Origin: an uncultured Bacteroidia bacterium
Lineage (GTDB): Bacteria > Bacteroidota > Bacteroidia > Bacteroidales > UBA932
DNA: 64,000 nt
Assembly: GCA_902792815.1 (NCBI GenBank)
Contig: CADBAY010000007.1
Span: 41,744-105,743, forward strand
Direction: 5' to 3'
Each line of letters starts with the position of its first letter. Position 1 is the stretch's first letter. Below are positions 1 to 64,000 of the stretch, one piece after another. The notes beneath the pieces were generated by a model that worked only from the letters and a program-made list of their open reading frames with translations, was not told where the DNA came from and searched no databases. Position numbers and translations under genes: made by a program.

Positions 1-2
1 GA

Positions 3-1067
3 ATAGACACCGACATAGCCGGCAATAAGATTTCGCTGGTGGCATTCTACAACAAGACCATCGATTCGTATATGCTCCAGACCGATTACGAGCGTTTCAA
101 ATATACCTACACAAGCACTGCCGACGTGCAAGGCCTGCCCATTCCCGCAGGGGACAGGATCTATACCCTGAATCCTTCGACAGGTGTAGTAACGGTGAAC
201 GACAAAACCGGGACTCTCGCTCCCATCGATGCCACCAATTCCACCCGCAAGCAGTTTATCAGCAAGACCTTCGAGGATAACCAGCTGAGTCCGGTCACGC
301 GCTACGGACTCGAGTGGGTAGTGGAGTTCAAGGAAATCAAGCCCATCAATACTTCTATACGCGTTGACGGTAACTTCTATTCATACCGGTCTTACTTCAG
401 CAATATGGAGGCATACGGTCCCACCACCTCCACAGGAGCCGACGGCCAGCCGTTCAAGTATATAGGCTATTACTACGGCGGAGACGGCAATGCAAACGGC
501 AAAGAGAGCCGGACCGTCAATAATAACATCACCATTGTCACCCGTATCCCCAAGGTGAGGATGATTATTTCCATGAAGCTGGAGTCGAGCCTGCTGAAGT
601 ACTCCAGGAGCCTGAGCGACCGTCCCGACGGCATCCGTTCTTACTCCATCCCCAGCCGTGCAGAGTTCCTGAATATCGACGGCGCTCCCTCGATATATGA
701 CGGTGAGTCTTACGCTGCGCTCTTCCCCGACTATTTTGTGTCGTGGGACAATCCCGAGCCTCAGCCGTTCCTGGAAAAACTTAAGTGGGCCAAGGAAAAC
801 GATCCTGAAATGTACTCCGACCTTTCGAGGCTGGTGGTTACATCCAACTACCTGTATCAGTTCAGCAAAGATTACATCTCGCCGTATTTCAGCGCCAACT
901 TCAGCGTGACCAAGGAAATCGGCGACCTCGCCTCGCTGTCGTTCTACGCCAATAACTTTTTCAATAATATGGGGCAGGTCTGGAGTACAAAGACCAAGAC
1001 CTATAGCTCCGTCTCGCAATATATCCCGTCGTTTTATTATGGACTTACCCTTCGTTTGAAGTTTTAA
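3..1067 (+). CDS. TonB-dependent receptor, C-terminal part (5' end outside window)
   Basis: The reading frame is open from base 3 with no start codon, so this is the last 354 residues of a longer protein. It is rich in alternating aromatic and polar segments and ends in an aromatic-terminated strand (SFYYGLTLRLKF), the usual last strand of a TonB-dependent outer-membrane barrel. Such receptors import large ligands across the outer membrane using TonB energy. The next three genes follow at 7-20 bp spacing (DUF4876 lipoprotein, DUF6850 barrel, M16 protease), suggesting one operon. The plug domain and any SusC-type N-terminal domain lie outside the window, so the subfamily and ligand cannot be read. 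An internal GTG at 39 is not a credible start. Confidence 0.72.
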   Translation: MDTDIAGNKISLVAFYNKTIDSYMLQTDYERFKYTYTSTADVQGLPIPAGDRIYTLNPSTGVVTVNDKTGTLAPIDATNSTRKQFISKTFEDNQLSPVTRYGLEWVVEFKEIKPINTSIRVDGNFYSYRSYFSNMEAYGPTTSTGADGQPFKYIGYYYGGDGNANGKESRTVNNNITIVTRIPKVRMIISMKLESSLLKYSRSLSDRPDGIRSYSIPSRAEFLNIDGAPSIYDGESYAALFPDYFVSWDNPEPQPFLEKLKWAKENDPEMYSDLSRLVVTSNYLYQFSKDYISPYFSANFSVTKEIGDLASLSFYANNFFNNMGQVWSTKTKTYSSVSQYIPSFYYGLTLRLKF

Positions 1068-1087
1068 TTGTTACTAATATCAAAAGA

Positions 1088-2407
1088 ATGAAAAGCTTAA
1101 TCAAAATCTTCGCAGCCTCAGCTGCAGCTCTGCTGGCATTCGCTTGCCAGCCCAAGGTCCTCCCCGTAGAGATTTCCGTCCAACTCTTTTCGGACAATGA
1201 GGTACTCGCCCAGAACGGCGTAACAGTGTCACTTGCCGATGCCGCCGGTACTGCCACTTTCGAGGCTGTTACCGACGCTGCCGGTATTGCCAAGTTTACC
1301 GTGAACCCCGGCAGCTATACGGCAACAGCCACCTTCAAAAACGTTGAGAACGGCAAGAGAGTAGTATATAACGGCTCCAATACGGCCATTCTGGTAGCTG
1401 CCGGACCGGCCGAGGCACCTTTCAAGCTCGAACTCCAGAAAATCGAGTCCCAGCAGCTGATTATCAAGGAATTGTACAGCGGCGGCTGTATGAAGAACGA
1501 TAATTCAAGTGCTTATCAGAACGATAAGTATATAATCGTCTACAACAATTCGGAGTTTGAAGCCGATGCCTCCGACCTGGTCATAGGCATAGTTAATCCG
1601 TACAACGCAAACAGCTCCAATAGGTATTATTCCGGTGACAATCTGGTTTACGCCAACGAAAACTGGATTCCGGCCGGCGGTGGTATATATTGCTTCAAAA
1701 ATCCACTGACCATTCCCGCATACTCGCAGATCGTGATTGCAGTATTCGGCGCCATTGACCATACTGCTACCGTGAGCGCATCCGTCAATCTTGCAAATGC
1801 CGAATACTACTGGATGGCCAACACCGATATTCCCGGCTACACCATGGCCAAGTATGTTGCCGCGGACGTTATCCCTGCAAGCCATTATATGTCTGGCTAC
1901 CAGATCAACATGGGCACTGCATGGGTGCTTTCCAATACATCTCCCGCCCTGTTCATTGGCAAGATGGACGCAGCTTCGCTCAAGGCTCTCTGCACCAATA
2001 CCGACGCATTTGACGAGACCGCCGGTACAGGCAATATCAACTGGGCCGCCAAGTTCCCCAAGGCAAATGTAGTCGGTGCTATCGAGGTGTTCGGTGCGGC
2101 TACGCTGGATGCTAGCCACTATCGTTTCCCCTCCGATATCAATACCGGATACGCAAAGCTGACCAACCAGAAGGGTTACTCTCTTTACCGCAATGTCGAT
2201 AAGGAAGCTACCGAGGCCCTGCCCGAGAATGCAGGTAAACTGGTGTACAATTATGCCCTGGGTACCCAGGATGTAGATGGCAGCACCGACCCTTCGGGCA
2301 TCGATGCCGAAGCATCCATTGCTGCAGGAGCGCATATCGTCTATCTGCAGACCAACGACTCCAGTAAGGATTTCCACCAGAGGAAGCTTGCATCACTGAA
2401 GAAATAA
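1088..2407 (+). CDS. DUF4876 domain-containing lipoprotein
   Basis: A 439-residue protein with a lipoprotein signal (MKSLIKIFAASAAALLAFAC, Cys20), so probably anchored in the outer membrane. Residues about 25-120 resemble a carboxypeptidase-regulatory-like or Ig-like beta domain (GVTVSLADAAG, PGSYTATATF). The remainder matches my knowledge of DUF4876, with the typical LIIKELYSGGC entry and a late GYSLYRN motif. It lies 20 bp after the TonB receptor and 6 bp before the DUF6850 barrel. By position it may be the surface partner of the receptor, as SusD-type proteins are for SusC, but that role is inferred. No enzyme motif is visible. Confidence 0.82.
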   Translation: MKSLIKIFAASAAALLAFACQPKVLPVEISVQLFSDNEVLAQNGVTVSLADAAGTATFEAVTDAAGIAKFTVNPGSYTATATFKNVENGKRVVYNGSNTAILVAAGPAEAPFKLELQKIESQQLIIKELYSGGCMKNDNSSAYQNDKYIIVYNNSEFEADASDLVIGIVNPYNANSSNRYYSGDNLVYANENWIPAGGGIYCFKNPLTIPAYSQIVIAVFGAIDHTATVSASVNLANAEYYWMANTDIPGYTMAKYVAADVIPASHYMSGYQINMGTAWVLSNTSPALFIGKMDAASLKALCTNTDAFDETAGTGNINWAAKFPKANVVGAIEVFGAATLDASHYRFPSDINTGYAKLTNQKGYSLYRNVDKEATEALPENAGKLVYNYALGTQDVDGSTDPSGIDAEASIAAGAHIVYLQTNDSSKDFHQRKLASLKK

Positions 2408-2413
2408 TCTTTA

Positions 2414-3997
2414 ATGAGACTCCGTAACATACTGGCATCCATCTGCTTCCTGGCCGTTGCCCTGCAGGCGCACGGCCAGGAGGCGGAGCGGAGCCGTGAT
2501 TTTCGTTTCCGTACCGGCACCGACCCTGTCTTCTTCCTTTCCAATCCTGCCGCGTTAGCCGCTTTTCAGGGGCATATATCAATTGCGGAAATAGAATTGC
2601 GTAAAGATAACGGGGCTCTGTGCGGTCTGTCGGAATCGCCCGACGGTTTCAAGGGCGGCGCCGTGACGGAGTCGTATATCAGCGTCTCCGACCGCATCAG
2701 TTTCCACGGCAAGTTGGGTTGGTCTTATTTCTCGGGTGATAGGATGGGTTCGCAGATTCTTATGGACCCCGGGTTCAATCCTGTCAATTATCTGGAAAGC
2801 ACTTCTGCCACGGTGGGGCGCCGGAACAAAGAAACCTACTCCTTGCTGGGAGCCCTTTCGTACAAGTTCAGCGACCGCTGGGCGGCCGGCTGCAGCATCG
2901 ATTATGTGTCCTCAGACCAGACCAAGGTCAAGGATCCCCGCTTTACCAGCATCTGGATGGATATGTCGATCAAGGCGGGTGCGACCTTCAGGCCGTCCGA
3001 ACGCTTGCTCCTTGGCTTTGCGGCAGTGTACCGCAGCACGCTCGAACAAGTGAGGGGCGGTATTTACGGTACCACCGACAAGCAGTATTTCACCTATACC
3101 GACAAAGGCGCATTTTATGGTACCCTCGCTGAGCTGCAGGGCGATATGAGCTACCTTTCGGTATCTAATTACAGACCCATGAAGAACGACTTTTACGGTC
3201 TGTCGCTCGAGCTTGCCGGCAGCAAGTTCAGCAACGAGCTTGAGGCTCTGTACCGTACGGGATACTGGGGCAAGAAGTCGTCGAGCACCCCCACTTTCTT
3301 TGAATTCTCGGGTATCAGGGCTGCATATCATGGCAAGTTCCTGTCCCGTAAGGCTGAGGATATCCACCGCTTCAGCGTGGATGTCAATTACGATCTTCTG
3401 GGCAACAACGAAAACATTTTCAAATACGTAACTCCGGTGGGGCAGAATACCCGTGTAGAGTATACCGGCTCCAACCACATCCTCGACAGCCACCAGGCTT
3501 CGCTTGACCTAGGCTATGTTTATTATAAAGATACGGGCGCTTTCCTGCCCGCATTCTCTGCCGGTGGCGACATCAACGGAAGTGCATCTCTCAAGAACGT
3601 AGTGTTGTATCCCTACTATCGTAACTCCAACCTCTTTACCGTGTCGGCAGACGCCTTTGCCCGCAAGAACATCTTCAAGGGCAAGTCGGTCTTCTCTCTC
3701 GGCCTGAACGCGCTTTTCCGTATGGGGTTCGGTGATCCCAAGCAGGACGGCTCTTACGCCACCACATCGGGCTCCAACCTTATAAGCTTTGACGATTATC
3801 TTTACCGCCAATTCGAGTTCGATACCGCTCCTGCGGCCGGTGCGGGGCTGGAATTCGCTTATACTTACGTCATCTCCGAGCGTATAGCTCCCTACATCAA
3901 GCTCTCCGACAGTTTCAGCACCCTTCTTACGGCTCCCCAGTATCTTGAGGGCCGTATCCGCAATGTAGCGCTGATAACTCTCGGATGCAATTTCTAA
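2414..3997 (+). CDS. DUF6850-type outer-membrane beta-barrel protein
   Basis: A 527-residue protein with a cleavable signal (RLRNILASICFLAVALQAHG then QEAER). The body consists of repeated amphipathic strands (FKGGAVTESYISVSDRISF, KLGWSYFSGD) and ends with an aromatic residue (VALITLGCNF), as outer-membrane barrels do. The length and its place after a DUF4876 gene fit the DUF6850 family. It is 6 bp after the DUF4876 gene and 7 bp before the M16 protease. Its role is unknown; it may be a second pore or assembly partner of the receptor. Family assignment is from memory of the family and the neighbourhood. Confidence 0.72.
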   Translation: MRLRNILASICFLAVALQAHGQEAERSRDFRFRTGTDPVFFLSNPAALAAFQGHISIAEIELRKDNGALCGLSESPDGFKGGAVTESYISVSDRISFHGKLGWSYFSGDRMGSQILMDPGFNPVNYLESTSATVGRRNKETYSLLGALSYKFSDRWAAGCSIDYVSSDQTKVKDPRFTSIWMDMSIKAGATFRPSERLLLGFAAVYRSTLEQVRGGIYGTTDKQYFTYTDKGAFYGTLAELQGDMSYLSVSNYRPMKNDFYGLSLELAGSKFSNELEALYRTGYWGKKSSSTPTFFEFSGIRAAYHGKFLSRKAEDIHRFSVDVNYDLLGNNENIFKYVTPVGQNTRVEYTGSNHILDSHQASLDLGYVYYKDTGAFLPAFSAGGDINGSASLKNVVLYPYYRNSNLFTVSADAFARKNIFKGKSVFSLGLNALFRMGFGDPKQDGSYATTSGSNLISFDDYLYRQFEFDTAPAAGAGLEFAYTYVISERIAPYIKLSDSFSTLLTAPQYLEGRIRNVALITLGCNF

Positions 3998-4004
3998 ACA
4001 ACTT

Positions 4005-6815
4005 ATGAAGCGACTTGTGTGCCTTCTGTCCGCCGTTGTGCTTTCAGCAGCGGCGGCCCTTGCCCAGCCCATCGCCCCTGACCCTGCATTCAGGGTGGGA
4101 CGCCTGGACAACGGAATGACCTACTATCTCTATCACAATGAGAACCCTCCGGGATGCGCGGAGTTCTATATCGCCCATCACGTGGGAGCCCTGCAGGAAG
4201 AAGACAACCAGAACGGGCTCGCCCATTTCCTGGAGCACATGGCATTCAACGGCACCAAGCACTATCCCGGCAAGGGCCTGCTCGAGTTCCTGGCCAAAGA
4301 CGGAGTACGCTTCGGATACAATGTAAATGCCTATACTTCCAGGAACGAGACGGTGTACAATATATCCGCAGTGCCTCTGGTGCGCGATTCTTTCATCGAT
4401 TCGGTGCTGCTGATCCTGCACGACTGGTCTTGCGACATTTCCTGCGAGCAGCAGGCCCTCGACGACGAGAGAGGTGTGATAAGCGAGGAGTGGCGCTTGC
4501 GCGACGAACCCCGCTACCACATGATGATGCTCCAGAACGGGCTCATCTACAAGGGCTCCAAGCAGCCGGAACGTACCGTGATCGGTACCCTGGAGGTCAT
4601 TAACGGCTTCAAGCGCGAGGAGATACTGGATTTCTACCACAAGTGGTACCGCCCTGACCTGCAGGCGATTATAGTGGTGGGAGACTTTGACGTGGACTAT
4701 ATGGAGGGCAAGGTGCGCAAGGCCTTCTCCGACATCCCGAAGGTGCAGAATCCTACTCCCAAGGAGCGCTATTTCCCGCCGAGGCTTGAAGAGCCCCTTT
4801 TTGAGGATATGACAGATAACCGCGTGCGCTTCAACGCCCTCAAGATTATCTACAAACAGCCATATCCCGACCTTCAGGGGCGTATCGACGAGAGCTATAT
4901 CAAAGACTGGTTCTGCCGCCAGATAGTTTCCGCGGCCCTTGCAGACAGGCTCAAGAAGGCCGCTCAGGAGAAGTCATCCCCGGCACGGAGCGCCGTTCTC
5001 GTGACCAGCGAATATGAACCTGATTTCTTCATTTCGCTCTTTACAGTCACGCCCAAGAACAAGAACCTGCTTGCCAAGAGCTTGGAATTTACCCACAGGG
5101 AGATAAACCGCATGGTGCGCTTCGGGCTGAGTCCTTCAGAATTCGAGGTCGCCAAGCTTTCGTCGGCACAGCGGTACAGGCTTGACCGCACCGTAAGCCG
5201 CGAGGAGGTCAAGAGTGAAGACTTAGTCCGCTCCGCCCTCCAGCACTTCCTGAACAACCATCCGCTGGTGACACCGGTAGAGCTCATGGACATTCAGAAG
5301 CGCATACTCGCCGGCATAAGCTACGAAGACATCAAGCCGTATCCGGCCATGATGTTTTCCGAGAGCGAGGTTATTTATTCTACCTGCTACAATCCTGAGG
5401 AGGAGCCAGGTATAGCACCTTCCGCCGAGCAGATGAAGGCTATACTCGCCGCGGTCGATGCTGAGGAACTGGAGCCGGGATTCCTTGAATACAAGGGTGT
5501 TGACATGGCGGTCAACCTGCCGTCCGGCAGCATAGTAAAGCGTTCCAAGGTTAAGGATTATGAGGAGTGGACCCTTTCGAACGGCGTGAAGGTGTACTAC
5601 CGCCAGGCTCCAGCTGTCACCTCCAACGACCATCTGGTCATGCACTGGCGCTTCGGCACCGGGTTCAGGAGCTATCCCGAAGATAAAGTTACCCCCTCAC
5701 GTATCGCCTGCTCGTGGCTGCAGCGCAGCTTGGGCTTCAGGGATATTGAGCGCAGCGACTTCAAGGGACATCCCGAGCTCGGAGGCATAAGCTCTTTGAT
5801 ATCTTCCGGCCATATGGCGGCGAGCCTGGAATTCCTCGCAGGCGCTGGCAGGCAGGAAGATGCCTTCCGCATGGCCTGCCTGCTCCTTACAGAGCCCTAT
5901 TTCGGCACTGAACAGATGCTCGAGCAGTACAAAGAGAACACCCTCAAGAGCCTCTCGCGCCAGAAGAGTAAGCGTCTTCTATTTGAAGAAAAGTGCCTGA
6001 AGCAGGTAAACGGCGACCATCCTTGGCAGCAGGTTATCGATTCCGCAGCCGTGCAGGCTGTGAATATGGATCTGGTAAAGGAAGTGTACAAGCGTCTTTA
6101 TACCGATTTCGGCTCACTTAAGCTGTTCATTACCAGCGATCTTGACCGCTCCGAGATAGAGACGCTGGTGTGCCGGTATGCGGCTGGCCTGACGGGCGAG
6201 TATGGCTATGCAAAAGCCCGCACTGCTTACCCTCGTCCGGTTCTCAAGGGGTATAACCTCATACGCGAGCAGAACGAGCCGCAGTCGGAGCCGCTGACGG
6301 TCATTAACTATCACTTCGTCAAGGATATCAAAGCCACTACCCGCAATCTGGTTACGGACCAGCTGCTGGACTACATAATGTCCGCCCGATACAACAATCT
6401 GATCCGCGAGGAGCGCGGAGGTACCTACCACGTCGGCTTCGGTTCCTCGATTCCCGACAATCCGGCCCTGCCCTGGCAAGGAGAAGTGGACTTCCAGACC
6501 CGTCCGGAGATGGAAACCATGCTGCTAGGTGATGTAAAGGCGGTGATGGACGATATGTGCAGCAAAGGCCCTACCGCGCAGGAAATGGAACTGGCCTGCA
6601 AATATCTTGCAAAGCGCCACGGCGAGGTGGAGAAGAGAGTGTCGCAGTCGCTTCGCCTGCAGCATCGAAGGCTGATGGAAACGGTTCTTTACGGAAGGGA
6701 GTACGGTTATGACTATCAGGCGGTTCTCTCGTCCATTAAACCCTCTCACGTGCGTTCCCTGGCCCGGAAACTGCGTTCCGGAGCCACTATAGTGGAAGTC
6801 TATACAGAGAACTAA
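4005..6815 (+). CDS. M16-family zinc protease, periplasmic
   Basis: A 936-residue protein with a signal peptide (cleavage near LAQPIAPDP). The inverted zinc motif HxxEH is His74-Phe-Leu-Glu77-His78 (HFLEHMAFNG). The distal acidic ligand is expected in the ERGVISEEW segment about 75 residues later. Two halves follow, as in single-chain M16 proteases: a catalytic N half and a C half starting near 'EEWTLSNGVKVYYRQ' that lacks the zinc motif and carries the substrate-binding type sequence REERGGTYHVGF. M16 enzymes degrade peptides in an enclosed chamber. At the end of the TonB/DUF4876/DUF6850 operon, it plausibly processes an imported peptide. Its stop overlaps that of the convergent DUF4837 gene. 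Confidence 0.95.
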   Translation: MKRLVCLLSAVVLSAAAALAQPIAPDPAFRVGRLDNGMTYYLYHNENPPGCAEFYIAHHVGALQEEDNQNGLAHFLEHMAFNGTKHYPGKGLLEFLAKDGVRFGYNVNAYTSRNETVYNISAVPLVRDSFIDSVLLILHDWSCDISCEQQALDDERGVISEEWRLRDEPRYHMMMLQNGLIYKGSKQPERTVIGTLEVINGFKREEILDFYHKWYRPDLQAIIVVGDFDVDYMEGKVRKAFSDIPKVQNPTPKERYFPPRLEEPLFEDMTDNRVRFNALKIIYKQPYPDLQGRIDESYIKDWFCRQIVSAALADRLKKAAQEKSSPARSAVLVTSEYEPDFFISLFTVTPKNKNLLAKSLEFTHREINRMVRFGLSPSEFEVAKLSSAQRYRLDRTVSREEVKSEDLVRSALQHFLNNHPLVTPVELMDIQKRILAGISYEDIKPYPAMMFSESEVIYSTCYNPEEEPGIAPSAEQMKAILAAVDAEELEPGFLEYKGVDMAVNLPSGSIVKRSKVKDYEEWTLSNGVKVYYRQAPAVTSNDHLVMHWRFGTGFRSYPEDKVTPSRIACSWLQRSLGFRDIERSDFKGHPELGGISSLISSGHMAASLEFLAGAGRQEDAFRMACLLLTEPYFGTEQMLEQYKENTLKSLSRQKSKRLLFEEKCLKQVNGDHPWQQVIDSAAVQAVNMDLVKEVYKRLYTDFGSLKLFITSDLDRSEIETLVCRYAAGLTGEYGYAKARTAYPRPVLKGYNLIREQNEPQSEPLTVINYHFVKDIKATTRNLVTDQLLDYIMSARYNNLIREERGGTYHVGFGSSIPDNPALPWQGEVDFQTRPEMETMLLGDVKAVMDDMCSKGPTAQEMELACKYLAKRHGEVEKRVSQSLRLQHRRLMETVLYGREYGYDYQAVLSSIKPSHVRSLARKLRSGATIVEVYTEN

Positions 6816-7789
6816 TCTTTAGCCCACTCCCAGGAGAAGAGGATCGATTCTACCTGGCGCAGATACTGGCGTTTGTCGTACCTTGGAGCGTACACAAACG
6901 CCTCTGCGCATATTATACTGTCTCCGTCGGGCGAGTAGAACGAATGCGACACGAACGGGCCGCCCATATAGTCGTTCTCCACTTCCCAGAGGCCCCGCAC
7001 TTGCGCAAAATCGCGTCCGCGGAAGCGTATGAACTCCAGGCTTGGCGGCATAAAGGTGCCGGTGGTCATCCAGGTATTCTCGAACATTCCGGGCACATTG
7101 TCTTTGAGAACGGTGTTGCGCTTGTCGATTATCTTGCTGAGAGTAAGGTCGTTGCTGCCGACAGGGTATTTGTAGATGAAGATACCCTGCATGGTGTATT
7201 GCTTTTCGTCGGCTATCCAGCCGAAGTCGGAGGTGAGTTTCTTGATCTTGTATCCCATGGGGAAATGAGGGGAGCCTCCGAATACCTCGGCTACTTTGGG
7301 CGCGATTTCCTTTTGCTCATAGCGTATGGAGTTGCGGATAACCCTGTCCCTCTCAGCCTGCTCGATGAAGCCCACTATCTTTGTTCCATTTTCATCCAGC
7401 AGCTCCGCCGCCTTGTCGGAAGTGGGGGAGTTGACCTGGACCATGCACTGGGGCGACGCCCATACATCGGAGCGATAGCGCACTGCTGCACTGTCACCTT
7501 GGGGGTTGATGTTGAAATACAATATATTGCGGTGCACCTTGAAGAGGTCGCCGAAGCCTCCCGGCGGAACGTTCACCAGCGAATAGAGAGGTTCGCGCTG
7601 TGCCAGGTAGGGGCAGTCGCAGGCAAGCAGTTCACGGACCTTGGTGCCCAGGTTGCCTTCCCAGTCGGCCTTGTCGATGACTACTATAATCTCGCCTGCC
7701 TTGCCGCTCACGTTGGGCAGCAGGGCCTTTGTGCTCTTGCAGGAGACGAGTGCCGCAAAGGCGGCGAACAGCAATAATATCTTTTTCAT
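6812..7789 (-). CDS. DUF4837 family lipoprotein
   Basis: A 325-residue protein with a lipobox (MKKILLLFAAFAALVSC, Cys17). The body matches the Bacteroidota DUF4837 family (LPNVSGKAGEIIVVIDKADW near the start, repeated Trp and acidic strands, C-terminal RQYLRQVESILFSWEW). The function of the family is unknown. It starts 2 bp after the rseP stop and ends the reverse operon small membrane protein-dxr-rseP-DUF4837, so it may be linked to envelope stress or to RseP substrates; that link is only positional. It converges with the M16 gene. Confidence 0.83.
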   Translation of the reverse strand: MKKILLLFAAFAALVSCKSTKALLPNVSGKAGEIIVVIDKADWEGNLGTKVRELLACDCPYLAQREPLYSLVNVPPGGFGDLFKVHRNILYFNINPQGDSAAVRYRSDVWASPQCMVQVNSPTSDKAAELLDENGTKIVGFIEQAERDRVIRNSIRYEQKEIAPKVAEVFGGSPHFPMGYKIKKLTSDFGWIADEKQYTMQGIFIYKYPVGSNDLTLSKIIDKRNTVLKDNVPGMFENTWMTTGTFMPPSLEFIRFRGRDFAQVRGLWEVENDYMGGPFVSHSFYSPDGDSIICAEAFVYAPRYDKRQYLRQVESILFSWEWAKD

Positions 7790-7791
7790 AA

Positions 7792-9093
7792 CTAATGGAT
7801 TAATCGTGCAATGTCGTTCCCGAACGCCAGTAACATCAGGCCCAGCAGCAGAATCATTCCTATGATCTGCGTAATGACGAGGAACCGGTCGCTTGGCTTG
7901 CGGCGGGTTATCATCTCATAGAGGGTGAACAGTATATGGCCGCCGTCGAGTGCGGGAATTGGCAGCAAGTTCATTACTCCCAGCATGATGGAGAGCAGCG
8001 CGAGGATGTTCAGGAAACGGTACCAGTCCCAAGTTGAAGGGAATACCTGCCCGATGGCGATAAAGCTGCCCACCGACTTGTACGCTCCGGTGGACGGCCT
8101 TGCCAGAAGGCCCAGGTCGCGGACATATCCACTTATAGTCTCACCTGTGAGGCGCACTCCTGCGGGAACTGCCTCCAGGGCGTTGTAGTATCGCCTTTCG
8201 ATTTGCGGAAGCTGCAGGTAAACGCCTATGCGTCCGAGCGAATCGACCTTTACCGGCACCGCCAGAGTGTCTGTTCCGCGCAGGGCGAGCGCCTCCACCG
8301 TCGAGCCGGCGCAGGAAGCGAGCACCTCGCGCGCATCTTGAATGAACGACACGCTCTGGCCGTTGAAAGAAAACACCCTATCGCCCGATTGCAGTCCGCA
8401 AAGGGCGTTGCCCGATTCCGTGCTGAGCGAATCGACCACGAACGGCACCGCCAGGTCGAACATGCCTTCGCTTGTGAGCACCTTGCTGATGTATGATTGG
8501 TCGATGTACAGATCAAGCGTGTCGGAGCCGCGCAGGAGCCTGGCGTTGCGGACGTCGCGGCGTGCAAGGTCGGCCTGCAGCATGCCGAAGTTCTCGGGCT
8601 CATATCCGTCGAAACTGATAATATGGTCGCCGAGGCGGAATCCCATCTCGCTGGCCAGCTCGTTGGGTGCTATCTGTGCGTCTTTGTTGCTGATGAACAC
8701 CTCACCCCAGATGCCTGCTATGAGGCAGTACATAAGGATGGCGAAAATGAAGTTGTTCAGCACTCCTCCGGCCATGACCAAAAGCCGCTGCCAGGCAGGC
8801 TTGGTGCGGAATTCCCAGCTCTGCGGCTCCCGCTTGAGCTGCTCCAGGTCCATAGACTCGTCCACCATTCCGGCAATCTTGCAATAGCCGCCGAAAGGTA
8901 TCCAGCCTATGCCGAACTCGGTCTCTCCCCAGTGCCAGCGTGCCAGCGCCTTGCCACCTGCGTCGAAGAACAGATAAAACTTCTCGACCCGGATTCCAAA
9001 AATCCGGGCCCACATGAAATGTCCCAGCTCGTGCACTATGATGAGCAGCGAGAGGGCGAGTATTACCTGAAGGGTTTTAACTAATGCAACCAT
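7792..9093 (-). CDS. rseP: RIP metalloprotease RseP (site-2 protease)
   Basis: A 433-residue inner-membrane protease. The zinc motif HExxH is His21-Glu22-Leu-Gly-His25 in the first membrane helix (IIVHELGHFMWARIFG). The second conserved motif is NLLPIPALDGGHILF near residue 378, supplying the Asp ligand. One or more PDZ-like regions lie between (GFRLGDHIISFDG; GLQSGDRVFSFNG). The family cleaves membrane-spanning anti-sigma factors and signal-peptide remnants. The GTP or ATP start choices are narrowed by the motif being only 20 residues from the N-terminus. It overlaps the end of dxr by 17 bp, as often seen for dxr-rseP neighbours. Confidence 0.95.
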   Translation of the reverse strand: MVALVKTLQVILALSLLIIVHELGHFMWARIFGIRVEKFYLFFDAGGKALARWHWGETEFGIGWIPFGGYCKIAGMVDESMDLEQLKREPQSWEFRTKPAWQRLLVMAGGVLNNFIFAILMYCLIAGIWGEVFISNKDAQIAPNELASEMGFRLGDHIISFDGYEPENFGMLQADLARRDVRNARLLRGSDTLDLYIDQSYISKVLTSEGMFDLAVPFVVDSLSTESGNALCGLQSGDRVFSFNGQSVSFIQDAREVLASCAGSTVEALALRGTDTLAVPVKVDSLGRIGVYLQLPQIERRYYNALEAVPAGVRLTGETISGYVRDLGLLARPSTGAYKSVGSFIAIGQVFPSTWDWYRFLNILALLSIMLGVMNLLPIPALDGGHILFTLYEMITRRKPSDRFLVITQIIGMILLLGLMLLAFGNDIARLIH

Positions 9094-10231
9094 TTGCTAT
9101 CCTTGCGACTTCGGCGTTCGTCTCGAATATATCTTCGATGGACGGATCTGCTACAAAATTCAAGCCGCGAAGACATTTTTCGTTGATTCTCGAAATGTCA
9201 TAGAATCCGATGAGCCCTTTGAGGTAGGCGGCGACTGCCACCTCGTTGGCTGCATTAAGGGCGCAGGGTGCATTGCCGCCGCGTTCGATGGCCTCGTAGG
9301 CCAGCCTCAGATTTGGGAAACGGTCTGTGTCGGGCGACTCGAAATTCAGACTGCCGAGAGTTTTAAAATCGAGCCGCTTGCAGCCCACATCCAACCTTGC
9401 GGGGAACGAGAGCGCCAGGCCTATGGGCACTCTCATGTCGGGGCTGCCCAGCTGCGCTATCACCGCGCCGTCTTCAAATTCTACCATGGAATGGATAATG
9501 GACTCAGGGTGTACTACCACGTTGATGTCATAGGGCTGGACATCGAAGAGCCAGCGGGCCTCGATCAACTCGAAGCCTTTGTTCATCAGGGTGGCGGAAT
9601 CGATGGTGACCTTGGCTCCCATATCCCAGTTGGGATGCTTGAGGGCGTCGGCGGCGGTGGCTCCCTCTATCCGCTGGCGCTCCCAGGTGCGGAAAGGGCC
9701 GCCGGATGCGGTGAGGTGGATTTTGTGTATCGTATTGCCCTGGGCTCCCAGCAGGCACTGGAAGATGGCGGAATGCTCTGAATCGACGGGCAGGATCACT
9801 GCGCCGTTCTCGCGCATGGTGCGCATTACGATGGAGCCTGCCGCTACCAGCGTCTCTTTATTGGCGAGAGCCACTATCTTGCCCGCCTTGAGCGCTTCAA
9901 GCGTGGGGCGCAGGCCGCTGAAGCCCACCATGGCACCAACCACTATGTCCACGCTCTCCGAACGCACCAGCGAGCACAGGCTTCCGACACCGGTCCACGC
10001 CTTGGAGTCGCTGTCCTTGAGCAGTTCGCAGAGCTTGGGATAGCGGGCCTCGTTGCATATGACTACATTGTTTACGTCAAACTCAAGTGCCTGGGCTGCA
10101 AGCAGTTCAACATTGCTGCCGGCAGAAATCATCTCTACCTCGAAAAGGTCGCGGTGCTGCCGCACAACGTCGAGGGTCTGGGTGCCTATCGAGCCGGTGG
10201 AGCCCAGAATTGCTATCCTGCGTTTACTCAT
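9077..10231 (-). CDS. dxr: 1-deoxy-D-xylulose 5-phosphate reductoisomerase
   Basis: A 384-residue cytosolic enzyme of the MEP isoprenoid pathway, converting DXP to MEP with NADPH. The N-terminal nucleotide motif is ILGSTGSIGTQTLDVV (residues 8-23). The catalytic and metal region contains ILPVDSEHSAIFQCLLG and LTASGGPFRTW, both signatures of Dxr. It ends with the C-terminal helical domain (NAANEVAVAAYL). The length is normal. The start ATG overlaps the stop of the upstream small membrane-protein gene (ATGAGTAA), and its end overlaps rseP, so the genes are probably co-translated. Confidence 0.98.
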   Translation of the reverse strand: MSKRRIAILGSTGSIGTQTLDVVRQHRDLFEVEMISAGSNVELLAAQALEFDVNNVVICNEARYPKLCELLKDSDSKAWTGVGSLCSLVRSESVDIVVGAMVGFSGLRPTLEALKAGKIVALANKETLVAAGSIVMRTMRENGAVILPVDSEHSAIFQCLLGAQGNTIHKIHLTASGGPFRTWERQRIEGATAADALKHPNWDMGAKVTIDSATLMNKGFELIEARWLFDVQPYDINVVVHPESIIHSMVEFEDGAVIAQLGSPDMRVPIGLALSFPARLDVGCKRLDFKTLGSLNFESPDTDRFPNLRLAYEAIERGGNAPCALNAANEVAVAAYLKGLIGFYDISRINEKCLRGLNFVADPSIEDIFETNAEVARIANGCIS

Positions 10232-10580
10232 TTTCGCTTACAAGCAGGCTGTCGATGTTTATGGTGGTGTCGCCCGACAAGACCCTGGAGAGATTCTCGG
10301 AGTAGAGCTTCCAGCGGGTCAGGGCGCTCTCAAGAGAGTCGATCTTGATGGCGTTGTCAACTGCCTGGCGGCGGAAGTGCGCGTCGGGGTAGCCGGGTAT
10401 GGTAGTGCGCAGCGGGGTAAGGGCAATCAGGGCGTAGAGGCTTCCCAGCACCACCACGAAAGCCGTGATACCGGTAAGTACCATGCCGAGGCGGGTAAAG
10501 CGCAGCGAGCGCACCTCCCTGTGGGTGGAGTCCTCGGTGACAGTGAGGCGATATACCTTGTTGAGTTTGTTTTTACCCAT
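10224..10580 (-). CDS. Small single-pass membrane protein upstream of dxr
   Basis: A 118-residue protein beginning MGKNKLNKVYRLTV. It has a basic cytoplasmic N-terminus and one strong membrane segment (LGMVLTGITAFVVVLGSLYA, roughly residues 30-52). The periplasmic tail is acidic and helical, with RRQAVDNAIKIDSLESAL. It resembles the N-terminal anchor of Bacteroidota M23 peptidases but stops before any peptidase domain. I chose the ATG at 10580 rather than the in-frame ATG at 10604, because the ruvX promoter box occupies 10589-10596. It overlaps dxr by 8 bp. The function is unknown. A TATCTTTG box on the reverse strand at 10706-10713, inside ruvX, is a weak candidate promoter for this operon. 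Confidence 0.7.
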   Translation of the reverse strand: MGKNKLNKVYRLTVTEDSTHREVRSLRFTRLGMVLTGITAFVVVLGSLYALIALTPLRTTIPGYPDAHFRRQAVDNAIKIDSLESALTRWKLYSENLSRVLSGDTTINIDSLLVSENE

Positions 10581-10588
10581 ATTATTCG

Positions 10589-10596
10589 TACTTTTG
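10589..10596 (+). promoter_or_regulatory. -7 box of the ruvX promoter (leaderless)
   Basis: TACTTTTG matches the Bacteroidota TAnnTTTG element. It ends 6 nt before the ruvX ATG, so transcription would start at or beside the A of ATG. Confidence 0.65.
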
Positions 10597-10602
10597 CGGT
10601 TC

Positions 10603-11016
10603 ATGGACAGGATAATCGGAATTGACTATGGCAGGGCGCGGGTAGGGCTCGCTCAGAGCGACCCGCTTGGTATCTTTGCCTCTCCGCTTGAAACTGTCCC
10701 TGCTGCAAAGATAATAGATTATCTTCAAAAATACGCCCTTGGGGAGACTATATCCAAGTTTGTCGTGGGCTATCCCCTCAATCTTGACGGATCCCACGCC
10801 GAGGCCGCGGCCGATGTGGACGTTTTTCTCGCTCAGTTGGCAAAAGCCTTTCCGGATGTGCCCGTGGCACTTGAGGACGAGCGCTTTACCTCTGTGCTGG
10901 CACACAGGGCAATGATCGAGGGCGGAATGAAAAAAAGCGAAAGGCGCAACAAGATGTCGGTAGACAAAATAAGCGCCGCCATTATATTACAAGCATATTT
11001 GGACAAGAAACAATGA
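10603..11016 (+). CDS. ruvX: Holliday junction resolvase-like RuvX (YqgF)
   Basis: A 137-residue cytosolic protein with an RNase H-like fold. The first acidic motif is GIDYGRARVGLA (residues 6-17) and the YqgF signature VVGYPLNLDG lies in the middle. ALEDERFTS precedes the last conserved Asp in KMSVDKISAAIIL. Family members process rRNA precursors and have been proposed to resolve recombination junctions. I chose the ATG at 10603; the longer frame upstream would run through the promoter and the divergent gene. The stop overlaps the def start (ATGA). Confidence 0.93.
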   Translation: MDRIIGIDYGRARVGLAQSDPLGIFASPLETVPAAKIIDYLQKYALGETISKFVVGYPLNLDGSHAEAAADVDVFLAQLAKAFPDVPVALEDERFTSVLAHRAMIEGGMKKSERRNKMSVDKISAAIILQAYLDKKQ

Positions 11017-11567
11017 TCCAGCCTATTTACCTCTACGGTTCGGAAGTGCTTCGCCAGAAGGCTGCCGAGGCCGATCTGACCAAGAAGGAAGAGCTGTCGG
11101 CGCTTATCGTCGACCTTAAAGATACACTCGAGCGTTCCGAGGGCTGCGGGCTTGCAGCTCCCCAGATAGGTGTAAGCCTGCGTGTGGTAATAGTTGACGG
11201 CGACGTGATGCAGGATGTGTATCCTTACCTTAAAGGATTCAAGCGCACCATCATCAATCCCCAGATATTGGAAGAAAGCGCTTCGCAGTGCGAATACGAA
11301 GAGGGCTGCCTGAGCGTGCCCGGCGTGTATTGCAATGTGAGGCGTCCCGAAAGCATCAAACTGCGCTACTGGGGCGAGGATTTCCAGGAGCATACCGAGG
11401 TGTTCGACAAATTCGCCGCCCGCATGATCCAGCACGAACTCTCCCACCTCGACGGAGTGCTTTTCACCGACCTTGTGGCTCCCATCCGCCGCAAAATGAT
11501 AGGGAAGAAACTCATCAACATCTCCCACGGCAAAGTCGCCACGCGTTATAACGCAAAAATTAAATAA
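11013..11567 (+). CDS. def: Peptide deformylase
   Basis: A 184-residue cytosolic metalloenzyme that removes the N-formyl group from nascent proteins. All three motifs are present: GCGLAAPQIG (motif 1, about residues 44-53), EEGCLSVP with the metal-binding Cys (motif 2), and QHELSHLDG with the HExxH metal site (motif 3). The length is normal. Its start overlaps the ruvX stop by 4 bp, so the two genes form one transcription unit. Confidence 0.97.
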   Translation: MIQPIYLYGSEVLRQKAAEADLTKKEELSALIVDLKDTLERSEGCGLAAPQIGVSLRVVIVDGDVMQDVYPYLKGFKRTIINPQILEESASQCEYEEGCLSVPGVYCNVRRPESIKLRYWGEDFQEHTEVFDKFAARMIQHELSHLDGVLFTDLVAPIRRKMIGKKLINISHGKVATRYNAKIK

Positions 11568-11625
11568 TCCATTAGGTGTTTTTTGCTTATGTGGTGTATT
11601 GTTATATAAACAATTACATCACAAT

Positions 11626-11760
11626 ATGCGCATTCACTACATTCAGCCCGAAGCCTGCGAAGTGGAGGCCGGGTATCTATTCGCTTTAGCGGCCAGTCCC
11701 GCCGAGAGTGAAGGCTCTCTGGAGGGTTTTGACAACGAATTCCCCGAAATTCAATGGTAA
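11626..11760 (+). CDS. Small ORF (44 codons) directly upstream of GLUG lipoprotein
   Basis: The frame encodes 44 residues, starting MRIHYIQPEACEVEAGYLFA and ending FDNEFPEIQW. The start M-basic-x-x-Y-x-x-P-E and the acidic tail resemble the short peptides that Bacteroidales often carry upstream of surface lipoprotein genes. Its stop is followed at once by AGGAGG, an unusually strong Shine-Dalgarno for this phylum, 7 nt before the ATG of the next gene, so translation may be coupled. There is no clear TAnnTTTG box upstream. It has no signal peptide or membrane segment. The coding assignment rests on amino-acid character and position only. Confidence 0.5.
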   Translation: MRIHYIQPEACEVEAGYLFALAASPAESEGSLEGFDNEFPEIQW

Positions 11761-11773
11761 AGGAGGACGTATT

Positions 11774-14212
11774 ATGAAAAAGATTTTCACACTCGCCGTC
11801 CTTGCATTGACGGTTTTGGCTTGCAACAAAGAGATTGCAGAGAAGCAGATTGCTATTGCAGAAGGAGAGAAAGTGTACACTTCTTTTACTGCTTTTGGTG
11901 AGGACCTTTCAAAGGTCGCTTTAAATTTTGCAGAGGCCCAGAATGCCAAATGGGAAGACTCCGACCAGGTGGCTGTCTTTGATGGCAGCGCCAAGAATGT
12001 ATTCTCTATAAAGTCCGGGTCCAACACCGGCGCTTCAGCTGTGTTCGAAGGCGAGGTCACCGATGGTGCAGCTACGCTCTGGGCAGTTTATCCTGCCGAT
12101 GCAGGAGTTGCACTTAGCGGATCTGATATTCAAATTGAAGTTCCGGCCCAGCAGAATATACCTTCTGGCGCCATTGCTGACCCTAAGGCTCTGGTTGCAG
12201 TTGCTTCAGCAGCTAAAGGCGAGGCTATGGCTTTCAAGCAGGTTTGCGGTTTGCTTAAACTGACCTTCACTGCCCAAAACGTCTCTAAAATAACCATATC
12301 GGGTCAGGCAATATGCGGTCAGGCGACAGTTGGTGTTGACGGAGCGGTAAAATCTGCCGCATCTGCATCGGGTACTATCACCGTTACCCATGCTGACGGC
12401 GTTTTCCCTGCAGGAACTTATTATGTGCCTGTTCTTCCTGGCACTACGGCTGCTGGTGCATTCTCAATTTGTCTGATTAAAGGGGCTTCCACATCGGAGC
12501 GTGCTGTCAGCTCGGCAGTGACTTTCGAGCGTGCAAAGGGCCGCGATGCAGGATCTCTTGATAAATTGCCTACGACATCTGTCATCCGCACAAAAGAAGA
12601 GCTGTTCGAATGGAACAATAATCGTGTTACTGGAACAGAAGAATCCGTTACCATCGCCGCCGATATCGACATGGAGAAAGACCCTTGGACACCCAAGGAT
12701 TTCAACGGGACATTCGACGGTAAAGGTCATAAGATTTACAATATCAATGTGACTCGCAATTCCAACGCATGTTTTATCAATTCCCTTACCGGTACCATGA
12801 AGGATGTCGTTTTCGGATCCTCCGACGGCTCTACCTATGATGGGTACAGTGCATTTGTGCAGAACAATCCTACTGATGGCAATACCTGGCGTTATGTTGG
12901 CTTGGTGACCAGGCTCCAGGCCGGTGCATCACTTGAAAATGTTACCAACTATGCTGCCGTCACCGTCGATGAAAATTCTATCAGCAAGACCCGTGTTGGA
13001 GGTCTTGTGGGAGTTATCGCCGGAACCGGCACGGTTATCAAGAGTTGCTATAATTACGGGACAGTCTCCAATCTTGCATCTACAGCCGCTGCTGCCAGTA
13101 ATATGGGCGGTGTAATAGGACGTATGGACTATACCATGACGCTGGAAAGTGTTTACAATTACGGGGAAGTGATTTGCAAGAATAACAAAGTGGTGCAGCT
13201 GGGCGGCATAGTTTCCGGTATCCAGTCGGAAACCACTATGAAGAACTGCTTCAACTATGGCAAAATTACGTATGAAGTTGAAAAGCTAAGTGGTGTAACC
13301 TATATAGGAGGCATTGCCGGCTATACTACACTTACTGAAGCTAATGAAGCAAAACTGAACAATTGCTGCAATTACGGCGAGATTACAGTAAGCAGTAAGG
13401 CGGGCGGCTCCAACCTGTATTTCGGCGGTGTTCTTGGTTACTCAAGATTAACTTCTCTTGATGGTTGCGGTAATTATGCCAACCTGTCATCCGACCACGG
13501 TCAGGTTGCCCGTATCGGCGGGGTTATTGGAGATGTTCATAATGCAACGACAATAATTAGTGGCTGCAATATGGGTAAAATTCAGTTTGCTCAGGATCCC
13601 GATACAGTTGTAGATGCATGGCAAGGAATTGGAGGTATAGTAGGATTTGCTGAGGGCTCTACAACTCCTACTATCCAGGGCTGTTTAAACGGTGGAAATA
13701 TATCTGTAGTATTTAACTCTACCGGCGGAACCTATGCTCGCTGTTGTGTCGGTGGTATCATTGGTATGCCTTATAGGAAGACTGTTATAAAGAATAATGA
13801 GAATGAGGCTAATATTGTGGTTCAGAACAATAATTCTGCGGCTACCCAATGTTGTGTCGGAGGTATTATCGGGCAAGATGATGGCGCCGCTTCCGCTTCA
13901 GATTATTCTGGCAATGTAAATCGTGGGACAGTTTCCGGTATTTCCGATAATGCCTTTACAGGTGGCCTTTATGGCAATATCGGCGTGGCAACGTCAATTG
14001 GCGGAGATAAGAGCTTCGGAAATGTTTCGGGAACGCACGCCGGTATTGTCGCTGGCGTTAATAAAGCGGCCAATATAGCTGTGACCATCTGCGATGCCGT
14101 GACTGTGAACGGAATAAAAAGAGAGTCTGCAAGCAGCGAATCTGAGTGGCTGTGTCCTTTTAATACCGGCATGATTCTACCTAATTACGTTGCTCACAGC
14201 AGCAGCGAGTAA
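11774..14212 (+). CDS. GLUG-repeat, fimbrillin-like surface lipoprotein
   Basis: An 812-residue lipoprotein (MKKIFTLAVLALTVLAC). Residues about 35-200 have a fimbrillin-like sandwich character (ISPG-type pattern KWEDSDQVAVFDGSAKNVF, then DGAATLWAVYPADAG). A linker with DPWTPKDFNGTFDGKGHKIY leads into about eight GLUG-type units, each with a GGIVG turn and a CxNYGxI/V strand (SCYNYGTV, NCFNYGKI, NCCNYGEI), predicting a right-handed beta-helix. The start is at the ATG 7 nt after AGGAGG. It is a full-length paralogue of the gene at 14836 but lacks that gene's C-terminal GDPD domain and is visibly richer in A+T. It is likely a surface adhesin or structural protein; the ligand is unknown. Confidence 0.85.
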   Translation: MKKIFTLAVLALTVLACNKEIAEKQIAIAEGEKVYTSFTAFGEDLSKVALNFAEAQNAKWEDSDQVAVFDGSAKNVFSIKSGSNTGASAVFEGEVTDGAATLWAVYPADAGVALSGSDIQIEVPAQQNIPSGAIADPKALVAVASAAKGEAMAFKQVCGLLKLTFTAQNVSKITISGQAICGQATVGVDGAVKSAASASGTITVTHADGVFPAGTYYVPVLPGTTAAGAFSICLIKGASTSERAVSSAVTFERAKGRDAGSLDKLPTTSVIRTKEELFEWNNNRVTGTEESVTIAADIDMEKDPWTPKDFNGTFDGKGHKIYNINVTRNSNACFINSLTGTMKDVVFGSSDGSTYDGYSAFVQNNPTDGNTWRYVGLVTRLQAGASLENVTNYAAVTVDENSISKTRVGGLVGVIAGTGTVIKSCYNYGTVSNLASTAAAASNMGGVIGRMDYTMTLESVYNYGEVICKNNKVVQLGGIVSGIQSETTMKNCFNYGKITYEVEKLSGVTYIGGIAGYTTLTEANEAKLNNCCNYGEITVSSKAGGSNLYFGGVLGYSRLTSLDGCGNYANLSSDHGQVARIGGVIGDVHNATTIISGCNMGKIQFAQDPDTVVDAWQGIGGIVGFAEGSTTPTIQGCLNGGNISVVFNSTGGTYARCCVGGIIGMPYRKTVIKNNENEANIVVQNNNSAATQCCVGGIIGQDDGAASASDYSGNVNRGTVSGISDNAFTGGLYGNIGVATSIGGDKSFGNVSGTHAGIVAGVNKAANIAVTICDAVTVNGIKRESASSESEWLCPFNTGMILPNYVAHSSSE

Positions 14213-14223
14213 GGCTCATGTTC

Positions 14224-14251
14224 AAGGGTCGGTCTTCGGGCCGGCCCTTTT
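14224..14251 (+). terminator. Rho-independent terminator after the first GLUG gene
   Basis: Nine-base arms AAGGGTCGG and CCGGCCCTT (one G-T pair) enclose an 8-nt loop, followed by TT, 11 bp after the stop codon. Confidence 0.75.
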
Positions 14252-14274
14252 GATATTATCAGCATCTGATGTCT

Positions 14275-14717
14275 CCCGTGTGCAAAAACGGTCCTTCCTG
14301 CCCCCGAGGCCTGCCCGCAGCGGCGTCCCGTGTGCAAAACGGGCCTCCCTGCCCCCGGGGCCTGCCCGCCGCGGCCTCCCGTGTGCAAAACGGCCCTTCC
14401 TGCCCCCGGGACCTGCCTGCCGCGGCCTCCCGTGTGCAAAACGGCCCTCCCTGCCCCCGGGACCTGTCTGCTGCGGCCTCCCGTGTGCAAATCGGCCCTT
14501 CCTGCCCCCGGGACCTGCCCGCCGCGGCCTCCCGTGTGCAAAACGGCCCTCCCTGCCCCCGAGACCTACTCGCCGCGGCCTCCCGTGTGCAAAACGGGCC
14601 TTCCTGCCCCCAGGACCTGCCAACTGCGGCCTCCCGTGTGCAAAACGGCCCTTCCTGCCCCCGGGATCTGCCAGCTGCGTCCTCCCGTGTGCAAAACAGG
14701 GCTTCCTGCCCCCGGCC
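14275..14717 (+). repeat. Tandem array of nine 51-bp units (family A)
   Basis: Nine units start with CCCGTGTGCAAA at 14275, 14327, 14378, 14429, 14480, 14531, 14582, 14633 and 14684. The spacing is 51 bp, except the first unit, which has one extra A. The best-conserved part is CCCGTGTGCAAAACGG followed by CTTCCTGCCCCCGG; the last 15 bp vary more. CCGT...ACGG can pair across a 7-nt loop in most units, but units 5 and 9 break it. 51 is divisible by three, so every frame without a stop in one unit stays open. This explains long spurious ORFs on both strands. The same unit recurs at 35.8 kb. It fills most of the 620-bp gap between the two GLUG genes. Confidence 0.92.
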
Positions 14718-14803
14718 AAAAGTATATTGACACAGCCGGCGGTCACCAAAGGCACTTTGCCCACAAAACGGGCGCTTTTTGAGGATGAAGGTTCAAAAAT
14801 GAT

Positions 14804-14811
14804 TATATTTG
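14804..14811 (+). promoter_or_regulatory. -7 box for the GLUG-GDPD gene
   Basis: TATATTTG matches TAnnTTTG, with TTTG at 14778-14781 (22-nt gap) as a possible -33 element. The ATG at 14836 gives a leader of about 18 nt. Confidence 0.6.
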
Positions 14812-14835
14812 TAAGTTATCGATCACGTAATTGAT

Positions 14836-17800
14836 ATGAAACTGCAACCTCTAGCACTAGTTGTGGCAGTATTGCCGGTAATCTTCTCCTGCACCCGGGA
14901 AGCCGGAATGGAGCAGCCGTCCCCAACCCGGGCCGATAAAGTCGCCATCACCCTTCAAGCCACAGGGGAGAGTCCCGCCGACTCTAAAGCTACCCTTGAA
15001 TTCCCCTCCGTCAAGTGGCAAGACTCCGACCAGATCGCCATCTTTGACGGCACGGCCAAGAATATCTTCAGCATTCCCGAAGGCGGCAATTACGGCACTT
15101 CCGCAAGCTTTTCCGGCACAGTGACGGAAGGCGCCGCTGAGCTTTACGCGGTAAGTCCGGCTGTCGCCGGTACTGCGCTCGCAGGCAGCCTGCTGACTGT
15201 CAATATCCCCTCCGTGCAAAGCATCCCCTCAGGGCTCACGGCCGCTCCTGAGGCCCTTGTGTGCGTTGCCAAGGCGCAGCAGGGGGCGCTTCAGTTTCGT
15301 AATGTGGTTTCGCTCATAAAGATCAGTATATCAGCCGAAAACGTCACCTCTGCCATAATCAGCGGAACCAATTTGTCCGGCACGGCCAGAGTGAACTCCG
15401 ACGGTACGCTCGCCCAGCCGCTCAAGACCTCCGGCACCATTGAACTCAAGCCTTCCGCCGCTACATTCACTCCCGGGGACTATTATGCCGCCGTCTTGCC
15501 CGGCAGTACGCCACCCGGAGGCTTCTCCATAGCGCTCATCCGCTCCGACGGCCTCTCCTGCACCCGCACTTCCACCCGCACCCAGACCTTCACGCGCAAC
15601 GGCTGCAAGTCTGTAGGCGACATAAGTTCTGCCGCGGCGTGGAGCAATATCATTTACACGAAGGCACAGCTCTTTACCTGGAACGATAGCCGCAACCCTT
15701 CCGATGCCTCCGACGCCCCCATACTCGGCGCCGATATAGACATGGAAATGACTCCGTGGACCCCAAAGAACTTTGCGGGTACTTTTGACGGCCGCGGCCA
15801 CAAGCTCTACAACATCAACGTAAGCACCAATAACTACGCGGGATTCCTCCGCGAGCTCACCGGAGGCGCTTCGGTCAAAGACCTTGTTATCGGCAGCTCC
15901 GACGGCGTTATCTACGATGGCCAGAGCATCATAAAGCATAGCAAGTCAGCCAATAACTACACCTGGTACTACGCCGGAGCTATAGCCAAGGTATCCGGGA
16001 CAAGCACGGTCAGCAACGTCACCAATTTCGCTACGGTTGAGGTAGCGTCCGATGCCACAAGTAAAACCCGCACAGGCGGAATTGTGGGCAATTGGAACAG
16101 CACCGGCAGCATAAAAAGCTGCACTAATTATGGCGCAGTACGTAACAACGCCGCAACAACCGGCCAGGCAAGCCAGTCGGACGCCACCTCCAACGGCAGC
16201 CTCGTTGGCGGAGTGCTCGGCTTTTTCGATGTTCGCTCAACCATTGATGACTGCTCTAACTACGGCTCCGTCACCACAGTCAACCCCGGTGTGTCCGCCA
16301 TAGGCGGCGTGGTGGGTTATGACGGACGTGGCTCCACCGTCAAAGACTGCACAAACGGCGGGCAAGTCAAGCATCAGGCAAAAACCCTGGTCTCCGATAC
16401 GGCGGTCGGCGGCGTTATAGCTTACGCCCAGGGCACATCCAGCACGTACGGATCCGTACGGACCTGCTCCAACGGAGGAGCGGTATCAGCTGGCGGAAAC
16501 GACAAGATAATAAGAGTGGGCGGCGTGAGCGGCTACACCGATTACTACAATGTGAGCGGATGCTCCAACAGCGGCGCCATTAGTTATTCCAACACTTCTG
16601 CCACCACCCAGTACATCGCCATAGCGGGCATCTGCGCCCATACCTACCACGGCTGTATCATCAGCTCCTGCACCAACCAGGGCTCCATAAGCTCCGATAA
16701 GCCTCAGGTCAACCGCGTCGGAGGCATAGTGGGTACACTTAATTCCAGCGCCGCCCGCAATTGTACCAACAAGGGCTCCGTCACGCTGGACAATTCGGCA
16801 AAGGTCATTACCAACTGGGAGTCGGTAGGAGGCATTGCAGGTTTTGCCGAGGGCGAAACCGGAATACGGGAGATTACGGGCTGTACTAACGAGGGCTCTG
16901 TTACGGCCGTTGTCAATACCACCGGACGCGATACTCCGGGGCGGGTTGCCGCCGGAGGAATAGTCGGCTCGCCCCATACTGCATATGCCGTGACGAACAA
17001 TATCAACAAGGGCGACGTATCTCTGCAGAACAAGCATGCAAGCACTCCTTACGCTTATGCGGGGGGCATCTTCGGATTTGACGCAGCCTCCACCAGCGGT
17101 TCTTCAGTAGCGTCGAACCACAATTATGGCGCGGTCGGCATAGTCTCCGGAAAAACGGGCTACAGCGGCGTCGGAGGCCTGTTCGGCACCATTTCCAATG
17201 CTACTCCCATAACGGACAACCGCAATTACGGCTCAGTATCGGGAACCGTGGCCGGAGGAGTTGCGGGCATAAACGCCTGCGAATTCAAGGCTGTGGTATG
17301 CGACGCCGCCACGGTGAACGGTGTAACGTATCCTGACGCCTCAAACAAGGAGGCCTGGGCATGTCCGTCTTCTACTGGCACGATAACGGTAACCGTTACC
17401 CCTCATTCCGATCCCGAGGCGGAGCCGGTTGAGGATGAAGCTCCCAAGCCCCTCGACCCCGGCAATAAAGTGGTCGCCCACAGGGGCGGAGCCACCGAAT
17501 GCGGTTATCCCGACAATTCCAGGGCCGCCCTCCGGTATGCTATGAACCTGGGCTGCTACGCCAGCGAGTGCGACATCTACTGGACTTCCGACAATGATGT
17601 GATAGTGGCTCACGCCGACAGCAAAGACCAGGTGAACGGTATGAACCCCTGGGAGCATACCGCTGCCGAAATCATAGCGGCAAAGCGCTTGAGCAACTAC
17701 GAACGCATCCCCACGCTCTCGGAGTACATCGACATAGTGATGGAGACCGGCAGCAAGACAAAACTCCTGCTTGATATCAAGATGATAGATAATCCTTCAG

Positions 17801-18264
17801 TGGATTACGATCACCCGGCCAAAGCCGCACTGCGCGCCATCGAAATCATACAGGAAAAGAACGCCCAGAACTTCTGCGAGTTCATTTGCACAAGCTACGA
17901 GGGTGTTATGAGCCGTATCGCACCGGCCATCAAGGCGTCCGGCATACCTTGCGGCTGGATGAATGGGAGCATCAGTGCTTCTACTTTCAAGAGCAAAGGA
18001 TACACCGACTGGGCCAATCTCAACACCCGCGACCACTTCAAACTCGGGTCGGGCGAGGACCAGGGCACCGGCTACCGTACCATAACGGAATACAAGAACG
18101 CAGGGCTCCAGCTGAGCGTGTTCCACATCGACAAACAGTCCGGCAACAGCAGCGCCGTTTACACCGACGCCACCGTCCAGCTCTACCTTGACGAGTACCA
18201 GTACCTGCGCTGTATCACCACCAACTATCCCGCCTGGCTGCTGCAGAAGACTAAGGATTTGTAG
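14836..18264 (+). CDS. GLUG-repeat lipoprotein fused to a GDPD domain
   Basis: A 1142-residue lipoprotein (MKLQPLALVVAVLPVIFSC). The first ~860 residues parallel the upstream paralogue: a fimbrillin-like part (VKWQDSDQIAIFDGTAKNIF), a MTPWTPKNFAGTFDGRGHKL linker, then about nine GLUG units (GGIVG/GGVLG turns with CTNYGAV, CSNYGSV). After an acidic linker (EAEPVEDEAPKPLDPGNK) comes a full glycerophosphodiester phosphodiesterase domain of about 275 residues. VVAHRGGATECG supplies the catalytic His-Arg, ECDIYW the metal acids and VAHAD the second His. The domain would hydrolyse glycerophosphodiesters to glycerol-3-phosphate, here on the cell surface. The fusion is unusual. A separate GDPD lipoprotein and an OPA transporter lie at 38.9-41.2 kb. 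Confidence 0.9.
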   Translation: MKLQPLALVVAVLPVIFSCTREAGMEQPSPTRADKVAITLQATGESPADSKATLEFPSVKWQDSDQIAIFDGTAKNIFSIPEGGNYGTSASFSGTVTEGAAELYAVSPAVAGTALAGSLLTVNIPSVQSIPSGLTAAPEALVCVAKAQQGALQFRNVVSLIKISISAENVTSAIISGTNLSGTARVNSDGTLAQPLKTSGTIELKPSAATFTPGDYYAAVLPGSTPPGGFSIALIRSDGLSCTRTSTRTQTFTRNGCKSVGDISSAAAWSNIIYTKAQLFTWNDSRNPSDASDAPILGADIDMEMTPWTPKNFAGTFDGRGHKLYNINVSTNNYAGFLRELTGGASVKDLVIGSSDGVIYDGQSIIKHSKSANNYTWYYAGAIAKVSGTSTVSNVTNFATVEVASDATSKTRTGGIVGNWNSTGSIKSCTNYGAVRNNAATTGQASQSDATSNGSLVGGVLGFFDVRSTIDDCSNYGSVTTVNPGVSAIGGVVGYDGRGSTVKDCTNGGQVKHQAKTLVSDTAVGGVIAYAQGTSSTYGSVRTCSNGGAVSAGGNDKIIRVGGVSGYTDYYNVSGCSNSGAISYSNTSATTQYIAIAGICAHTYHGCIISSCTNQGSISSDKPQVNRVGGIVGTLNSSAARNCTNKGSVTLDNSAKVITNWESVGGIAGFAEGETGIREITGCTNEGSVTAVVNTTGRDTPGRVAAGGIVGSPHTAYAVTNNINKGDVSLQNKHASTPYAYAGGIFGFDAASTSGSSVASNHNYGAVGIVSGKTGYSGVGGLFGTISNATPITDNRNYGSVSGTVAGGVAGINACEFKAVVCDAATVNGVTYPDASNKEAWACPSSTGTITVTVTPHSDPEAEPVEDEAPKPLDPGNKVVAHRGGATECGYPDNSRAALRYAMNLGCYASECDIYWTSDNDVIVAHADSKDQVNGMNPWEHTAAEIIAAKRLSNYERIPTLSEYIDIVMETGSKTKLLLDIKMIDNPSVDYDHPAKAALRAIEIIQEKNAQNFCEFICTSYEGVMSRIAPAIKASGIPCGWMNGSISASTFKSKGYTDWANLNTRDHFKLGSGEDQGTGYRTITEYKNAGLQLSVFHIDKQSGNSSAVYTDATVQLYLDEYQYLRCITTNYPAWLLQKTKDL

Positions 18265-18287
18265 GTGGGATTATAGCAAAAAATGAT

Positions 18288-18295
18288 TATATTTG
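18288..18295 (+). promoter_or_regulatory. -7 box for the phosphohexomutase gene
   Basis: TATATTTG, 16 nt before the ATG at 18312. No clear -33 element is seen. Confidence 0.6.
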
Positions 18296-18311
18296 GCAAA
18301 ATATACTAATT

Positions 18312-19676
18312 ATGGGAGCTTTTCACGCATATGACATACGCGGAATCTACAATGTGGATTTCGACAAGGAGACTGCCTACAAGGTGGGTTATTTTCTCCC
18401 CGGACTGCTTAACGCCAAAGAAGTTTTGGTAGGAAGGGACTGCAGGACATCTTCGCAGGAGATTCATGATTATCTGCTCAAGGGCATCACCGATGCCGGC
18501 GCCGACGTGTACGACGTTGGCCTTAGCAGCACGCCTATGGTGTACTTCGGCACGGCAAACTACGGCTTCAAGGCTTCGGTGCAGATTACCGCATCGCATA
18601 ATCCTGCCGAGTACAACGGTATGAAAGTATCGCGTGAGAACGCCCTTCCCGTCGGCTTCGACACGGGCCTGGGCCAGATTAAGCAGTGGATCGAAGAGGG
18701 CCGTCCTACTCCTGTAGCAGACGTCCCCGGCCGCGTTCACGAGAGGGATATCCGCGCCGATTACGTGGACTTCCTGCTCAAGTACAAAGGCGACTACAGC
18801 GACCTGAAAATTGCCATCGACTGCTCGAACGGCATGTCCAGCCTGTATGTCAAGCAGGTTTACGGAGACCAGCCCTCCTATATCTTCGACACCCTCGACG
18901 GCCGCTTCCCCAACCATGAGCCCAATCCTCTTATCCCCAAGAACGTAGAGCCTCTCAAGGAACTGGTGCGCAAGACAGGTGCCGATATCGGCATTATTTA
19001 CGACGGAGACGCCGACCGCGTGATGTTCGTGGACGAGAAGGCCCGCTTCGTGGCCCCCGACCTTATGATAGCCCTCATGGCCTACTACTTCTGCGACGAG
19101 CGCGGTGCGAAGAATCCGCGCGTACTGCAGGAGATCCGCTCTTCCAAGGCCGTCGGCGAGTTCCTTGCCGACTATGGCGCCGAGATGCATACCTGGAGGG
19201 TTGGCCGTGCTTTTGCGGCTCCCAAGCTTCGTGAGATAGATGGACTTTGGGGCGGCGAGCTTGCCGGCCACTACTATTTCAAAGATTTCTTCTACTCCGA
19301 CAGCGGCATGCTGGCATCCATCATCGTGCTTCGCATCGTCGCCGCCCTCAAGAAAGAAGGCCGTACCCTCAGCGGCGAGATCGACAAGCTTACACGCTAT
19401 CGCAATTCGGGCGAGATCAACTTCCGCGTTGAAGACAAGAAGGGCGCAATGGACGCCGTACGTGATTATTTCCTCGGAGAAGAAAAAGCCGACGCTTTTA
19501 TGGACTTCGACGGCTACAGGGCAGAATTCCCCACCTGGTGGTTCAATATCCGCCCGTCCAATACCGAGCCTTATCTCCGTTTCATCTGTGAGGCCACTAC
19601 CGACGAGGTTCTTCACGATAAGATTGCCAAGGTGCAGGAAATCATAGAGAAGCAGTTTGGAGGAGTGAGAGCCTGA
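18312..19676 (+). CDS. Phosphomannomutase/phosphoglucomutase
   Basis: A 454-residue cytosolic alpha-D-phosphohexomutase, interconverting hexose 1- and 6-phosphates for nucleotide-sugar synthesis. The catalytic serine is Ser95 in QITASHNP. The magnesium loop is IIYDGDADRVMF, the sugar-binding loop is GLWGGELAGHYYF, and the phosphate-binding loop is RPSNTEPYLR near the C-terminus. The length is typical of the ManB/AlgC type. Its stop overlaps the start of the M23 gene (TGATG), and miaB follows with another overlap, so the three genes are probably co-transcribed. Mannose versus glucose preference cannot be read from the sequence. Confidence 0.94.
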   Translation: MGAFHAYDIRGIYNVDFDKETAYKVGYFLPGLLNAKEVLVGRDCRTSSQEIHDYLLKGITDAGADVYDVGLSSTPMVYFGTANYGFKASVQITASHNPAEYNGMKVSRENALPVGFDTGLGQIKQWIEEGRPTPVADVPGRVHERDIRADYVDFLLKYKGDYSDLKIAIDCSNGMSSLYVKQVYGDQPSYIFDTLDGRFPNHEPNPLIPKNVEPLKELVRKTGADIGIIYDGDADRVMFVDEKARFVAPDLMIALMAYYFCDERGAKNPRVLQEIRSSKAVGEFLADYGAEMHTWRVGRAFAAPKLREIDGLWGGELAGHYYFKDFFYSDSGMLASIIVLRIVAALKKEGRTLSGEIDKLTRYRNSGEINFRVEDKKGAMDAVRDYFLGEEKADAFMDFDGYRAEFPTWWFNIRPSNTEPYLRFICEATTDEVLHDKIAKVQEIIEKQFGGVRA

Positions 19677-20713
19677 TGAAACGTCTTTGTGTACTGATAC
19701 TAAGCCTGATAACCTGCTGCATAACACTGGCCCAGACCGACAGCCTCTCCAAAGCCCAGAGGCCTGACTCTCTGGCGAGGCCGGATGATATTACTCCTGA
19801 CCTGACCATCTTTGCCAAGGGCAACGGAGTCGCCGTCGATACGCTTGACGTGGGCGACGGGCGGGTGCGTATTGTGCTCCGTGACGATAATACCTGGTAC
19901 CTCATAAAGAACGTCGAGGCCCTGGAGGGCGAGGAACTCTTTACCGAGAACTGGCGTGAGCACATCGTCAATCCTTACATAGGCACTCCGCTTGACAGCA
20001 TTCCGTACCGTGTGACCATTTGTCTGGTCGATTCGGTAAGCCGCTTCGTGTGCCCGCACAAAGGGAAAGTGTTCTCGAAGTTCGGCATCAGAAGAGGCCG
20101 CAAGCACACGGGCTGCGACGTGCCCTATCCTACCGGGACCCCGGTCTATTGCGCCTTCGACGGCCGCGTGAGGCTTGCCGAGCGTCACAAGGGCTACGGC
20201 CTTGCAATAGTCGTGCGTCACGAAAACGGCCTTGAAACCCTTTACGGGCATCTTTCACGTATGGATGTAGTGCCCGGCCAGTGGGTGCATGCTGGTGATC
20301 TTCTGGGCCTTGGCGGATCTACCGGCCGCAGCAGCGGCCCGCATCTGCACTTCGAAACCCGCTATTGCGGACACGCATTCGACCCCGAATGGATTGTAGA
20401 TTTCGAGAGGGGAGTGCTGCGTAAGAACGTGTTCGTACTCAAGCGCAGTTACCTCTCGCCTTACAGCCGTTATGTCCCCGAGACTATCGACGACGAAGAG
20501 GAACTCTATATGACCGAAGAGCAGATAAAGGCCGAGGAAGAGCGTATCGCCAAGGAGCGGGCAGCCATGAAGTACCATACCATCCGGTCTGGCGACACCC
20601 TTTCGGGCATAGCTGCCAAGTATGGCACCAGCGTGTCAAAGATCTGCTCCCTGAACAGCGGCCTTAAACCTACTACGACCCTCAGCATTGGCCGTAAGAT
20701 CAGGGTAAAATGA
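19676..20713 (+). CDS. M23 peptidoglycan endopeptidase with LysM domain
   Basis: A 345-residue exported protein (MKRLCVLILSLITCCITLAQ signal). The LytM/M23 domain spans about residues 125-240, with zinc ligands His144 and Asp148 in HTGCDVP and the HLH pair His223/His225 in GPHLHFE. An acidic helical linker (DDEEELYMTEEQIKAEEERI) leads to a C-terminal LysM domain (YHTIRSGDTLSGIAAKYG, about 300-345) that binds peptidoglycan. All metal ligands are present, so it should be an active cell-wall hydrolase rather than a degenerate EnvC/NlpD-like activator. It overlaps both neighbouring genes. Confidence 0.93.
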   Translation: MKRLCVLILSLITCCITLAQTDSLSKAQRPDSLARPDDITPDLTIFAKGNGVAVDTLDVGDGRVRIVLRDDNTWYLIKNVEALEGEELFTENWREHIVNPYIGTPLDSIPYRVTICLVDSVSRFVCPHKGKVFSKFGIRRGRKHTGCDVPYPTGTPVYCAFDGRVRLAERHKGYGLAIVVRHENGLETLYGHLSRMDVVPGQWVHAGDLLGLGGSTGRSSGPHLHFETRYCGHAFDPEWIVDFERGVLRKNVFVLKRSYLSPYSRYVPETIDDEEELYMTEEQIKAEEERIAKERAAMKYHTIRSGDTLSGIAAKYGTSVSKICSLNSGLKPTTTLSIGRKIRVK

Positions 20714-22041
20714 TGAGCAAGAAAGTATATATCGAGACTTACGGCTGCCAGATGAACGTGGCGGATACGGAGGTCATATTCTCCCTTCTGGAAAAGCACG
20801 GATACGAGCGTACGGAGGATATGGCGCAGGCAGACGTAATAATGGCTAACACCTGCTCGGTGCGCGACAACGCCGAGCAGCGTATCCTGGGGCGCATAGA
20901 GCAGTTCCATTTCCAGAAAAAGCAGCGCCCCTGGGTGCTGGTAGGCATTCTGGGCTGTATGGCCGAAAGGCTTAAAGGCGCTCTCATCGACACCGGCAAG
21001 GTGGATATTGTGGCAGGCCCCGACGCCTACCGCTCCCTTCCGGTCCTTCTGCAGAACGCGGCTCCCGGGATGCCCCAGATTAACGTAGAGCTCTCCCGCG
21101 AGGAGACCTACGCCGATATTTCGCCGGTGCGGCTTGACAAGAACGGCGTGTCGGCCTTCATCTCCATCATGAGAGGATGCAATAACGTGTGCTCTTACTG
21201 TGTAGTGCCCTACACACGTGGTGCCGAGCGCAGCCGAGACTCCCATTCCATTGTGCGTGAGGCCTGTGACTGCGCCGTCAAGGGATACAAGGAAGTTACG
21301 CTGCTGGGGCAGAACGTTGACTCATATCATTACCAAGACTGCAACTTCGCCTCCCTGCTGAAACTGGTGGCGGAGAGCTGCCCGCAGATGCGCGTGCGCT
21401 TTTCGACTTCCAATCCCCAGGACATTTCCGACGAAGTGCTGCAGGTAATGGCTTCGCACGCGAATATCTGCCATCATATACATCTGCCGGTCCAGTCCGG
21501 CTCCGACCGTATGCTTGAAAAGATGCGTCGCCGCTACACCCGGGAGGGCTATCTCGAGCGGGTGGCCGCCATACGCCGGTATATGCCGGACTGCGCCATA
21601 TCTACCGATGTAATTGCCGGTTTCTGCTCCGAGACGGAAGACGATCACCGCCTGACCCTCAGCCTCTTCGAAGAGGTGGGCTTCGATGCTGCCTATATGT
21701 TCTACTACTCCGAGCGTCCGGGCACTCTTGCGGCCCGCAAATATCCCGATGACGTGTCCCAGGAGGTCAAGAACCGCAGGCTCGAAGAAATCATCGCCCT
21801 GCAGAACCGCCTCTCGCTCCAGAGCAATGAACGGGATATAGGCAAAACCTTCCGCGTGCTGGTGGAGGGCCCGTCAAAAAGAAATCCCGCCCAGCTTTGC
21901 GGCAGGGCGGGAAATAATAAGATGTGCGTCTGGCCCGATACCGAGCACAAGGCAGGTGACTTCGTAGATGTGGAGGTGCTTTCCTGCACCCAGGCAACGC
22001 TAATATGCCGGGCGGCGCCCGCCGGGACGGGAGTGGAATGA
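20710..22041 (+). CDS. miaB: tRNA-2-methylthio-N6-dimethylallyladenosine synthase MiaB
   Basis: A 443-residue radical-SAM methylthiotransferase that modifies A37 of tRNAs reading U-starting codons. The UPF0004 N-terminal domain begins KVYIETYGCQMNVADTEV with the first cluster Cys. The radical SAM motif CxxxCxxC is CNNVCSYC, followed by VVPYTRGAERSR, typical of MiaB. A C-terminal TRAM domain follows (about residues 375-440). The start ATG overlaps the M23 stop. Its last 42 bp overlap the convergent WG-repeat gene, and that gene's probable terminator lies within the TRAM-coding region. Confidence 0.96.
   Translation: MMSKKVYIETYGCQMNVADTEVIFSLLEKHGYERTEDMAQADVIMANTCSVRDNAEQRILGRIEQFHFQKKQRPWVLVGILGCMAERLKGALIDTGKVDIVAGPDAYRSLPVLLQNAAPGMPQINVELSREETYADISPVRLDKNGVSAFISIMRGCNNVCSYCVVPYTRGAERSRDSHSIVREACDCAVKGYKEVTLLGQNVDSYHYQDCNFASLLKLVAESCPQMRVRFSTSNPQDISDEVLQVMASHANICHHIHLPVQSGSDRMLEKMRRRYTREGYLERVAAIRRYMPDCAISTDVIAGFCSETEDDHRLTLSLFEEVGFDAAYMFYYSERPGTLAARKYPDDVSQEVKNRRLEEIIALQNRLSLQSNERDIGKTFRVLVEGPSKRNPAQLCGRAGNNKMCVWPDTEHKAGDFVDVEVLSCTQATLICRAAPAGTGVE
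21876..21912 (-). terminator. Reverse-strand terminator inside miaB
   Basis: Read on the reverse strand, perfect 8-bp arms TCCCGCCC and GGGCGGGA with a 12-nt loop are followed by TTTCTTTTT. It sits 88 bp downstream of the WG-repeat gene's stop, within miaB codons. Confidence 0.65.
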
Positions 22042-23880
22042 TTCTCCCACGGCCATGAGTGCCGAGAGTGTTGCCGGCAGCCTTTGAACGCCGCTGAGAG
22101 TTATTTTATGCGATGATGTGTGTTGAGCGTCGTCGGCATCAATCAGTGCCAGGCCGAGTTTGTCGAATACCAGATATCCCTTGGTGGCGAAATCCACACA
22201 TGGCACCACTCCCAGCGTACGCAGATAGCTTCCGTCTTCTTCGTAAAGCGAGATAACAACTGAAAAATAGCGGTCGCTGCCAAGCATGTCGTCTTTGGTG
22301 GCGTTGCGGTCGTTGACCTCTTCCAGGCTAAGCCTTACGGTGCGTGCATTGTGAGGCCCCCAGTATATCTCCTCGTCACCATCCATTTTGAAATACGGAT
22401 CGCTGAACTTGTCTTCGAAATGGCAGACCAGGCGGTCTGAAAGTTCCAGTTCAAGACCGTTGTCGCCGGGACGCGCCTTGCAGTTTACCACCTGTCCTAT
22501 ACGGAAGGGATGGCGGAACAACGGTGAACGCATGGCTTCGTCAAGCAGCTTGATGCTCCTAAGGTTTGGAGCAGGGCGGGGAAGATATGATGTTATGCCT
22601 ATATTTTCGCCTTCGCGTATCTGCTCGCAGCGCCGGACGGCACCGGACGGGTCGTACATGCGTCCTACTTCGTAGCTGCGCAGTCCCAGGGCAGAATAAA
22701 TATCTCCGCGGTTAATCTGCTTATATCCGCTCAGGGGAATGGAGAACGAAGGGCGGGCGGGGGTGTTGATATCTTTTAGGGCAATCCATGTTTCTGCACC
22801 CTCGGCATTGTAGATGAAGCCGTCGGCACATTCGGCTTCGAGCCAGCCCCAGCGCGAGATTTCCTGTACAAAGCGTCCGTCTCTCTCGTAGAGTATGGCT
22901 TTGACAGTATAGTAGTTGCCTTCGCTGTCGGGGTCGAGCATCGAGCCGGGAAGCCCCTGCAAGTCAAGGCACGGCTCAAGCCGCACAAAGCGTCCGTAAC
23001 CCCAGTCGAGCCTGAGGTCGCTGCAAACGACGTTACGCGAGCGTCCGTCCCCTCCGAGGTCGGCTAGCTTGAGGTTGTTCCGGTACAGCCTTGCTCCTAT
23101 GGGACCTACCCTCCACGCAGCGGCCCTGACCGGGTCTCCTGCAGGATCGTACGGCGCCACGTAGCCTGGATAGGCGTATGTATTGCTCTTGAACATGCGG
23201 GAGTCGTAAACGCAGGTGGTGAAGTCGGAGGTGAGCACTTCGAATGAGGAACCGCTCGCCGAGATGGCAAGGTTGTCGAAGGGCAGCAGGGTGTTACCGT
23301 CCGAGTCGATAATGCCGTACAGGCCGTCCCAGGCCGATTTGGCTATGCCGCGTCCGTTCCGCCACGAAGGTGCGGAGGCAAACTGGGGCTCGAAGATTTC
23401 TGCTCCTTCTGCATTGTACACGCCCCAGAGAGGTTTGAGCCCGCTGCGCTGGGTTTGTACATAGCGCTCAGCCATGATAATGCCCTCGTTAGGGGATATG
23501 CTTATGGAGAGGCACTCTGCCGGTATCACCATCTGTCCGGAGCTGTTGGCTATGCCGCGCAGCTTGGTCTTGCCTTCTTTGCGCATAACCTCGCACAGGC
23601 CGGCCTTGTCAAATTTGTCGATACTGTCCCACTCCGGTTTGAGTACCCAGGCGCCGCTCTCGTCAATCAGGCCCTTGAGCCCCTGAACCTCCACAACGGC
23701 AAAGCCGCCGTTAAAGCGCTTGGCCGCGTTGAAGCTGGGCGGTATGACCCAGTTCTTGCTCTTGTCTTGATAGCCGAAGAGCTTTGAGTCACGGTCCTTG
23801 ACAGGTTTGAGGTCCTGTGCTGCAGCAGTTATGCACAGGCACAGAAGGCAGATTCCAAGAAATATGCTTCGGAGTTTCAT
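22000..23880 (-). CDS. WG-repeat protein, exported
   Basis: A 626-residue protein starting MKLRSIFLGICLLCLCITAAAQ, a signal peptide. I chose this ATG over longer frames, which would run into the upstream gene. Residues about 25-260 contain WG-type beta repeats (KLFGYQDKSKNWVIPPSFN, LKGLIDESGAWVLKPEWD, LWGVYNAEGAEIFEPQF, LYGIIDSDGNTLLPFDN). The C-terminal half has no family I recognise; it is rich in Tyr and Asp and has alternating beta pattern. The function is unknown; WG repeats are usually protein-interaction modules. It ends 42 bp inside the end of miaB and is 2 bp after the L,D-transpeptidase gene, so both probably share a promoter. Confidence 0.83.
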   Translation of the reverse strand: MKLRSIFLGICLLCLCITAAAQDLKPVKDRDSKLFGYQDKSKNWVIPPSFNAAKRFNGGFAVVEVQGLKGLIDESGAWVLKPEWDSIDKFDKAGLCEVMRKEGKTKLRGIANSSGQMVIPAECLSISISPNEGIIMAERYVQTQRSGLKPLWGVYNAEGAEIFEPQFASAPSWRNGRGIAKSAWDGLYGIIDSDGNTLLPFDNLAISASGSSFEVLTSDFTTCVYDSRMFKSNTYAYPGYVAPYDPAGDPVRAAAWRVGPIGARLYRNNLKLADLGGDGRSRNVVCSDLRLDWGYGRFVRLEPCLDLQGLPGSMLDPDSEGNYYTVKAILYERDGRFVQEISRWGWLEAECADGFIYNAEGAETWIALKDINTPARPSFSIPLSGYKQINRGDIYSALGLRSYEVGRMYDPSGAVRRCEQIREGENIGITSYLPRPAPNLRSIKLLDEAMRSPLFRHPFRIGQVVNCKARPGDNGLELELSDRLVCHFEDKFSDPYFKMDGDEEIYWGPHNARTVRLSLEEVNDRNATKDDMLGSDRYFSVVISLYEEDGSYLRTLGVVPCVDFATKGYLVFDKLGLALIDADDAQHTSSHKITLSGVQRLPATLSALMAVGESFHSRPGGRRPAY

Positions 23881-23882
23881 GT

Positions 23883-24377
23883 CTATTGCTCGTTTGTTTC
23901 GTCCGGTAATATCGTGACCACCGTGCCTACTTTTACGCGTCCTTTCAGGTCGGTTATGTCGTCGTTCGTGAGGCGTATGCATCCTTCGGTGGCCCTTGAG
24001 CCTATCGATTCGGGCAGATGCGTTCCGTGAATCCCTATGTCGTTGAATCCGGGGACGTCAAGGCGCAGGAACCAGGGGCCGTAGGCATTGCGCACGGGAC
24101 CCTTGCCGTCGCCGAAGTCGTGGCTTAAGCCGCGGGCGTTGAGCAGCTGGTTTATCTTGAAGGTGCCCTCGGGGGTTTTGTTGTCGCCCTTGCGCTTTTT
24201 GGGACCGTAGTATTTGGAGCATGCGATGCGATATGTCTTGACGGCGGTGCTGTCGGCATCGTAGAGGGTTAGCGTAAGCTGCTGCTTGTCAATGATTATG
24301 AATGGCTCCCCGGTGTCGGCTCCGGAAAAGCCACCGCCGGATAGAAACATCAGAATACAAACAATCAATCCTTTCAT
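23883..24377 (-). CDS. L,D-transpeptidase (YkuD family)
   Basis: A 164-residue exported enzyme (signal MKGLIVCILMFLSGGGFSGA). The YkuD domain spans about residues 26-158. The catalytic motif is His117 in GIHGTH followed by Cys133 in SRATEGCIRL, both intact. KTPEGTFKINQL is the usual earlier motif. Such enzymes make 3-3 peptidoglycan crosslinks or attach proteins to peptidoglycan. The short length means a catalytic domain only. The ATG lies exactly 6 nt after a TATATTTG box, so the mRNA is predicted to be leaderless. Confidence 0.92.
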   Translation of the reverse strand: MKGLIVCILMFLSGGGFSGADTGEPFIIIDKQQLTLTLYDADSTAVKTYRIACSKYYGPKKRKGDNKTPEGTFKINQLLNARGLSHDFGDGKGPVRNAYGPWFLRLDVPGFNDIGIHGTHLPESIGSRATEGCIRLTNDDITDLKGRVKVGTVVTILPDETNEQ

Positions 24378-24383
24378 AACGCA

Positions 24384-24391
24384 CAAATATA
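24384..24391 (-). promoter_or_regulatory. -7 box of the L,D-transpeptidase promoter (leaderless)
   Basis: Reverse-strand TATATTTG, 6 nt before the ATG at 24377. No clear -33 element. Confidence 0.6.
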
Positions 24392-24442
24392 ATAATATTT
24401 GCAAAACTCCTCTGCAGGGGGATAGTAGTCGGTTCCCGACAG

Positions 24443-24472
24443 AAAAAGCTCCAGAAAGTTCTGGAGCTTTTT
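24443..24472. terminator. Strong bidirectional terminator after tRNA-Pro
   Basis: Perfect 14-bp arms (AAAAAGCTCCAGAA and TTCTGGAGCTTTTT) with a 2-nt loop. The A- and T-tracts on the two sides let it act in both directions. It follows tRNA-Pro on the reverse strand. Confidence 0.85.
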
Positions 24473-24475
24473 CCG

Positions 24476-24549
24476 TCGGGATGATCCGACTCGAACGGAC
24501 GACCCCCACGTCCCGAACGTGGTGCGCTAGCCAACTGCGCTACATCCCG
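24476..24549 (-). tRNA. tRNA-Pro (CGG)
   Basis: On the reverse strand the acceptor arms CGGGATG and CATCCCG pair over 7 bp. The anticodon arm is CCACG-TTCGGGA-CGTGG, giving anticodon CGG, which reads proline CCG. The T loop is TTCGAGT. The discriminator base is A and no CCA is encoded. Confidence 0.95.
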
Positions 24550-24556
24550 TTTCCCG

Positions 24557-24585
24557 AAAAATAAGACGCGTCGGGAACGCGTCTT
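24557..24585 (-). terminator. Hairpin terminator after rpsT
   Basis: Nine-bp arms AAGACGCGT and ACGCGTCTT with a 5-nt loop. On the reverse strand they are followed by TTATTTTT, just after the rpsT stop and before tRNA-Pro. Confidence 0.7.
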
Positions 24586-24593
24586 TTAAAGTC

Positions 24594-24848
24594 TTAAGAG
24601 AGCTTGTTGATGTAAACTTGAATACCGCTCTTGAGATTGGAAGCCTTGTTCTTGTGGATGACTCCGATCTTAGCGAGTTTGTCGATCATCGCGTACACCT
24701 TGGGGGCGTTCTTCTCGGCCTCGGCCTTATCGGTGGTGTTGCGGATGTCGCGGATAGCGTTACGTGTAGTGCGTGCATAATACCTGTTATGCAGGCGGTG
24801 CCTTTCGCTCTGGCGATCGGCTTTCTTAGCTGAAGCTGTATTTGCCAT
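24594..24848 (-). CDS. rpsT: 30S ribosomal protein S20
   Basis: An 84-residue basic, helical protein (MANTASAKKADRQSERHRLH, RTTRNAIRDIR) that binds 16S rRNA during 30S assembly. The length is normal. It sits between tRNA-Glu (20 bp upstream) and tRNA-Pro (about 45 bp downstream), all on the reverse strand. Confidence 0.96.
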   Translation of the reverse strand: MANTASAKKADRQSERHRLHNRYYARTTRNAIRDIRNTTDKAEAEKNAPKVYAMIDKLAKIGVIHKNKASNLKSGIQVYINKLS

Positions 24849-24867
24849 TGTCTTTATTTTTAATATT

Positions 24868-24942
24868 TGGTAGTGGGTAGGAGAATCGAACTCCTATTGC
24901 AAGAATGAAAATCTTGAGTACTAGCCGTTATACGAACCCACC
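24868..24942 (-). tRNA. tRNA-Glu (TTC)
   Basis: On the reverse strand the acceptor arms GGTGGGT and ACCCACT pair, with one G-T at the end. The anticodon arm is CAAGA-TTTTCAT-TCTTG, giving anticodon TTC for glutamate. The T arm is AGGAG-TTCGATT-CTCCT. The discriminator is A and CCA is encoded. Confidence 0.95.
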
Positions 24943-24980
24943 AGACACAAATCCTGTCCGCTTGCGCGGAATAGGGACTG

Positions 24981-25011
24981 CAAAGGTAGAAAATTATTTT
25001 TATTCTACAAA
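24981..25011 (-). promoter_or_regulatory. Promoter of tRNA-Glu/rpsT unit
   Basis: The reverse-strand -7 box TACCTTTG (24981-24988) has TTTG at 25008-25011 as -33, gap 19 nt. It is a near-ideal Bacteroidota promoter, and its -33 element overlaps the end of the preceding gene. Confidence 0.78.
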
Positions 25012-25968
25012 ACTTTTTTTAGGCATCGAAAGCTTGTAGATAATCGGTTTGCCCTGGCCGCGCCTGGGGCTTGTATTGGTGTTGACATACAACCATCCGT
25101 CGCGTATTACGAGGTCTTCCATCTCGTATGGCACTTCCTCGTTAAGATTGTATTTAGCTACTATAGTACCGCTGTCTGTGTCATATACGCGGATGCGCGA
25201 CGGCCTGTTTTCGGGGTCGATCACCCCTACGCCGAAGCAATAGAAAATCTTGCCGTCATACATGCACCCCGCCTGTGTGAACCAGGTTTCGTAGGGGAAA
25301 ATGACCTGCTTGACCAGATCGTCAACAGTAAGGGTTACCTCCGCTCCTTCCGCCAGGGCGGGAATCCTGAACTGGTAGGCTATGTAGAAGTTGTCCTCGG
25401 CGCGAAGAGTCACAGCCGGCGTTGTCCTCTGGTGGGCGGAGAAAACCCACAGGGCCTTGCGCTCGCGGTCGATCAGCCAACTGGGGGCGCCGAAGATGGG
25501 TTCGTATCCCTTGGCGGCAAAGCCGCTGATATCCAGCTTGATAGTCTGTACCAGAGTGCTGGAGAACTTTTTTCCGCAGCGCTTGATGCTCTCCACAAAG
25601 CAGGTCCATTCGATATCGCTGCCCACCTTGCCGTTTGAAATGTACAGCAGAGGGAATGAGCCGCCCGGCGCCTTCTCGATGCCGAACTCGGCATTGTTGG
25701 CGTGATTGTCCTTGCAGGACGATGCCAGTTCGAATCCGGCAATAGGAAAAGGATTCTGCTTCTTGAAGTCGTACACGTTTACGTGCCCGCCGTCTTCGAG
25801 GCTGAAGATGTAGCGCTTGTAAATGTCCATGCCTTGCTGGGGCCGGCCCCGGCCCTCTTTGACAAGAAATACTGAGCACTCGGGCTCTATCTGAAGGCCT
25901 CCGAAACTTTGGGCCGCCACCGCTGCGGCCGCAACCAGGCAGGCCGTCGTCAACAATAATCTTTTCAT
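25000..25968 (-). CDS. Secreted protein of unknown function
   Basis: A 322-residue protein with a signal peptide (MKRLLLTTACLVAAAAVAAQ). The rest is beta-rich with spaced Trp/Tyr-Asp segments (YIFSLEDGGHVNVYDFKKQN; IRVYDTDSGTIVAKYNL; DLVIRDGWLYVNTNTSP), suggesting a small beta-propeller or lectin-like fold. I recognise no catalytic motif. The start is the ATG at 25968, which overlaps the symporter stop by one base (TAATG), so it is co-transcribed with the symporter. Inferred role: a periplasmic or surface accessory of the transporter/phosphoesterase/oxidoreductase cluster. Confidence 0.8.
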   Translation of the reverse strand: MKRLLLTTACLVAAAAVAAQSFGGLQIEPECSVFLVKEGRGRPQQGMDIYKRYIFSLEDGGHVNVYDFKKQNPFPIAGFELASSCKDNHANNAEFGIEKAPGGSFPLLYISNGKVGSDIEWTCFVESIKRCGKKFSSTLVQTIKLDISGFAAKGYEPIFGAPSWLIDRERKALWVFSAHQRTTPAVTLRAEDNFYIAYQFRIPALAEGAEVTLTVDDLVKQVIFPYETWFTQAGCMYDGKIFYCFGVGVIDPENRPSRIRVYDTDSGTIVAKYNLNEEVPYEMEDLVIRDGWLYVNTNTSPRRGQGKPIIYKLSMPKKSFVE

Positions 25969-27743
25969 TATTTTCTTTTCCTGATTATCCTGTAAACAAC
26001 ATAAACGCCTATGAATAAAGCTATTGCGGCAATGAAGCCGATTACCGTCCCCTTGACTTCCATAGTCTTGGGGTCCCCGGCCAGGAGCAAGCAAGTAAGC
26101 AATAAAGCTATGGTTCCTATGGTGCAGCAAAAGCAGGTGAGGGCGAGGGATGAGTACTTTCGGGTGGCTTCTTTGACTTCGGGGCCGGGCGCCTTTTGTG
26201 CGTCGTGATCGACATATGCCTCGATGGCTTCGTGCCCGCTGTTGGTGATGCCTTTCATCTTGCACCATAACTCCATGGCGGAGAGGATAATTACGGGCAC
26301 CATGCAACCCGACACCGACTCTATCAGGCTCGGGCTCATTACTGTCTCGGGAATGGTAAAACGTGCCGTGAAGCCCAGTGCCCACGAGATCAGCATGGCA
26401 ACGACCAGCCGGCCTCCGCTCAGGCGCTTGCTGAACAAACCCCAGATGGATGGAATATAGAGCGGACAGAGCACCATTGTGATGACCATCACCACCACTT
26501 TTTCGGCCCCTCCTGCAAGCGGCACAAGCATCGCGGCGCCTATGATGAACAAGCCGAAAACCAGCGTGAAGATGCGTCCTGCGCGGATGCGCTGCTTCTC
26601 GGATGCCTCCGCGTTGCCCTTGCGGCGTCCCCATATTTCGTAAGTGAACACATTTGCGTACACGTTGAGCGTCCCCGATACATTGCTCAGGGTTGCTGAC
26701 AGCATTGCCGCCAGCATCATACCGACCATGCCTGCCATCAGCACTGTCTTGCTCATGTTAACGTAGGCGCTCTCGCCCAGGCGGGTCATCGCGGCGGGAT
26801 CTGCATCCATTCCCGGCCCCGGAACCAGCAGGCGGTACATCATGGTGGGCAGGTACCAGATAAGGGGCGTCAGAAGGTACAGGACGCCGATCAGCGCCGT
26901 GCTCCTTCGGGCATCCTTGACGGTGGGCACGCTGATGTAGCGCTGCACGAACGGCCAGTCGCCGCCTATCATCGCCACGTGCAGGCACATCCAAAGCACC
27001 AGCCATATCCAGCTGTATGTTGGGGAAGTAGGGGAGAAGAAGCCAGGGATCTCACTTGCACGGCTTATAAAACTGCTCACACCGCCCACGGCGTTGAACG
27101 AGAGCGGCACCATGAACACCACTACGCTCAGCAGCACTCCGAACTGGATGAAATCGGTCATCAGCACGGCCGGGAAGCCTCCGGCGATTGTGTACGCCAG
27201 GGTGATGCCGCCCAGGAATGCCAGCGCCCACCATATGCTGAGGTTGCCGGCAGCCGAGTCGCCCGGGAGCCCGGTGGAAGCGAAAATGCTGCCTTCCGGG
27301 ACCTGTATCAGGGCGCAGGTCACTACGGCCACCGCGTACAAGGCCACGGCGGTATGGAGGCCCCGTCCCACTATGCCGGCTACCGTGTAGAAGCGCAGTG
27401 TGCCGTGGCCGAAACGCACCGTAAGGTATTCTCCGGGAGATTTAATCTTGAGCCTGCGCCATCTGCCTGCTATCCAGCGGCTTACTATGAGAGAAGAGAA
27501 GCCCAGCATGATGGCCGTCATCACGGCCACCAGACCTGATTTATATGCCACCCCGCCCCACACCACAAAGGTGCTGGCGGAGAAAATCGTCATATAGGAA
27601 GAAACACCGGAAAGCCACCAGGAGGAGTTGCGCCCGGCGATGAACATATCCTCGGAGTTCTTGATGCGCCTGCCCATCAGCAGGCTCACTCCAACCAGGC
27701 CGGCGAAGTAGATAAGGATGACAATCAGGTCGAGTGTTCCCAT
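25968..27743 (-). CDS. Sodium:solute symporter family transporter
   Basis: A 591-residue inner-membrane protein with about 13-14 hydrophobic segments from the N-terminus (LDLIVILIYFAGLVGVSLL) to the last segment (GFIAAIALFIGVYVVYRII). FIAGRNSSWWLSGVSSYMTI and a sodium-site region fit the SSS family. The usual substrates of this family in Bacteroidales include sugars, sialic acid, cyclitols and carboxylates; the substrate here cannot be read. It starts 3 bp after the phosphoesterase gene and overlaps the unknown secreted protein, so all three form one operon. Confidence 0.92.
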   Translation of the reverse strand: MGTLDLIVILIYFAGLVGVSLLMGRRIKNSEDMFIAGRNSSWWLSGVSSYMTIFSASTFVVWGGVAYKSGLVAVMTAIMLGFSSLIVSRWIAGRWRRLKIKSPGEYLTVRFGHGTLRFYTVAGIVGRGLHTAVALYAVAVVTCALIQVPEGSIFASTGLPGDSAAGNLSIWWALAFLGGITLAYTIAGGFPAVLMTDFIQFGVLLSVVVFMVPLSFNAVGGVSSFISRASEIPGFFSPTSPTYSWIWLVLWMCLHVAMIGGDWPFVQRYISVPTVKDARRSTALIGVLYLLTPLIWYLPTMMYRLLVPGPGMDADPAAMTRLGESAYVNMSKTVLMAGMVGMMLAAMLSATLSNVSGTLNVYANVFTYEIWGRRKGNAEASEKQRIRAGRIFTLVFGLFIIGAAMLVPLAGGAEKVVVMVITMVLCPLYIPSIWGLFSKRLSGGRLVVAMLISWALGFTARFTIPETVMSPSLIESVSGCMVPVIILSAMELWCKMKGITNSGHEAIEAYVDHDAQKAPGPEVKEATRKYSSLALTCFCCTIGTIALLLTCLLLAGDPKTMEVKGTVIGFIAAIALFIGVYVVYRIIRKRK

Positions 27744-27746
27744 GGG

Positions 27747-29459
27747 CTATCGCATCAGTTTTCCGAAGGGCTTGGGACGCTCCACAACCTCGGTGTACTC
27801 CCGTCCGAAACTGTCGGTGACCTTTACCGTTACGGTGCTGGTGGCAGATGATGCCTTTGCCCAGAAGTAATGCGGCTTGGCTCCGGGTTCGTTGTATTTT
27901 TCCGGCCAGCGGTTCTTGGAATTGTCGTCCCACGAGGCCTTGGGAAGATAGTAATCGAGAGTGAACTGGGGGTTCTCCGCCTTGCGGTGCTCTACCGGGA
28001 GTTCTATGCCGTTCTCGCTCACGCTTATCGTCCATTTGCTTTCCCATGCCCACACATTTATCAGGAGCATATTGTCTTCGATGGCGCTGTAGTCGGTACG
28101 CTTGCCGTAATGCTTGAGCATTGCCCGGACAGCTCCGTCGCTTCGGTAGTAGTCGCGTACCGCATTCATGTCGAACACCCTGAACTGCGCTGCTGCGCCG
28201 TCGTCAATGGATACGAAGTACCACTCCATATCATTGCCGCTGAAGGGGAACACTTCAAATCCGGCAGGACCGCCGTCGGGAGCAAGCATAAGGCCTCCGT
28301 GTGCGGCAGTCTGCCACCAGCATCCGCACACTCCCGATATGTTGTGCTCCACGATATTGGATATGTAAGGATAGGTGGAAGAGTCGTCGGAACCATAGCA
28401 GAGCATGTTCTGGTGCGAGTGGCCCGATATAAAATGCACGTCGCTGAATTCTTTGAACAGTGAGGTGAATTCATTGAACAGATCCTCGGCTCTGCCGTCT
28501 TTGTCCTGGAAATGCGAAATAATCTTGCTCCCTGTGAATCCGCCTTTGTAGCGCATCATTGGGCTGTGGAACGCCACTATGAGAGGAGCGTTTTTGTCGC
28601 GTACCGTGGCAAGATCTTTCTTCATCCATTCGAGCTGGTCAGGCGTTACATAGTGGTCGTGGTCGCGCTTGCCGGTGATGCCTTCATAAGTGTCTATGCG
28701 TCCCTCGCTGTTGAGGTACACGATATTGTCCAGCACAATGTAATGCGTGCCGCCCAGGTTGAAAGAGTAGTGGGTGGGTCCCATGGAGCGGCGGTAACGC
28801 TCGGCGGCATTGAAGTCGATGTCGCCCTCGCGGGGGATTCCGCCATCGTTGTCGTGGTTACCCATAACGTGGAACATCGGTACGGGGAATTTGCATTTCT
28901 CCAGAGTCTTTGGGAAGTCCTCTATCGAGTAACCGTATTCATACCAATAGCGGTCGTAAGAGCTGTCGCCGCAGTTGAGGCAATACACCGGCCCTTTGGG
29001 GCGGGCCTTTTCGACCTCCTCGTTGAAACGCGGCATAAAGCTCTCGATGAACTGTCTTTCGTCGTCGAAAAGGTTGGCCAGATGGATGTCGGATATTGCA
29101 ATGAGGGTGTAGTCGCTATTGTTCACGCTCTTGAGGCTGAAGTCGTGCCTTTCGGGAGCGCCGGGAGCCTCGGTGAGCCTTTGCCAGAAGTGAGGCATGC
29201 CATAAGTGGTCTCCACCTCGGTGCAGGAAGGAATGCTCACCCACACGCTGCCTTCTTTTTTGTCGGACTTTAGATAGTAGAATCCTTTCTTGTCGGTGGC
29301 GGTGAGCTCGGCGCCATCGGATACTACTACTCCCTGCATTGGGGTGCCGTCCCGGAGTACCTGTCCCCAGATGGTCGTACCCTTGGGGAGACGTTGTTTT
29401 GCGGCGCTCGCCGGAACAAGTATCGTACACAGCAGCAGGATGGCGAAAAACTTTTTCAT
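27747..29459 (-). CDS. Calcineurin-like metallophosphoesterase, exported, with N- and C-terminal domains
   Basis: A 570-residue exported protein (MKKFFAILLLCTILVPASAA). Residues about 25-115 form an N-terminal beta domain (GTTIWGQVLRDGTPMQGVVV, SVWVSIPS). The metallophosphoesterase core has all ligands: AISDIHLAN, NCGDSSYD, MGNHDNDGG, VAFHSPMM and SGHSHQN. The region from about residue 400 resembles the calcineurin-like C-terminal domain (FSGNDMEWYFVSIDDG), ending in an Ig-like segment. It probably removes phosphate from a sugar or cyclitol phosphate in the periplasm before uptake through the adjacent symporter; the substrate is inferred, not seen. I chose the ATG at 29459, four codons inside the longest frame, because it starts the signal peptide. 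Confidence 0.9.
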   Translation of the reverse strand: MKKFFAILLLCTILVPASAAKQRLPKGTTIWGQVLRDGTPMQGVVVSDGAELTATDKKGFYYLKSDKKEGSVWVSIPSCTEVETTYGMPHFWQRLTEAPGAPERHDFSLKSVNNSDYTLIAISDIHLANLFDDERQFIESFMPRFNEEVEKARPKGPVYCLNCGDSSYDRYWYEYGYSIEDFPKTLEKCKFPVPMFHVMGNHDNDGGIPREGDIDFNAAERYRRSMGPTHYSFNLGGTHYIVLDNIVYLNSEGRIDTYEGITGKRDHDHYVTPDQLEWMKKDLATVRDKNAPLIVAFHSPMMRYKGGFTGSKIISHFQDKDGRAEDLFNEFTSLFKEFSDVHFISGHSHQNMLCYGSDDSSTYPYISNIVEHNISGVCGCWWQTAAHGGLMLAPDGGPAGFEVFPFSGNDMEWYFVSIDDGAAAQFRVFDMNAVRDYYRSDGAVRAMLKHYGKRTDYSAIEDNMLLINVWAWESKWTISVSENGIELPVEHRKAENPQFTLDYYLPKASWDDNSKNRWPEKYNEPGAKPHYFWAKASSATSTVTVKVTDSFGREYTEVVERPKPFGKLMR

Positions 29460-29547
29460 ATACGGTGGCATGTAATGTATTGTTTGCTAATTGTTTATAA
29501 GATTTGCCTGCATCTTTTTCCTTGCAGGCTGATGGCGGAAGTGCTTG

Positions 29548-30876
29548 TTAATGAGGTGGTTGCGAGCCACCGATTATGGCGCCGAGCCGTCGGAGGCGCT
29601 CCTGCAGCAGGCCTATGTCGATGCGGTCGACGCTGCAGCCGGCCGCGGAGGCCAGAGCTGCCGCCACTCCTGCCGCCTGCCCCGTTCCCATGCAGGAGGC
29701 CTGCACGCGGAGCGACGCGAAAGCGGTCTTGTCGGCGCTGATGCAGCGGCCCGCCACAAGAAGGTTTCCGACGGCGGGGGAGTATAGTGCGCGATAGGGC
29801 ACGTATGCCGGAGTCTTTAGGAAAGTTACATTCTGAGAGGCTCCGTTGGCTACGTGGATGTCAATCGGGTGCGCACCGCGGGAGACACTGTCGGGATAGC
29901 GGAAGGCGCTCACGTATTCTTGCCCCGTAATTGTATGGGCGCCAACGATACGGCGGCTTTCTCTGATGCCGGCCTGGACCGCTACGGCAGATACATAGCT
30001 GTCTTTGAATTCGGGGAAATGCTCCCGCAGCACTGCCGCCATCTTGAACACCTGTTCCCGCAACTCGCACTCCGCCCTGGTGTAATCGCGGTTGGAGATG
30101 GCGTCGCCGGCGGTACGGGTCATGTTGACCGTGACCACTCCCGGCTGCAAGGTGGTACAGAACCAGGGGCCTCCGAACTCTGAAATGCCCCATTCCTCCC
30201 GGTGTTCAAGTAGTTCGCTGCGTATTTCCTCGCAGTGGCAGTTGACGCCCTGGCGGTTATGGTGCATAGCTTTCTGTATACGCGGAGTGGATGTGTCTAC
30301 GCCGCTGAGCACAAAGTAGGTGGAGAGGGGCTGGAGCGGCTTGCCCTCGTCGGGCTGCATGCTCACTCCGGCTGCAGCTGCCAGGTCACCGTCACCTGTG
30401 CAGTCGATGAAAACCTTGGCAGTGAGGGCTTCGGTGCCGTTTTTGTTGTCGATGAATATCGCTTCGATGTTGCCGTTGCTGCATTGGCATCCACAGAGAT
30501 AGGAATGCATGTACAGGTCTACGCCTGCCTCAAGAGCCATTCTCTGGCAGCAAAGTTTATAGAGTTCGGGTTCGAATGCTACGTTGCCGAGGGGCTGCTC
30601 TATGAGCCCTCCTCCCATGGCCTGAAGGCGCTCGCAAAACTCCCAGGGAATGCCGCCGATGACCTTCTGGCCATTGTAAGTGAACACGCTCAGCGGAGCC
30701 ACTATTCCGGCCGTGGCCATGCCTCCCAAAAAGCCATACTGCTCTACCAGGGCCGTGCGTGCACCGCTTCGGGCTGCAGCGATGGCGGCTATGAATCCGG
30801 CGGGGCCGCCTCCGCAGACCACCACGTCGCAGCTTGCGACGAGTGATGCTTTTCGCTCAAAAATAATAGCACTCAT
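29548..30876 (-). CDS. FAD-dependent oxidoreductase (FAD_oxidored type)
   Basis: A 442-residue protein with a Rossmann dinucleotide motif near the N-terminus (CDVVVCGGGPAGFIAAIAAAR) and the associated VEQYGFLGGMAT. VFIDCTGDGDLAAAAGV and NLLVAGRCISADKTAFASLR are the FAD-binding signatures of pfam12831-type oxidoreductases. No signal peptide, so cytosolic. These enzymes oxidise alcohol groups in sugars, cyclitols or similar compounds, but no substrate can be assigned. The ATG at 30876 is 6 nt from a TATTTTTG box, giving a leaderless prediction. The neighbouring divergent genes include a second flavoprotein. Confidence 0.9.
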   Translation of the reverse strand: MSAIIFERKASLVASCDVVVCGGGPAGFIAAIAAARSGARTALVEQYGFLGGMATAGIVAPLSVFTYNGQKVIGGIPWEFCERLQAMGGGLIEQPLGNVAFEPELYKLCCQRMALEAGVDLYMHSYLCGCQCSNGNIEAIFIDNKNGTEALTAKVFIDCTGDGDLAAAAGVSMQPDEGKPLQPLSTYFVLSGVDTSTPRIQKAMHHNRQGVNCHCEEIRSELLEHREEWGISEFGGPWFCTTLQPGVVTVNMTRTAGDAISNRDYTRAECELREQVFKMAAVLREHFPEFKDSYVSAVAVQAGIRESRRIVGAHTITGQEYVSAFRYPDSVSRGAHPIDIHVANGASQNVTFLKTPAYVPYRALYSPAVGNLLVAGRCISADKTAFASLRVQASCMGTGQAAGVAAALASAAGCSVDRIDIGLLQERLRRLGAIIGGSQPPH

Positions 30877-30882
30877 TATCTG

Positions 30883-30890
30883 CAAAAATA
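30883..30890 (-). promoter_or_regulatory. -7 box of the reverse FAD oxidoreductase promoter (leaderless)
   Basis: Reverse-strand TATTTTTG, 6 nt before the ATG at 30876. On the forward strand TAATTTAG at 30903-30910, one mismatch from consensus, lies 4 nt before the divergent DUF456 start. Confidence 0.6.
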
Positions 30891-30914
30891 CGAAATTATT
30901 GCTAATTTAGCGGT

Positions 30915-31406
30915 ATGGTTGTTTTAATAGTTTTTGCGATTATCTTCGCAATCGTGGGCATCATCGGCAGCGTAGTTCCGGGCCTCCCCGGGCCGCCCAT
31001 GAGCTGGGTAGGCATGCTGCTCGTGTTTTTTGCCGGAAAGGCCGGAGAAAGGCCCGACCCCATGAGTATCAAAACCCTTCTTATCTGGCTTGGAATCACC
31101 GTTTTGGTTACGGTGTTGGACTATGTTATCCCTGTTAAGACCACTCAGCTCACCGGAGGCCACAAGGCGGCTTCCACGGGCGCCATCTTGGGCTTGATAG
31201 TGGGCATGATAGTCCCTCCCGTCGGCATAATCCTGGGCTCTCTTCTCGGCGCTTTCCTGGGCGAGTTGATGGTCAACGACAAGGGTATGTGGCCGGCGTT
31301 CAAAGCCGGAGCCGGAGCCTTCCTCGGCTTTCTGCTGGGGACGGGGCTCAAGCTTGTGACTTCAGGTGTAATGGCTTGGTTGATAATAAAATACGCTTTC
31401 TTATAA
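30915..31406 (+). CDS. DUF456 family membrane protein
   Basis: A 163-residue protein of small hydrophobic segments with Gly/Pro-rich turns (VVPGLPGPPMSWVGMLLVF; GAILGLIVGMIVPPVGIILG; GSLLGAFLGEL), the pattern of the DUF456 family. It has about four or five membrane segments. The function of the family is unknown. The stop is 1 bp before the start of the next flavoprotein gene, so they are probably co-transcribed. Confidence 0.85.
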   Translation: MVVLIVFAIIFAIVGIIGSVVPGLPGPPMSWVGMLLVFFAGKAGERPDPMSIKTLLIWLGITVLVTVLDYVIPVKTTQLTGGHKAASTGAILGLIVGMIVPPVGIILGSLLGAFLGELMVNDKGMWPAFKAGAGAFLGFLLGTGLKLVTSGVMAWLIIKYAFL

Positions 31407-31407
31407 A

Positions 31408-33246
31408 ATGGACAGATCAAATTCTATTATGGTTCTTGCCACCCGCTTCGACGAGCTGGGCGACTGGACTGTGGAGCAGCAGTTCGTGCTGCAGATGGGC
31501 TCCAGCTACCTACTGGCCCACGGCATTGGCGAGCCTCTTAAACAAGATGCTGTAACTACCATACAAATTCCTTCCGACGGCCGCTACACCCTTTGGGTGC
31601 GCACCAAAAACTGGACTGCTTTCTGGTCAGAGGGCAAGACCCCCGGTATCTTCCAGGTCAAGGTGGACGGAAAAGCCGACGAGGCGGAGTTCGGTACCGG
31701 ATGCCCCGGAGCCACCAGGGCGGAGAGGGCTGCGTGGTATTGGCAGAAGGGCGGCAGCTATGAGCTCAAAGCAGGTGAGCACACCCTTGCACTGCACGAT
31801 CTTACAGGCCTCGACGGCAGAGCCGACGCAGTAATACTCACTACTTCTAAAGATATTCCCGGAGAGGGCCTTGAGGCCTACCGGGCGCTACGTGACGAGC
31901 TGCTGCCTACCCCCGTAGAGGATAAGGGCGATTACGACTTTGTGGTGGTCGGCGCCGGCATGTCCGGCCTCTGTGCGGCCATCGCAGCCGCCCGTAACGG
32001 CAGCCGCGTAGCCCTGCTGCAAGACCGCTACATTCTGGGCGGAAACAACAGCTCGGAAGTGCGGGTGGGTCTTGGCGGCCAAATCAACATGCCGCCGTAT
32101 CCTTCTTTGGGTTACATACTTAACGAGATTGGCCCCGACCGTTACGGCAACGCCCGCGGTGCCCATCATTACCAAGATTGGAAAAAGTGGGACGTCATAG
32201 CGGCCGAACCCAACATCACTCTCTTTGCCGGTTATACCGTAGACAAAGTGGAGATGGAAAACGGCAGTATCAAGGCTGTCGAAGCTGTTGAGGCTACCCG
32301 GCAGAACCGCATACGCATAGGAGGTTACGTTTTCTCCGACTGCACCGGAGACGCTCACCTGGCGGTGCTTGCCGGCGCCCGTACCATGATGGGACGCGAG
32401 GCCCGCAGCGAGTTCGGCGAGAGCCTTGCTCCCGAAAAGGCGGACGGATATACTATGGGCGTTAGCATCGAGTGGTATTGCGAGGATTGGAACACTCCCT
32501 GCTCTTTCCCCGACAGCCTCGACTGGGGCCTGCATCTTGACGAGGAAACGGTAGAGCCCGTGCATCGCGCCAACTGGTACTGGGAAGTGGGTATGAACGA
32601 CGACCAGATTGCCGACGCCGAAAAGATACGCGACTATGGTATGTATGTGGCTTACAGCACATTCTCCTATTGCAAGAACCGTCTTGCCAAGAAGGAAGAT
32701 TGGGAATGCACCCACCTTACCTGGGTGAGCCACGTGAGCGGCAAGCGCGAGAGCCGCCGCATCGTGGGCGACCTGATCCTGCGTGAGCAGGACCTCACGC
32801 GTCCCATCCCTTATCCCGACGGCACCTGTACCACCACCTGGCGTATCGACCAGCATTATCCCGACCCTCGCAACGCCGGTAAATATCCCGGCGAGGAGTG
32901 GATGAGCATCGGCAAACTCGTCCCCATCGACCCGTACGCCCTTCCGTACCGCTGCTTCTACAGCGCCGACATCCCCAATATGTTCATGGCGGGGCGTGAC
33001 ATAAGCGTGACCCACATTGCCCTTGGCTCCGTCCGCGTTATGCGCACCTGCGCCATGATGGGTGAGGTGGTAGGACTTGCCGCCAGTATCTGCGTTGGCA
33101 AGAAACTGCTGCCGCGCGATATCTACAAGACCAACTTCGCCGACCTTGTGGCCCTGATGAAGAAGGGTGCCGGCCGCACCGACGTGCCTTACACCCAGTT
33201 CTACCACCAGGTCGACCGCACCGGCCACCAGGCCGAAGATAGGTAG
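31408..33246 (+). CDS. FAD-dependent oxidoreductase with N-terminal beta domain
   Basis: A 612-residue protein without a signal peptide. Residues 1-150 form a beta-rich domain resembling a carbohydrate-binding or PA14-like module (RYTLWVRTKNWTAFWSEGKT; GEHTLALHDLTGLDGRADAV). The flavoprotein part begins at about 175 with FVVVGAGMSGLCAAIAAARNG and LLQDRYILGGNNSSEVRVG, and has DCTGDAHLAVLAGAR and NMFMAGRDISVTHIALGSVR. It is a second member of the FAD_oxidored group in the same divergent cluster, so the two may act on related substrates. The N-terminal fusion with a cytosolic flavoprotein is unusual. Substrate unknown. Confidence 0.88.
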   Translation: MDRSNSIMVLATRFDELGDWTVEQQFVLQMGSSYLLAHGIGEPLKQDAVTTIQIPSDGRYTLWVRTKNWTAFWSEGKTPGIFQVKVDGKADEAEFGTGCPGATRAERAAWYWQKGGSYELKAGEHTLALHDLTGLDGRADAVILTTSKDIPGEGLEAYRALRDELLPTPVEDKGDYDFVVVGAGMSGLCAAIAAARNGSRVALLQDRYILGGNNSSEVRVGLGGQINMPPYPSLGYILNEIGPDRYGNARGAHHYQDWKKWDVIAAEPNITLFAGYTVDKVEMENGSIKAVEAVEATRQNRIRIGGYVFSDCTGDAHLAVLAGARTMMGREARSEFGESLAPEKADGYTMGVSIEWYCEDWNTPCSFPDSLDWGLHLDEETVEPVHRANWYWEVGMNDDQIADAEKIRDYGMYVAYSTFSYCKNRLAKKEDWECTHLTWVSHVSGKRESRRIVGDLILREQDLTRPIPYPDGTCTTTWRIDQHYPDPRNAGKYPGEEWMSIGKLVPIDPYALPYRCFYSADIPNMFMAGRDISVTHIALGSVRVMRTCAMMGEVVGLAASICVGKKLLPRDIYKTNFADLVALMKKGAGRTDVPYTQFYHQVDRTGHQAEDR

Positions 33247-33258
33247 CCACTATACCAG

Positions 33259-35754
33259 ATGCCGAAGAATATCGAGGTGCGCGGTGCCAAGGCCCATAAC
33301 CTCAAGAACATAGATGTAGACATACCTCTTGGGAAGATAGTCGGGATAGCCGGCGTGTCCGGCTCCGGCAAGTCTTCGCTGGCGCTCGGAGTCTTGTACG
33401 CCGAGGGCTCGAGGCGCTATTTGGAATCGCTTTCCACTTATACGCGCCGCCGTATGACCCAGGCGTCGCGGGCTATGGTGGATGAAGTGCGCTATGTGCC
33501 TGCGTCGTTGGCTCTCCACCAGAGGCCAGGCGTTCCCGGTATACGCAGCACCTTCGGTACAATGTCTGAACTGCTTAACAGCCTGAGACTTATGTTCTCG
33601 CGGCTGGCCAGTCACCGCTGCCCCAACGGTCACTATCTCGAGCCTACCCTGGACGTTGCTGCCGAGCAGCCTGTCTTCTGTCCGGTGTGCGGGGAAAGGG
33701 TATATGCTCCCGGGGCAGAGCAACTCGCCTTCAACAGCGAGGGCGCCTGCCGGACCTGCTCCGGCACGGGGGTGGTGCGCACGGTCGATGAATCTACTCT
33801 CGTTCCGGATGACTCGCTCACCATCGATCAAGGGGCCGTGGCGCCGTGGGGCTCGCTGATGTGGTCGCTTATGAAAGACATTGCCCGCGAGATGGGTGTG
33901 CGTACCGACGTCCCTTTCCGTGACCTCACTCCGGAAGAAAAAGAAATCGTATATCACGGTCCCGCCGAAAAACGCCACATCATATACAAGAACGAGAAGA
34001 CCAACGGCTTTGCCGAAATGGACTTCACTTACTACAGCGCCGTGTATTCGGTGCAGAATGCGCTGGCAAAGGTCAAGGACGAAGCAGGCATGAAGCGGCT
34101 GGAGAAGTTCCTGCGCGAGGATGTCTGCCCCGACTGCGGCGGAACGCGCCTCTCCGAAGCTGCCAGGGCTCCGCTCATTCGCGGTATCAATCTGGCCGAG
34201 GCCTGCAAGATGACTCTCTCCGAACTTATCGAATGGGTGGCTGGCGTGCCGGAGTCGCTCCCGGAGCCTATGCGCCCGATGGCGGAGCGTATTTGCGAAT
34301 CGTTCAACGATACCGCCCGCCGCTTGGTAGACCTGGGCCTGAGTTACCTTTCTCTTGACCGTGCCGCTTCGACATTGAGTACGGGCGAGCGCCAGCGGGT
34401 GCAGCTTGCCCGTGCCGTCCGCAACCGCACGACCGGTGTGCTTTATGTTCTGGACGAGCCGTCCATCGGCCTGCATCCGTCTAATCTTGAGGGGCTTACT
34501 GGAGTAATGGACGATTTGGTGGCTGACGGGAATACCGTTGTGCTGGTGGATCATGATACCCAGGTGCTTTCGCACTCCGACTGGATTATCGAGCTGGGCC
34601 CCGGGGCTGGAGCCAAGGGCGGAACTGTGATTGCCAAGGGCACTCCGCAGATGCTCAAGAGCAACCCGGCATCGCGCATAGCTCCTTTCCTCGGAGGGCG
34701 GGAACCTCTGAAAGTGCGGGCGGCCGACCTGTTCGGCGCCGGTGCCATCAACATGCGTACAAGTGCCATCCACACAGTGCGTCCACTGGAAGTCAGTTTT
34801 CCTAAAGGCCGGCTGACCGCGGTCACGGGCGTGTCGGGTTCAGGTAAAACCACGATGGTGCTCGAGAGCTTGGTCCCCGGTGTGTCTGCTTGGACCGACG
34901 GACGCAAGCTGCCCGAGCACGTTCTGGCGGTGGATGCTCCCGGTATCAAGCACATCAAACTTATTGATGCTACGCCCATTGGAATAAACGTCCGCTCCAC
35001 CGTGGCTACTTATGCCGGCATTCACGACGAACTGCGCAAAGTGTTTGCGCGGACCGAAGATGCCCGTGCCGGTGGATGGAAAGCCGGGGACTTCTCTTAC
35101 AATACCGGCAGGCTCCGTTGCCCCGTGTGTGATGGCACGGGAAGCATCAGCCTCGATGTGCAGTTCTTGCCCGATGTTGACATTCCTTGCCCCGACTGCC
35201 ACGGCTCCCGTTATTCCCGCCAGGCCTTTGAGATCAGGCGGCCCTGCGGGAAGGCGCCCGTGAAGTCCGGGATGCCGTCGCAGGAGGGCGGGTGGTCGCT
35301 TCCTGAACTGATGGAGATGAGTGTTGACGAGGTCCTTGAGGCTTGCTCCGACTTGCAGTTGGTGCGCAGCCGCCTGCAGGTGCTTCATGACCTGGGCCTT
35401 GGGTATCTCACTCTTGGCGAGGCTACTCCGAGCCTGTCGGGCGGCGAGGCCCAGAGGCTTAAGCTGGCAAGTGAGATGGGCAGGGAACAGGCCGACAGCA
35501 TCTTTGTGTTCGATGAGCCTACTATAGGCTTGCATCCTCTTGACGTCCAGACTCTTATGGAAGTATTCCGGCACTTGATAGCCAACGGTGCCACGGTGAT
35601 TGTCATCGAGCACGACCTGGATGTTATCCGTAGTGCTGACTTCGTAGTGGATATGGGGCCCGGAGGTGGCCTTGAGGGCGGGCGCATTGTGGCCTCGGGA
35701 GCCCCTTCCGAGATTGCCGCCTGTCCCTCAAGTCTCACCGGCCGCTATCTCTAG
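33259..35754 (+). CDS. UvrA2-like excinuclease ABC subunit A paralogue
   Basis: An 831-residue ABC-type ATPase with two nucleotide-binding halves: Walker A GVSGSGKSS near residue 35 and GVSGSGKTT near 530, signature STGERQRVQLA and LSGGEAQRLKLAS, Walker B YVLDEPSIGLHP and FVFDEPTIGLHP. Zinc-finger Cys pairs are visible (CPVCGERV, CPDCGGTRL, CPVCDGTGS, CPDCHGSR). It is about 110 residues shorter than standard UvrA (about 940), consistent with loss of the UvrB-binding region, as in class-II UvrA2. UvrA2 proteins have been linked to tolerance of DNA-damaging drugs. Canonical uvrA would be elsewhere in the genome. The gene is 12 bp after the flavoprotein. Confidence 0.85.
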   Translation: MPKNIEVRGAKAHNLKNIDVDIPLGKIVGIAGVSGSGKSSLALGVLYAEGSRRYLESLSTYTRRRMTQASRAMVDEVRYVPASLALHQRPGVPGIRSTFGTMSELLNSLRLMFSRLASHRCPNGHYLEPTLDVAAEQPVFCPVCGERVYAPGAEQLAFNSEGACRTCSGTGVVRTVDESTLVPDDSLTIDQGAVAPWGSLMWSLMKDIAREMGVRTDVPFRDLTPEEKEIVYHGPAEKRHIIYKNEKTNGFAEMDFTYYSAVYSVQNALAKVKDEAGMKRLEKFLREDVCPDCGGTRLSEAARAPLIRGINLAEACKMTLSELIEWVAGVPESLPEPMRPMAERICESFNDTARRLVDLGLSYLSLDRAASTLSTGERQRVQLARAVRNRTTGVLYVLDEPSIGLHPSNLEGLTGVMDDLVADGNTVVLVDHDTQVLSHSDWIIELGPGAGAKGGTVIAKGTPQMLKSNPASRIAPFLGGREPLKVRAADLFGAGAINMRTSAIHTVRPLEVSFPKGRLTAVTGVSGSGKTTMVLESLVPGVSAWTDGRKLPEHVLAVDAPGIKHIKLIDATPIGINVRSTVATYAGIHDELRKVFARTEDARAGGWKAGDFSYNTGRLRCPVCDGTGSISLDVQFLPDVDIPCPDCHGSRYSRQAFEIRRPCGKAPVKSGMPSQEGGWSLPELMEMSVDEVLEACSDLQLVRSRLQVLHDLGLGYLTLGEATPSLSGGEAQRLKLASEMGREQADSIFVFDEPTIGLHPLDVQTLMEVFRHLIANGATVIVIEHDLDVIRSADFVVDMGPGGGLEGGRIVASGAPSEIAACPSSLTGRYL

Positions 35755-35794
35755 CGCTCTTTCCGCCGCTATTCTCTTTCTGCTGCCCGGGACC

Positions 35795-36033
35795 ATCTTT
35801 CTGCCCCCGGCACCGGCCCGCTGCGGCTTCCCGTGTGCAAAACAGCCCTTCCTGCCCCCGAGACTGGTCTGTTGGGGGCTCCCGTGTGCAAATCGGCCCT
35901 TCCTGCCCCCGGGACCGGCCCGCTGCGGCTTCCCGTGTGCAAAAAGCCCCTTCCTGCCCCCGGGAGCAGCTCGTTTGGTGTTCCCGTGTGCAAAACGGCC
36001 CTCTCTGCCCCCGGAATCTGCCAGCCGCGGGAC
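35795..36033 (+). repeat. Second array of 51-bp family A units (four and a partial copy)
   Basis: Units start with CCCGTGTGCAAA at 35830, 35881, 35932 and 35983, each 51 bp apart. They are preceded by a partial copy carrying TTTCTGCCCCCGG. The sequence is the same family as at 14.3-14.7 kb. The last unit runs straight into the hairpin units at 36029. Confidence 0.9.
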
Positions 36034-36109
36034 AGAAAACGGTGAAGACTGTCCGGAGGCGTGTCGGATGGCTGTTGCCGGGACAGAAAGTGGTGAAAAC
36101 TGTCCCGGC
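36029..36109 (+). repeat. Two hairpin units (family C), 51 bp apart
   Basis: GGGACAG begins at 36029 and at 36080, exactly 51 bp apart. In the second unit, arms of 10 bp (36077-36086 and 36100-36109) enclose the 13-nt loop AAAGTGGTGAAAA. In the first, 6-bp arms enclose AAAACGGTGAAGA. The loop matches that of the unrelated stems at 59.4 kb. The remainder of the gap (36110-36230) contains no gene that I can see. Confidence 0.8.
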
Positions 36110-36230
36110 TGGGGGCTGGCAAGGCAGAATGTGAAAACCGGAGGAATGTGGGTGGAGGCTCGGAAGGCTGGCGGGGCGAAAACAAGTGCCGAACTTGCAT
36201 TCTTCCGTATTTTTTTCGGGCAATAATTGT

Positions 36231-36238
36231 TATATTTG
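36231..36238 (+). promoter_or_regulatory. -7 box for the GH31 gene
   Basis: TATATTTG, 16 nt before the ATG at 36255. No convincing -33 element. Confidence 0.6.
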
Positions 36239-36254
36239 TCAAAACTGATTGCCA

Positions 36255-38819
36255 ATGAAAAAACTCATACTTTTTGTCGTGGCCGTTGCTGCCGCACTGA
36301 CCCTGACAGCCGGCACCGCAGCCGCCGACAACACCGCCGCTGGCACCGCAACATCCGGCACCGCAGCCACCGGCCGCGCAAGCGCCAACACCGCAGCTAC
36401 AGCCACCGGCCACGCAAGCGCCAACACTGCAGCCACAGCCACCGCTGCCATAACCACCGTAGCCGCCGACAACGCAGCCCCCGCCAACCCAAAGGCTAAG
36501 CCCGGAGCCATTGTCATCGCTGGTAACGCCCGCTTTACCGTCCTGACAGACCGCCTGATCAGAATGGAATGGGCCGAAGACGGGCAGTTTGAAGACAGGG
36601 CCAGCCTTGCCATAATCAACCGTGACCTGCCCGTTCCCGCCTTCAAAGCCACGAAGCAGGGCGGGGGAGTGACCATCAGTACCGGCAAGCTTACCCTCGA
36701 ATACAAGGGCGGACGTTTTGCTCCCGGCAACCTGAGCGTCACTTTCAAGCTTAACGGCAAGCCTGTGGTCTGGCACCCCGGTGACGAGCCGTCAGGCAAC
36801 CTCAAGGGAACCACCCGCACCCTTGACGGATGCAACGGCTGGGACCGCCTGAGCCATAACGAGAAAGAACTTGAGAACGGCATCCTCTCCCGTGACGGAT
36901 GGGCCATAGTGGACGAGAGTTCGCGCCATCTGCTCCAGAAAGATTCTTCCTCCTGGGGCGAATGGGTTGCAGAGCGTCCGGAGGGGGATAGGATCGACTG
37001 GTATATATTCGCCTATGGGCACGATTATCTCGCTGCCCTTCAAGACTTTACAAAGGTAGCTGGCAATATTCCCCTGCCTCCCAGGTTTGTATTCGGGTAT
37101 TGGTGGAGCCGCTACTGGATCTACACCGACGAGGAGCTCCTCCAACTCGCCGAAGATATGCGCCAGCGTGACATCCCAGCCGATGTATTCATCATCGATA
37201 TGGACTGGCACGAGACCTGGAAGCCTATGGACGAGCGCCTTGGGCACGACGAGTTCGGCCAAAGGCGCGGCTGGACCGGTTACACCTGGAACCGCGACCT
37301 TATCCCCGATCCGGAGGGCCTGCTGGCAGAGCTGCATCGCAAGGGCTTCAAGACGGCTCTCAACCTTCATCCCGCATCCGGAATCCGTCCCTACGAAGAC
37401 TGCTACTCCCGCTTTGTGGCCGATTATTTGAGCCGTACCGATGATTACGACGGCCCCGAGGGCTATATCTATCCCGAGCAAGGGTGGACTTATAAAGGAA
37501 GCGACACCCCGGTGGGCCGCGAGGGCTGGAGGGCACCCGTACCGTTCCGCCTCGACCAGCAGGAATGGGCCGACGCTTACTTCAACTCCGTTATCCATCC
37601 TCTTGAAAAACAAGGCGTTGACTTCTGGTGGCTGGACTGGCAGCAGTGGAGGGAGAGTAAATATGTAAAAGGCCTGTCCAATACTTTCTGGTGCAATTAC
37701 TGCTTCTGGAACGACCAGGTGAGGCGTAAGACCGCGCAGAGCACCTGGCCTGACCGCCCCCTTATCTATCACCGCTGGGGAGGCCTCGGAAGCCACCGCT
37801 ATCAGCTCGGATTCTCGGGCGATACATATTCGGAATGGTCGGTGCTGCAGTTCCTGCCGTATTTCACATCCACGGCATCAAACGTTGGCTATGGATACTG
37901 GGGACACGACATAGGCGGACACATGCAGCACAGGGATAAACAAGGTCCCCGCGATCCTGAGCTTTATACGCGCTGGATGCAGTTCGGAGTGTTTACTCCG
38001 ATTTTCAAGACCCACGCCACTCAGAACGCCAACCTAGACTGCCGTATATGGATATTCCCCGAACATTATGAGTACCTAAAGGCCGCCATCAAGCTCCGCT
38101 ATGCCCTGAGCCCCTACATCTATGATGCTGCCCACCAGGCCACTGAGACCGGAGTCTCGATGTGCAGGCCCCTCTATTACTACTATCCTGAGCTTGCGGA
38201 GGCATACGTGCGCAACGAAGAATATTTCTTCGGCGACAATATCCTGGCCACGGCCATCACCGCTCCTTGCGGCCCCGACGGAACTGCCTCGCGTGAGGTA
38301 TGGCTCCCCAAGGGAGAGTGGTACGATATGGCGCACGAGCGTCTGCTCAAGGGCGGCAAGGTGTACAAACTTAACTACACCCTCGAGCAGAATCCCTGGT
38401 TCGTCAAGGCCGGAGCCGTCATCCCCATGGCTCCGGAAGGCATCACCAACCTCCAGGAACAGAGTAACGCCCTGCGCCTGATGATAGTGCCCGGCAAGGC
38501 GTCTTGCAAGATAGAGCACTACGAGGACGACGGCGTCTCGCAGGCCTATGAGCGCGTTTTTGCCACGACCACTATCGAAAAGAGCACCTCCGGCGGCAAA
38601 ACCGTCGTTAAGATCGGTCCCCGCAAAGGCTCATACGCCGGAGCACCTTCAACCAGGCTCATCAGCATAGAACTGGAGGGTGTCAACAAAGCTCCCGCAC
38701 AGGTAAAATGTAACGGAACGGCACTTCCCGCTTCGGCCGTATGCACGGGAGGCGGACGCACCACAATCACCCTTCCCGAGGCCCCCGCCGATGAGGCACT
38801 CCGCGTGGAGATCAAGTAA
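36255..38819 (+). CDS. Glycoside hydrolase family 31 (alpha-glucosidase/xylosidase type)
   Basis: An 854-residue exported enzyme (MKKLILFVVAVAAALTLTAG). Residues about 20-85 are a low-complexity Ala/Thr/Asn linker with a 12-residue repeat (TGRASANTAATA, TGHASANTAATA). The GH31 N-domain follows, and the catalytic barrel has the nucleophile Asp in DFWWLDWQQW and the probable acid/base Asp in FSGDTYSEW. GYWGHDIGGHM and FTPIFKTHA are further family motifs. Family members cleave alpha-glucosides, xylosides or sulfoquinovosides; substrate class cannot be told from the sequence. I used the ATG at 36255, not the TTG two codons upstream. A gene for a GDPD lipoprotein follows 48 bp later with its own promoter. 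Confidence 0.93.
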   Translation: MKKLILFVVAVAAALTLTAGTAAADNTAAGTATSGTAATGRASANTAATATGHASANTAATATAAITTVAADNAAPANPKAKPGAIVIAGNARFTVLTDRLIRMEWAEDGQFEDRASLAIINRDLPVPAFKATKQGGGVTISTGKLTLEYKGGRFAPGNLSVTFKLNGKPVVWHPGDEPSGNLKGTTRTLDGCNGWDRLSHNEKELENGILSRDGWAIVDESSRHLLQKDSSSWGEWVAERPEGDRIDWYIFAYGHDYLAALQDFTKVAGNIPLPPRFVFGYWWSRYWIYTDEELLQLAEDMRQRDIPADVFIIDMDWHETWKPMDERLGHDEFGQRRGWTGYTWNRDLIPDPEGLLAELHRKGFKTALNLHPASGIRPYEDCYSRFVADYLSRTDDYDGPEGYIYPEQGWTYKGSDTPVGREGWRAPVPFRLDQQEWADAYFNSVIHPLEKQGVDFWWLDWQQWRESKYVKGLSNTFWCNYCFWNDQVRRKTAQSTWPDRPLIYHRWGGLGSHRYQLGFSGDTYSEWSVLQFLPYFTSTASNVGYGYWGHDIGGHMQHRDKQGPRDPELYTRWMQFGVFTPIFKTHATQNANLDCRIWIFPEHYEYLKAAIKLRYALSPYIYDAAHQATETGVSMCRPLYYYYPELAEAYVRNEEYFFGDNILATAITAPCGPDGTASREVWLPKGEWYDMAHERLLKGGKVYKLNYTLEQNPWFVKAGAVIPMAPEGITNLQEQSNALRLMIVPGKASCKIEHYEDDGVSQAYERVFATTTIEKSTSGGKTVVKIGPRKGSYAGAPSTRLISIELEGVNKAPAQVKCNGTALPASAVCTGGGRTTITLPEAPADEALRVEIK

Positions 38820-38854
38820 AGTATTGACTTTCAGTTGAAATTCTGATTTTTAAC

Positions 38855-38862
38855 TATATTTG
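38855..38862 (+). promoter_or_regulatory. -7 box for the GDPD lipoprotein gene
   Basis: TATATTTG, 5 nt before the ATG at 38868, so little or no 5' leader is expected. TTG at 38835-38837 is a weak -33 candidate (17-nt gap). Confidence 0.6.
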
Positions 38863-38867
38863 TAAAC

Positions 38868-39827
38868 ATGAAAAAAACTTTCATCTTCCTTGCCGTAGCG
38901 CTCAGCTTCGTTTGCTGTACCCAGAGCGCACCTAAATATGCCAACCGTGCAGAGGCTATTGCCGCGCAGATCCACGATCCCCATTCCAAGTATGTGGTCG
39001 TGACTTGCCACAGGGGCGACTGGCGCAATTTCCCCGAGAACTCCATTCCCGCCATCGAGAGCATCATCCGCATGGGCGCCGACATTATGGAGCTCGACCT
39101 CAAGATGACCAAAGATTCGGTGCTGGTGCTCAGCCACGACGGCACCGTCAGCCGCTGCACCAACTTCAGCAGCGTATTCAAAGGCGAACCCGGCAAGAGC
39201 GCACGCGTGAGCGACCTCACCCTTGAAGAAATCAAGAGCCTGAGCCTTAAGAGAGCGCATAACGTAGTCATCGACACCCTGCGCATGCCCACTCTGCGCG
39301 AGGCCCTTCTGTGCTGCAAAGACCGCATCTGCGTAAACGTAGACCAGGGCTACGAGTTCTACGACGAGGTGCTCGCCATAACCGAAGAACTCGGCGTGAC
39401 CAACCAGATACTCATCAAGGGCAAGAAGCCCATCGAGGTGGTGGCCGCACACGAAGCTGCATACGAGCACAATATGATGTATATGCCCATAGTGGATATC
39501 CAGAGGCCGGCCGGCATCGAACTTTTCAACTCGTATCTCGAGCAGGGAGTGGTTCCTCTGGCATACGAGGTATGCTGGCAGACCAATGACGGAGCGTTTG
39601 AAGATGCCTGCAAGAAGATTCTAGACCAGGGCTCCAAGATTTGGGTGAATACCATATGGGCAAGCCTCTGCGGCGGCTACGGCAACGACGATGACGCGGC
39701 ATTCGTGGCCGCCGATCCCGGCGATGTGTACCAGCAGTATATCGACAAGGGCGTCTCGATGATCCAGACCGACCGTCCCGAACTCCTGATAGGCTGGCTT
39801 ACCAAAAAAGGACTTCATACACTTTAG
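38868..39827 (+). CDS. Glycerophosphodiester phosphodiesterase lipoprotein
   Basis: A 319-residue lipoprotein (MKKTFIFLAVALSFVCC). A full GDPD domain begins at about residue 45: the catalytic His-Arg in CHRGDWRNFPENS, metal acids in MELDLKMTKD, and His in LSHDGTVSRC. It hydrolyses glycerophosphodiesters to glycerol-3-phosphate and an alcohol. The next gene, 6 bp later, is an organophosphate:phosphate antiporter, so a hydrolysis-then-uptake pathway is likely. This is the second GDPD of the window; the other is fused to GLUG repeats at 14.8-18.3 kb. Confidence 0.93.
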   Translation: MKKTFIFLAVALSFVCCTQSAPKYANRAEAIAAQIHDPHSKYVVVTCHRGDWRNFPENSIPAIESIIRMGADIMELDLKMTKDSVLVLSHDGTVSRCTNFSSVFKGEPGKSARVSDLTLEEIKSLSLKRAHNVVIDTLRMPTLREALLCCKDRICVNVDQGYEFYDEVLAITEELGVTNQILIKGKKPIEVVAAHEAAYEHNMMYMPIVDIQRPAGIELFNSYLEQGVVPLAYEVCWQTNDGAFEDACKKILDQGSKIWVNTIWASLCGGYGNDDDAAFVAADPGDVYQQYIDKGVSMIQTDRPELLIGWLTKKGLHTL

Positions 39828-39833
39828 AACGAT

Positions 39834-41246
39834 ATGGGATTTTTGGATTTTTTCCGTATGAGCGAACCTTCGGCGGTGAAGGTCGCTCCCGAAAAGGTTG
39901 ACAAGGTTTATAAGAAAAAACGCATCCAGGCATTCATAGCGGGCACATTCGGCTACGCGCTTTACTATGTGTGCCGCCTGTCGATGGGCGTGATGAAGCA
40001 GCCGCTCATCGACGCCGGCCTGCTCAACGCCACCCAGCTTGGTATCATTGGGGCCTGTCTGTACTGGTCGTATGCCGTCGGCAAACTCATCAACGGTTTC
40101 CTGGCCGACAGCTCCAACATCAAGCGCTTCATGGCCTCGGGCCTGGTGGTGTCGGCCACTATGAACCTCATAATGGGTGTGCTGGGTGTGAATGCTCTTA
40201 ACGGAACCATAGCCAATTCGACGCTGTTTGTGTGCTTCTGTATCTTCTGGGCCATAAACGGATGGTCGCAGTCGATGGGCGCGCCGCCGGCAATCATTGC
40301 CCTTTCGAGGTGGTTCCCGCTCAAGGTCAGGGGCACTTATTACGGAATATTCAGCTCGTCGCATAATATCGGCGAGGGCCTGTCGTTCATATTCGTGGGC
40401 TCCATAGTGGCTGCATTCGGCTGGAAGTGGGGCTTCTTCGGTGCCGCCCTTGCCGGTGCGCTGGGTGTGGTGCTCATCCTGCTCTTGCTCCACGATTCTA
40501 CCGAGAGCAACGGCCTGCCGCCCATCGAAGTGCTTTCCGGCGAGAAGAGCGCCGAAGAATACGAGCGCGACCGTGCGGCCCTGCTCGCTTCGGCCGAGGA
40601 TGCCCGCCAAGCTGCCCGCGCCGAGACCAAGCGCATGCAGCGGTCGGTCATCAAGAACCCCGGCGTGTGGATCCTTGCCATCTCCAGCGCCTTTATGTAT
40701 ATGAGCCGCTATGCCATCAACGAGTGGGGTACTATTTTCCTGCAGGAAGCCAAGGGCTATGACCTTGCCGGAGCCGCCGCCATCATAGGCGTCAATCCTA
40801 TCTTCGGTATCATAGGTACCGTGGTATCGGGCTGGCTCTCCGACGTGCTCTTCAAGGGTGACAGGAAGTATCCTGCGTTCGTGGCCGGTATCCTGGAGGC
40901 GATTGCCTTAGCTCTCTTCCTCTTCGGCGGTCCCGCCAAGTGGGTTAACATACTGGCAATGGTCCTGTTCGGTATTGCCATCGGCGTGCTCATCAGCTTC
41001 CTTGGAGGCCTTATGGCCGTCGATCTGGTGCCCCGCAAGGCAACCGGAGCGGCCCTGGGCATAGTGGGTATGGCATCGTATGCGGCTGCCGGTCTGCAGA
41101 ATGTGGTCACCGGTCTGCTGCTTGACAATAACATCGTAAACGGAGTTCACGACTTTACCTACGCCAGCTGGTTCTGGCTCGGTTCGGCCGTCATAGCGTT
41201 CTTGCTGCCCGTTCTGAACTGGCGCCGTAAACAACAACAGATATGA
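39834..41246 (+). CDS. Organophosphate:phosphate antiporter family MFS transporter (GlpT-like)
   Basis: A 470-residue inner-membrane protein of the OPA group of the MFS, with about 12 membrane segments. It starts RIQAFIAGTFGYALYYVCR and has GIIGACLYWSYAVGKLINGF, the typical first-half signature. A long central cytoplasmic loop (about residues 220-265, Glu/Arg/Ala-rich) separates the halves. The family exchanges glycerol-3-phosphate or hexose phosphate for phosphate. Its position after a GDPD gene favours glycerol-3-phosphate or glycerophosphodiesters; this is inference. The stop overlaps the following aldo/keto reductase start by 4 bp. Confidence 0.9.
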   Translation: MGFLDFFRMSEPSAVKVAPEKVDKVYKKKRIQAFIAGTFGYALYYVCRLSMGVMKQPLIDAGLLNATQLGIIGACLYWSYAVGKLINGFLADSSNIKRFMASGLVVSATMNLIMGVLGVNALNGTIANSTLFVCFCIFWAINGWSQSMGAPPAIIALSRWFPLKVRGTYYGIFSSSHNIGEGLSFIFVGSIVAAFGWKWGFFGAALAGALGVVLILLLLHDSTESNGLPPIEVLSGEKSAEEYERDRAALLASAEDARQAARAETKRMQRSVIKNPGVWILAISSAFMYMSRYAINEWGTIFLQEAKGYDLAGAAAIIGVNPIFGIIGTVVSGWLSDVLFKGDRKYPAFVAGILEAIALALFLFGGPAKWVNILAMVLFGIAIGVLISFLGGLMAVDLVPRKATGAALGIVGMASYAAAGLQNVVTGLLLDNNIVNGVHDFTYASWFWLGSAVIAFLLPVLNWRRKQQQI

Positions 41247-42073
41247 TCCTTTCCAACGGGGTAGTGATACCCGATATGGGCTTCGGCACCTATAAGATGG
41301 CGCCGGAAGATACCCGCGCCTCGGTGCTTTGCGCGCTCCAGAGCGGCTGGAGGCATGTCGATACAGCTGCTTTCTACCGCAACGAGGCCGAAGTAGGGCA
41401 GGCGGTGCGTGAGAGCGGAATTCCTCGCGAGGAACTGTTCATCACCACCAAACTCTGGAATACCGACCGGGGCTACGACTCCGCCCTGCGTGCTTTCGAC
41501 CGTTCGCTGGAGGCCCTCGGGCTCGACTACATCGACCTTTACCTCATCCACTGGCCGGCTTCTCCCTTCTTCTGGGACAATTGGAAGCAACTTAACGCCG
41601 ACAGCTGGCGGGCGCTCGAGCGCCTGTACCGCGAAAAGAGAGTGAGGGCGATAGGACTCAGCAATTATATGCCCCGGCACATCAAGGCCCTGCTGGAAAC
41701 GGCGGAAATCAAGCCCATGGTCGACCAGATAGAGTTCCATCCCGGGTGGATGCAGCGCGACTGCCTTGAGTTCTGCGCCGCCGAGGGCATGGCCGTTGAG
41801 GCCTGGGCTCCGCTCATCAAGGGCGAAGCCCTCGGGCACCCTGTCATTACCGGAATTGCCGCCTCACACGGCTGCTCGCCCGCACGGGTAGTGCTCGCCT
41901 GGGTGCTTGCCTGCGGAGTAATCCCTCTGTGCAAGAGCGTAACGCCTTCACGCATAGCGGATAACCTGCAGGCTGCAAGCTTGCGTCTAACCAAGGAAGA
42001 GGTGGATGCCATCTCCGCCCTGCACGATGTGGGCGGGCGCTGTTACAACCCCGATAACTGTAACTTCAAGTAG
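41243..42073 (+). CDS. Aldo/keto reductase
   Basis: A 276-residue cytosolic NADPH-dependent oxidoreductase with a TIM-barrel fold. It has the catalytic tetrad: Asp in HVDTAAFYRNEAEVG, Tyr in the same segment, Lys in TKLWNTDRGYD and His in YLIHWP. IPLCKSVTPSRIADN is the C-terminal cofactor-binding site. It overlaps the transporter stop (ATGA) and is probably translated with it, perhaps reducing a product of the imported compound. The exact substrate is unknown. Confidence 0.93.
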   Translation: MILSNGVVIPDMGFGTYKMAPEDTRASVLCALQSGWRHVDTAAFYRNEAEVGQAVRESGIPREELFITTKLWNTDRGYDSALRAFDRSLEALGLDYIDLYLIHWPASPFFWDNWKQLNADSWRALERLYREKRVRAIGLSNYMPRHIKALLETAEIKPMVDQIEFHPGWMQRDCLEFCAAEGMAVEAWAPLIKGEALGHPVITGIAASHGCSPARVVLAWVLACGVIPLCKSVTPSRIADNLQAASLRLTKEEVDAISALHDVGGRCYNPDNCNFK

Positions 42074-42079
42074 AGAGAG

Positions 42080-42736
42080 TTATTTGTTAATCTGGCGGTG
42101 TACCGCTTCAAGATAGAATTCCTTACGCTGCTGCGGAGTTATGCGGTAGCGTATGAGGCGTGTGGCTGCTGACAGGCCATCATCCAGATTGCACATATAA
42201 AGGTCGTTCACATCGGCAAGGAAGAGGCTGTTGTAGCGTATATCGAGATACTTCTGTAGGCTTATCGTGTAGTTCATCGCCTTGAGCGCATCCTCCTCTT
42301 CGAGGTCGTCTTTGCTGAAAACAAAGAGCCCCATGCGGTCGAAGCGCCCGTAGAAGCCATTGCCCGCCTTAGCAACCTTGCTCTCCAGGATGCGCTGCAT
42401 GGGCAGGGCCATCTTCCAGTAGTTTAACTCCCTGGCTCCTATGTACTTACTCTTGCCTATACCAAACGAGTAGCCGTATTCCAGAATCTGGTCCAGGGTC
42501 TCATCACTTCCGGAAGGACTTAGGCCGGCCAGGTCTTTGAGCATTTCTTTTTCGGCCGTGCGGCTTTCCTCCATGGCCCGTGTGACTTCTATGCCTATGG
42601 AGTGTCCGTCCTTCGACTGAAGGTCGGGGCGGTCTTTGTTGACGAGCGTGTCGAACTCACGGCTGACGAGGGCCGAGAGCGCGATCTGGGCGTATTGCTC
42701 AAAGAAGCAAGTTCCGTATTTCCGAATTGCTTTCAT
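42080..42736 (-). CDS. Protein of unknown function
   Basis: A 218-residue soluble protein beginning MKAIRKYGTCFFEQYAQIAL, without signal or membrane segments. It is rich in charged residues and mixed alpha/beta (DGHSIGIEVTRAMEESRTAEKEMLKDL; FYGRFDRMGLFVFSKDDLEEED). DRPDLQSKDGHSIGIEVTRA resembles the D-(E/I)xE/V core of restriction-endonuclease-like folds found in stand-alone nuclease-like proteins, but I cannot identify a family. It has its own leaderless-type promoter and converges with the aldo/keto reductase. No toxin/antitoxin partner is adjacent. Confidence 0.75.
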   Translation of the reverse strand: MKAIRKYGTCFFEQYAQIALSALVSREFDTLVNKDRPDLQSKDGHSIGIEVTRAMEESRTAEKEMLKDLAGLSPSGSDETLDQILEYGYSFGIGKSKYIGARELNYWKMALPMQRILESKVAKAGNGFYGRFDRMGLFVFSKDDLEEEDALKAMNYTISLQKYLDIRYNSLFLADVNDLYMCNLDDGLSAATRLIRYRITPQQRKEFYLEAVHRQINK

Positions 42737-42742
42737 CCCACA

Positions 42743-42750
42743 CAAAGTTA
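42743..42750 (-). promoter_or_regulatory. -7 box of the reverse unknown gene (leaderless)
   Basis: Reverse-strand TAACTTTG, exactly 6 nt before the ATG at 42736. Confidence 0.6.
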
Positions 42751-42767
42751 AGTGATTCTTATCATTT

Positions 42768-42799
42768 TTTGCATTTTATTATCGAAGTTTTTATATTTA
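42768..42799 (+). promoter_or_regulatory. Candidate promoter of the rhodanese-MBL gene
   Basis: TTTG at 42768-42771, a 20-nt gap, then TATATTTA (one mismatch to TAnnTTTG) at 42792-42799, 29 nt before the first ATG. Confidence 0.5.
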
Positions 42800-42828
42800 A
42801 CGCCGGTTATCAGGTTAACCGCTTTACT

Positions 42829-43875
42829 ATGATGAAGAAACTTTTTCTTGTATTGATGCTTTCTTTTTGGAGTTTGTTTTCATCCAGGGCTGGCGTTACC
42901 GATCTTGACGTTAACGCCTTCGAACAAAAGGTCGCCGATCCTTCGGTGGCTATAATTGATGTGCGCTCTGCCGAGGAGTACGCCGCCGGCCATCTGAGGG
43001 GCGCATCAAATGTCGACTGGTTTGCCCCTGACTTCGTTGATCAGGTGGTGGCTTCATATCCCAAGAATGTCCCCCTTGCACTGTACTGCCGCAGCGGCAG
43101 GCGGAGCTCTTCTGCAGCCGGCAAACTTGCCAAGGAAGGGTACACCGTATTCAACCTCGAGGGCGGTTTTCTGGCCTGGAACAAAATGCGTAAGAAAGTA
43201 TGCTATTACGACGTGCAGACTTTCTTTACCCCCGGCGGAACCCCCGTTATGCTGACGTTGATAAAGCACGGTTCCCTTGAAGTGTCGGCCAAAGGTGTAT
43301 CCATACAGATTGACCCTGTAACCGAATACGGCCGGCGTACGGAATACTCGGTAGAATTCCCCAAGGCAGATGTAGTACTGGTGACCCACGAGCACGGCGA
43401 CCATCTCGACGCTTCGGCTATCAAGGCGCTATCCGATAGCAAGACACGCGTGATTATCAACGCGGCCGGCGCTGAGGCTCTGGGCAGCGGGGAAGTGATA
43501 GCCAATGGAGGTACCGCCACCCTGCCCGGCGGTATTCTGCTTGAAGCGGTCCCTGCCTACAATACCACCAAGGGCCGCGAGAAGTTCCATCCCAAGGGGA
43601 ACGGCAACGGATATGTGCTCAACATCGACGGGCTTAAGATCTACATTGCCGGCGATACCGAGCCCTATCCCGAAATGGAATCGCTGAATGGCGTTGATGT
43701 GGCCCTTCTGCCTGTCAATCAGCCATATACCATGACTGTCGACCAGTGTGTCAAGGCTGCCCAGCTAATCGAGCCCAAGACGCTTATCCCGTATCATTAT
43801 TCCCAAACGGATATCTCCGGCCTCCCGGCTCTTCTCCCGGAAGTAAAAGTCATCATCCGGGTCAGCATGCGCTAG
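42829..43875 (+). CDS. Exported rhodanese fused to a metallo-beta-lactamase-fold domain
   Basis: A 348-residue exported protein with signal peptide KKLFLVLMLSFWSLFSSRAG. The rhodanese domain (about 25-122) has the active-site Cys87 in YCRSGRRSSS. The MBL-fold domain (about 137-348) has THEHGDHLD, with His187, His189, Asp191 and His192, followed by IYIAGDTEPY. The order rhodanese-then-MBL differs from the usual persulfide dioxygenase order (MBL then rhodanese). The MBL part resembles UlaG-type lactonases, and no glutathione-binding feature is evident. Role unknown; periplasmic sulfur or thiol handling is a possibility. ATG choices at 42829 and 42832 are equivalent. Confidence 0.88.
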   Translation: MMKKLFLVLMLSFWSLFSSRAGVTDLDVNAFEQKVADPSVAIIDVRSAEEYAAGHLRGASNVDWFAPDFVDQVVASYPKNVPLALYCRSGRRSSSAAGKLAKEGYTVFNLEGGFLAWNKMRKKVCYYDVQTFFTPGGTPVMLTLIKHGSLEVSAKGVSIQIDPVTEYGRRTEYSVEFPKADVVLVTHEHGDHLDASAIKALSDSKTRVIINAAGAEALGSGEVIANGGTATLPGGILLEAVPAYNTTKGREKFHPKGNGNGYVLNIDGLKIYIAGDTEPYPEMESLNGVDVALLPVNQPYTMTVDQCVKAAQLIEPKTLIPYHYSQTDISGLPALLPEVKVIIRVSMR

Positions 43876-44285
43876 GCAGGGGAGTCTGCCTTCTCTTGCA
43901 ACTCCCGCTCTATGAGGGGGAGCAGTCCGTCGTCGGCCGGCAGCCACTGTACGGAGTGAAGGGTGCCGGCAGAGAGCCAGCGGGCCGCTTCGTGCTCGTT
44001 GAGGTGCAGCGCGCCGGTAAGGAGAGAGCACATGAAGCAATGCATAGTAAGATGGAACTTCGGATAGTCCCATTCGACCGTGCAGAGGAATTTATCTACG
44101 CTTATCTCAGTATCCAGTTCTTCGCGGATTTCGCGCACAAGCGCCTCCTGAGGGGTCTCGCCGGGCTCCATCTTGCCGCCCGGCCATTCCCACCAGTCTT
44201 TCCATTCGCCGTAGCCGCGCTGGGTGGCAAACACCTTGTCACCTTTGCGGATAATGGCCGCCACTACTTCTATCGTCTTTCCCAT
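43872..44285 (-). CDS. Nudix hydrolase (MutT/8-oxo-dGTPase-like)
   Basis: A 137-residue cytosolic enzyme. The Nudix box is intact from GKMEPGETPQEALVREIREE (GX5EX7REUXEE). AAIIRKGDKVFATQRG and WEWPGGKMEPGE are MutT-like. The family hydrolyses nucleoside diphosphates linked to other groups, often 8-oxo-dGTP. It converges with the rhodanese gene (4-bp overlap) and has its own well-formed promoter at 44330-44360. Confidence 0.92.
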   Translation of the reverse strand: MGKTIEVVAAIIRKGDKVFATQRGYGEWKDWWEWPGGKMEPGETPQEALVREIREELDTEISVDKFLCTVEWDYPKFHLTMHCFMCSLLTGALHLNEHEAARWLSAGTLHSVQWLPADDGLLPLIERELQEKADSPA

Positions 44286-44329
44286 CTGCTAAACATTATT
44301 GTGGCTCCAATGGAAGCCGGGGTAATAAA

Positions 44330-44360
44330 CAAAGATAGCGATTAATGGCAAATATACAAA
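44330..44360 (-). promoter_or_regulatory. Promoter of the Nudix gene
   Basis: Reverse-strand TATCTTTG (44330-44337) with TTTG at 44357-44360, gap 19 nt. The ATG is 44 nt downstream of the box. Confidence 0.72.
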
Positions 44361-44391
44361 GGAACAGCAGAACCGAATTAGCCCTCGTTTC

Positions 44392-44422
44392 TTGCTTTTT
44401 TTGCCGAGACTTTGTACTTTAG
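44392..44422 (+). promoter_or_regulatory. Candidate promoter of the small OMP gene
   Basis: TTG at 44392-44394, gap 20, TACTTTAG (one mismatch to TAnnTTTG) at 44415-44422, 21 nt before the ATG. Confidence 0.5.
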
Positions 44423-44443
44423 CAAGTTCGACTTGGTAGATAC

Positions 44444-44980
44444 ATGAAAAAGTACATCGTTCTATTGTTATTATCATTCATCACGCTTACCCCTTGCCTT
44501 GCGCAGAATCCTCATCAGGTCCGCATAGGCTGGGGGGATATGCTGTTTGAATCGCTGGTATTCAGGCAGGCAGCTCCGGCATTGGGCGGGAAGGGCTTCA
44601 CTGGCCACATCTTTGCCGAGTACCAGTACAGCGTGAGCAAAGTTGTGAGCGTCGGAGGGCAGCTTGATTTCGAAGGCATCTTCGCCGCCGACATGAATAA
44701 TTACGACGTCACAGTGATGCCCACCGTGCGTTTCACTTACCTCCGGAGGCCTTGGGTTGAGCTGTATTCGGGGCTGGGCGCCGGTCTGCTCTGCGCCCTT
44801 GACAATCAGGGCGGTGCGGAGTTCGCACCGGCCGTGAACATCAATCTTTTCGGCGTCCAGGTGGGCAAAGGCCCGATATCTGCCAGTGTTGAACTGGGAG
44901 CTCTCAATTCGATGTTCAAATCCCGGGTTTATATGCTCGGATCGCGTTTGGTTTCAGTCAGTTTGAATTACCGCTTTTGA
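44444..44980 (+). CDS. Small outer-membrane beta-barrel protein
   Basis: A 178-residue exported protein (KKYIVLLLLSFITLTPCLAQ). Alternating strands (GFTGHIFAEYQYSVSKVVSV, VMPTVRFTYLRRPWVELYSG) and a terminal SVSLNYRF predict an 8-stranded outer-membrane barrel. I know no family name. It is 3 bp from the following alpha/beta hydrolase lipoprotein, and the two plus the next lipoprotein appear to form an operon. Confidence 0.8.
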   Translation: MKKYIVLLLLSFITLTPCLAQNPHQVRIGWGDMLFESLVFRQAAPALGGKGFTGHIFAEYQYSVSKVVSVGGQLDFEGIFAADMNNYDVTVMPTVRFTYLRRPWVELYSGLGAGLLCALDNQGGAEFAPAVNINLFGVQVGKGPISASVELGALNSMFKSRVYMLGSRLVSVSLNYRF

Positions 44981-44983
44981 CCG

Positions 44984-46210
44984 ATGAAAAGATACTTACA
45001 TATACTCCCGTTGCTCCTGCTTGCAGTCGGATGCCAAGTTCCTGAAGTGATTGATGTGGATTTTGACTCCTTTCAGGTTACCAGCGTGAAGTCGTCGGCG
45101 CTTTTCCTCGACGACGGCTCGCTCAATCCCGAGGTAAAGCTGATGGAAGATCCCAACCTGCCCGAAGAACCTCAGACTAAAGTCGCCCATACCGACGTAG
45201 CTACCATAGCCCGTAACATGCTGGACCAGGTCAACTCCAACCGCATTATCCAGTATGCCGGCACCTTCTCGGGCCACGATGTCGACGGTGTGACTCCGCT
45301 CAAGCAGTCGGGAAAGCTGCTGCTGCCCGAGAAAGGCCCCATAAAGAACCTGGTGCTTGTAAGCCATTATACCATAGGCTCCAACGATGAGGCTCCGTCG
45401 ATGTGCTTCCCCATGGAGGGTATGGTTGCGGCCAAGGGTTACGCCGTGGTGATTGCCGATTACATAGGCTACGGTGTAACCGCCGACCGCATCCATCCGT
45501 ATATGCACACCCGCAGCACATCCCAGAGCGTTGTGGACATGGCCCTTGCGGTGAAGCCCTTCCTTGAGCACATCGGACGCGTGCCTGAAGAGAAGGAGGT
45601 AATTCTGATGGGCTATTCCCAGGGCGGTTCCACCACCATGGCCGTCATGGATATGCTGCAGGATGATTACAGGTCCGTCTTTCCTATAAAGAGGGTATTT
45701 GCCGGAGGCGGCCCCTACGACCTTGCCGCTACCTTCGATTACTCCATGGAGGTAGACAAAACCGGCATTCCATGCGCCATTCCTATGATAGTGCAGGGGG
45801 TGAACGACGGCGAGAGCCTGGGCCTGAATATGAAAGATTTCTTTAAAGGCAGCCTGCTGGAGAACTACAAAGAATGGATCAACACCAAGAAGTATACGGT
45901 GGCCGAAATCAACAAAATGATAGGATCCCGTTACTTGCACGACATTATGACCGACCTAGGCCGTGACAAGACCAGCGGCGAGACAGCCCGCCTGTACAGG
46001 GCCTTGCTCAAGAATTCGGTGCTCAACTTCCGGCCCGAGGCTCCAGTATATTTGTTCCACAGCCGCGAAGACCAGACAGTTCCGTTCATTAATGCCATCC
46101 AGGCCGAGAATTACTTTAAGCTGAACGATGTCCGCTTCAATTTTGGCGACTATGGCCAGCACGCAATGGGTTGCATCCGTTTCATAATCTTGGTTTACAA
46201 CATGCTATGA
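44984..46210 (+). CDS. Alpha/beta hydrolase lipoprotein
   Basis: A 408-residue lipoprotein (MKRYLHILPLLLLAVGC). The nucleophile elbow is GYSQGGS with Ser212. The acid is probably in SREDQTV and the His in GQHAMG, so a complete triad is present. The N-part has an oxyanion-type SHYTIGSNDEAPS. The size and shape resemble secretory lipase/peptidase-like alpha/beta hydrolases. Substrate unknown. The stop overlaps the next lipoprotein gene by 4 bp. Confidence 0.87.
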   Translation: MKRYLHILPLLLLAVGCQVPEVIDVDFDSFQVTSVKSSALFLDDGSLNPEVKLMEDPNLPEEPQTKVAHTDVATIARNMLDQVNSNRIIQYAGTFSGHDVDGVTPLKQSGKLLLPEKGPIKNLVLVSHYTIGSNDEAPSMCFPMEGMVAAKGYAVVIADYIGYGVTADRIHPYMHTRSTSQSVVDMALAVKPFLEHIGRVPEEKEVILMGYSQGGSTTMAVMDMLQDDYRSVFPIKRVFAGGGPYDLAATFDYSMEVDKTGIPCAIPMIVQGVNDGESLGLNMKDFFKGSLLENYKEWINTKKYTVAEINKMIGSRYLHDIMTDLGRDKTSGETARLYRALLKNSVLNFRPEAPVYLFHSREDQTVPFINAIQAENYFKLNDVRFNFGDYGQHAMGCIRFIILVYNML

Positions 46211-47016
46211 AAAGAATAGTCCTTTTTGCCCTCAGCCTTCTGCTTGTCTGCTGCAACTCCGAGGACAAGACCATTACCACTCCTGCCACTATTGAAGTGA
46301 GCGTTGACAAGGTTGGTGCTACCAAGGTTTGGTTCAGCGTGAAGAGCAGCAGCCCCGATGCTGCGTACATATACAGGGGCGTGAGCGACTTTGATGATAT
46401 GGAAGATATCGTCAAGTTCACCGACAGCGACCAGGTAATTGCCTCCAAGTATTTGGAATACCTGAGCGAGATTTACGAGATGGCTTACACAAATGATATC
46501 CAGATATCCAGTTTCCAGGATGCTTTCTGTTTCAAGGGCAACCGCTCTTTCAGTATGGTACACGTGGGGTCGAATATGAAACACAGGATAATTGTCTTTC
46601 AGGTCAACCCTGATACCCGCACGATTATCGGCGAGCCGGTAGGCGTTGAGTTTACCACCCAGGAGTTGCCCGACATCGAGATGGACTTTGATGTCAAGAT
46701 TGACGGGGACGTGTTGACCATCATTCCCTCCGATCCCGAACAGGAATACATCTGGGATTATGAAAGTGCCATATATCTCGAAAGCGAGCCCCTTATAGAT
46801 ATGTACAACTACCTCTACGACCTGACCGATATGTATGAACAATACGGATTCGCCGATCAAATGTTGTCCAAGGGGACTGAGACCTACGTTTTCTCTAAAG
46901 ACAACACGCGAATGGTCAAGGGTATGACATACTACATCGCAATCGCTCCGTACGCCAATCACGAGATTGCCGCAATCCCCCAAATCTGGTCTTTCGAGTA
47001 CTTAGCCGGGCAATAA
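46207..47016 (+). CDS. Lipoprotein of unknown function
   Basis: A 269-residue lipoprotein (MKRIVLFALSLLLVCC) with repeated acidic beta segments and a Tyr/Asp-rich middle (DMYNYLYDLTDMYEQYG). The pattern TIEVSVDKVGATKVWFSVK suggests a fibronectin type III-like first domain. I do not recognise a family. I chose the ATG that overlaps the hydrolase stop; the longer frame begins inside that gene. DinB starts 3 bp later. Confidence 0.8.
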   Translation: MKRIVLFALSLLLVCCNSEDKTITTPATIEVSVDKVGATKVWFSVKSSSPDAAYIYRGVSDFDDMEDIVKFTDSDQVIASKYLEYLSEIYEMAYTNDIQISSFQDAFCFKGNRSFSMVHVGSNMKHRIIVFQVNPDTRTIIGEPVGVEFTTQELPDIEMDFDVKIDGDVLTIIPSDPEQEYIWDYESAIYLESEPLIDMYNYLYDLTDMYEQYGFADQMLSKGTETYVFSKDNTRMVKGMTYYIAIAPYANHEIAAIPQIWSFEYLAGQ

Positions 47017-47019
47017 CCT

Positions 47020-48462
47020 TTGTCCAGGATTGTCTTTCATATCGATGTGAACTCCGCCTTTCTTAGCTGGACGGCGGTAAAGATGGTACGCGAGGGCGGG
47101 CCTGATATACGTCTGGTGCCGTCGGTGGTCTCGGGCGATCCGGGCGACCGGCGTAGCATTATCACGGCGGCGTCCATCCCTGCCAAGAAGCTCGGCATCA
47201 AAACCGCTACTCCGGTCACGATGGCTCTGCGTACCTGTCCGTCGCTTGTGATCGTTGGCGGCGACTGGACTTGGTACAAGCAATGCTCGGAGGGCTTCAT
47301 TGCCATCTGCAGGCGCTATTCGCCGGTGCTGCAGCAGTTCTCAATCGATGAGTGCTTCATCGATATGACCCTCCGCTGCTCGCAGGAAAACGCTGTGTCG
47401 GTGGCGACCCGGCTCAAAGACGAAATCAAGGCCCGCCTCGGCTTTACCGTCAACGTGGGGGTGGGTTCCAACAAGCTCCTCGCCAAGATGGCCTCCGACT
47501 TCGAAAAGCCCGACAAGGTGCATACTCTCTGGGAGAGCGAGGTGCAGGAGAAGATGTGGCCGCTGGGCGTGCGCGACCTCCTCTGGGTGGGCAAGAAGAC
47601 AGAGGAGCGCCTTACCGCATACGGCATCAGAACGATAGGGGACCTTGCACGGCTGAGCCTCGGTCCGTTGACCCGGCTGGTGGGCCGCAAGTTCGCCCTG
47701 CAGCTGCACGAGAACGCCAACGGACGTGACGATTCTCCTGTCGAGACCGAGGTCGCCGAGGCCAAGAGCTACAGCGCCGAGCGTACTTTCAGCCAAGACC
47801 TGGTGGACCCTAAAGATATCGACCGGGCGCTGTTTTACGTGGCCTGCATCGTGGCGCACCGCATCCGGAGGGACGATTTCAGGGCATCGACGGTATCGAT
47901 GTTTGTAAAGTACAAAGACTTCTCGGTGTCGCAGAAGCAGACCTCGCTCGCGCAGCCTACAGACGTTACGGCCGTTATATTGAATGAGGCCCGGAGGATG
48001 CTCGTTGAGGCTTGGGATGGCGTGACGCCCCTGAGGCAAGTAGGCCTCGGAGTGTCGAAGCTCACGCACGAATCGGCCTTGCAGATGTCGCTGTTCGAAG
48101 ATCCGAAGATGGAGTACTACCGCGAATGGGACCGCCAGTACGACGAGCAGCGTGCCCTTGCCGAGGATGCCCGCATGCTGGCTTACGAGCGGAGGGTTAC
48201 GCTGCCACCGGTTGAGAATCCTTCACGCGGTGCAGCACAGCCTGCCCAGCAGCATTCCCGCCGCCCGGCCGCCCCGAAGGACGATGCCCTGGTATTCACT
48301 TACCCGAGCGGGGAAGCTGCGCTCTTGGCCGCCAAAAAGGCCATCAAAGGGCATCCTACCTACCGATTCCAGCGCCGCCGCCAGGACAACGGAGCCGACT
48401 GCTTCGAAGTCCTGGACGACGGCAAACTGATCGAACGCCACTGCGTCAGCGAGGGCGCTTGA
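47020..48462 (+). CDS. dinB: Y-family DNA polymerase (DinB/Pol IV-like)
   Basis: A 480-residue translesion polymerase. HIDVNSAFLSW carries the first catalytic Asp and QFSIDECFIDM the catalytic Asp-Glu pair. GVGSNKLLAKMASD is the helix-hairpin-helix region. The little-finger domain follows, and about 75 residues are added at the C-terminus after a Pro/Ala/Gln-rich linker, ending in a beta-rich FQRRRQDNGADCFEVLDD module. The start must be TTG at 47020, because the in-frame stop of the previous gene lies 6 bp upstream and any ATG would remove the catalytic Asp. Its end overlaps the convergent DUF2807 gene by 17 bp. Confidence 0.92.
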   Translation: MSRIVFHIDVNSAFLSWTAVKMVREGGPDIRLVPSVVSGDPGDRRSIITAASIPAKKLGIKTATPVTMALRTCPSLVIVGGDWTWYKQCSEGFIAICRRYSPVLQQFSIDECFIDMTLRCSQENAVSVATRLKDEIKARLGFTVNVGVGSNKLLAKMASDFEKPDKVHTLWESEVQEKMWPLGVRDLLWVGKKTEERLTAYGIRTIGDLARLSLGPLTRLVGRKFALQLHENANGRDDSPVETEVAEAKSYSAERTFSQDLVDPKDIDRALFYVACIVAHRIRRDDFRASTVSMFVKYKDFSVSQKQTSLAQPTDVTAVILNEARRMLVEAWDGVTPLRQVGLGVSKLTHESALQMSLFEDPKMEYYREWDRQYDEQRALAEDARMLAYERRVTLPPVENPSRGAAQPAQQHSRRPAAPKDDALVFTYPSGEAALLAAKKAIKGHPTYRFQRRRQDNGADCFEVLDDGKLIERHCVSEGA

Positions 48463-49156
48463 TTTTCCCCAGCCCGTGGGTTTGGGCGGAGAAGTCTTTG
48501 CAGTCGAGGCCGGAAGCGTCGATGTCTCCGGCGCCGTTGATTTCTGCCTTTGCTTTGCCGGCGCGTCCGGTAATCACGATGTCGCCGGCTCCGTTGACCT
48601 CCATGCTGAGCTCGGAGCAGTCAAGTCCGTCGATGTCAATATCTGCGCTGCCGTTTGTGTAGATGGTGGCGCTGCCGGTCTTGAGCCCGTCGATATCAAT
48701 GTCGGCGGCTCCGTTTACTTCAACCTTAAAGTCGGGCGCGGAGATGCCGGTTGGAGCGCTGAATTCTACGGCGCCGTTGAAATTGACCTCCTTGAGCTCG
48801 GGACATGAGACTTTGAGCGTAACTTTCTGGAGCTTGTTGAATGAGATTTTGCTGTCTTTGCTTACCGACAGTTTGCCGTCTTTATTTTCAATAACAATGT
48901 ATTTTAATACGTTGTCGGGCCCGCTGAGCGATACTGAGCTTTCTCCGGCAGTATAAACTACATTGCACGCAATATAGCTGCTGATGGAGTTGAATTCACC
49001 CATGGTGGTGTCTTTGGTCGCCATAGAGTCGCTGGCTACTATGACCTTTTTCCCTTCGCTTGTACCATCCAGGAGAGCGCTGTTTACTTTGATGAAGCGG
49101 CAGGAGGGGAGGGAAAGCAATGCTACTGCTGCAAGTATGAGTTGAATCTTTTTCAT
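48446..49156 (-). CDS. DUF2807 (GIN-type) lipoprotein
   Basis: A 236-residue lipoprotein (MKKIQLILAAVALLSLPSC). The body is the DUF2807 'head GIN' beta-helix: repeated short strands with GAADIDIDGL, GSADIDIDGL, GAGDIVITG and GAGDIDASGL. The function of the family is unknown, but it is commonly found beside ABC/GntR modules. It is 7 bp after the GntR gene, the last gene of the ABC operon. Confidence 0.88.
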   Translation of the reverse strand: MKKIQLILAAVALLSLPSCRFIKVNSALLDGTSEGKKVIVASDSMATKDTTMGEFNSISSYIACNVVYTAGESSVSLSGPDNVLKYIVIENKDGKLSVSKDSKISFNKLQKVTLKVSCPELKEVNFNGAVEFSAPTGISAPDFKVEVNGAADIDIDGLKTGSATIYTNGSADIDIDGLDCSELSMEVNGAGDIVITGRAGKAKAEINGAGDIDASGLDCKDFSAQTHGLGKIKRPR

Positions 49157-49163
49157 ATCTATT

Positions 49164-49502
49164 CTACTTAATGTATTCTTTAAGGTCTACGCCGAGCAGG
49201 GAAGCGCGCTGCAGGAGCTGAGGCACTTCTTCTTCGATAAACTTGCGGCGTTCGGTTTCGCGGATAAGTTCGATTGCATCTTCACTCACGAAGAAGCCTA
49301 TGCCGCGCTGGTTGTAGATGACCTTGCGGTCAGTCAGGATCTCATAGGAGCGGGCCACTGTATTGGGATTGACTCCTATCGATGCACCCCATTCGCGAAC
49401 GGACGGGATCCGGCTGCCGGGCGTGAAACTGCCCGAGAGAATCCGGTCGCAAATGTTGTCCGCGATCTGGATGTAGATTGGTTTGTTGTTGTCAAATTCC
49501 AT
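49164..49502 (-). CDS. GntR-family regulator (YtrA type)
   Basis: A 112-residue DNA-binding protein. The winged helix spans about residues 8-75 (PIYIQIADNICDRILSGSF, IPSVREWGASIGVNPNTVAR) and a short helical C-tail (EEVPQLLQRASLLGVDLKEYI) replaces the larger effector domains, which is the YtrA subfamily form. I chose the ATG at 49502, because the longer frame enters the permease gene. It is 5 bp after the permease stop. The AGTGTA-12 nt-TACACT palindrome at 51144-51167 is its likely operator, giving autoregulation of the operon. Confidence 0.9.
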   Translation of the reverse strand: MEFDNNKPIYIQIADNICDRILSGSFTPGSRIPSVREWGASIGVNPNTVARSYEILTDRKVIYNQRGIGFFVSEDAIELIRETERRKFIEEEVPQLLQRASLLGVDLKEYIK

Positions 49503-49507
49503 GGCTA

Positions 49508-50311
49508 TTAGTGTTTGAGGGTGCGCAGGCGGAGCCAAGTGAGTACAAGCAGACCGCCTAGCGTTATGATGTTGAAGATGTTGAGCGTCCAGTTGAAGGC
49601 GTCAATCGCCGATGCGGGATCGTTGATGTCATCAACAAATTTGCTGATCGAGTCGCCTAGACCAAGCTTCGCAGCAACGATTGCGAGTATCGAAAGAACG
49701 GTACTCAAGACGAACAAGAAGAGGAAGGTTTTGGCAACTTTGGCTTTCTTGAAGAATATTCCGCCCAAGGTGAAAGTGAGGGCGCATCCGCACCATCCGA
49801 GGAATAAGATGGCCGGCATGTTGACGGAAACATCTTCATCGCCGGTTATGCTTGCCAAATCGGAGGCTAAATCCGAGTTGATTATACCGTTACCATAGAT
49901 GGACGGGGCCAGCCAGCTGAGCAGAGCATCGGAAGCGAGGGTGAGCACCAGTAAAGCAACCGGAACCACTATGCAGACCATCAGCACCATCGAGAGCCAT
50001 TTCTCGGTAGTTGACGCCGGAAGCATCAGGAAATCAGACCCTGTACGCTTGTCGGTGATGGATCCGTAGATTTTTACGCCTGCCGAAACTGCGGTGACGA
50101 AAAGAACTATGCTCAGCACGATTATCTTGGATTCACCTGGCATCGTATATACGTTACCCCCTCGGAGCAGCATAGTCAGAAGATGGATAATAAACAGTAT
50201 CACAGGCATCAACCCCAGCACCAGGAGGCTTATTCCGTAATTGTTGCCTGCCCTGCGCAGATCGTAGGCGAAGTAATTGCCGAAACGCTTGAAGTCGAAA
50301 ATGTTATTCAT
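49508..50311 (-). CDS. ABC transporter permease
   Basis: A 267-residue membrane protein with about six segments (LLVLGLMPVILFIIHLLTML; IIVLSIVLFVTAVSAGV; ALLVLTLASDALLSWL; NIITLGGLLVLTWLRL). It overlaps the ATPase gene by 8 bp, so they form a transporter. Such two-gene ABC modules with YtrA regulators are often involved in antimicrobial or envelope-stress responses. The substrate cannot be read. Confidence 0.88.
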   Translation of the reverse strand: MNNIFDFKRFGNYFAYDLRRAGNNYGISLLVLGLMPVILFIIHLLTMLLRGGNVYTMPGESKIIVLSIVLFVTAVSAGVKIYGSITDKRTGSDFLMLPASTTEKWLSMVLMVCIVVPVALLVLTLASDALLSWLAPSIYGNGIINSDLASDLASITGDEDVSVNMPAILFLGWCGCALTFTLGGIFFKKAKVAKTFLFLFVLSTVLSILAIVAAKLGLGDSISKFVDDINDPASAIDAFNWTLNIFNIITLGGLLVLTWLRLRTLKH

Positions 50312-51134
50312 GGCGGAAGATGTTTTTGACGAGTTCTTTGTGCTTGTGGACGGTGTTGAAAAGGGCTTCGATGTTTACTTTGCTTTCGAGTCCTTCGGGG
50401 TTCTGATATACCTGGATGAAACCGCCGGGGAGCTGCTCGGAGTAGAGGCTCTGAGGGTTCAGGGTAGTGCCGTAGTCGAAGTAGAGCTTCTTGGCGATCT
50501 GCTCCAGGCTGGCGTTGAGAAGCACCTCCCGCTTGTCAAGGATAATAATAGGGTCGATGATGTTCTCCAGGTCTCTCACTTGATGGGTGGAGATTACGAT
50601 GGTGGCATCCTCGGCCGTGTACTTCATGAGTGCGGAACGGAACTGTGCTTTGGAAGGGATGTCGAGTCCGTTGGTGGGCTCGTCCAGATAGAGGAACCTT
50701 ACTCCGGAAGCCATGGCGAAGGCGATGTAGGTCTTCTTGAGCTGTCCGGAAGACATGGCGTTCATCTTCTGGTTCGGATCCACCTCGAATTCCTTGAGGA
50801 TGGCCTCGTATTTCCCGACCGAGAAGTTGGGCCAGAATATTCCGCTTGCCTTGGCCCAGGCAAGGGCTTTGTCGTTGACCGGGGCTACCTCATCGGGCAG
50901 GTAATACTGGTCGCGGAGCAGGGAAGGCTCCCTCTTGTAAGGGTCGTGACCATCGGTCTGGATAGTGCCGGACTGTGTTTTCTTGAGTCCGCAAAGGAGA
51001 GTCAGCAGGGTAGTCTTGCCCACTCCGTTCTCGCCCAGAAGTCCGTAAATCTTTCCGGGCTCGAGGTTCATCGAAATGTTGCGAAGGACCTCATTTTTGC
51101 CGTAGCTGAACGCTAAATCATTAATCTTTATCAT
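50304..51134 (-). CDS. ABC transporter ATP-binding protein
   Basis: A 276-residue ATPase. Walker A is GENGVGKTT, the signature SSGQLKKTY, Walker B LYLDEPTNGLD and the switch His follows in ISTHQVRD. Together with the permease and the GntR regulator it forms an operon whose promoter and operator are at 51144-51199. Confidence 0.95.
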   Translation of the reverse strand: MIKINDLAFSYGKNEVLRNISMNLEPGKIYGLLGENGVGKTTLLTLLCGLKKTQSGTIQTDGHDPYKREPSLLRDQYYLPDEVAPVNDKALAWAKASGIFWPNFSVGKYEAILKEFEVDPNQKMNAMSSGQLKKTYIAFAMASGVRFLYLDEPTNGLDIPSKAQFRSALMKYTAEDATIVISTHQVRDLENIIDPIIILDKREVLLNASLEQIAKKLYFDYGTTLNPQSLYSEQLPGGFIQVYQNPEGLESKVNIEALFNTVHKHKELVKNIFRHE

Positions 51135-51143
51135 TGCGCTTTT

Positions 51144-51167
51144 AGTGTATTAGTTCATTAGTACACT
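51144..51167. promoter_or_regulatory. YtrA-type operator
   Basis: AGTGTA, 12 nt, TACACT: a near-perfect 24-bp palindrome. It lies directly downstream of the -7 box of the ABC operon, over the predicted start of transcription. The spacing resembles known YtrA operators. Confidence 0.7.
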
Positions 51168-51168
51168 G

Positions 51169-51199
51169 CAAAGGTATGACAAAAATTTATATTTCCAAA
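51169..51199 (-). promoter_or_regulatory. Promoter of the ABC/GntR operon
   Basis: Reverse-strand TACCTTTG (51169-51176), with TTTG at 51196-51199, gap 19. Confidence 0.8.
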
Positions 51200-51253
51200 T
51201 TTTTTTTTGATTTTTTTGCGACGCTAACGGGCACGGGGCCTGTTTCTAAACTA

Positions 51254-51285
51254 TTTGCCGGTATGCAAGAAAATCTTTACTTTTG
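51254..51285 (+). promoter_or_regulatory. Promoter of the small OMP gene (leaderless)
   Basis: TTTG at 51254-51257, 20-nt gap, TACTTTTG at 51278-51285, then exactly 6 nt to the ATG at 51292. It is the best-formed leaderless promoter in the window. Confidence 0.8.
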
Positions 51286-51291
51286 TATTTA

Positions 51292-51903
51292 ATGAATATG
51301 AAACGGATATTATCACTTTTGCTGTTTGCTCTGATGTGCATGCCATTGTCGGCGCAGCACTTTGACCCCGAGCATCGTCATGCCATAGAAGTATCGAGCG
51401 GCTTTCCGCCTATCCATACTTTTTTGCTGTCCGGCGGCAATTCATACCATCTGATGAATGCAGGCATCAGAGATATCGACCATCTTAGGATCGGTATCAA
51501 TATTGGCTATACATATACTATTAACGAGAAGTGGGACTTCAATTTCGTGTTCGACTTGGCTCAACGGTACTATACACGCGAGTATTACCCCGAATTTGAT
51601 GCTGATCAAATCACGGATGACTGGTCGCGGTACGATTTTAAAGCTGAGCCAAAAGCTGTCAAAGCCGGTGTGGATCTTTGGCCGTCATATATGGCTGATT
51701 TCCGGTGGAAGTGGTACCGCAGCGATTATGTACGCCTTTATACATCCTTTGGCCTCAGCTATCTTCCGATGCGCTGGCCTATCTTCCCCAATCTTACACC
51801 CATAGGCATAAACTTCGGGGGCAATCACTGGTACGGAGTTGCAGAGATGAACTTCAGCACTGCCGCTACCTTCCTGCTGCTGGGTGCGGGATACAGATTC
51901 TGA
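51292..51903 (+). CDS. Small outer-membrane protein
   Basis: A 203-residue exported protein (MNMKRILSLLLFALMCMPLSAQ). Alternating aromatic strands (IGINIGYTYTINEKWDFNFV, RWKWYRSDYVRLYTSFGLSY) and a terminal FLLLGAGYRF predict a small outer-membrane barrel. No family is recognised. It has its own promoter and is followed by a 160-bp gap and the NRPS gene. No functional link to the NRPS can be shown. Confidence 0.8.
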   Translation: MNMKRILSLLLFALMCMPLSAQHFDPEHRHAIEVSSGFPPIHTFLLSGGNSYHLMNAGIRDIDHLRIGINIGYTYTINEKWDFNFVFDLAQRYYTREYYPEFDADQITDDWSRYDFKAEPKAVKAGVDLWPSYMADFRWKWYRSDYVRLYTSFGLSYLPMRWPIFPNLTPIGINFGGNHWYGVAEMNFSTAATFLLLGAGYRF

Positions 51904-52034
51904 TCACAGGGCCGTTGCGAACAGGCGCATGCTCCTGGAGACATGTGCGGCGGCGGCCTAGGCCTCCGGCAATGGTATCACGGTAGCGGTGCGTGCAAAG
52001 TGATCTCGCCATTTTTTTTGTTGCTGATATTCGT

Positions 52035-52042
52035 TATATTTG
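52035..52042 (+). promoter_or_regulatory. -7 box for the NRPS gene
   Basis: TATATTTG, 23 nt before the ATG at 52066. No clear -33 element. Confidence 0.6.
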
Positions 52043-52065
52043 TAGAATATACAATATAATTGCAC

Positions 52066-55000
52066 ATGAGCACTTATCCACTTTCCCAGGCACAGCTGAG
52101 CATTTTCCTCGCATGCCAAGGACTTGACGACAAATCTGGCAATTACCAGTTACCGGCCCTCTACAAACTGCCTGCCGGCATTGATACAAACAAACTTGCA
52201 GCGGCGCTCGAAGCTGTAGTAAAGGCTCACCCCGCTCTCAATTCCCGCATCGTGCTGGAAAACGGCACGCCGCGTTTTGAGGAGGCCCCGGCCGGAGAAT
52301 GGAAAACCGGCTTTGAGAAAGTGGCATCTATAGACGATGTGCGCAAAGACTTCGGAAGGCCTATGGACCTGCTTTCGGAGCCCTTGTGCAAGGCCGTAAT
52401 TTGGCACACCGATGCTGGCGACTATCTGTATCTTGATTTCCATCACATTGTTTTTGACGGGTTGTCCATAAGCATTTTCCTGAAAGAACTCGATAAAGCA
52501 TACAGGGGAGAGGCTCCGGAAGCCGAAAAGACAAGTATGGCTCAAATAGCTCTACGCGAAGAGAAGTTGCGTGGCGGCGATGAATACCAGGAGGCCCAAT
52601 CGTGGTTTGCCGACAACTTTGCTCCGTGCGCCGAGCTGGAATCGACGCTCAGGCCCGATGTCTCTGATCCTCAGCAGGATGCACCTCATGTGCAGGGGAC
52701 ATCTTATAGCTGCGCCGACTTCCCGGTACACATTACCCGGCAGACGGTCGATACCCTCAGGGACAAGTACGGCTGCTCGGAGAGTACCGTTTTCTCGCTT
52801 GCATTCGGGCTTACCCTGTCGGCTTGGAACGCAGATACCAAAGCTTGGTTCCCCACCGTCTGGAACGGGCGCGTCGACAAAGACACGCTTGATACAGTCA
52901 GCATGTGCGTCCATACCCTTCCGGTTTATGTGGAATGGACTCCGGGTATGGAACTCAAGGCCCTTTTCGGAAAAATGAAAGAGCAGGCGGAAGGAGTGCG
53001 CAAACGCCATTTCTATTCCTTTGCCGACTGTGCCCGTGACCTTGGGCTCAGCGTAGCTCTTTGCTTTGGCTATCAGGGGCAAATGGTGGGTATGAATCCC
53101 TTTGTGATGACTCTGGGCGATGCCGAACTGACTCCCGAAGATTTACGTACCAATCCGCCCGGAATAGGCCTTCCGATAGAATTGTTCGCCACCCCCGCCG
53201 GAGAGTTCCAGATGCGCTTCTGGTATCAGAGTGACAAATATTCAAAGCAGATCCTGGGATATTTTACAGACAGCTTTTCCGCTTGCCTGAATTCAATGGC
53301 GTCTGCCTGCACCGTAGAAGATCTTGCTTTCTCAAGCCCTGAGCAGATGAGCGAGCTGGATTCTTTCAACCCGGGGCCCTGCAGTTTTGACACCGAAGTA
53401 ACGCTTCTCGACCTGTTCCGGAAGAGCCTTGCCGCAGATCCCGGCCATACGGCCATAGTTTATAAAAACAAGTCTCTCACCTACAAGCAGGTTGACCAGC
53501 TTTCCGACAAGCTCGCGGCATATATCTCCGGGCACGTTGAGCCAGGCTCCGTCGTTTCCATCATTCTTGACCGCAACGAGTATATGATGGTTGCTCCTTT
53601 GGGCGTAATGAAATCGGGCTGTGCTTACCAGCCGCTAGATCCTTCTTACCCTGAGGAGCGCCTGGATTTTATGGTTCAGGACAGTGCGGCGGCTCTGCTG
53701 ATAGCCGATCCCGGCCTGGACAAGCTTGTGGGTTCATATAACGGACCCAAGCTTTGCACCTCTGACATCCCGTCGCTGCCGGACGGCCGCCCGGATGCAG
53801 CCATCACTCCGGACGACCTGCTCATACTTCTTTATACCAGCGGTACCACCGGAAAGCCCAAGGGATGTATGCTGAGCCAGCGGAATGTGTCGAATTACGT
53901 GTGCAAGAATAAACAGGTCCTGGGCGTAGACGCAAGCTCCAGGCTGATTGCCTATGCCAGTTTCGGATTCGACGCTTTCCTCTCCGACCTCTACACGTCG
54001 ATCGCCGCGGGTGCAACCTTATATGTTATCCCCGAAGAAATACGCCTCGACCTTATCGCCCTGGACAAGTTCTTCACGGATAACAGCATCACGCATGTAT
54101 TCATGACCACCCAGGTGGCCACCCAGTTTGCCCTCAACTTCCCGCAGGCACCCATCAAGTGCTTATATACAGGCGGCGAAAAGATGGCGAGCATTCCTCT
54201 GCCCGAATACAAGCTCTTCAACTGCTACGGCCCCACCGAAAGCGTATGCTATGTCATATACAAGCAAGTTGTCAAGCAGGAGCCCGATATTCCCATCGGA
54301 CGCCCGGTGGACGGAATCCATGCCTATGTGGTATCCAAATCGGGCCAAAGGGTGCCCCCGGGAGCCGCGGGAGAGCTTCTCGTGGCCGGAAAGCAGGTCG
54401 GTATGGGATATCTTAACCGTCCAGACAAGACCGCGGAGGTGTTTATCGCCAACCGCTACGAAAAAGATGAGCTGTACAAAAGCGTTTACAGCACAGGCGA
54501 TATAGTCCGGTACAGGCCGGACGGTGACATCGAATTCATAGGCCGTAAAGACTCCCAGGTCAAGATACGCGGTTTCAGGATAGAGCTTAAGGAGGTAGAA
54601 ACGGTCATCCGTGAATTCCCCGGGATCACCGACGTTACCGTGCAGGCTTTTGACGAACAAGGCACCGGCGGCGGAAAGTTCCTCGCTGCGTACATAGTAT
54701 CACCGTCACCTGTTGATATCGATGCCCTCAAGGCCTTCATCTTTGACCGCAAACCGCCGTACATGGTTCCGGCGGTGATTATGCAGATCGAGGCTATCCC
54801 TCTGAATGTCAACCAGAAAGTTGACCGCAAGGCGCTTCCGGAGCCTAAACTGGAAAGCAGCGCCAAGACTGCCGAAGCAGCACCTCTCAACATACTGGAG
54901 CAGGAGCTGAGCTCACTTATCGCAGAGTCGGCGCACGTCGAAGGCTTCTCGCTTACCGATCCGCTCTTCTACTATGGTCTGACCTCTTTGTCGGCCCTCC

Positions 55001-58000
55001 GTCTTGCCACCGAACTTTACAAGCGCTACGGCATCTCGGTTAATATGGACACATTCGTCAAAACTGCAACCCTGCAGTCGATTGAGAACGATGTGTTGTC
55101 CACCCTTATGCTCCCCCGCGAAGAGGCCGCCTCGGAGGTGAAGGAGCGCAGCGAAGGCCCCAGGCCGCTTACATACCAGCAGGAAGGAGTGTATTTCGAC
55201 TGCATGAAAGCGCCGCATGAAACCGTGTACAACATTCCGGTCATGTGGACTTTGCCTGCCGGACTGGATGCAGAGAAGGTTCGCGACTGCGTGCTTGCCG
55301 TACTGAAATGCCATCCGTACATCAACACTCATTTTGAGATGATTGACGGAAAGGTGATGCAGGTCCCCACCGACAAAGAACCCGAGGTTGAATTGCTCAG
55401 TATCGGCGAGGCTGAACTGGAGAGCTTCAAGACCGCTTTCACTAAGCCTTTCAATCTGTCCGAAGGGCCGCTCTACCGTGTGGCAGTGGTGCAGGCTGGC
55501 GGCGGACTTTATCTGTTTACCGATTTCCATCACACCATTTTCGACGGACGGTCATACGACATTTTCATGACCGAACTTACTGCTGCTGTTGACGGTAAAG
55601 AGCCTGCAAAAGAAGCTTATTCTTACTTCGACTATGCCTCCGACCAGAAAGAGGCGGAAGAAGGGGAAGAATTTGCCGCCGCCCGAGATTTCTTTAACGG
55701 TCAGATGGCAGGCTGCGAAGGAGCTAGCGGCATACTTCCCGATCTCGAAAAGGGTGACGGCCCCGGGCGCGAGGCAAGCCTTGTTAAAGCTGTAAGCGCC
55801 AAAGTCTCCGAGCGTTGCAGGAACCTTGGCATATCACCGGCAAGCTATTTCCTGTCGGCGGCGTTCCTTGCCGCAGGCGCTTTCAGCGGCAGCAAGAAAG
55901 TATATATCTGCACCATCAGCAACGGCCGTTCCGACCTTAGGACTTCCGATACTCTGGGTATGTTCGTCAACACCCTGGCTCTGGCCTCTGACACCTCGTC
56001 GGCAAGCACGGCGGAGTACCTGAAGCAGACCGATGACGCCTTCTCCCAAACCAGGGCGCACGAGAATTACCCATTCGCAAAAGTGGCGTCCGACTTTGAT
56101 TTCCAGCCTCAGATAATGCTCGCATATCAGGTCGGCGTGCTTGAAGAGTACCGTATCAACGGCGAGGCCATCAAGTCGGAGAATCTTGAGAGCAGCGCTC
56201 CTAAATTCCCCGTGAGCATCTTCATCGAAGGTAAAGAGGGAGAGGAAGTTATACATCTCCAGTACGACGATTCCCTCTACAGCAAAGAACTCATGCAGAG
56301 CTTTGCCGACACTATGGAGAATATTGCTTGCGCCCTTGCTTCCGACTGTTCTCTTGACGGCATTTCGCTTATCAATCCCGCCCAGACCGGCATGCTGGAC
56401 GGATTCAATTCTTACTCTACTCCTGTCGATAGTTCCCGGACCATTGTTTCACTCTTCAAGGAACAAGCTGCCCGCAATCCCGAGGCGCTGGCGGTTTCGT
56501 ACCAAGACAAGCAACTCAGCTATGGCCAGCTGGACGCTCTCACCGACAGGATCGCAGCCTACATCGCTTCGCTTGGACTTGGACGCGAAGATGTGGTTTC
56601 CGTCCTCATCGGCCGCAGCGAGATGATGCCGATCGCATCTCTTGGTGTGTTGAAGGCAGGATGCGCTTACCAGCCTCTCGATCCGTCATATCCTCAGGAA
56701 CGCCTGAACTTTATGATTCAGGATGCTGATGCAAAGCTCCTGATTGCCGACGGCGATTTGCTGCATCTTCTCAACGATTATAGCGGCCCCGTGCTGGATA
56801 CGGCAAAGATAGATTCTTTGCCCGAGGGCCCTCTGCCCGAAGGTCCTCTGCCCGAGAGCCTCTTCATACTGTTATACACTTCAGGATCGACTGGTGTTCC
56901 CAAAGGATGCATGCTCGAGCACAGGAACCTGGTGAATTTCTGCACCTGGTACCGCGAATACTACGACCTTACTCCGGACAGCCGCGTGGCAGCGTACGCC
57001 AGCTACGGTTTCGATGCCTGCATGATGGATATGTATCCCGCGCTCACTACGGGGGCAAGCGTGCACATTATTCCCGAGGATACCAGGCACGATATGTCGG
57101 CCATCGACAAGTTCATTACTTCCAACGGTATAACTCACAGCTTCATGACCACCCAGGTAGGCGTCATGTTCGCACAGAACTATCCGGACAATCCGTCACT
57201 GAAGCATCTGTCGGTAGGCGGGGAGAAACTGGTGTCCATCAATCCTCCTTCGTATGCGTTCCACAACGGCTACGGCCCCACCGAGTGCACCATCTTCTCA
57301 ACCATATTCGACGTTCAGAAGAAAGAGGCCAACATTCCCATCGGCCATCCGCTCAGCAACCTTAAGCTCTATGTCGCCGACAGTTCATTCAGAAGATTGC
57401 CGGCAGGAGCCGTCGGGGAGCTTTGGATTTCCGGCCCCCAGGTAGGCCGCGGCTATCTTAAGAGGCCCGACAAAACAGTCGAGACATATATTCCCAATCC
57501 TTTCGAGTCCGATGCCCCCTACGACCGCGTGTACCGCACAGGCGACATAGTACGTTACCGCATGGACGGCAACGTCGAGTTTGTGGGCCGGCGTGACGGG
57601 CAGGTCAAGATCCGTGGATTCCGCGTGGAAACCAAGGAAGTGGAAGCCGTGATTAGGGAGTTCCCGGGTGTGAAAGACGTTACCGTGCAGCCTTTCGACA
57701 GCCCTTCTGGAGGCAAATTCATTGCTGCCTACGTTGTTATAGACGGGCCTCTGGATACCAAGGCGCTATCAAGCTTCATCCTCCAGCGCAAGCCGCCGTA
57801 CATGGTGCCTGCAGCATTCATGAAGCTCGAACAAATACCCCTCAACGTCAATCAGAAAGTCGACCGCAAGGTCCTTCCCGCTCCGGTAATGAACTCCGCG
57901 GATTCGTATGTCGAGCCGTCCAACGATACCGAAAGGGCCCTGTGCGAGATATTTGCGCAGGTGCTGGGAATGGACCGCACCGGTGTGACGGACAATTTCT

Positions 58001-59364
58001 TCGATCTTGGAGGTTCTTCCCTTATGGTCACCAACGTGCTGGTAAACGCCGAGCGCAAAGACCTGCACTTCTCATACGGCGACGTGTTCGCACATCCTAC
58101 CGCCCGTGAACTTGCGGCCTTCCTTACCGGCCAGTCTCCCGTTGCCGAAAGTGATGATGATGTTGCAGGTTACGATTATTCTGCAATCAATAAATTATTG
58201 GCAGGGAATACGCTGGAGAACTTCATCAGCGGACAGAGGCAGGAACTTGGCAAGAACATACTCCTTACCGGTACTACGGGATTCCTCGGAATCCATATGC
58301 TCCGTGAGGTCCTTGACCAGACACCTTCTGATACTGTTATCTGGTGCCTGCTTAGAGGTAAGGGGGCCATCAGCGCTGAGCGCAGGCTCACCGAAATGCT
58401 GGTCTATTACTTCGGCCGCGATTATATGCACCTTCTCGGGAGCAGGATAAGAGTTATCCAGGGCGACATCACCGACGGCGCCGTATTCGCCTCTATGCTT
58501 CTCTCCGGTACGCCGTACGATACGGTTATCAACTGCGCTGCCAACGTAAAGCACTTCTCTCGCGGAAACGATATTCTGAAGGTTAATTACGAGGGCGTGA
58601 AGAATATCGTCGATTTCTGTATCAAGCGCGGTGCAATGCTGATTCAGGTATCCACCGAGAGTGTCGGCGGAATGGCCGCTGGCGAATCGCCTATGCTCAC
58701 GGAGCAAATGCTTTACTTCGGGCAGAACACCGACAACCAGTACGTGTTCTCCAAGTTCATGGCCGAGCGTTACATACTCGAAAATGTGGCCGGAGGCAAG
58801 TTGAACGCAAAGATAATGCGTGCAGGTAATCTGTCGCCGCGTGCTGCCGACGGAGAATTCCAGATAAACTTCAACACCAACGCCTCCATGGGGCGCCTGA
58901 AGTCGTACAGGATACTGGGGGCTTGCCCTTACTCGCTACTGGAAGCCAAGATGGAGTTCTCTCCCATCGACGAAACGGCAAAGGCGGTGGTACTCCTTGC
59001 CCGGACTCCGAAAGAGAACTGCGTGTTCAATGTCTCCAATAATCACCTGATCCCTATGGATGACATAGTATCGCGCTTGAAGCTCGGTGACGGCTCTTCC
59101 CTGGAGTATCTTGAAGATGCCGACTTCTTCCGCCGCATGGAAGAGGCTAAATCGGACCCCAAGAAGGCTAAGATCCTCTCCAGCATCATCGCGTATGACC
59201 AGGCCGACGGCCAGTTGCATATGGTTGAGCCGTCTACAGCCTTTACGATGCAGATTCTGCACCGCCTCGGCTTCCGCTGGGACCAGACCAACAGCCGTTA
59301 CGTGGATATGATTTTTGAAGTACTTGACTCATTCCGCTTCTTCGACACTGCTTTGGATGATTAA
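52066..59364 (+). CDS. Two-module nonribosomal peptide synthetase, C-A-T-C-A-T-reductase
   Basis: A 2432-residue protein. C1: His126-His127 in HHIVFDG. A1: LYTSGTTGKPKG near residue 590, CYGPTESVCY, STGDIVRYRPDG and NVNQKVDRKALP. T1: the phosphopantetheine Ser974 sits in an atypical YGLTSLSALRL instead of LGGxS. C2: H1155-H1156 in HHTIFDG. A2: LYTSGSTGVPKG near 1602 and GYGPTECTIF. T2: LGGSSLM, Ser1984. A reductase domain follows: GTTGFLG at 2069-2075 and YVFSK at 2226-2230 (Tyr, Lys). The thioester would be released by NAD(P)H reduction as a dipeptide aldehyde, which can cyclise to a pyrazinone. By-eye pocket residues are D-A-S-F-Y-G-C-C-Y (A1) and D-A-M-F-S-G-G-I-F (A2); I make no substrate call. 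No PPTase or MbtH is adjacent. Confidence 0.96.
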   Translation: MSTYPLSQAQLSIFLACQGLDDKSGNYQLPALYKLPAGIDTNKLAAALEAVVKAHPALNSRIVLENGTPRFEEAPAGEWKTGFEKVASIDDVRKDFGRPMDLLSEPLCKAVIWHTDAGDYLYLDFHHIVFDGLSISIFLKELDKAYRGEAPEAEKTSMAQIALREEKLRGGDEYQEAQSWFADNFAPCAELESTLRPDVSDPQQDAPHVQGTSYSCADFPVHITRQTVDTLRDKYGCSESTVFSLAFGLTLSAWNADTKAWFPTVWNGRVDKDTLDTVSMCVHTLPVYVEWTPGMELKALFGKMKEQAEGVRKRHFYSFADCARDLGLSVALCFGYQGQMVGMNPFVMTLGDAELTPEDLRTNPPGIGLPIELFATPAGEFQMRFWYQSDKYSKQILGYFTDSFSACLNSMASACTVEDLAFSSPEQMSELDSFNPGPCSFDTEVTLLDLFRKSLAADPGHTAIVYKNKSLTYKQVDQLSDKLAAYISGHVEPGSVVSIILDRNEYMMVAPLGVMKSGCAYQPLDPSYPEERLDFMVQDSAAALLIADPGLDKLVGSYNGPKLCTSDIPSLPDGRPDAAITPDDLLILLYTSGTTGKPKGCMLSQRNVSNYVCKNKQVLGVDASSRLIAYASFGFDAFLSDLYTSIAAGATLYVIPEEIRLDLIALDKFFTDNSITHVFMTTQVATQFALNFPQAPIKCLYTGGEKMASIPLPEYKLFNCYGPTESVCYVIYKQVVKQEPDIPIGRPVDGIHAYVVSKSGQRVPPGAAGELLVAGKQVGMGYLNRPDKTAEVFIANRYEKDELYKSVYSTGDIVRYRPDGDIEFIGRKDSQVKIRGFRIELKEVETVIREFPGITDVTVQAFDEQGTGGGKFLAAYIVSPSPVDIDALKAFIFDRKPPYMVPAVIMQIEAIPLNVNQKVDRKALPEPKLESSAKTAEAAPLNILEQELSSLIAESAHVEGFSLTDPLFYYGLTSLSALRLATELYKRYGISVNMDTFVKTATLQSIENDVLSTLMLPREEAASEVKERSEGPRPLTYQQEGVYFDCMKAPHETVYNIPVMWTLPAGLDAEKVRDCVLAVLKCHPYINTHFEMIDGKVMQVPTDKEPEVELLSIGEAELESFKTAFTKPFNLSEGPLYRVAVVQAGGGLYLFTDFHHTIFDGRSYDIFMTELTAAVDGKEPAKEAYSYFDYASDQKEAEEGEEFAAARDFFNGQMAGCEGASGILPDLEKGDGPGREASLVKAVSAKVSERCRNLGISPASYFLSAAFLAAGAFSGSKKVYICTISNGRSDLRTSDTLGMFVNTLALASDTSSASTAEYLKQTDDAFSQTRAHENYPFAKVASDFDFQPQIMLAYQVGVLEEYRINGEAIKSENLESSAPKFPVSIFIEGKEGEEVIHLQYDDSLYSKELMQSFADTMENIACALASDCSLDGISLINPAQTGMLDGFNSYSTPVDSSRTIVSLFKEQAARNPEALAVSYQDKQLSYGQLDALTDRIAAYIASLGLGREDVVSVLIGRSEMMPIASLGVLKAGCAYQPLDPSYPQERLNFMIQDADAKLLIADGDLLHLLNDYSGPVLDTAKIDSLPEGPLPEGPLPESLFILLYTSGSTGVPKGCMLEHRNLVNFCTWYREYYDLTPDSRVAAYASYGFDACMMDMYPALTTGASVHIIPEDTRHDMSAIDKFITSNGITHSFMTTQVGVMFAQNYPDNPSLKHLSVGGEKLVSINPPSYAFHNGYGPTECTIFSTIFDVQKKEANIPIGHPLSNLKLYVADSSFRRLPAGAVGELWISGPQVGRGYLKRPDKTVETYIPNPFESDAPYDRVYRTGDIVRYRMDGNVEFVGRRDGQVKIRGFRVETKEVEAVIREFPGVKDVTVQPFDSPSGGKFIAAYVVIDGPLDTKALSSFILQRKPPYMVPAAFMKLEQIPLNVNQKVDRKVLPAPVMNSADSYVEPSNDTERALCEIFAQVLGMDRTGVTDNFFDLGGSSLMVTNVLVNAERKDLHFSYGDVFAHPTARELAAFLTGQSPVAESDDDVAGYDYSAINKLLAGNTLENFISGQRQELGKNILLTGTTGFLGIHMLREVLDQTPSDTVIWCLLRGKGAISAERRLTEMLVYYFGRDYMHLLGSRIRVIQGDITDGAVFASMLLSGTPYDTVINCAANVKHFSRGNDILKVNYEGVKNIVDFCIKRGAMLIQVSTESVGGMAAGESPMLTEQMLYFGQNTDNQYVFSKFMAERYILENVAGGKLNAKIMRAGNLSPRAADGEFQINFNTNASMGRLKSYRILGACPYSLLEAKMEFSPIDETAKAVVLLARTPKENCVFNVSNNHLIPMDDIVSRLKLGDGSSLEYLEDADFFRRMEEAKSDPKKAKILSSIIAYDQADGQLHMVEPSTAFTMQILHRLGFRWDQTNSRYVDMIFEVLDSFRFFDTALDD

Positions 59365-59379
59365 ATGGTAGCCGGCCCA

Positions 59380-59473
59380 CTGCGGGCCCGAAATTGGCGA
59401 AAACGGGCCCGCAGAGCAGTTTGGAGCTCCTCCCGGGCCTGAAATTGGCGAAAACGGTCCCGCAGAGTAGTTT
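59380..59473 (+). repeat. Two hairpin units (family B), 51 bp apart
   Basis: The first unit has perfect 11-bp arms CTGCGGGCCCG and CGGGCCCGCAG with a 13-nt loop AAATTGGCGAAAA. The second, exactly 51 bp later, has the same loop and imperfect arms. They sit 16 bp after the NRPS stop. No T-tract follows, so it is not a standard terminator. The loop is the same as that of the family C hairpins at 36 kb. The rest of the gap to 59561 holds no gene I can see. Confidence 0.85.
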
Positions 59474-59561
59474 AGCATTCAGTGGAAAGACATTCCCAGC
59501 AGAATCTGAAAGGAATGCTTTTAAAAGCAGCGTTGAGATAAACTAGAATTTGAACGAGTTT

Positions 59562-60479
59562 TTACTTTGTTGACTGTATCCAGGATATAGCATCCTCCAA
59601 TGGCGTTTCTGTCTCGACGTCCGGAGCGATCGGGTCGTCGCAGAATACTTCCCCGGTCCTTGCGACGTCGCAGCCGGTTGTCAGGGCCAAAGAATAGCCG
59701 TTCTTCAGCGGGAACGGTTGGTTGGCACTGGCGAAGCCCGCTGTCGGGCTGCCGAACGTCTTTGTATTGTCAAGCCCCCTGAAACAGAGCAGGGTGGCTT
59801 CTCCGGAACTGGCAGTCATGTCGTTGGTCAGGATGGCTACAGGCGTCCCTTCGGGGAATGTCCGGACCTCCGAGGCCTTGATGCCGACGACTCTCAGGAC
59901 AAAACCCAGCGTGACCGGTGTGGTCCGCTTCTTCCCTTTGAATTGCAGGATCACGCCATCCGGCAGCAGCGGTGACACGGCGGAGATCATGGGATACATG
60001 TTGCCGCCATAATTGTCCCGGAGGTCAATCACCACGCCGGCAGCCGATGAATTCTCCTGCAGGAAATGCAGTACCGAATATGCATAGAGTGAATCGCTCA
60101 CCTGTGCGCCGCTATGTTCCGGCAGCTTGACATAGGCGATGCCGCCTTCGAGCATCCTGGCTTCAGGCGCGAATTCGGGATAATTCACGGTATCCCTCTC
60201 CGGAGCCATGAGGGCGGAATGCTTCCCGCCGGCTACTTGTGCCGCCTGATATACCAGATAATTGGCCCATCCCAAGGTAGATACAGTATCCGCTGCCGAG
60301 AGAAACTCTTTTTTCCGGGCCTTCCACTCAGGCGTGTCAGAGTAGAGGCCGTGCCTGTCCATAATCCGTATACAATGACGCACATAGCCAGGGTGTGTAT
60401 CCTGGTTGTCAAACAGGCAGCACGAGGTGACCGCAAACAGGAAGATAATAAAGAGAGAATAACAGATTGTTTTTCGCAT
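59562..60479 (-). CDS. S41-family peptidase lipoprotein
   Basis: A 305-residue lipoprotein (MRKTICYSLFIIFLFAVTSC). The S41 (tail-specific protease) core has VIDLRDNYGGNMYPM and the nucleophile Ser in TNDMTASSGEATLL, followed by GSPTAGFASANQPFPL. The PDZ domain of Ctp proteases is not evident, so it is the short form. It cleaves proteins or peptides in the periplasm or at the outer membrane. It shares a 28-nt upstream sequence with the reverse gene at 63503-63727. Confidence 0.88.
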   Translation of the reverse strand: MRKTICYSLFIIFLFAVTSCCLFDNQDTHPGYVRHCIRIMDRHGLYSDTPEWKARKKEFLSAADTVSTLGWANYLVYQAAQVAGGKHSALMAPERDTVNYPEFAPEARMLEGGIAYVKLPEHSGAQVSDSLYAYSVLHFLQENSSAAGVVIDLRDNYGGNMYPMISAVSPLLPDGVILQFKGKKRTTPVTLGFVLRVVGIKASEVRTFPEGTPVAILTNDMTASSGEATLLCFRGLDNTKTFGSPTAGFASANQPFPLKNGYSLALTTGCDVARTGEVFCDDPIAPDVETETPLEDAISWIQSTK

Positions 60480-60502
60480 ATTCAAATAACGATTTATCGC
60501 TC

Positions 60503-60510
60503 CAAATATA
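60503..60510 (-). promoter_or_regulatory. -7 box of the S41 peptidase gene, inside a duplicated 28-nt promoter segment
   Basis: Reverse-strand TATATTTG, 23 nt before the ATG at 60479. Bases 60490-60517 match 63744-63771 with one difference. Confidence 0.65.
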
Positions 60511-60552
60511 CACAAAACAAATTAAGACATAACAACCTTGTGCTGGATAGCG

Positions 60553-60582
60553 TTGAACAGAGTCTGATAATTGCTATATTTG
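60553..60582 (+). promoter_or_regulatory. Promoter of the Big2 lipoprotein gene
   Basis: TTG at 60553-60555, gap 19, TATATTTG at 60575-60582, 24 nt before the ATG at 60607. Confidence 0.65.
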
Positions 60583-60606
60583 CATAGCAACCACTATGAC
60601 AGTGAT

Positions 60607-62478
60607 ATGAAGAGGCTGGCAATACTCCTTCTCTTTGTTCTCCCTTCCCTGTTCTCATGCACAAGGAAGGAGAATCCCTCCCCGGAGATAAAACCCGAGG
60701 TGCGGGTACAATCGGTATCTGTCAGCCCGGCCTCAAAGGATATGACGATAGGCGAGACGCTGCAGCTCAGCGCAACTGTCTCCCCAGCTAATGCTACCAA
60801 GAAGGACATCTCCTGGTCCTCCTCCAATGTTTCCGTGGCTTCCGTCAATTCTTCCGGACTCGTCACGGCTCTGAGTGACGGTACGACGATGATAATCGCT
60901 ATCGCCGACAGAAAGATGGGAACGTGCTCGATCTCTGTTGCCAAAGCCTATGTCGCGGTTGCGGAAGTTAAGTTTGAGAATACGGAATTGTCTCTGTATG
61001 AAGGAGATGAGACGATGCTGACCGCCTCTGTCCTGCCGGAAGATGCAACCGATAAGACGATTGCCTGGAGTTCATCCGACAATTCCGTCGCGACTGTCGA
61101 ATCCGGAGTGGTCAAGGCGATTAAAGAAGGGACAGCAACGATTACCGCATCCGTTGGTACAGTAAAGGCGGAGTGCAAGTTGACCGTTTATTTGAAATAC
61201 TCGGCTGTCGCAATCACCAATCTTAAGCCGGTGGACATCCTTCCTATTGTCGGACAGGTTGAGGTGGGAGACAAGAAAGCCTATGACCATATCGAACATC
61301 TCAGGCTTGCGGAAGCTACGAGAATCAGGGATATGATGTGGGAGTATGGGGCCGGGGATCATTCGATAGAAGAGTACCGGCAGCTTATGGGAAAGTTGAA
61401 TGCTGGTATGAGAGGAGAGCTCCCTTTGGAATATGATAATTATGAACTGATCGGTAACACCAGAGTAACGCCGGACAATCATGCCCACATTGAATGGCAC
61501 ACATTAACCCTATTGCTCAATCATGCGAATTTGAAGATAATAGGTGGGTATAATTATCCCTGGCAAGCATATATGCTCGATTATCTTCATGCCCATCCAA
61601 ACAGCATAAATATTTTTGGAAGTTCAGCTTATGCAGTTGGCAACAACAAAACCCATTATGAAGAGCACTTAGTTGAAGCTGACATCTTTGAGTTGTGCAA
61701 ATCAAAGAATTTCATCATTTTTGCAGCGGGTACCAATATCAGGCATCCTTCGGGAATTACACAGAATAAAATCTATAACGGGGAGAATGAAGCTGACGAA
61801 CATGGCACGTATTCTCTCTGCTCAATGGCGAATTCAGACAAGAATACACATCCAGGATCCCATCTACTTGTTACGGTTGCCACGAACTCCAGTGGAGATA
61901 TTGACCAGACTAATGAAAGATACGAAAGCAGCAAGTTCCCTGTTGGCTTTGCAAATGATGTGTTATTCGCCGGGCGCGCATTCCCCTATCATTCCATAGA
62001 TGATGAAGGAGGAAGAATTGTAGCCGAATCCGGCAAGTATGCTACCTCGCATACCAACTACGTCAACGTAGCTATGATGGGCATCTGCTTCCAGCTGTAT
62101 GCAGAGGTGAAGGATGTTGACGAACTGCTGGAAATGGTCCGCTCTACCTGCCTGACAGATCACATCCGCTTCGATGGCCAGGACCAGCCGCTGCAACTCA
62201 TCAACCACGCCGGGTTCATCAAGAAATACCTCATCCCTAAGGCCCTTCCTACGGCCATCTCCGCTGGAGAGACAATCTCTCTCGACAAGGGCTATTACAA
62301 GGGCGTCATGTTCAGCATCCCCGGCGCCGAGGTCAAGATTAACGGTGAGTGGGTTGCCTTCGACAACAAGAACGGGGACGTCATCCTCTCCCAGAACCCG
62401 ATGACCCTGGAATGGCGTCTCAACGGCGACCTTCTCAAGAGATATGGCTATGCCTCCGGACAGACCGTCGAGGGCTAG
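60607..62478 (+). CDS. Lipoprotein with two Big2 domains and a C-terminal domain of unknown function
   Basis: A 623-residue lipoprotein (MKRLAILLLFVLPSLFSC). Two Big2-type Ig-like domains occupy about 35-115 and 116-197 (VSPANATKKDISWSSSNVSV; VLPEDATDKTIAWSSSDNSV). Residues about 200-550 form an alpha/beta domain with repeated His/Gly segments (HAHIEWHTLTLLLNHAN, FGSSAYAVGNNKTHYEE, ASGKYATSHTNYV-like) that I cannot assign; a distant subtilisin-like fold is possible. The frame stops at a TAG at 62476-62478 but continues as VITVDDNWGGLRLEVPVSVQ before TAA at 62545, suggesting a late nonsense mutation. It is convergent with the transglutaminase gene. Confidence 0.85.
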   Translation: MKRLAILLLFVLPSLFSCTRKENPSPEIKPEVRVQSVSVSPASKDMTIGETLQLSATVSPANATKKDISWSSSNVSVASVNSSGLVTALSDGTTMIIAIADRKMGTCSISVAKAYVAVAEVKFENTELSLYEGDETMLTASVLPEDATDKTIAWSSSDNSVATVESGVVKAIKEGTATITASVGTVKAECKLTVYLKYSAVAITNLKPVDILPIVGQVEVGDKKAYDHIEHLRLAEATRIRDMMWEYGAGDHSIEEYRQLMGKLNAGMRGELPLEYDNYELIGNTRVTPDNHAHIEWHTLTLLLNHANLKIIGGYNYPWQAYMLDYLHAHPNSINIFGSSAYAVGNNKTHYEEHLVEADIFELCKSKNFIIFAAGTNIRHPSGITQNKIYNGENEADEHGTYSLCSMANSDKNTHPGSHLLVTVATNSSGDIDQTNERYESSKFPVGFANDVLFAGRAFPYHSIDDEGGRIVAESGKYATSHTNYVNVAMMGICFQLYAEVKDVDELLEMVRSTCLTDHIRFDGQDQPLQLINHAGFIKKYLIPKALPTAISAGETISLDKGYYKGVMFSIPGAEVKINGEWVAFDNKNGDVILSQNPMTLEWRLNGDLLKRYGYASGQTVEG

Positions 62479-62482
62479 GTCA

Positions 62483-63496
62483 TCACCGTGGACGACAATT
62501 GGGGCGGCCTGCGGCTGGAAGTCCCTGTGTCGGTCCAACTTCGATAAAATAGTTGTTTCCCCGCCCACGAAAAGAGACCTTGCCCGGTGCCGCCCAGAAA
62601 GCGTCGGCATCCGTTGTGACAATTGTTCCTTCTTGAATCTCGTATCCTTTAAAACCCGACGGAACAAGATAGATCTTACGACCAATCTCATGCTGCCTGT
62701 TGGGCCAGTCTTCCTGGAAGTAGGAAAGATTCTCCCAGCAGTCGAACCAATAGGTGTTCTTGGCCATATAGGAGTAGTGCTCGTTCACCTTGGTAGTTGC
62801 CTTCTTGAACCGGGGATGATACTGCATCTTCTCCCCGGAAATATAGTGTTCCCTGATTTCCCGGAGAGAAAGCGGGGTGCCGTCAAGGTCTGAGGCGTAA
62901 TTCCCATCCATATCGGTGTCAATCATAGCCCACTTGCCTAGTTCCGGAAGCCATACTTCGTTCATGACATGACACTCAGTGTCCTCTTCATCTCCTGGCA
63001 TACAGGTGACATACCGGGCATCCAGTCCAGCGGCAAGCAGGAGTTCGAAGGTAAGGATACTGTGCAGCCGGCAGTTGAACGCGGGTTCGATATTTTTTGT
63101 GTACTCCCACAAATCGATGGCATTCCGGTGCTCAGGCTCTATCTCCTGATTGTCGTGCGGGATGTTGGCCGCCACATATTTGCCGATGGCGAGAGCCTTG
63201 GTCCAGGTGTCCGCATCAGCGTCGTACAACTGATCCAACTGGAAATAATCCCGGATCTCTTTTGCCCGGGCCGAATCCTGAAGTATCTTCATTTCAAAGG
63301 CAACCGTGTCCTTCTCAAAAGGGCCGGACGTACGGAGCAGGTTTACAAACTCATCGTATCTTGCTTCGTATCCCGGATGGACGGTAAGGCGGAAGTTTCC
63401 ATACTTCTGACGAAGACTAACAAACAATACCACGGACAGAATACCGATCACGGCAAAGATGCCCCAAATAACTTTCAGAATCGTTTTCATGCACAT
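62483..63496 (-). CDS. Transglutaminase-like membrane-anchored protein
   Basis: A 337-residue protein. It has one membrane segment near the N-terminus (VIWGIFAVIGILSVVLFVSL) and no cleavage site, so the body is probably periplasmic. A transglutaminase-like core follows: Cys in FNCRLHSILTFELLLAAG, His in ECHVMNEVW and Asp in DTDMDGNYA. This fold works on peptides or as a transferase in Bacteroidota surface proteins. Its last ~20 codons are antisense to the read-through tail of the Big2 gene, and residues after FIEV look atypical (GPTQGLPAAGRPNCRPR), so the native C-terminus may have been altered. ATGs at 63496 and 63490 are both possible. Confidence 0.83.
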   Translation of the reverse strand: MCMKTILKVIWGIFAVIGILSVVLFVSLRQKYGNFRLTVHPGYEARYDEFVNLLRTSGPFEKDTVAFEMKILQDSARAKEIRDYFQLDQLYDADADTWTKALAIGKYVAANIPHDNQEIEPEHRNAIDLWEYTKNIEPAFNCRLHSILTFELLLAAGLDARYVTCMPGDEEDTECHVMNEVWLPELGKWAMIDTDMDGNYASDLDGTPLSLREIREHYISGEKMQYHPRFKKATTKVNEHYSYMAKNTYWFDCWENLSYFQEDWPNRQHEIGRKIYLVPSGFKGYEIQEGTIVTTDADAFWAAPGKVSFRGRGNNYFIEVGPTQGLPAAGRPNCRPR

Positions 63497-63502
63497 CGAA
63501 TC

Positions 63503-63727
63503 TTACTTGTCCTTGTTTTTGGATCTGATGACCTGCACAATTTCGATTATTCTTCTTATGACAAAAATGGGAAGAGTGATGAGAAGTACCACGCGAAACC
63601 AGTCCATCGGCCGATGGAGCGTTTGTACGAATAAGTTGACGAAAACAGCGATGACAAACAATGACCAGAAGATTCGCCATCCTCTCGATTCGAAGAATAA
63701 TTTTATCTTGTCCCAGAAACTGCTCAT
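63503..63727 (-). CDS. Small membrane protein
   Basis: A 74-residue protein beginning MSSFWDKIKLFFESRGW with two predicted membrane segments (IFWSLFVIAVFVNLFVQTL; FRVVLLITLPIFVIRRIIEI) and a basic tail. No family recognised. It precedes the transglutaminase gene by 6 bp, so the pair is probably co-transcribed from the promoter at 63757. Confidence 0.72.
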   Translation of the reverse strand: MSSFWDKIKLFFESRGWRIFWSLFVIAVFVNLFVQTLHRPMDWFRVVLLITLPIFVIRRIIEIVQVIRSKNKDK

Positions 63728-63756
63728 AATAATGGATGGATTTCGATTAATCGCTC

Positions 63757-63764
63757 CAAATATA
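63757..63764 (-). promoter_or_regulatory. -7 box for the small membrane protein gene, in the second copy of the 28-nt segment
   Basis: Reverse-strand TATATTTG within 63744-63771, which matches 60490-60517 with one mismatch. Confidence 0.6.
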
Positions 63765-63889
63765 CACAAAAATTCAAGTTGTCGGTCAGCGGACATTTCT
63801 TCCCGGGCGATGCTGAGTTGAAGCGAATACTGCGGAGGCGGATCGGCAGATGGCCCCGTATCCACTTTTCAACAATATCCATTTGGTGC

Positions 63890-63921
63890 AAAAAAAGCCG
63901 TTTCAACATTGTGAAACGGCT
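63890..63921 (-). terminator. Terminator for the reverse gene entering from the right
   Basis: Ten-bp arms AGCCGTTTCA and TGAAACGGCT with a 6-nt loop, followed on the reverse strand by a run of seven T. Confidence 0.78.
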
Positions 63922-63947
63922 CAGTAAAGATGTGTGTTTGGAATTAT

Positions 63948-64000
63948 CTATTTCTCAAACTCAATGACATCTGCTGTTACGGTTGTTTTATTGTTACAAA
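63948..64000 (-). CDS. C-terminal end of a reverse-strand gene (partial)
   Basis: The reverse strand has an open frame ending ...NNKTTVTADVIEFEK before TAG at 63948-63950, followed by a terminator 27 bp downstream. It is too short to identify. Confidence 0.4.
   Translation of the reverse strand, partial: CNNKTTVTADVIEFEK

Follow-up and report, generated by a model that had tools for sequence, protein, structure and literature searches.

A two-module, reductase-ended peptide synthetase gene from a Bacteroidales genome, with a family view of its N-terminal condensation domain and its linked genes

The gene described here encodes a nonribosomal peptide synthetase (NRPS) that is real, apparently intact and ordinary in kind. 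Its domain order is C-A-T-C-A-T-R (C, condensation; A, adenylation; T, carrier; R, thioester reductase), and this kind is already known among the reductase-ended dipeptide NRPSs of gut microbes. We favour, with moderate confidence, the reading that it is a working two-module enzyme of the gut type which makes an N-acyl dipeptide aldehyde. Its substrates and capping donor, release as an aldehyde, a role as inhibitor and the subtype of the first condensation domain (C1) are predicted. What the analysis adds is a view of the family, in which relatives, unlike this copy, keep sensing and export genes near the NRPS and the capping domain has apparently been removed twice.

The NRPS gene and its domains

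The window, a stretch of 64,000 nucleotides, corresponds to positions 41744-105743 of contig C7 in the source assembly (G000; 2.37 Mb in 48 contigs, 97.4% complete). The NRPS frame has no internal stop and runs from an ATG at 52066 to a stop codon ending at 59364; the listed ORF begins at a TTG at 52060. Pfam identified two stretches each of Condensation (4e-88), AMP-binding (1e-140) and PP-binding (5e-22), together with NAD_binding_4 (7e-30). The features of the gene are as follows.

52066..59364, + strand: C-A-T-C-A-T-R NRPS of 2,432 aa (single open frame, Pfam, motifs)
52072..53316, + strand: C1, N-terminal condensation domain; HHIVFDG at 52441-52461
53413..54855, + strand (approximate limits): A1, adenylation domain; pocket string DASFYGCCYK
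54883..55095, + strand (approximate limits): T1, carrier; GLTSL motif, Ser974
55162..56355, + strand: C2, condensation domain; HHTIFDG at 55528-55548
56455..57858, + strand: A2, adenylation domain; pocket string DAMFSGGIFK
57937..58125, + strand: T2, carrier; LGGSS, Ser1985
58255..59361, + strand: R, thioester reductase domain at the C-terminal end; GxxGxxG starting at residue 2069, Thr2197, Tyr2226, Lys2230

The first-pass annotation had read this domain order in one protein, with its core motifs intact. Pfam and motif checks confirmed the order, and a motif audit combined with alignment to structure entries found the motifs of both C domains, both carriers and R to be intact. The adenylation domains carry YTSGTTGKPKG, YGPTE and NQKVDRK (A1) and YTSGSTGVPKG, YGPTE and NQKVDRK (A2); T2 has LGGSSL, and R has LTGTTGFLG, VSTES and YVFSK. 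The audit took in 92 distinct NRPS proteins, each 1,900 aa or longer, identical proteins from two collections being counted once. The HHxxxDG motif of C2 is conserved in all 92, and dN/dS is 0.05-0.09 for A1, T1, C2, A2 and R against the near ortholog L024; for these two reasons we do not regard the gene as a chance reading frame. All dN/dS values are from single pairs, C1 being compared mainly with G194 and the other domains with L024. In an ortholog of 88% identity (L109, G090:C141) the frame is broken in the R region, near 2812-2914, which reflects either an assembly error or decay.

The first-pass annotation had also expected a general phosphopantetheinyl transferase (PPTase), and G000 has one ACPS-family match, a protein of 217 aa on contig C3, away from the NRPS.

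Relatives and probable habitat

A scan of a contig collection confirmed 325 relatives among 331 pattern matches, and the best 80 of the 325 were used for the neighbourhood work. By record title, 78 of these 80 come from Bacteroidota taxa, while L037 and L078 are titled "bacterium" only. Ruminant or rumen appears in 21 titles; in a further 39 the sole pointer is a RUG, RGIG or RUI code, taken here to denote ruminant origin; 20 have neither. The source bacterium is probably from the rumen and a member of a Bacteroidales genus, perhaps Cryptobacteroides. The best full-length match in a plasmid collection is only 29.5% identical.

At the level of the genus, 37 of 200 genomes have an NRPS match scoring 230 bits or more, a cut chosen for this analysis, and these 37 include other NRPS types. 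At the level of the order, matches of E 1e-60 or lower occur in 31 of 295 genomes; in nine of the 31, G000 included, a match among those listed passes position 1300 of 1404 and so enters R. Larger family relatives, with NRPS frames of about 2,850-3,470 aa, occur in the genus genomes G042, G178, G083 and G047. A second NRPS frame lies near the first in seven related loci (L040, L050, L055, L061, L075, L079 and L099).

Predicted substrates and release

The pocket strings of A1 and A2, read at positions that we assume to follow those of GrsA, contain no charged residue except the usual Asp and Lys. An exact match to the A2 string is found in 38 of the 71 full-length family proteins, in 10 of the 11 proteins that our script grouped as lacking C1, and in 7 of the 10 that it grouped as lacking the N-lobe of C1, the motif-bearing, catalytic half. 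The A1 string is variable across the family; in two C1-less proteins, L019 and L020, both strings are identical to those of the window. The strings suggest that both pockets favour nonpolar side chains, and we claim no specific amino acid for either.

The closest solved structure to R is PDB 6vtj (248.7 bits), which we take to be the PCP-R didomain of an archaeal NRPS; the next is the AusA reductase, 4f6c (100.7 bits). Both alignments span the length of R, including the GxxGxxG motif and the Thr, Tyr and Lys residues. The reductive end proposed in the first-pass annotation is supported. We presume the catalytic roles of GxxGxxG, Thr2197, Tyr2226 and Lys2230. Reductase domains of this superfamily may stop at the aldehyde or go on to the alcohol, and one study reportedly concerns two- and four-electron reduction in myxochelin synthesis; R could therefore in principle transfer four electrons and yield a dipeptide alcohol. 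AusA-type pyrazinones, however, form via an aldehyde. Since the second-best solved relative of R is the AusA reductase, and AusA-type clusters yield pyrazinones (PMC6694145), we consider the alcohol improbable.

The N-terminal condensation domain

A full N-terminal C domain is present in 71 of the 92 aligned proteins, and its HHxxxDG motif is kept in 66 of these, the window protein included, and altered in five. For the window protein, dN/dS of C1 is 0.14 over 403 codons against G194 (0.12 for the N-lobe), and 0.26 over the last 72 codons against L024. C1 is thus constrained in the lineage of the window, but less so than the other domains measured. Similarity among relatives is also lower for C1 than for A1 or A2.

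The first-pass annotation had called C1 a starter condensation domain, a label that follows from its position and that we treat as putative. A C1 profile of 51 rows matched the PDB entries for bacitracin (169 bits) and tyrocidine (151 bits) best, both of them internal C domains. Lower scores, of 45-85 bits, fell on the surfactin entries 8f7h and 8f7f (85 and 83.5 bits), on 7c1k-type entries (51-58 bits) and on CDA (45 bits), all of which we take to be lipo-initiation or starter C domains. The high scores of internal elongation domains would suit an enzyme in which a separate carrier protein hands an aminoacyl or peptidyl donor to C1 in trans, so that a longer peptide results. We attach little likelihood to this, because a search of G000 (97.4% complete) found no further condensation domain, its two matches both being those of the window NRPS, and because no carrier gene was recognised among the NRPS neighbours scanned. 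N-terminal C domains are often tied to N-acylation (PMC2812497, PMC8949500), and acylation of the first amine is the role that we favour for C1.

The distribution of C1 was examined on a tree of C2 plus A2, made by a quick method from 51 of the 92 rows, with SH-aLRT support only, long-branch warnings and no root. In this set the N-lobe is missing from seven proteins and C1 is wholly missing from nine. The group without the N-lobe is sister to the window protein and its near twin L024 (support 99, starred), and the group without C1 is nested in a clade of otherwise full-length proteins (also 99, starred), and two changes are enough to explain the distribution. An unrooted tree alone cannot separate gain from loss, but C1 is alignable across the family, and two losses are therefore the simplest reading. 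On this comparison of sequences, C1 has apparently been removed in whole or part twice, once in the sister clade of the window. No remnant of the N-lobe was found upstream in ten loci that lack it, some of which are one gene from two collections; the matches fall in C2. The loss counts omit L024, L062 and L050_1, contig-edge cases that the script had grouped as lacking or halving C1, as well as L054, which begins near a contig end, and L090, which begins, with no edge close by, at query residue 143. At L032:3946-17239, a C1-less NRPS frame stops about 3 bp ahead of a full-length one, and both product types may be made together there.

These losses bear on a reading in which C1 of the window protein is structural or fading, and the enzyme, like AusA, releases a free dipeptide aldehyde that becomes a pyrazinone by ring closure and oxidation. 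The catalytic half is missing in the sister clade and the whole of C1 in another, the other modules being retained in both; the C1-less L019 and L020 share both pocket strings of the window; and the changed motif in five of 71 proteins and the dN/dS of 0.26 over the final codons point the same way. However, the motif of the window protein is intact, as it is in most full-length relatives, and the dN/dS of 0.14 over 403 codons argues for constraint. We therefore regard a fading C1 as unlikely, and retain the acylating C1 as our preferred reading.

Gene boundaries and flanking sequence

The features on either side of the gene are listed here.

48446-51134, - strand: apparent operon of GntR, likely membrane permease (no Pfam match), ABC ATPase and DUF2807 protein
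51994..52065, + strand: 5' leader, likely promoter; TATATTTG at 52035-52042 resembles a Bacteroidetes -7 element
59383..59473, + strand: two 40-nt direct repeats, 51 nt apart, GC-rich and foldable, just past the stop
59562-60515, - strand: small S41 peptidase, convergent with the NRPS

The -7 consensus against which TATATTTG was judged is the one that we presume for Bacteroidetes. The TTTG before it is only 14 nt away and is not conserved in G194. A sigma-70 scan of the leader (51994..52065) gave no site on the + strand, promoter- and terminator-like sites in the scan were at most at about chance level, and the sole match in the window to Rfam at the gathering threshold is a tRNA.

In an ortholog of 91% identity (G194, L108), blastn homology starts at 51994, 72 bp before the ATG, and the flanks upstream look unrelated; the upstream neighbours there resemble SusC and SusD by eye. 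In the 88% ortholog of G090, homology stops at 59349, adjoining the stop, and an oxidoreductase-like gene follows (by eye). As the edges of homology lie close to the ends of the gene, in one ortholog each, the NRPS of this lineage seems to move as a single gene with its leader.

The 18-nt core of the 3' repeat has two matches in the genome, both at 59383..59473, and the fold has a z of -2.33; the repeats are a possible 3' end element. Elsewhere in the window are two GC-rich tandem arrays (14273-14715 and 35797-36014) with a 51-nt period and a common CCCGTGTGCAAAACGGCC-like core. Their period equals the spacing of the two-copy repeat after the NRPS.

The statement in the first-pass annotation that no export or regulatory gene is adjacent has to be corrected, since the GntR/ABC-transporter operon begins about 0.9 kb upstream on the opposite strand, with one 206-aa ORF between. 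As a dedicated exporter it was rejected, since it is not conserved beside the NRPS of relatives; its ABC ATPase has matches in seven loci, of 26-28% in the six listed. The S41 peptidase was considered for self-resistance and rejected as a conserved partner, since no counterpart was found at E 1e-6 in the sequence flanking the 80 related loci. Two ORFs about 8 kb before the NRPS match L037 or L063. The neighbours of the window NRPS (window ORFs from about 44 kb onward) showed no convincing recurrence in the 80 related loci.

Genes kept beside the NRPS in relatives

Clustering of flank genes in the 80 loci found a sensor-phosphatase of about 730 aa in 58, a porin-like protein of about 450 aa in 33, a STAS protein in 32 (by ORF clustering), a MATE protein in 14 and a PPTase in 11; the sensor cluster includes some fragments and shorter proteins. 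By tblastn, 57 of the 80 loci have STAS somewhere, and 54 of these also belong to the 58 that bear the sensor. Of the 43 loci in which 5 kb or more of sequence is available on both sides of the NRPS, 36 have the PDC/SpoIIE sensor-phosphatase no more than 5 kb away, 21 the porin, 17 STAS (ORF clustering), 12 MATE and 10 the PPTase. Among 56 sensors scanned, of which 52 are linked to an NRPS, SpoIIE was found in 56, an MCP-like PDC domain in 52 and HATPase_c_2 in 49. The porin label comes from Alginate_exp, whose match is weak (in L072 23.1 bits, below the cut-off of 25.2; in G000 26.9 bits), and the porin profile found no solved relative in the PDB.

Sensing and export genes are thus kept near the NRPS of relatives and are absent beside the copy in the window, where no SpoIIE sensor, STAS or MATE set was recognised among the neighbours. 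The suggestion in the first-pass annotation that the enzyme acts alone holds for gene linkage in the window; it does not hold for the family, given how often the sensor lies close by.

Sensor, STAS and porin genes elsewhere in the genome

In G000 the SpoIIE matches are on contigs C11 and C17, the porin on C11, MATE matches on C5 and the PPTase on C3. Contig C11 carries a sensor-STAS-porin operon with no NRPS nearby. A second sensor-STAS pair, on C17 (L111:4633-8025), follows a gene resembling a phosphotransferase (APH); L147 has a comparable arrangement of APH and sensor. A MATE exporter of the linked type is not supported for G000, where the matches are just 24% and 22%. G194 and G046 carry the same sensor-STAS-porin operon, away from any NRPS in the stretches read.

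A sensor tree of 31 rows, including every third of the sensors from outside the genus, was made by a quick method and rooted at the midpoint. It grouped the C11 sensor, in a starred set, with that of L032, which is linked to an NRPS, and then, in another such set, with those of L025, L027 and L037. The C17 sensor joined, also in a starred set, two sensors for which the stretches read show no NRPS link. Within the genus, the porin occurs in 22 of 37 NRPS-positive genomes versus 14 of 163 NRPS-negative ones (Fisher p 9e-11, uncorrected for kinship), and among genomes at least 90% complete in 9 of 15 versus 4 of 65 (p 1e-5). At the level of the order, a porin homolog (E 1e-10) occurs in 127 of 295 genomes, and both porin and NRPS in 17, against 13.3 expected; three of the nine order genomes whose listed NRPS match enters R have the porin. 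Co-occurrence is strong in the genus and not repeated in the order, and we place no weight on the porin as a partner. In 14 stretches from NRPS-negative genomes (L116 and L143-L155) a porin-like gene lacks an adjoining STAS match, and just two of them, L147 and L153, have a sensor, at a distance of some genes. The porin also leads a life independent of the NRPS.

It is quite possible, although we lean slightly the other way, that the C11 operon serves something else and is unlinked to the window NRPS. SpoIIE proteins occur widely in the genus, in 137 of 200 genomes, and the porin is found in NRPS-negative genomes of the genus and widely in the order. Against this, the C11 sensor groups with NRPS-linked sensors and the porin is enriched in NRPS-positive genomes of the genus. 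A working link in trans between the C11 operon and the window NRPS is plausible on these sequence comparisons.

Proposed pathway

In the pathway that we favour, a general PPTase would prime the carriers T1 and T2; A1 and A2 would load them with two amino acids, probably nonpolar; C2 would couple these; and R, using NAD(P)H, would release the C-terminal aldehyde. C1 would most likely acylate the first amine, giving an N-acyl dipeptide aldehyde unable to close to a pyrazinone. The separate sensor-STAS-porin operon may still control or serve the NRPS in trans.

This reading of a working two-module NRPS draws on the domains and motifs, the likeness of R to solved reductases, the motif and dN/dS of C1, the pocket strings and the one PPTase, and also on the edges of homology, the linkage of sensors in relatives and the separate operon in G000. 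It is weakened by the divergence of C1, by its absence or halving in two clades and by the higher dN/dS of its last 72 codons; by C1 not looking closest to lipo-initiation domains; by the broken R frame of the G090 ortholog; and by the failure of the porin co-occurrence in the genus to repeat in the order.

More speculatively, in a reading that we hold unlikely, C1 may act over evolution as an on/off cap, with a PDC/Cache-sensor partner-switch, encoded on another contig, still timing production. With C1, the product may be a capped aldehyde that inhibits proteases; without it, the free amine may close to a pyrazinone that serves as a signal. As relatives with and without the capping domain exist, and some share predicted pockets, the capped aldehyde, a possible protease inhibitor, and the pyrazinone, a possible signal, are directly comparable.

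Comparison with known systems

A gut family of C-A-T-C-A-T-R NRPSs is said to have been described by Guo et al. in 2017. The window NRPS has in common with this family (ruminopeptin, Ruminococcus bromii) the domain order and the reductive end, and probably comes from a gut habitat too. The resemblance in kind to such gut enzymes put forward in the first-pass annotation is supported. Unlike the published family, it is from Bacteroidales, and the likeness described here is one of architecture.

AusA, the aureusimine/phevalin synthetase of Staphylococcus, has an R domain homologous to that of the window protein. We take its order to be A-T-C-A-T-R, a core common to the window NRPS, and AusA to lack an N-terminal C domain. 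The top NCBIfam model for the window NRPS is that of AusA (NF047350), and its score of 1048.7 bits is below the curated cut-off of 2500, which places the protein outside the equivalog.

A survey of human-gut isolates assigned its dipeptide-aldehyde clan entirely to Blautia, and its NRPSs mainly to Bacillota and Pseudomonadota (PMC10039858). A C-A-T-C-A-T-R enzyme yields pyrazinones, and Leu-Val-H, a Boc-protected dipeptide aldehyde, is a cathepsin L inhibitor with an IC50 of 0.23 uM (PMC10979478); further work concerns ruminopeptin (PMC12327764). In 8,160 rumen genomes 5,346 NRPS clusters were counted, in a paper whose main text has no occurrence of "aldehyde", "reductase", "serine phosphatase" or "sigma factor" (PMC8241843). 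The extracts of PMC11448209, PMC9248904 and PMC6694145 contain nothing on a sensor, STAS and MATE gene set beside an NRPS, and the open-access literature searched gave no match for Cryptobacteroides together with nonribosomal peptide.

In that literature, as far as the available portions go, the one report of such a gene set beside an NRPS is the 2010 paper on Methanobrevibacter ruminantium, a rumen archaeon (PMC2812497). Mru_0068 has two C-A-T modules, and around it lie two serine phosphatases, an anti-sigma antagonist and MatE; its end is given as a thioesterase in the text and as a thioester reductase in the legend of Figure S8. Its neighbours resemble, by description rather than by sequence, the gene set of the window family. 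Mru_0068 differs in being archaeal and in having the set alongside, whereas the window NRPS has no such genes beside it. That comparable sensor, STAS and exporter genes accompany an NRPS both in Bacteroidales and in an archaeon of the rumen hints that the logic of control may be shared, and that rumen proteolysis may be affected.
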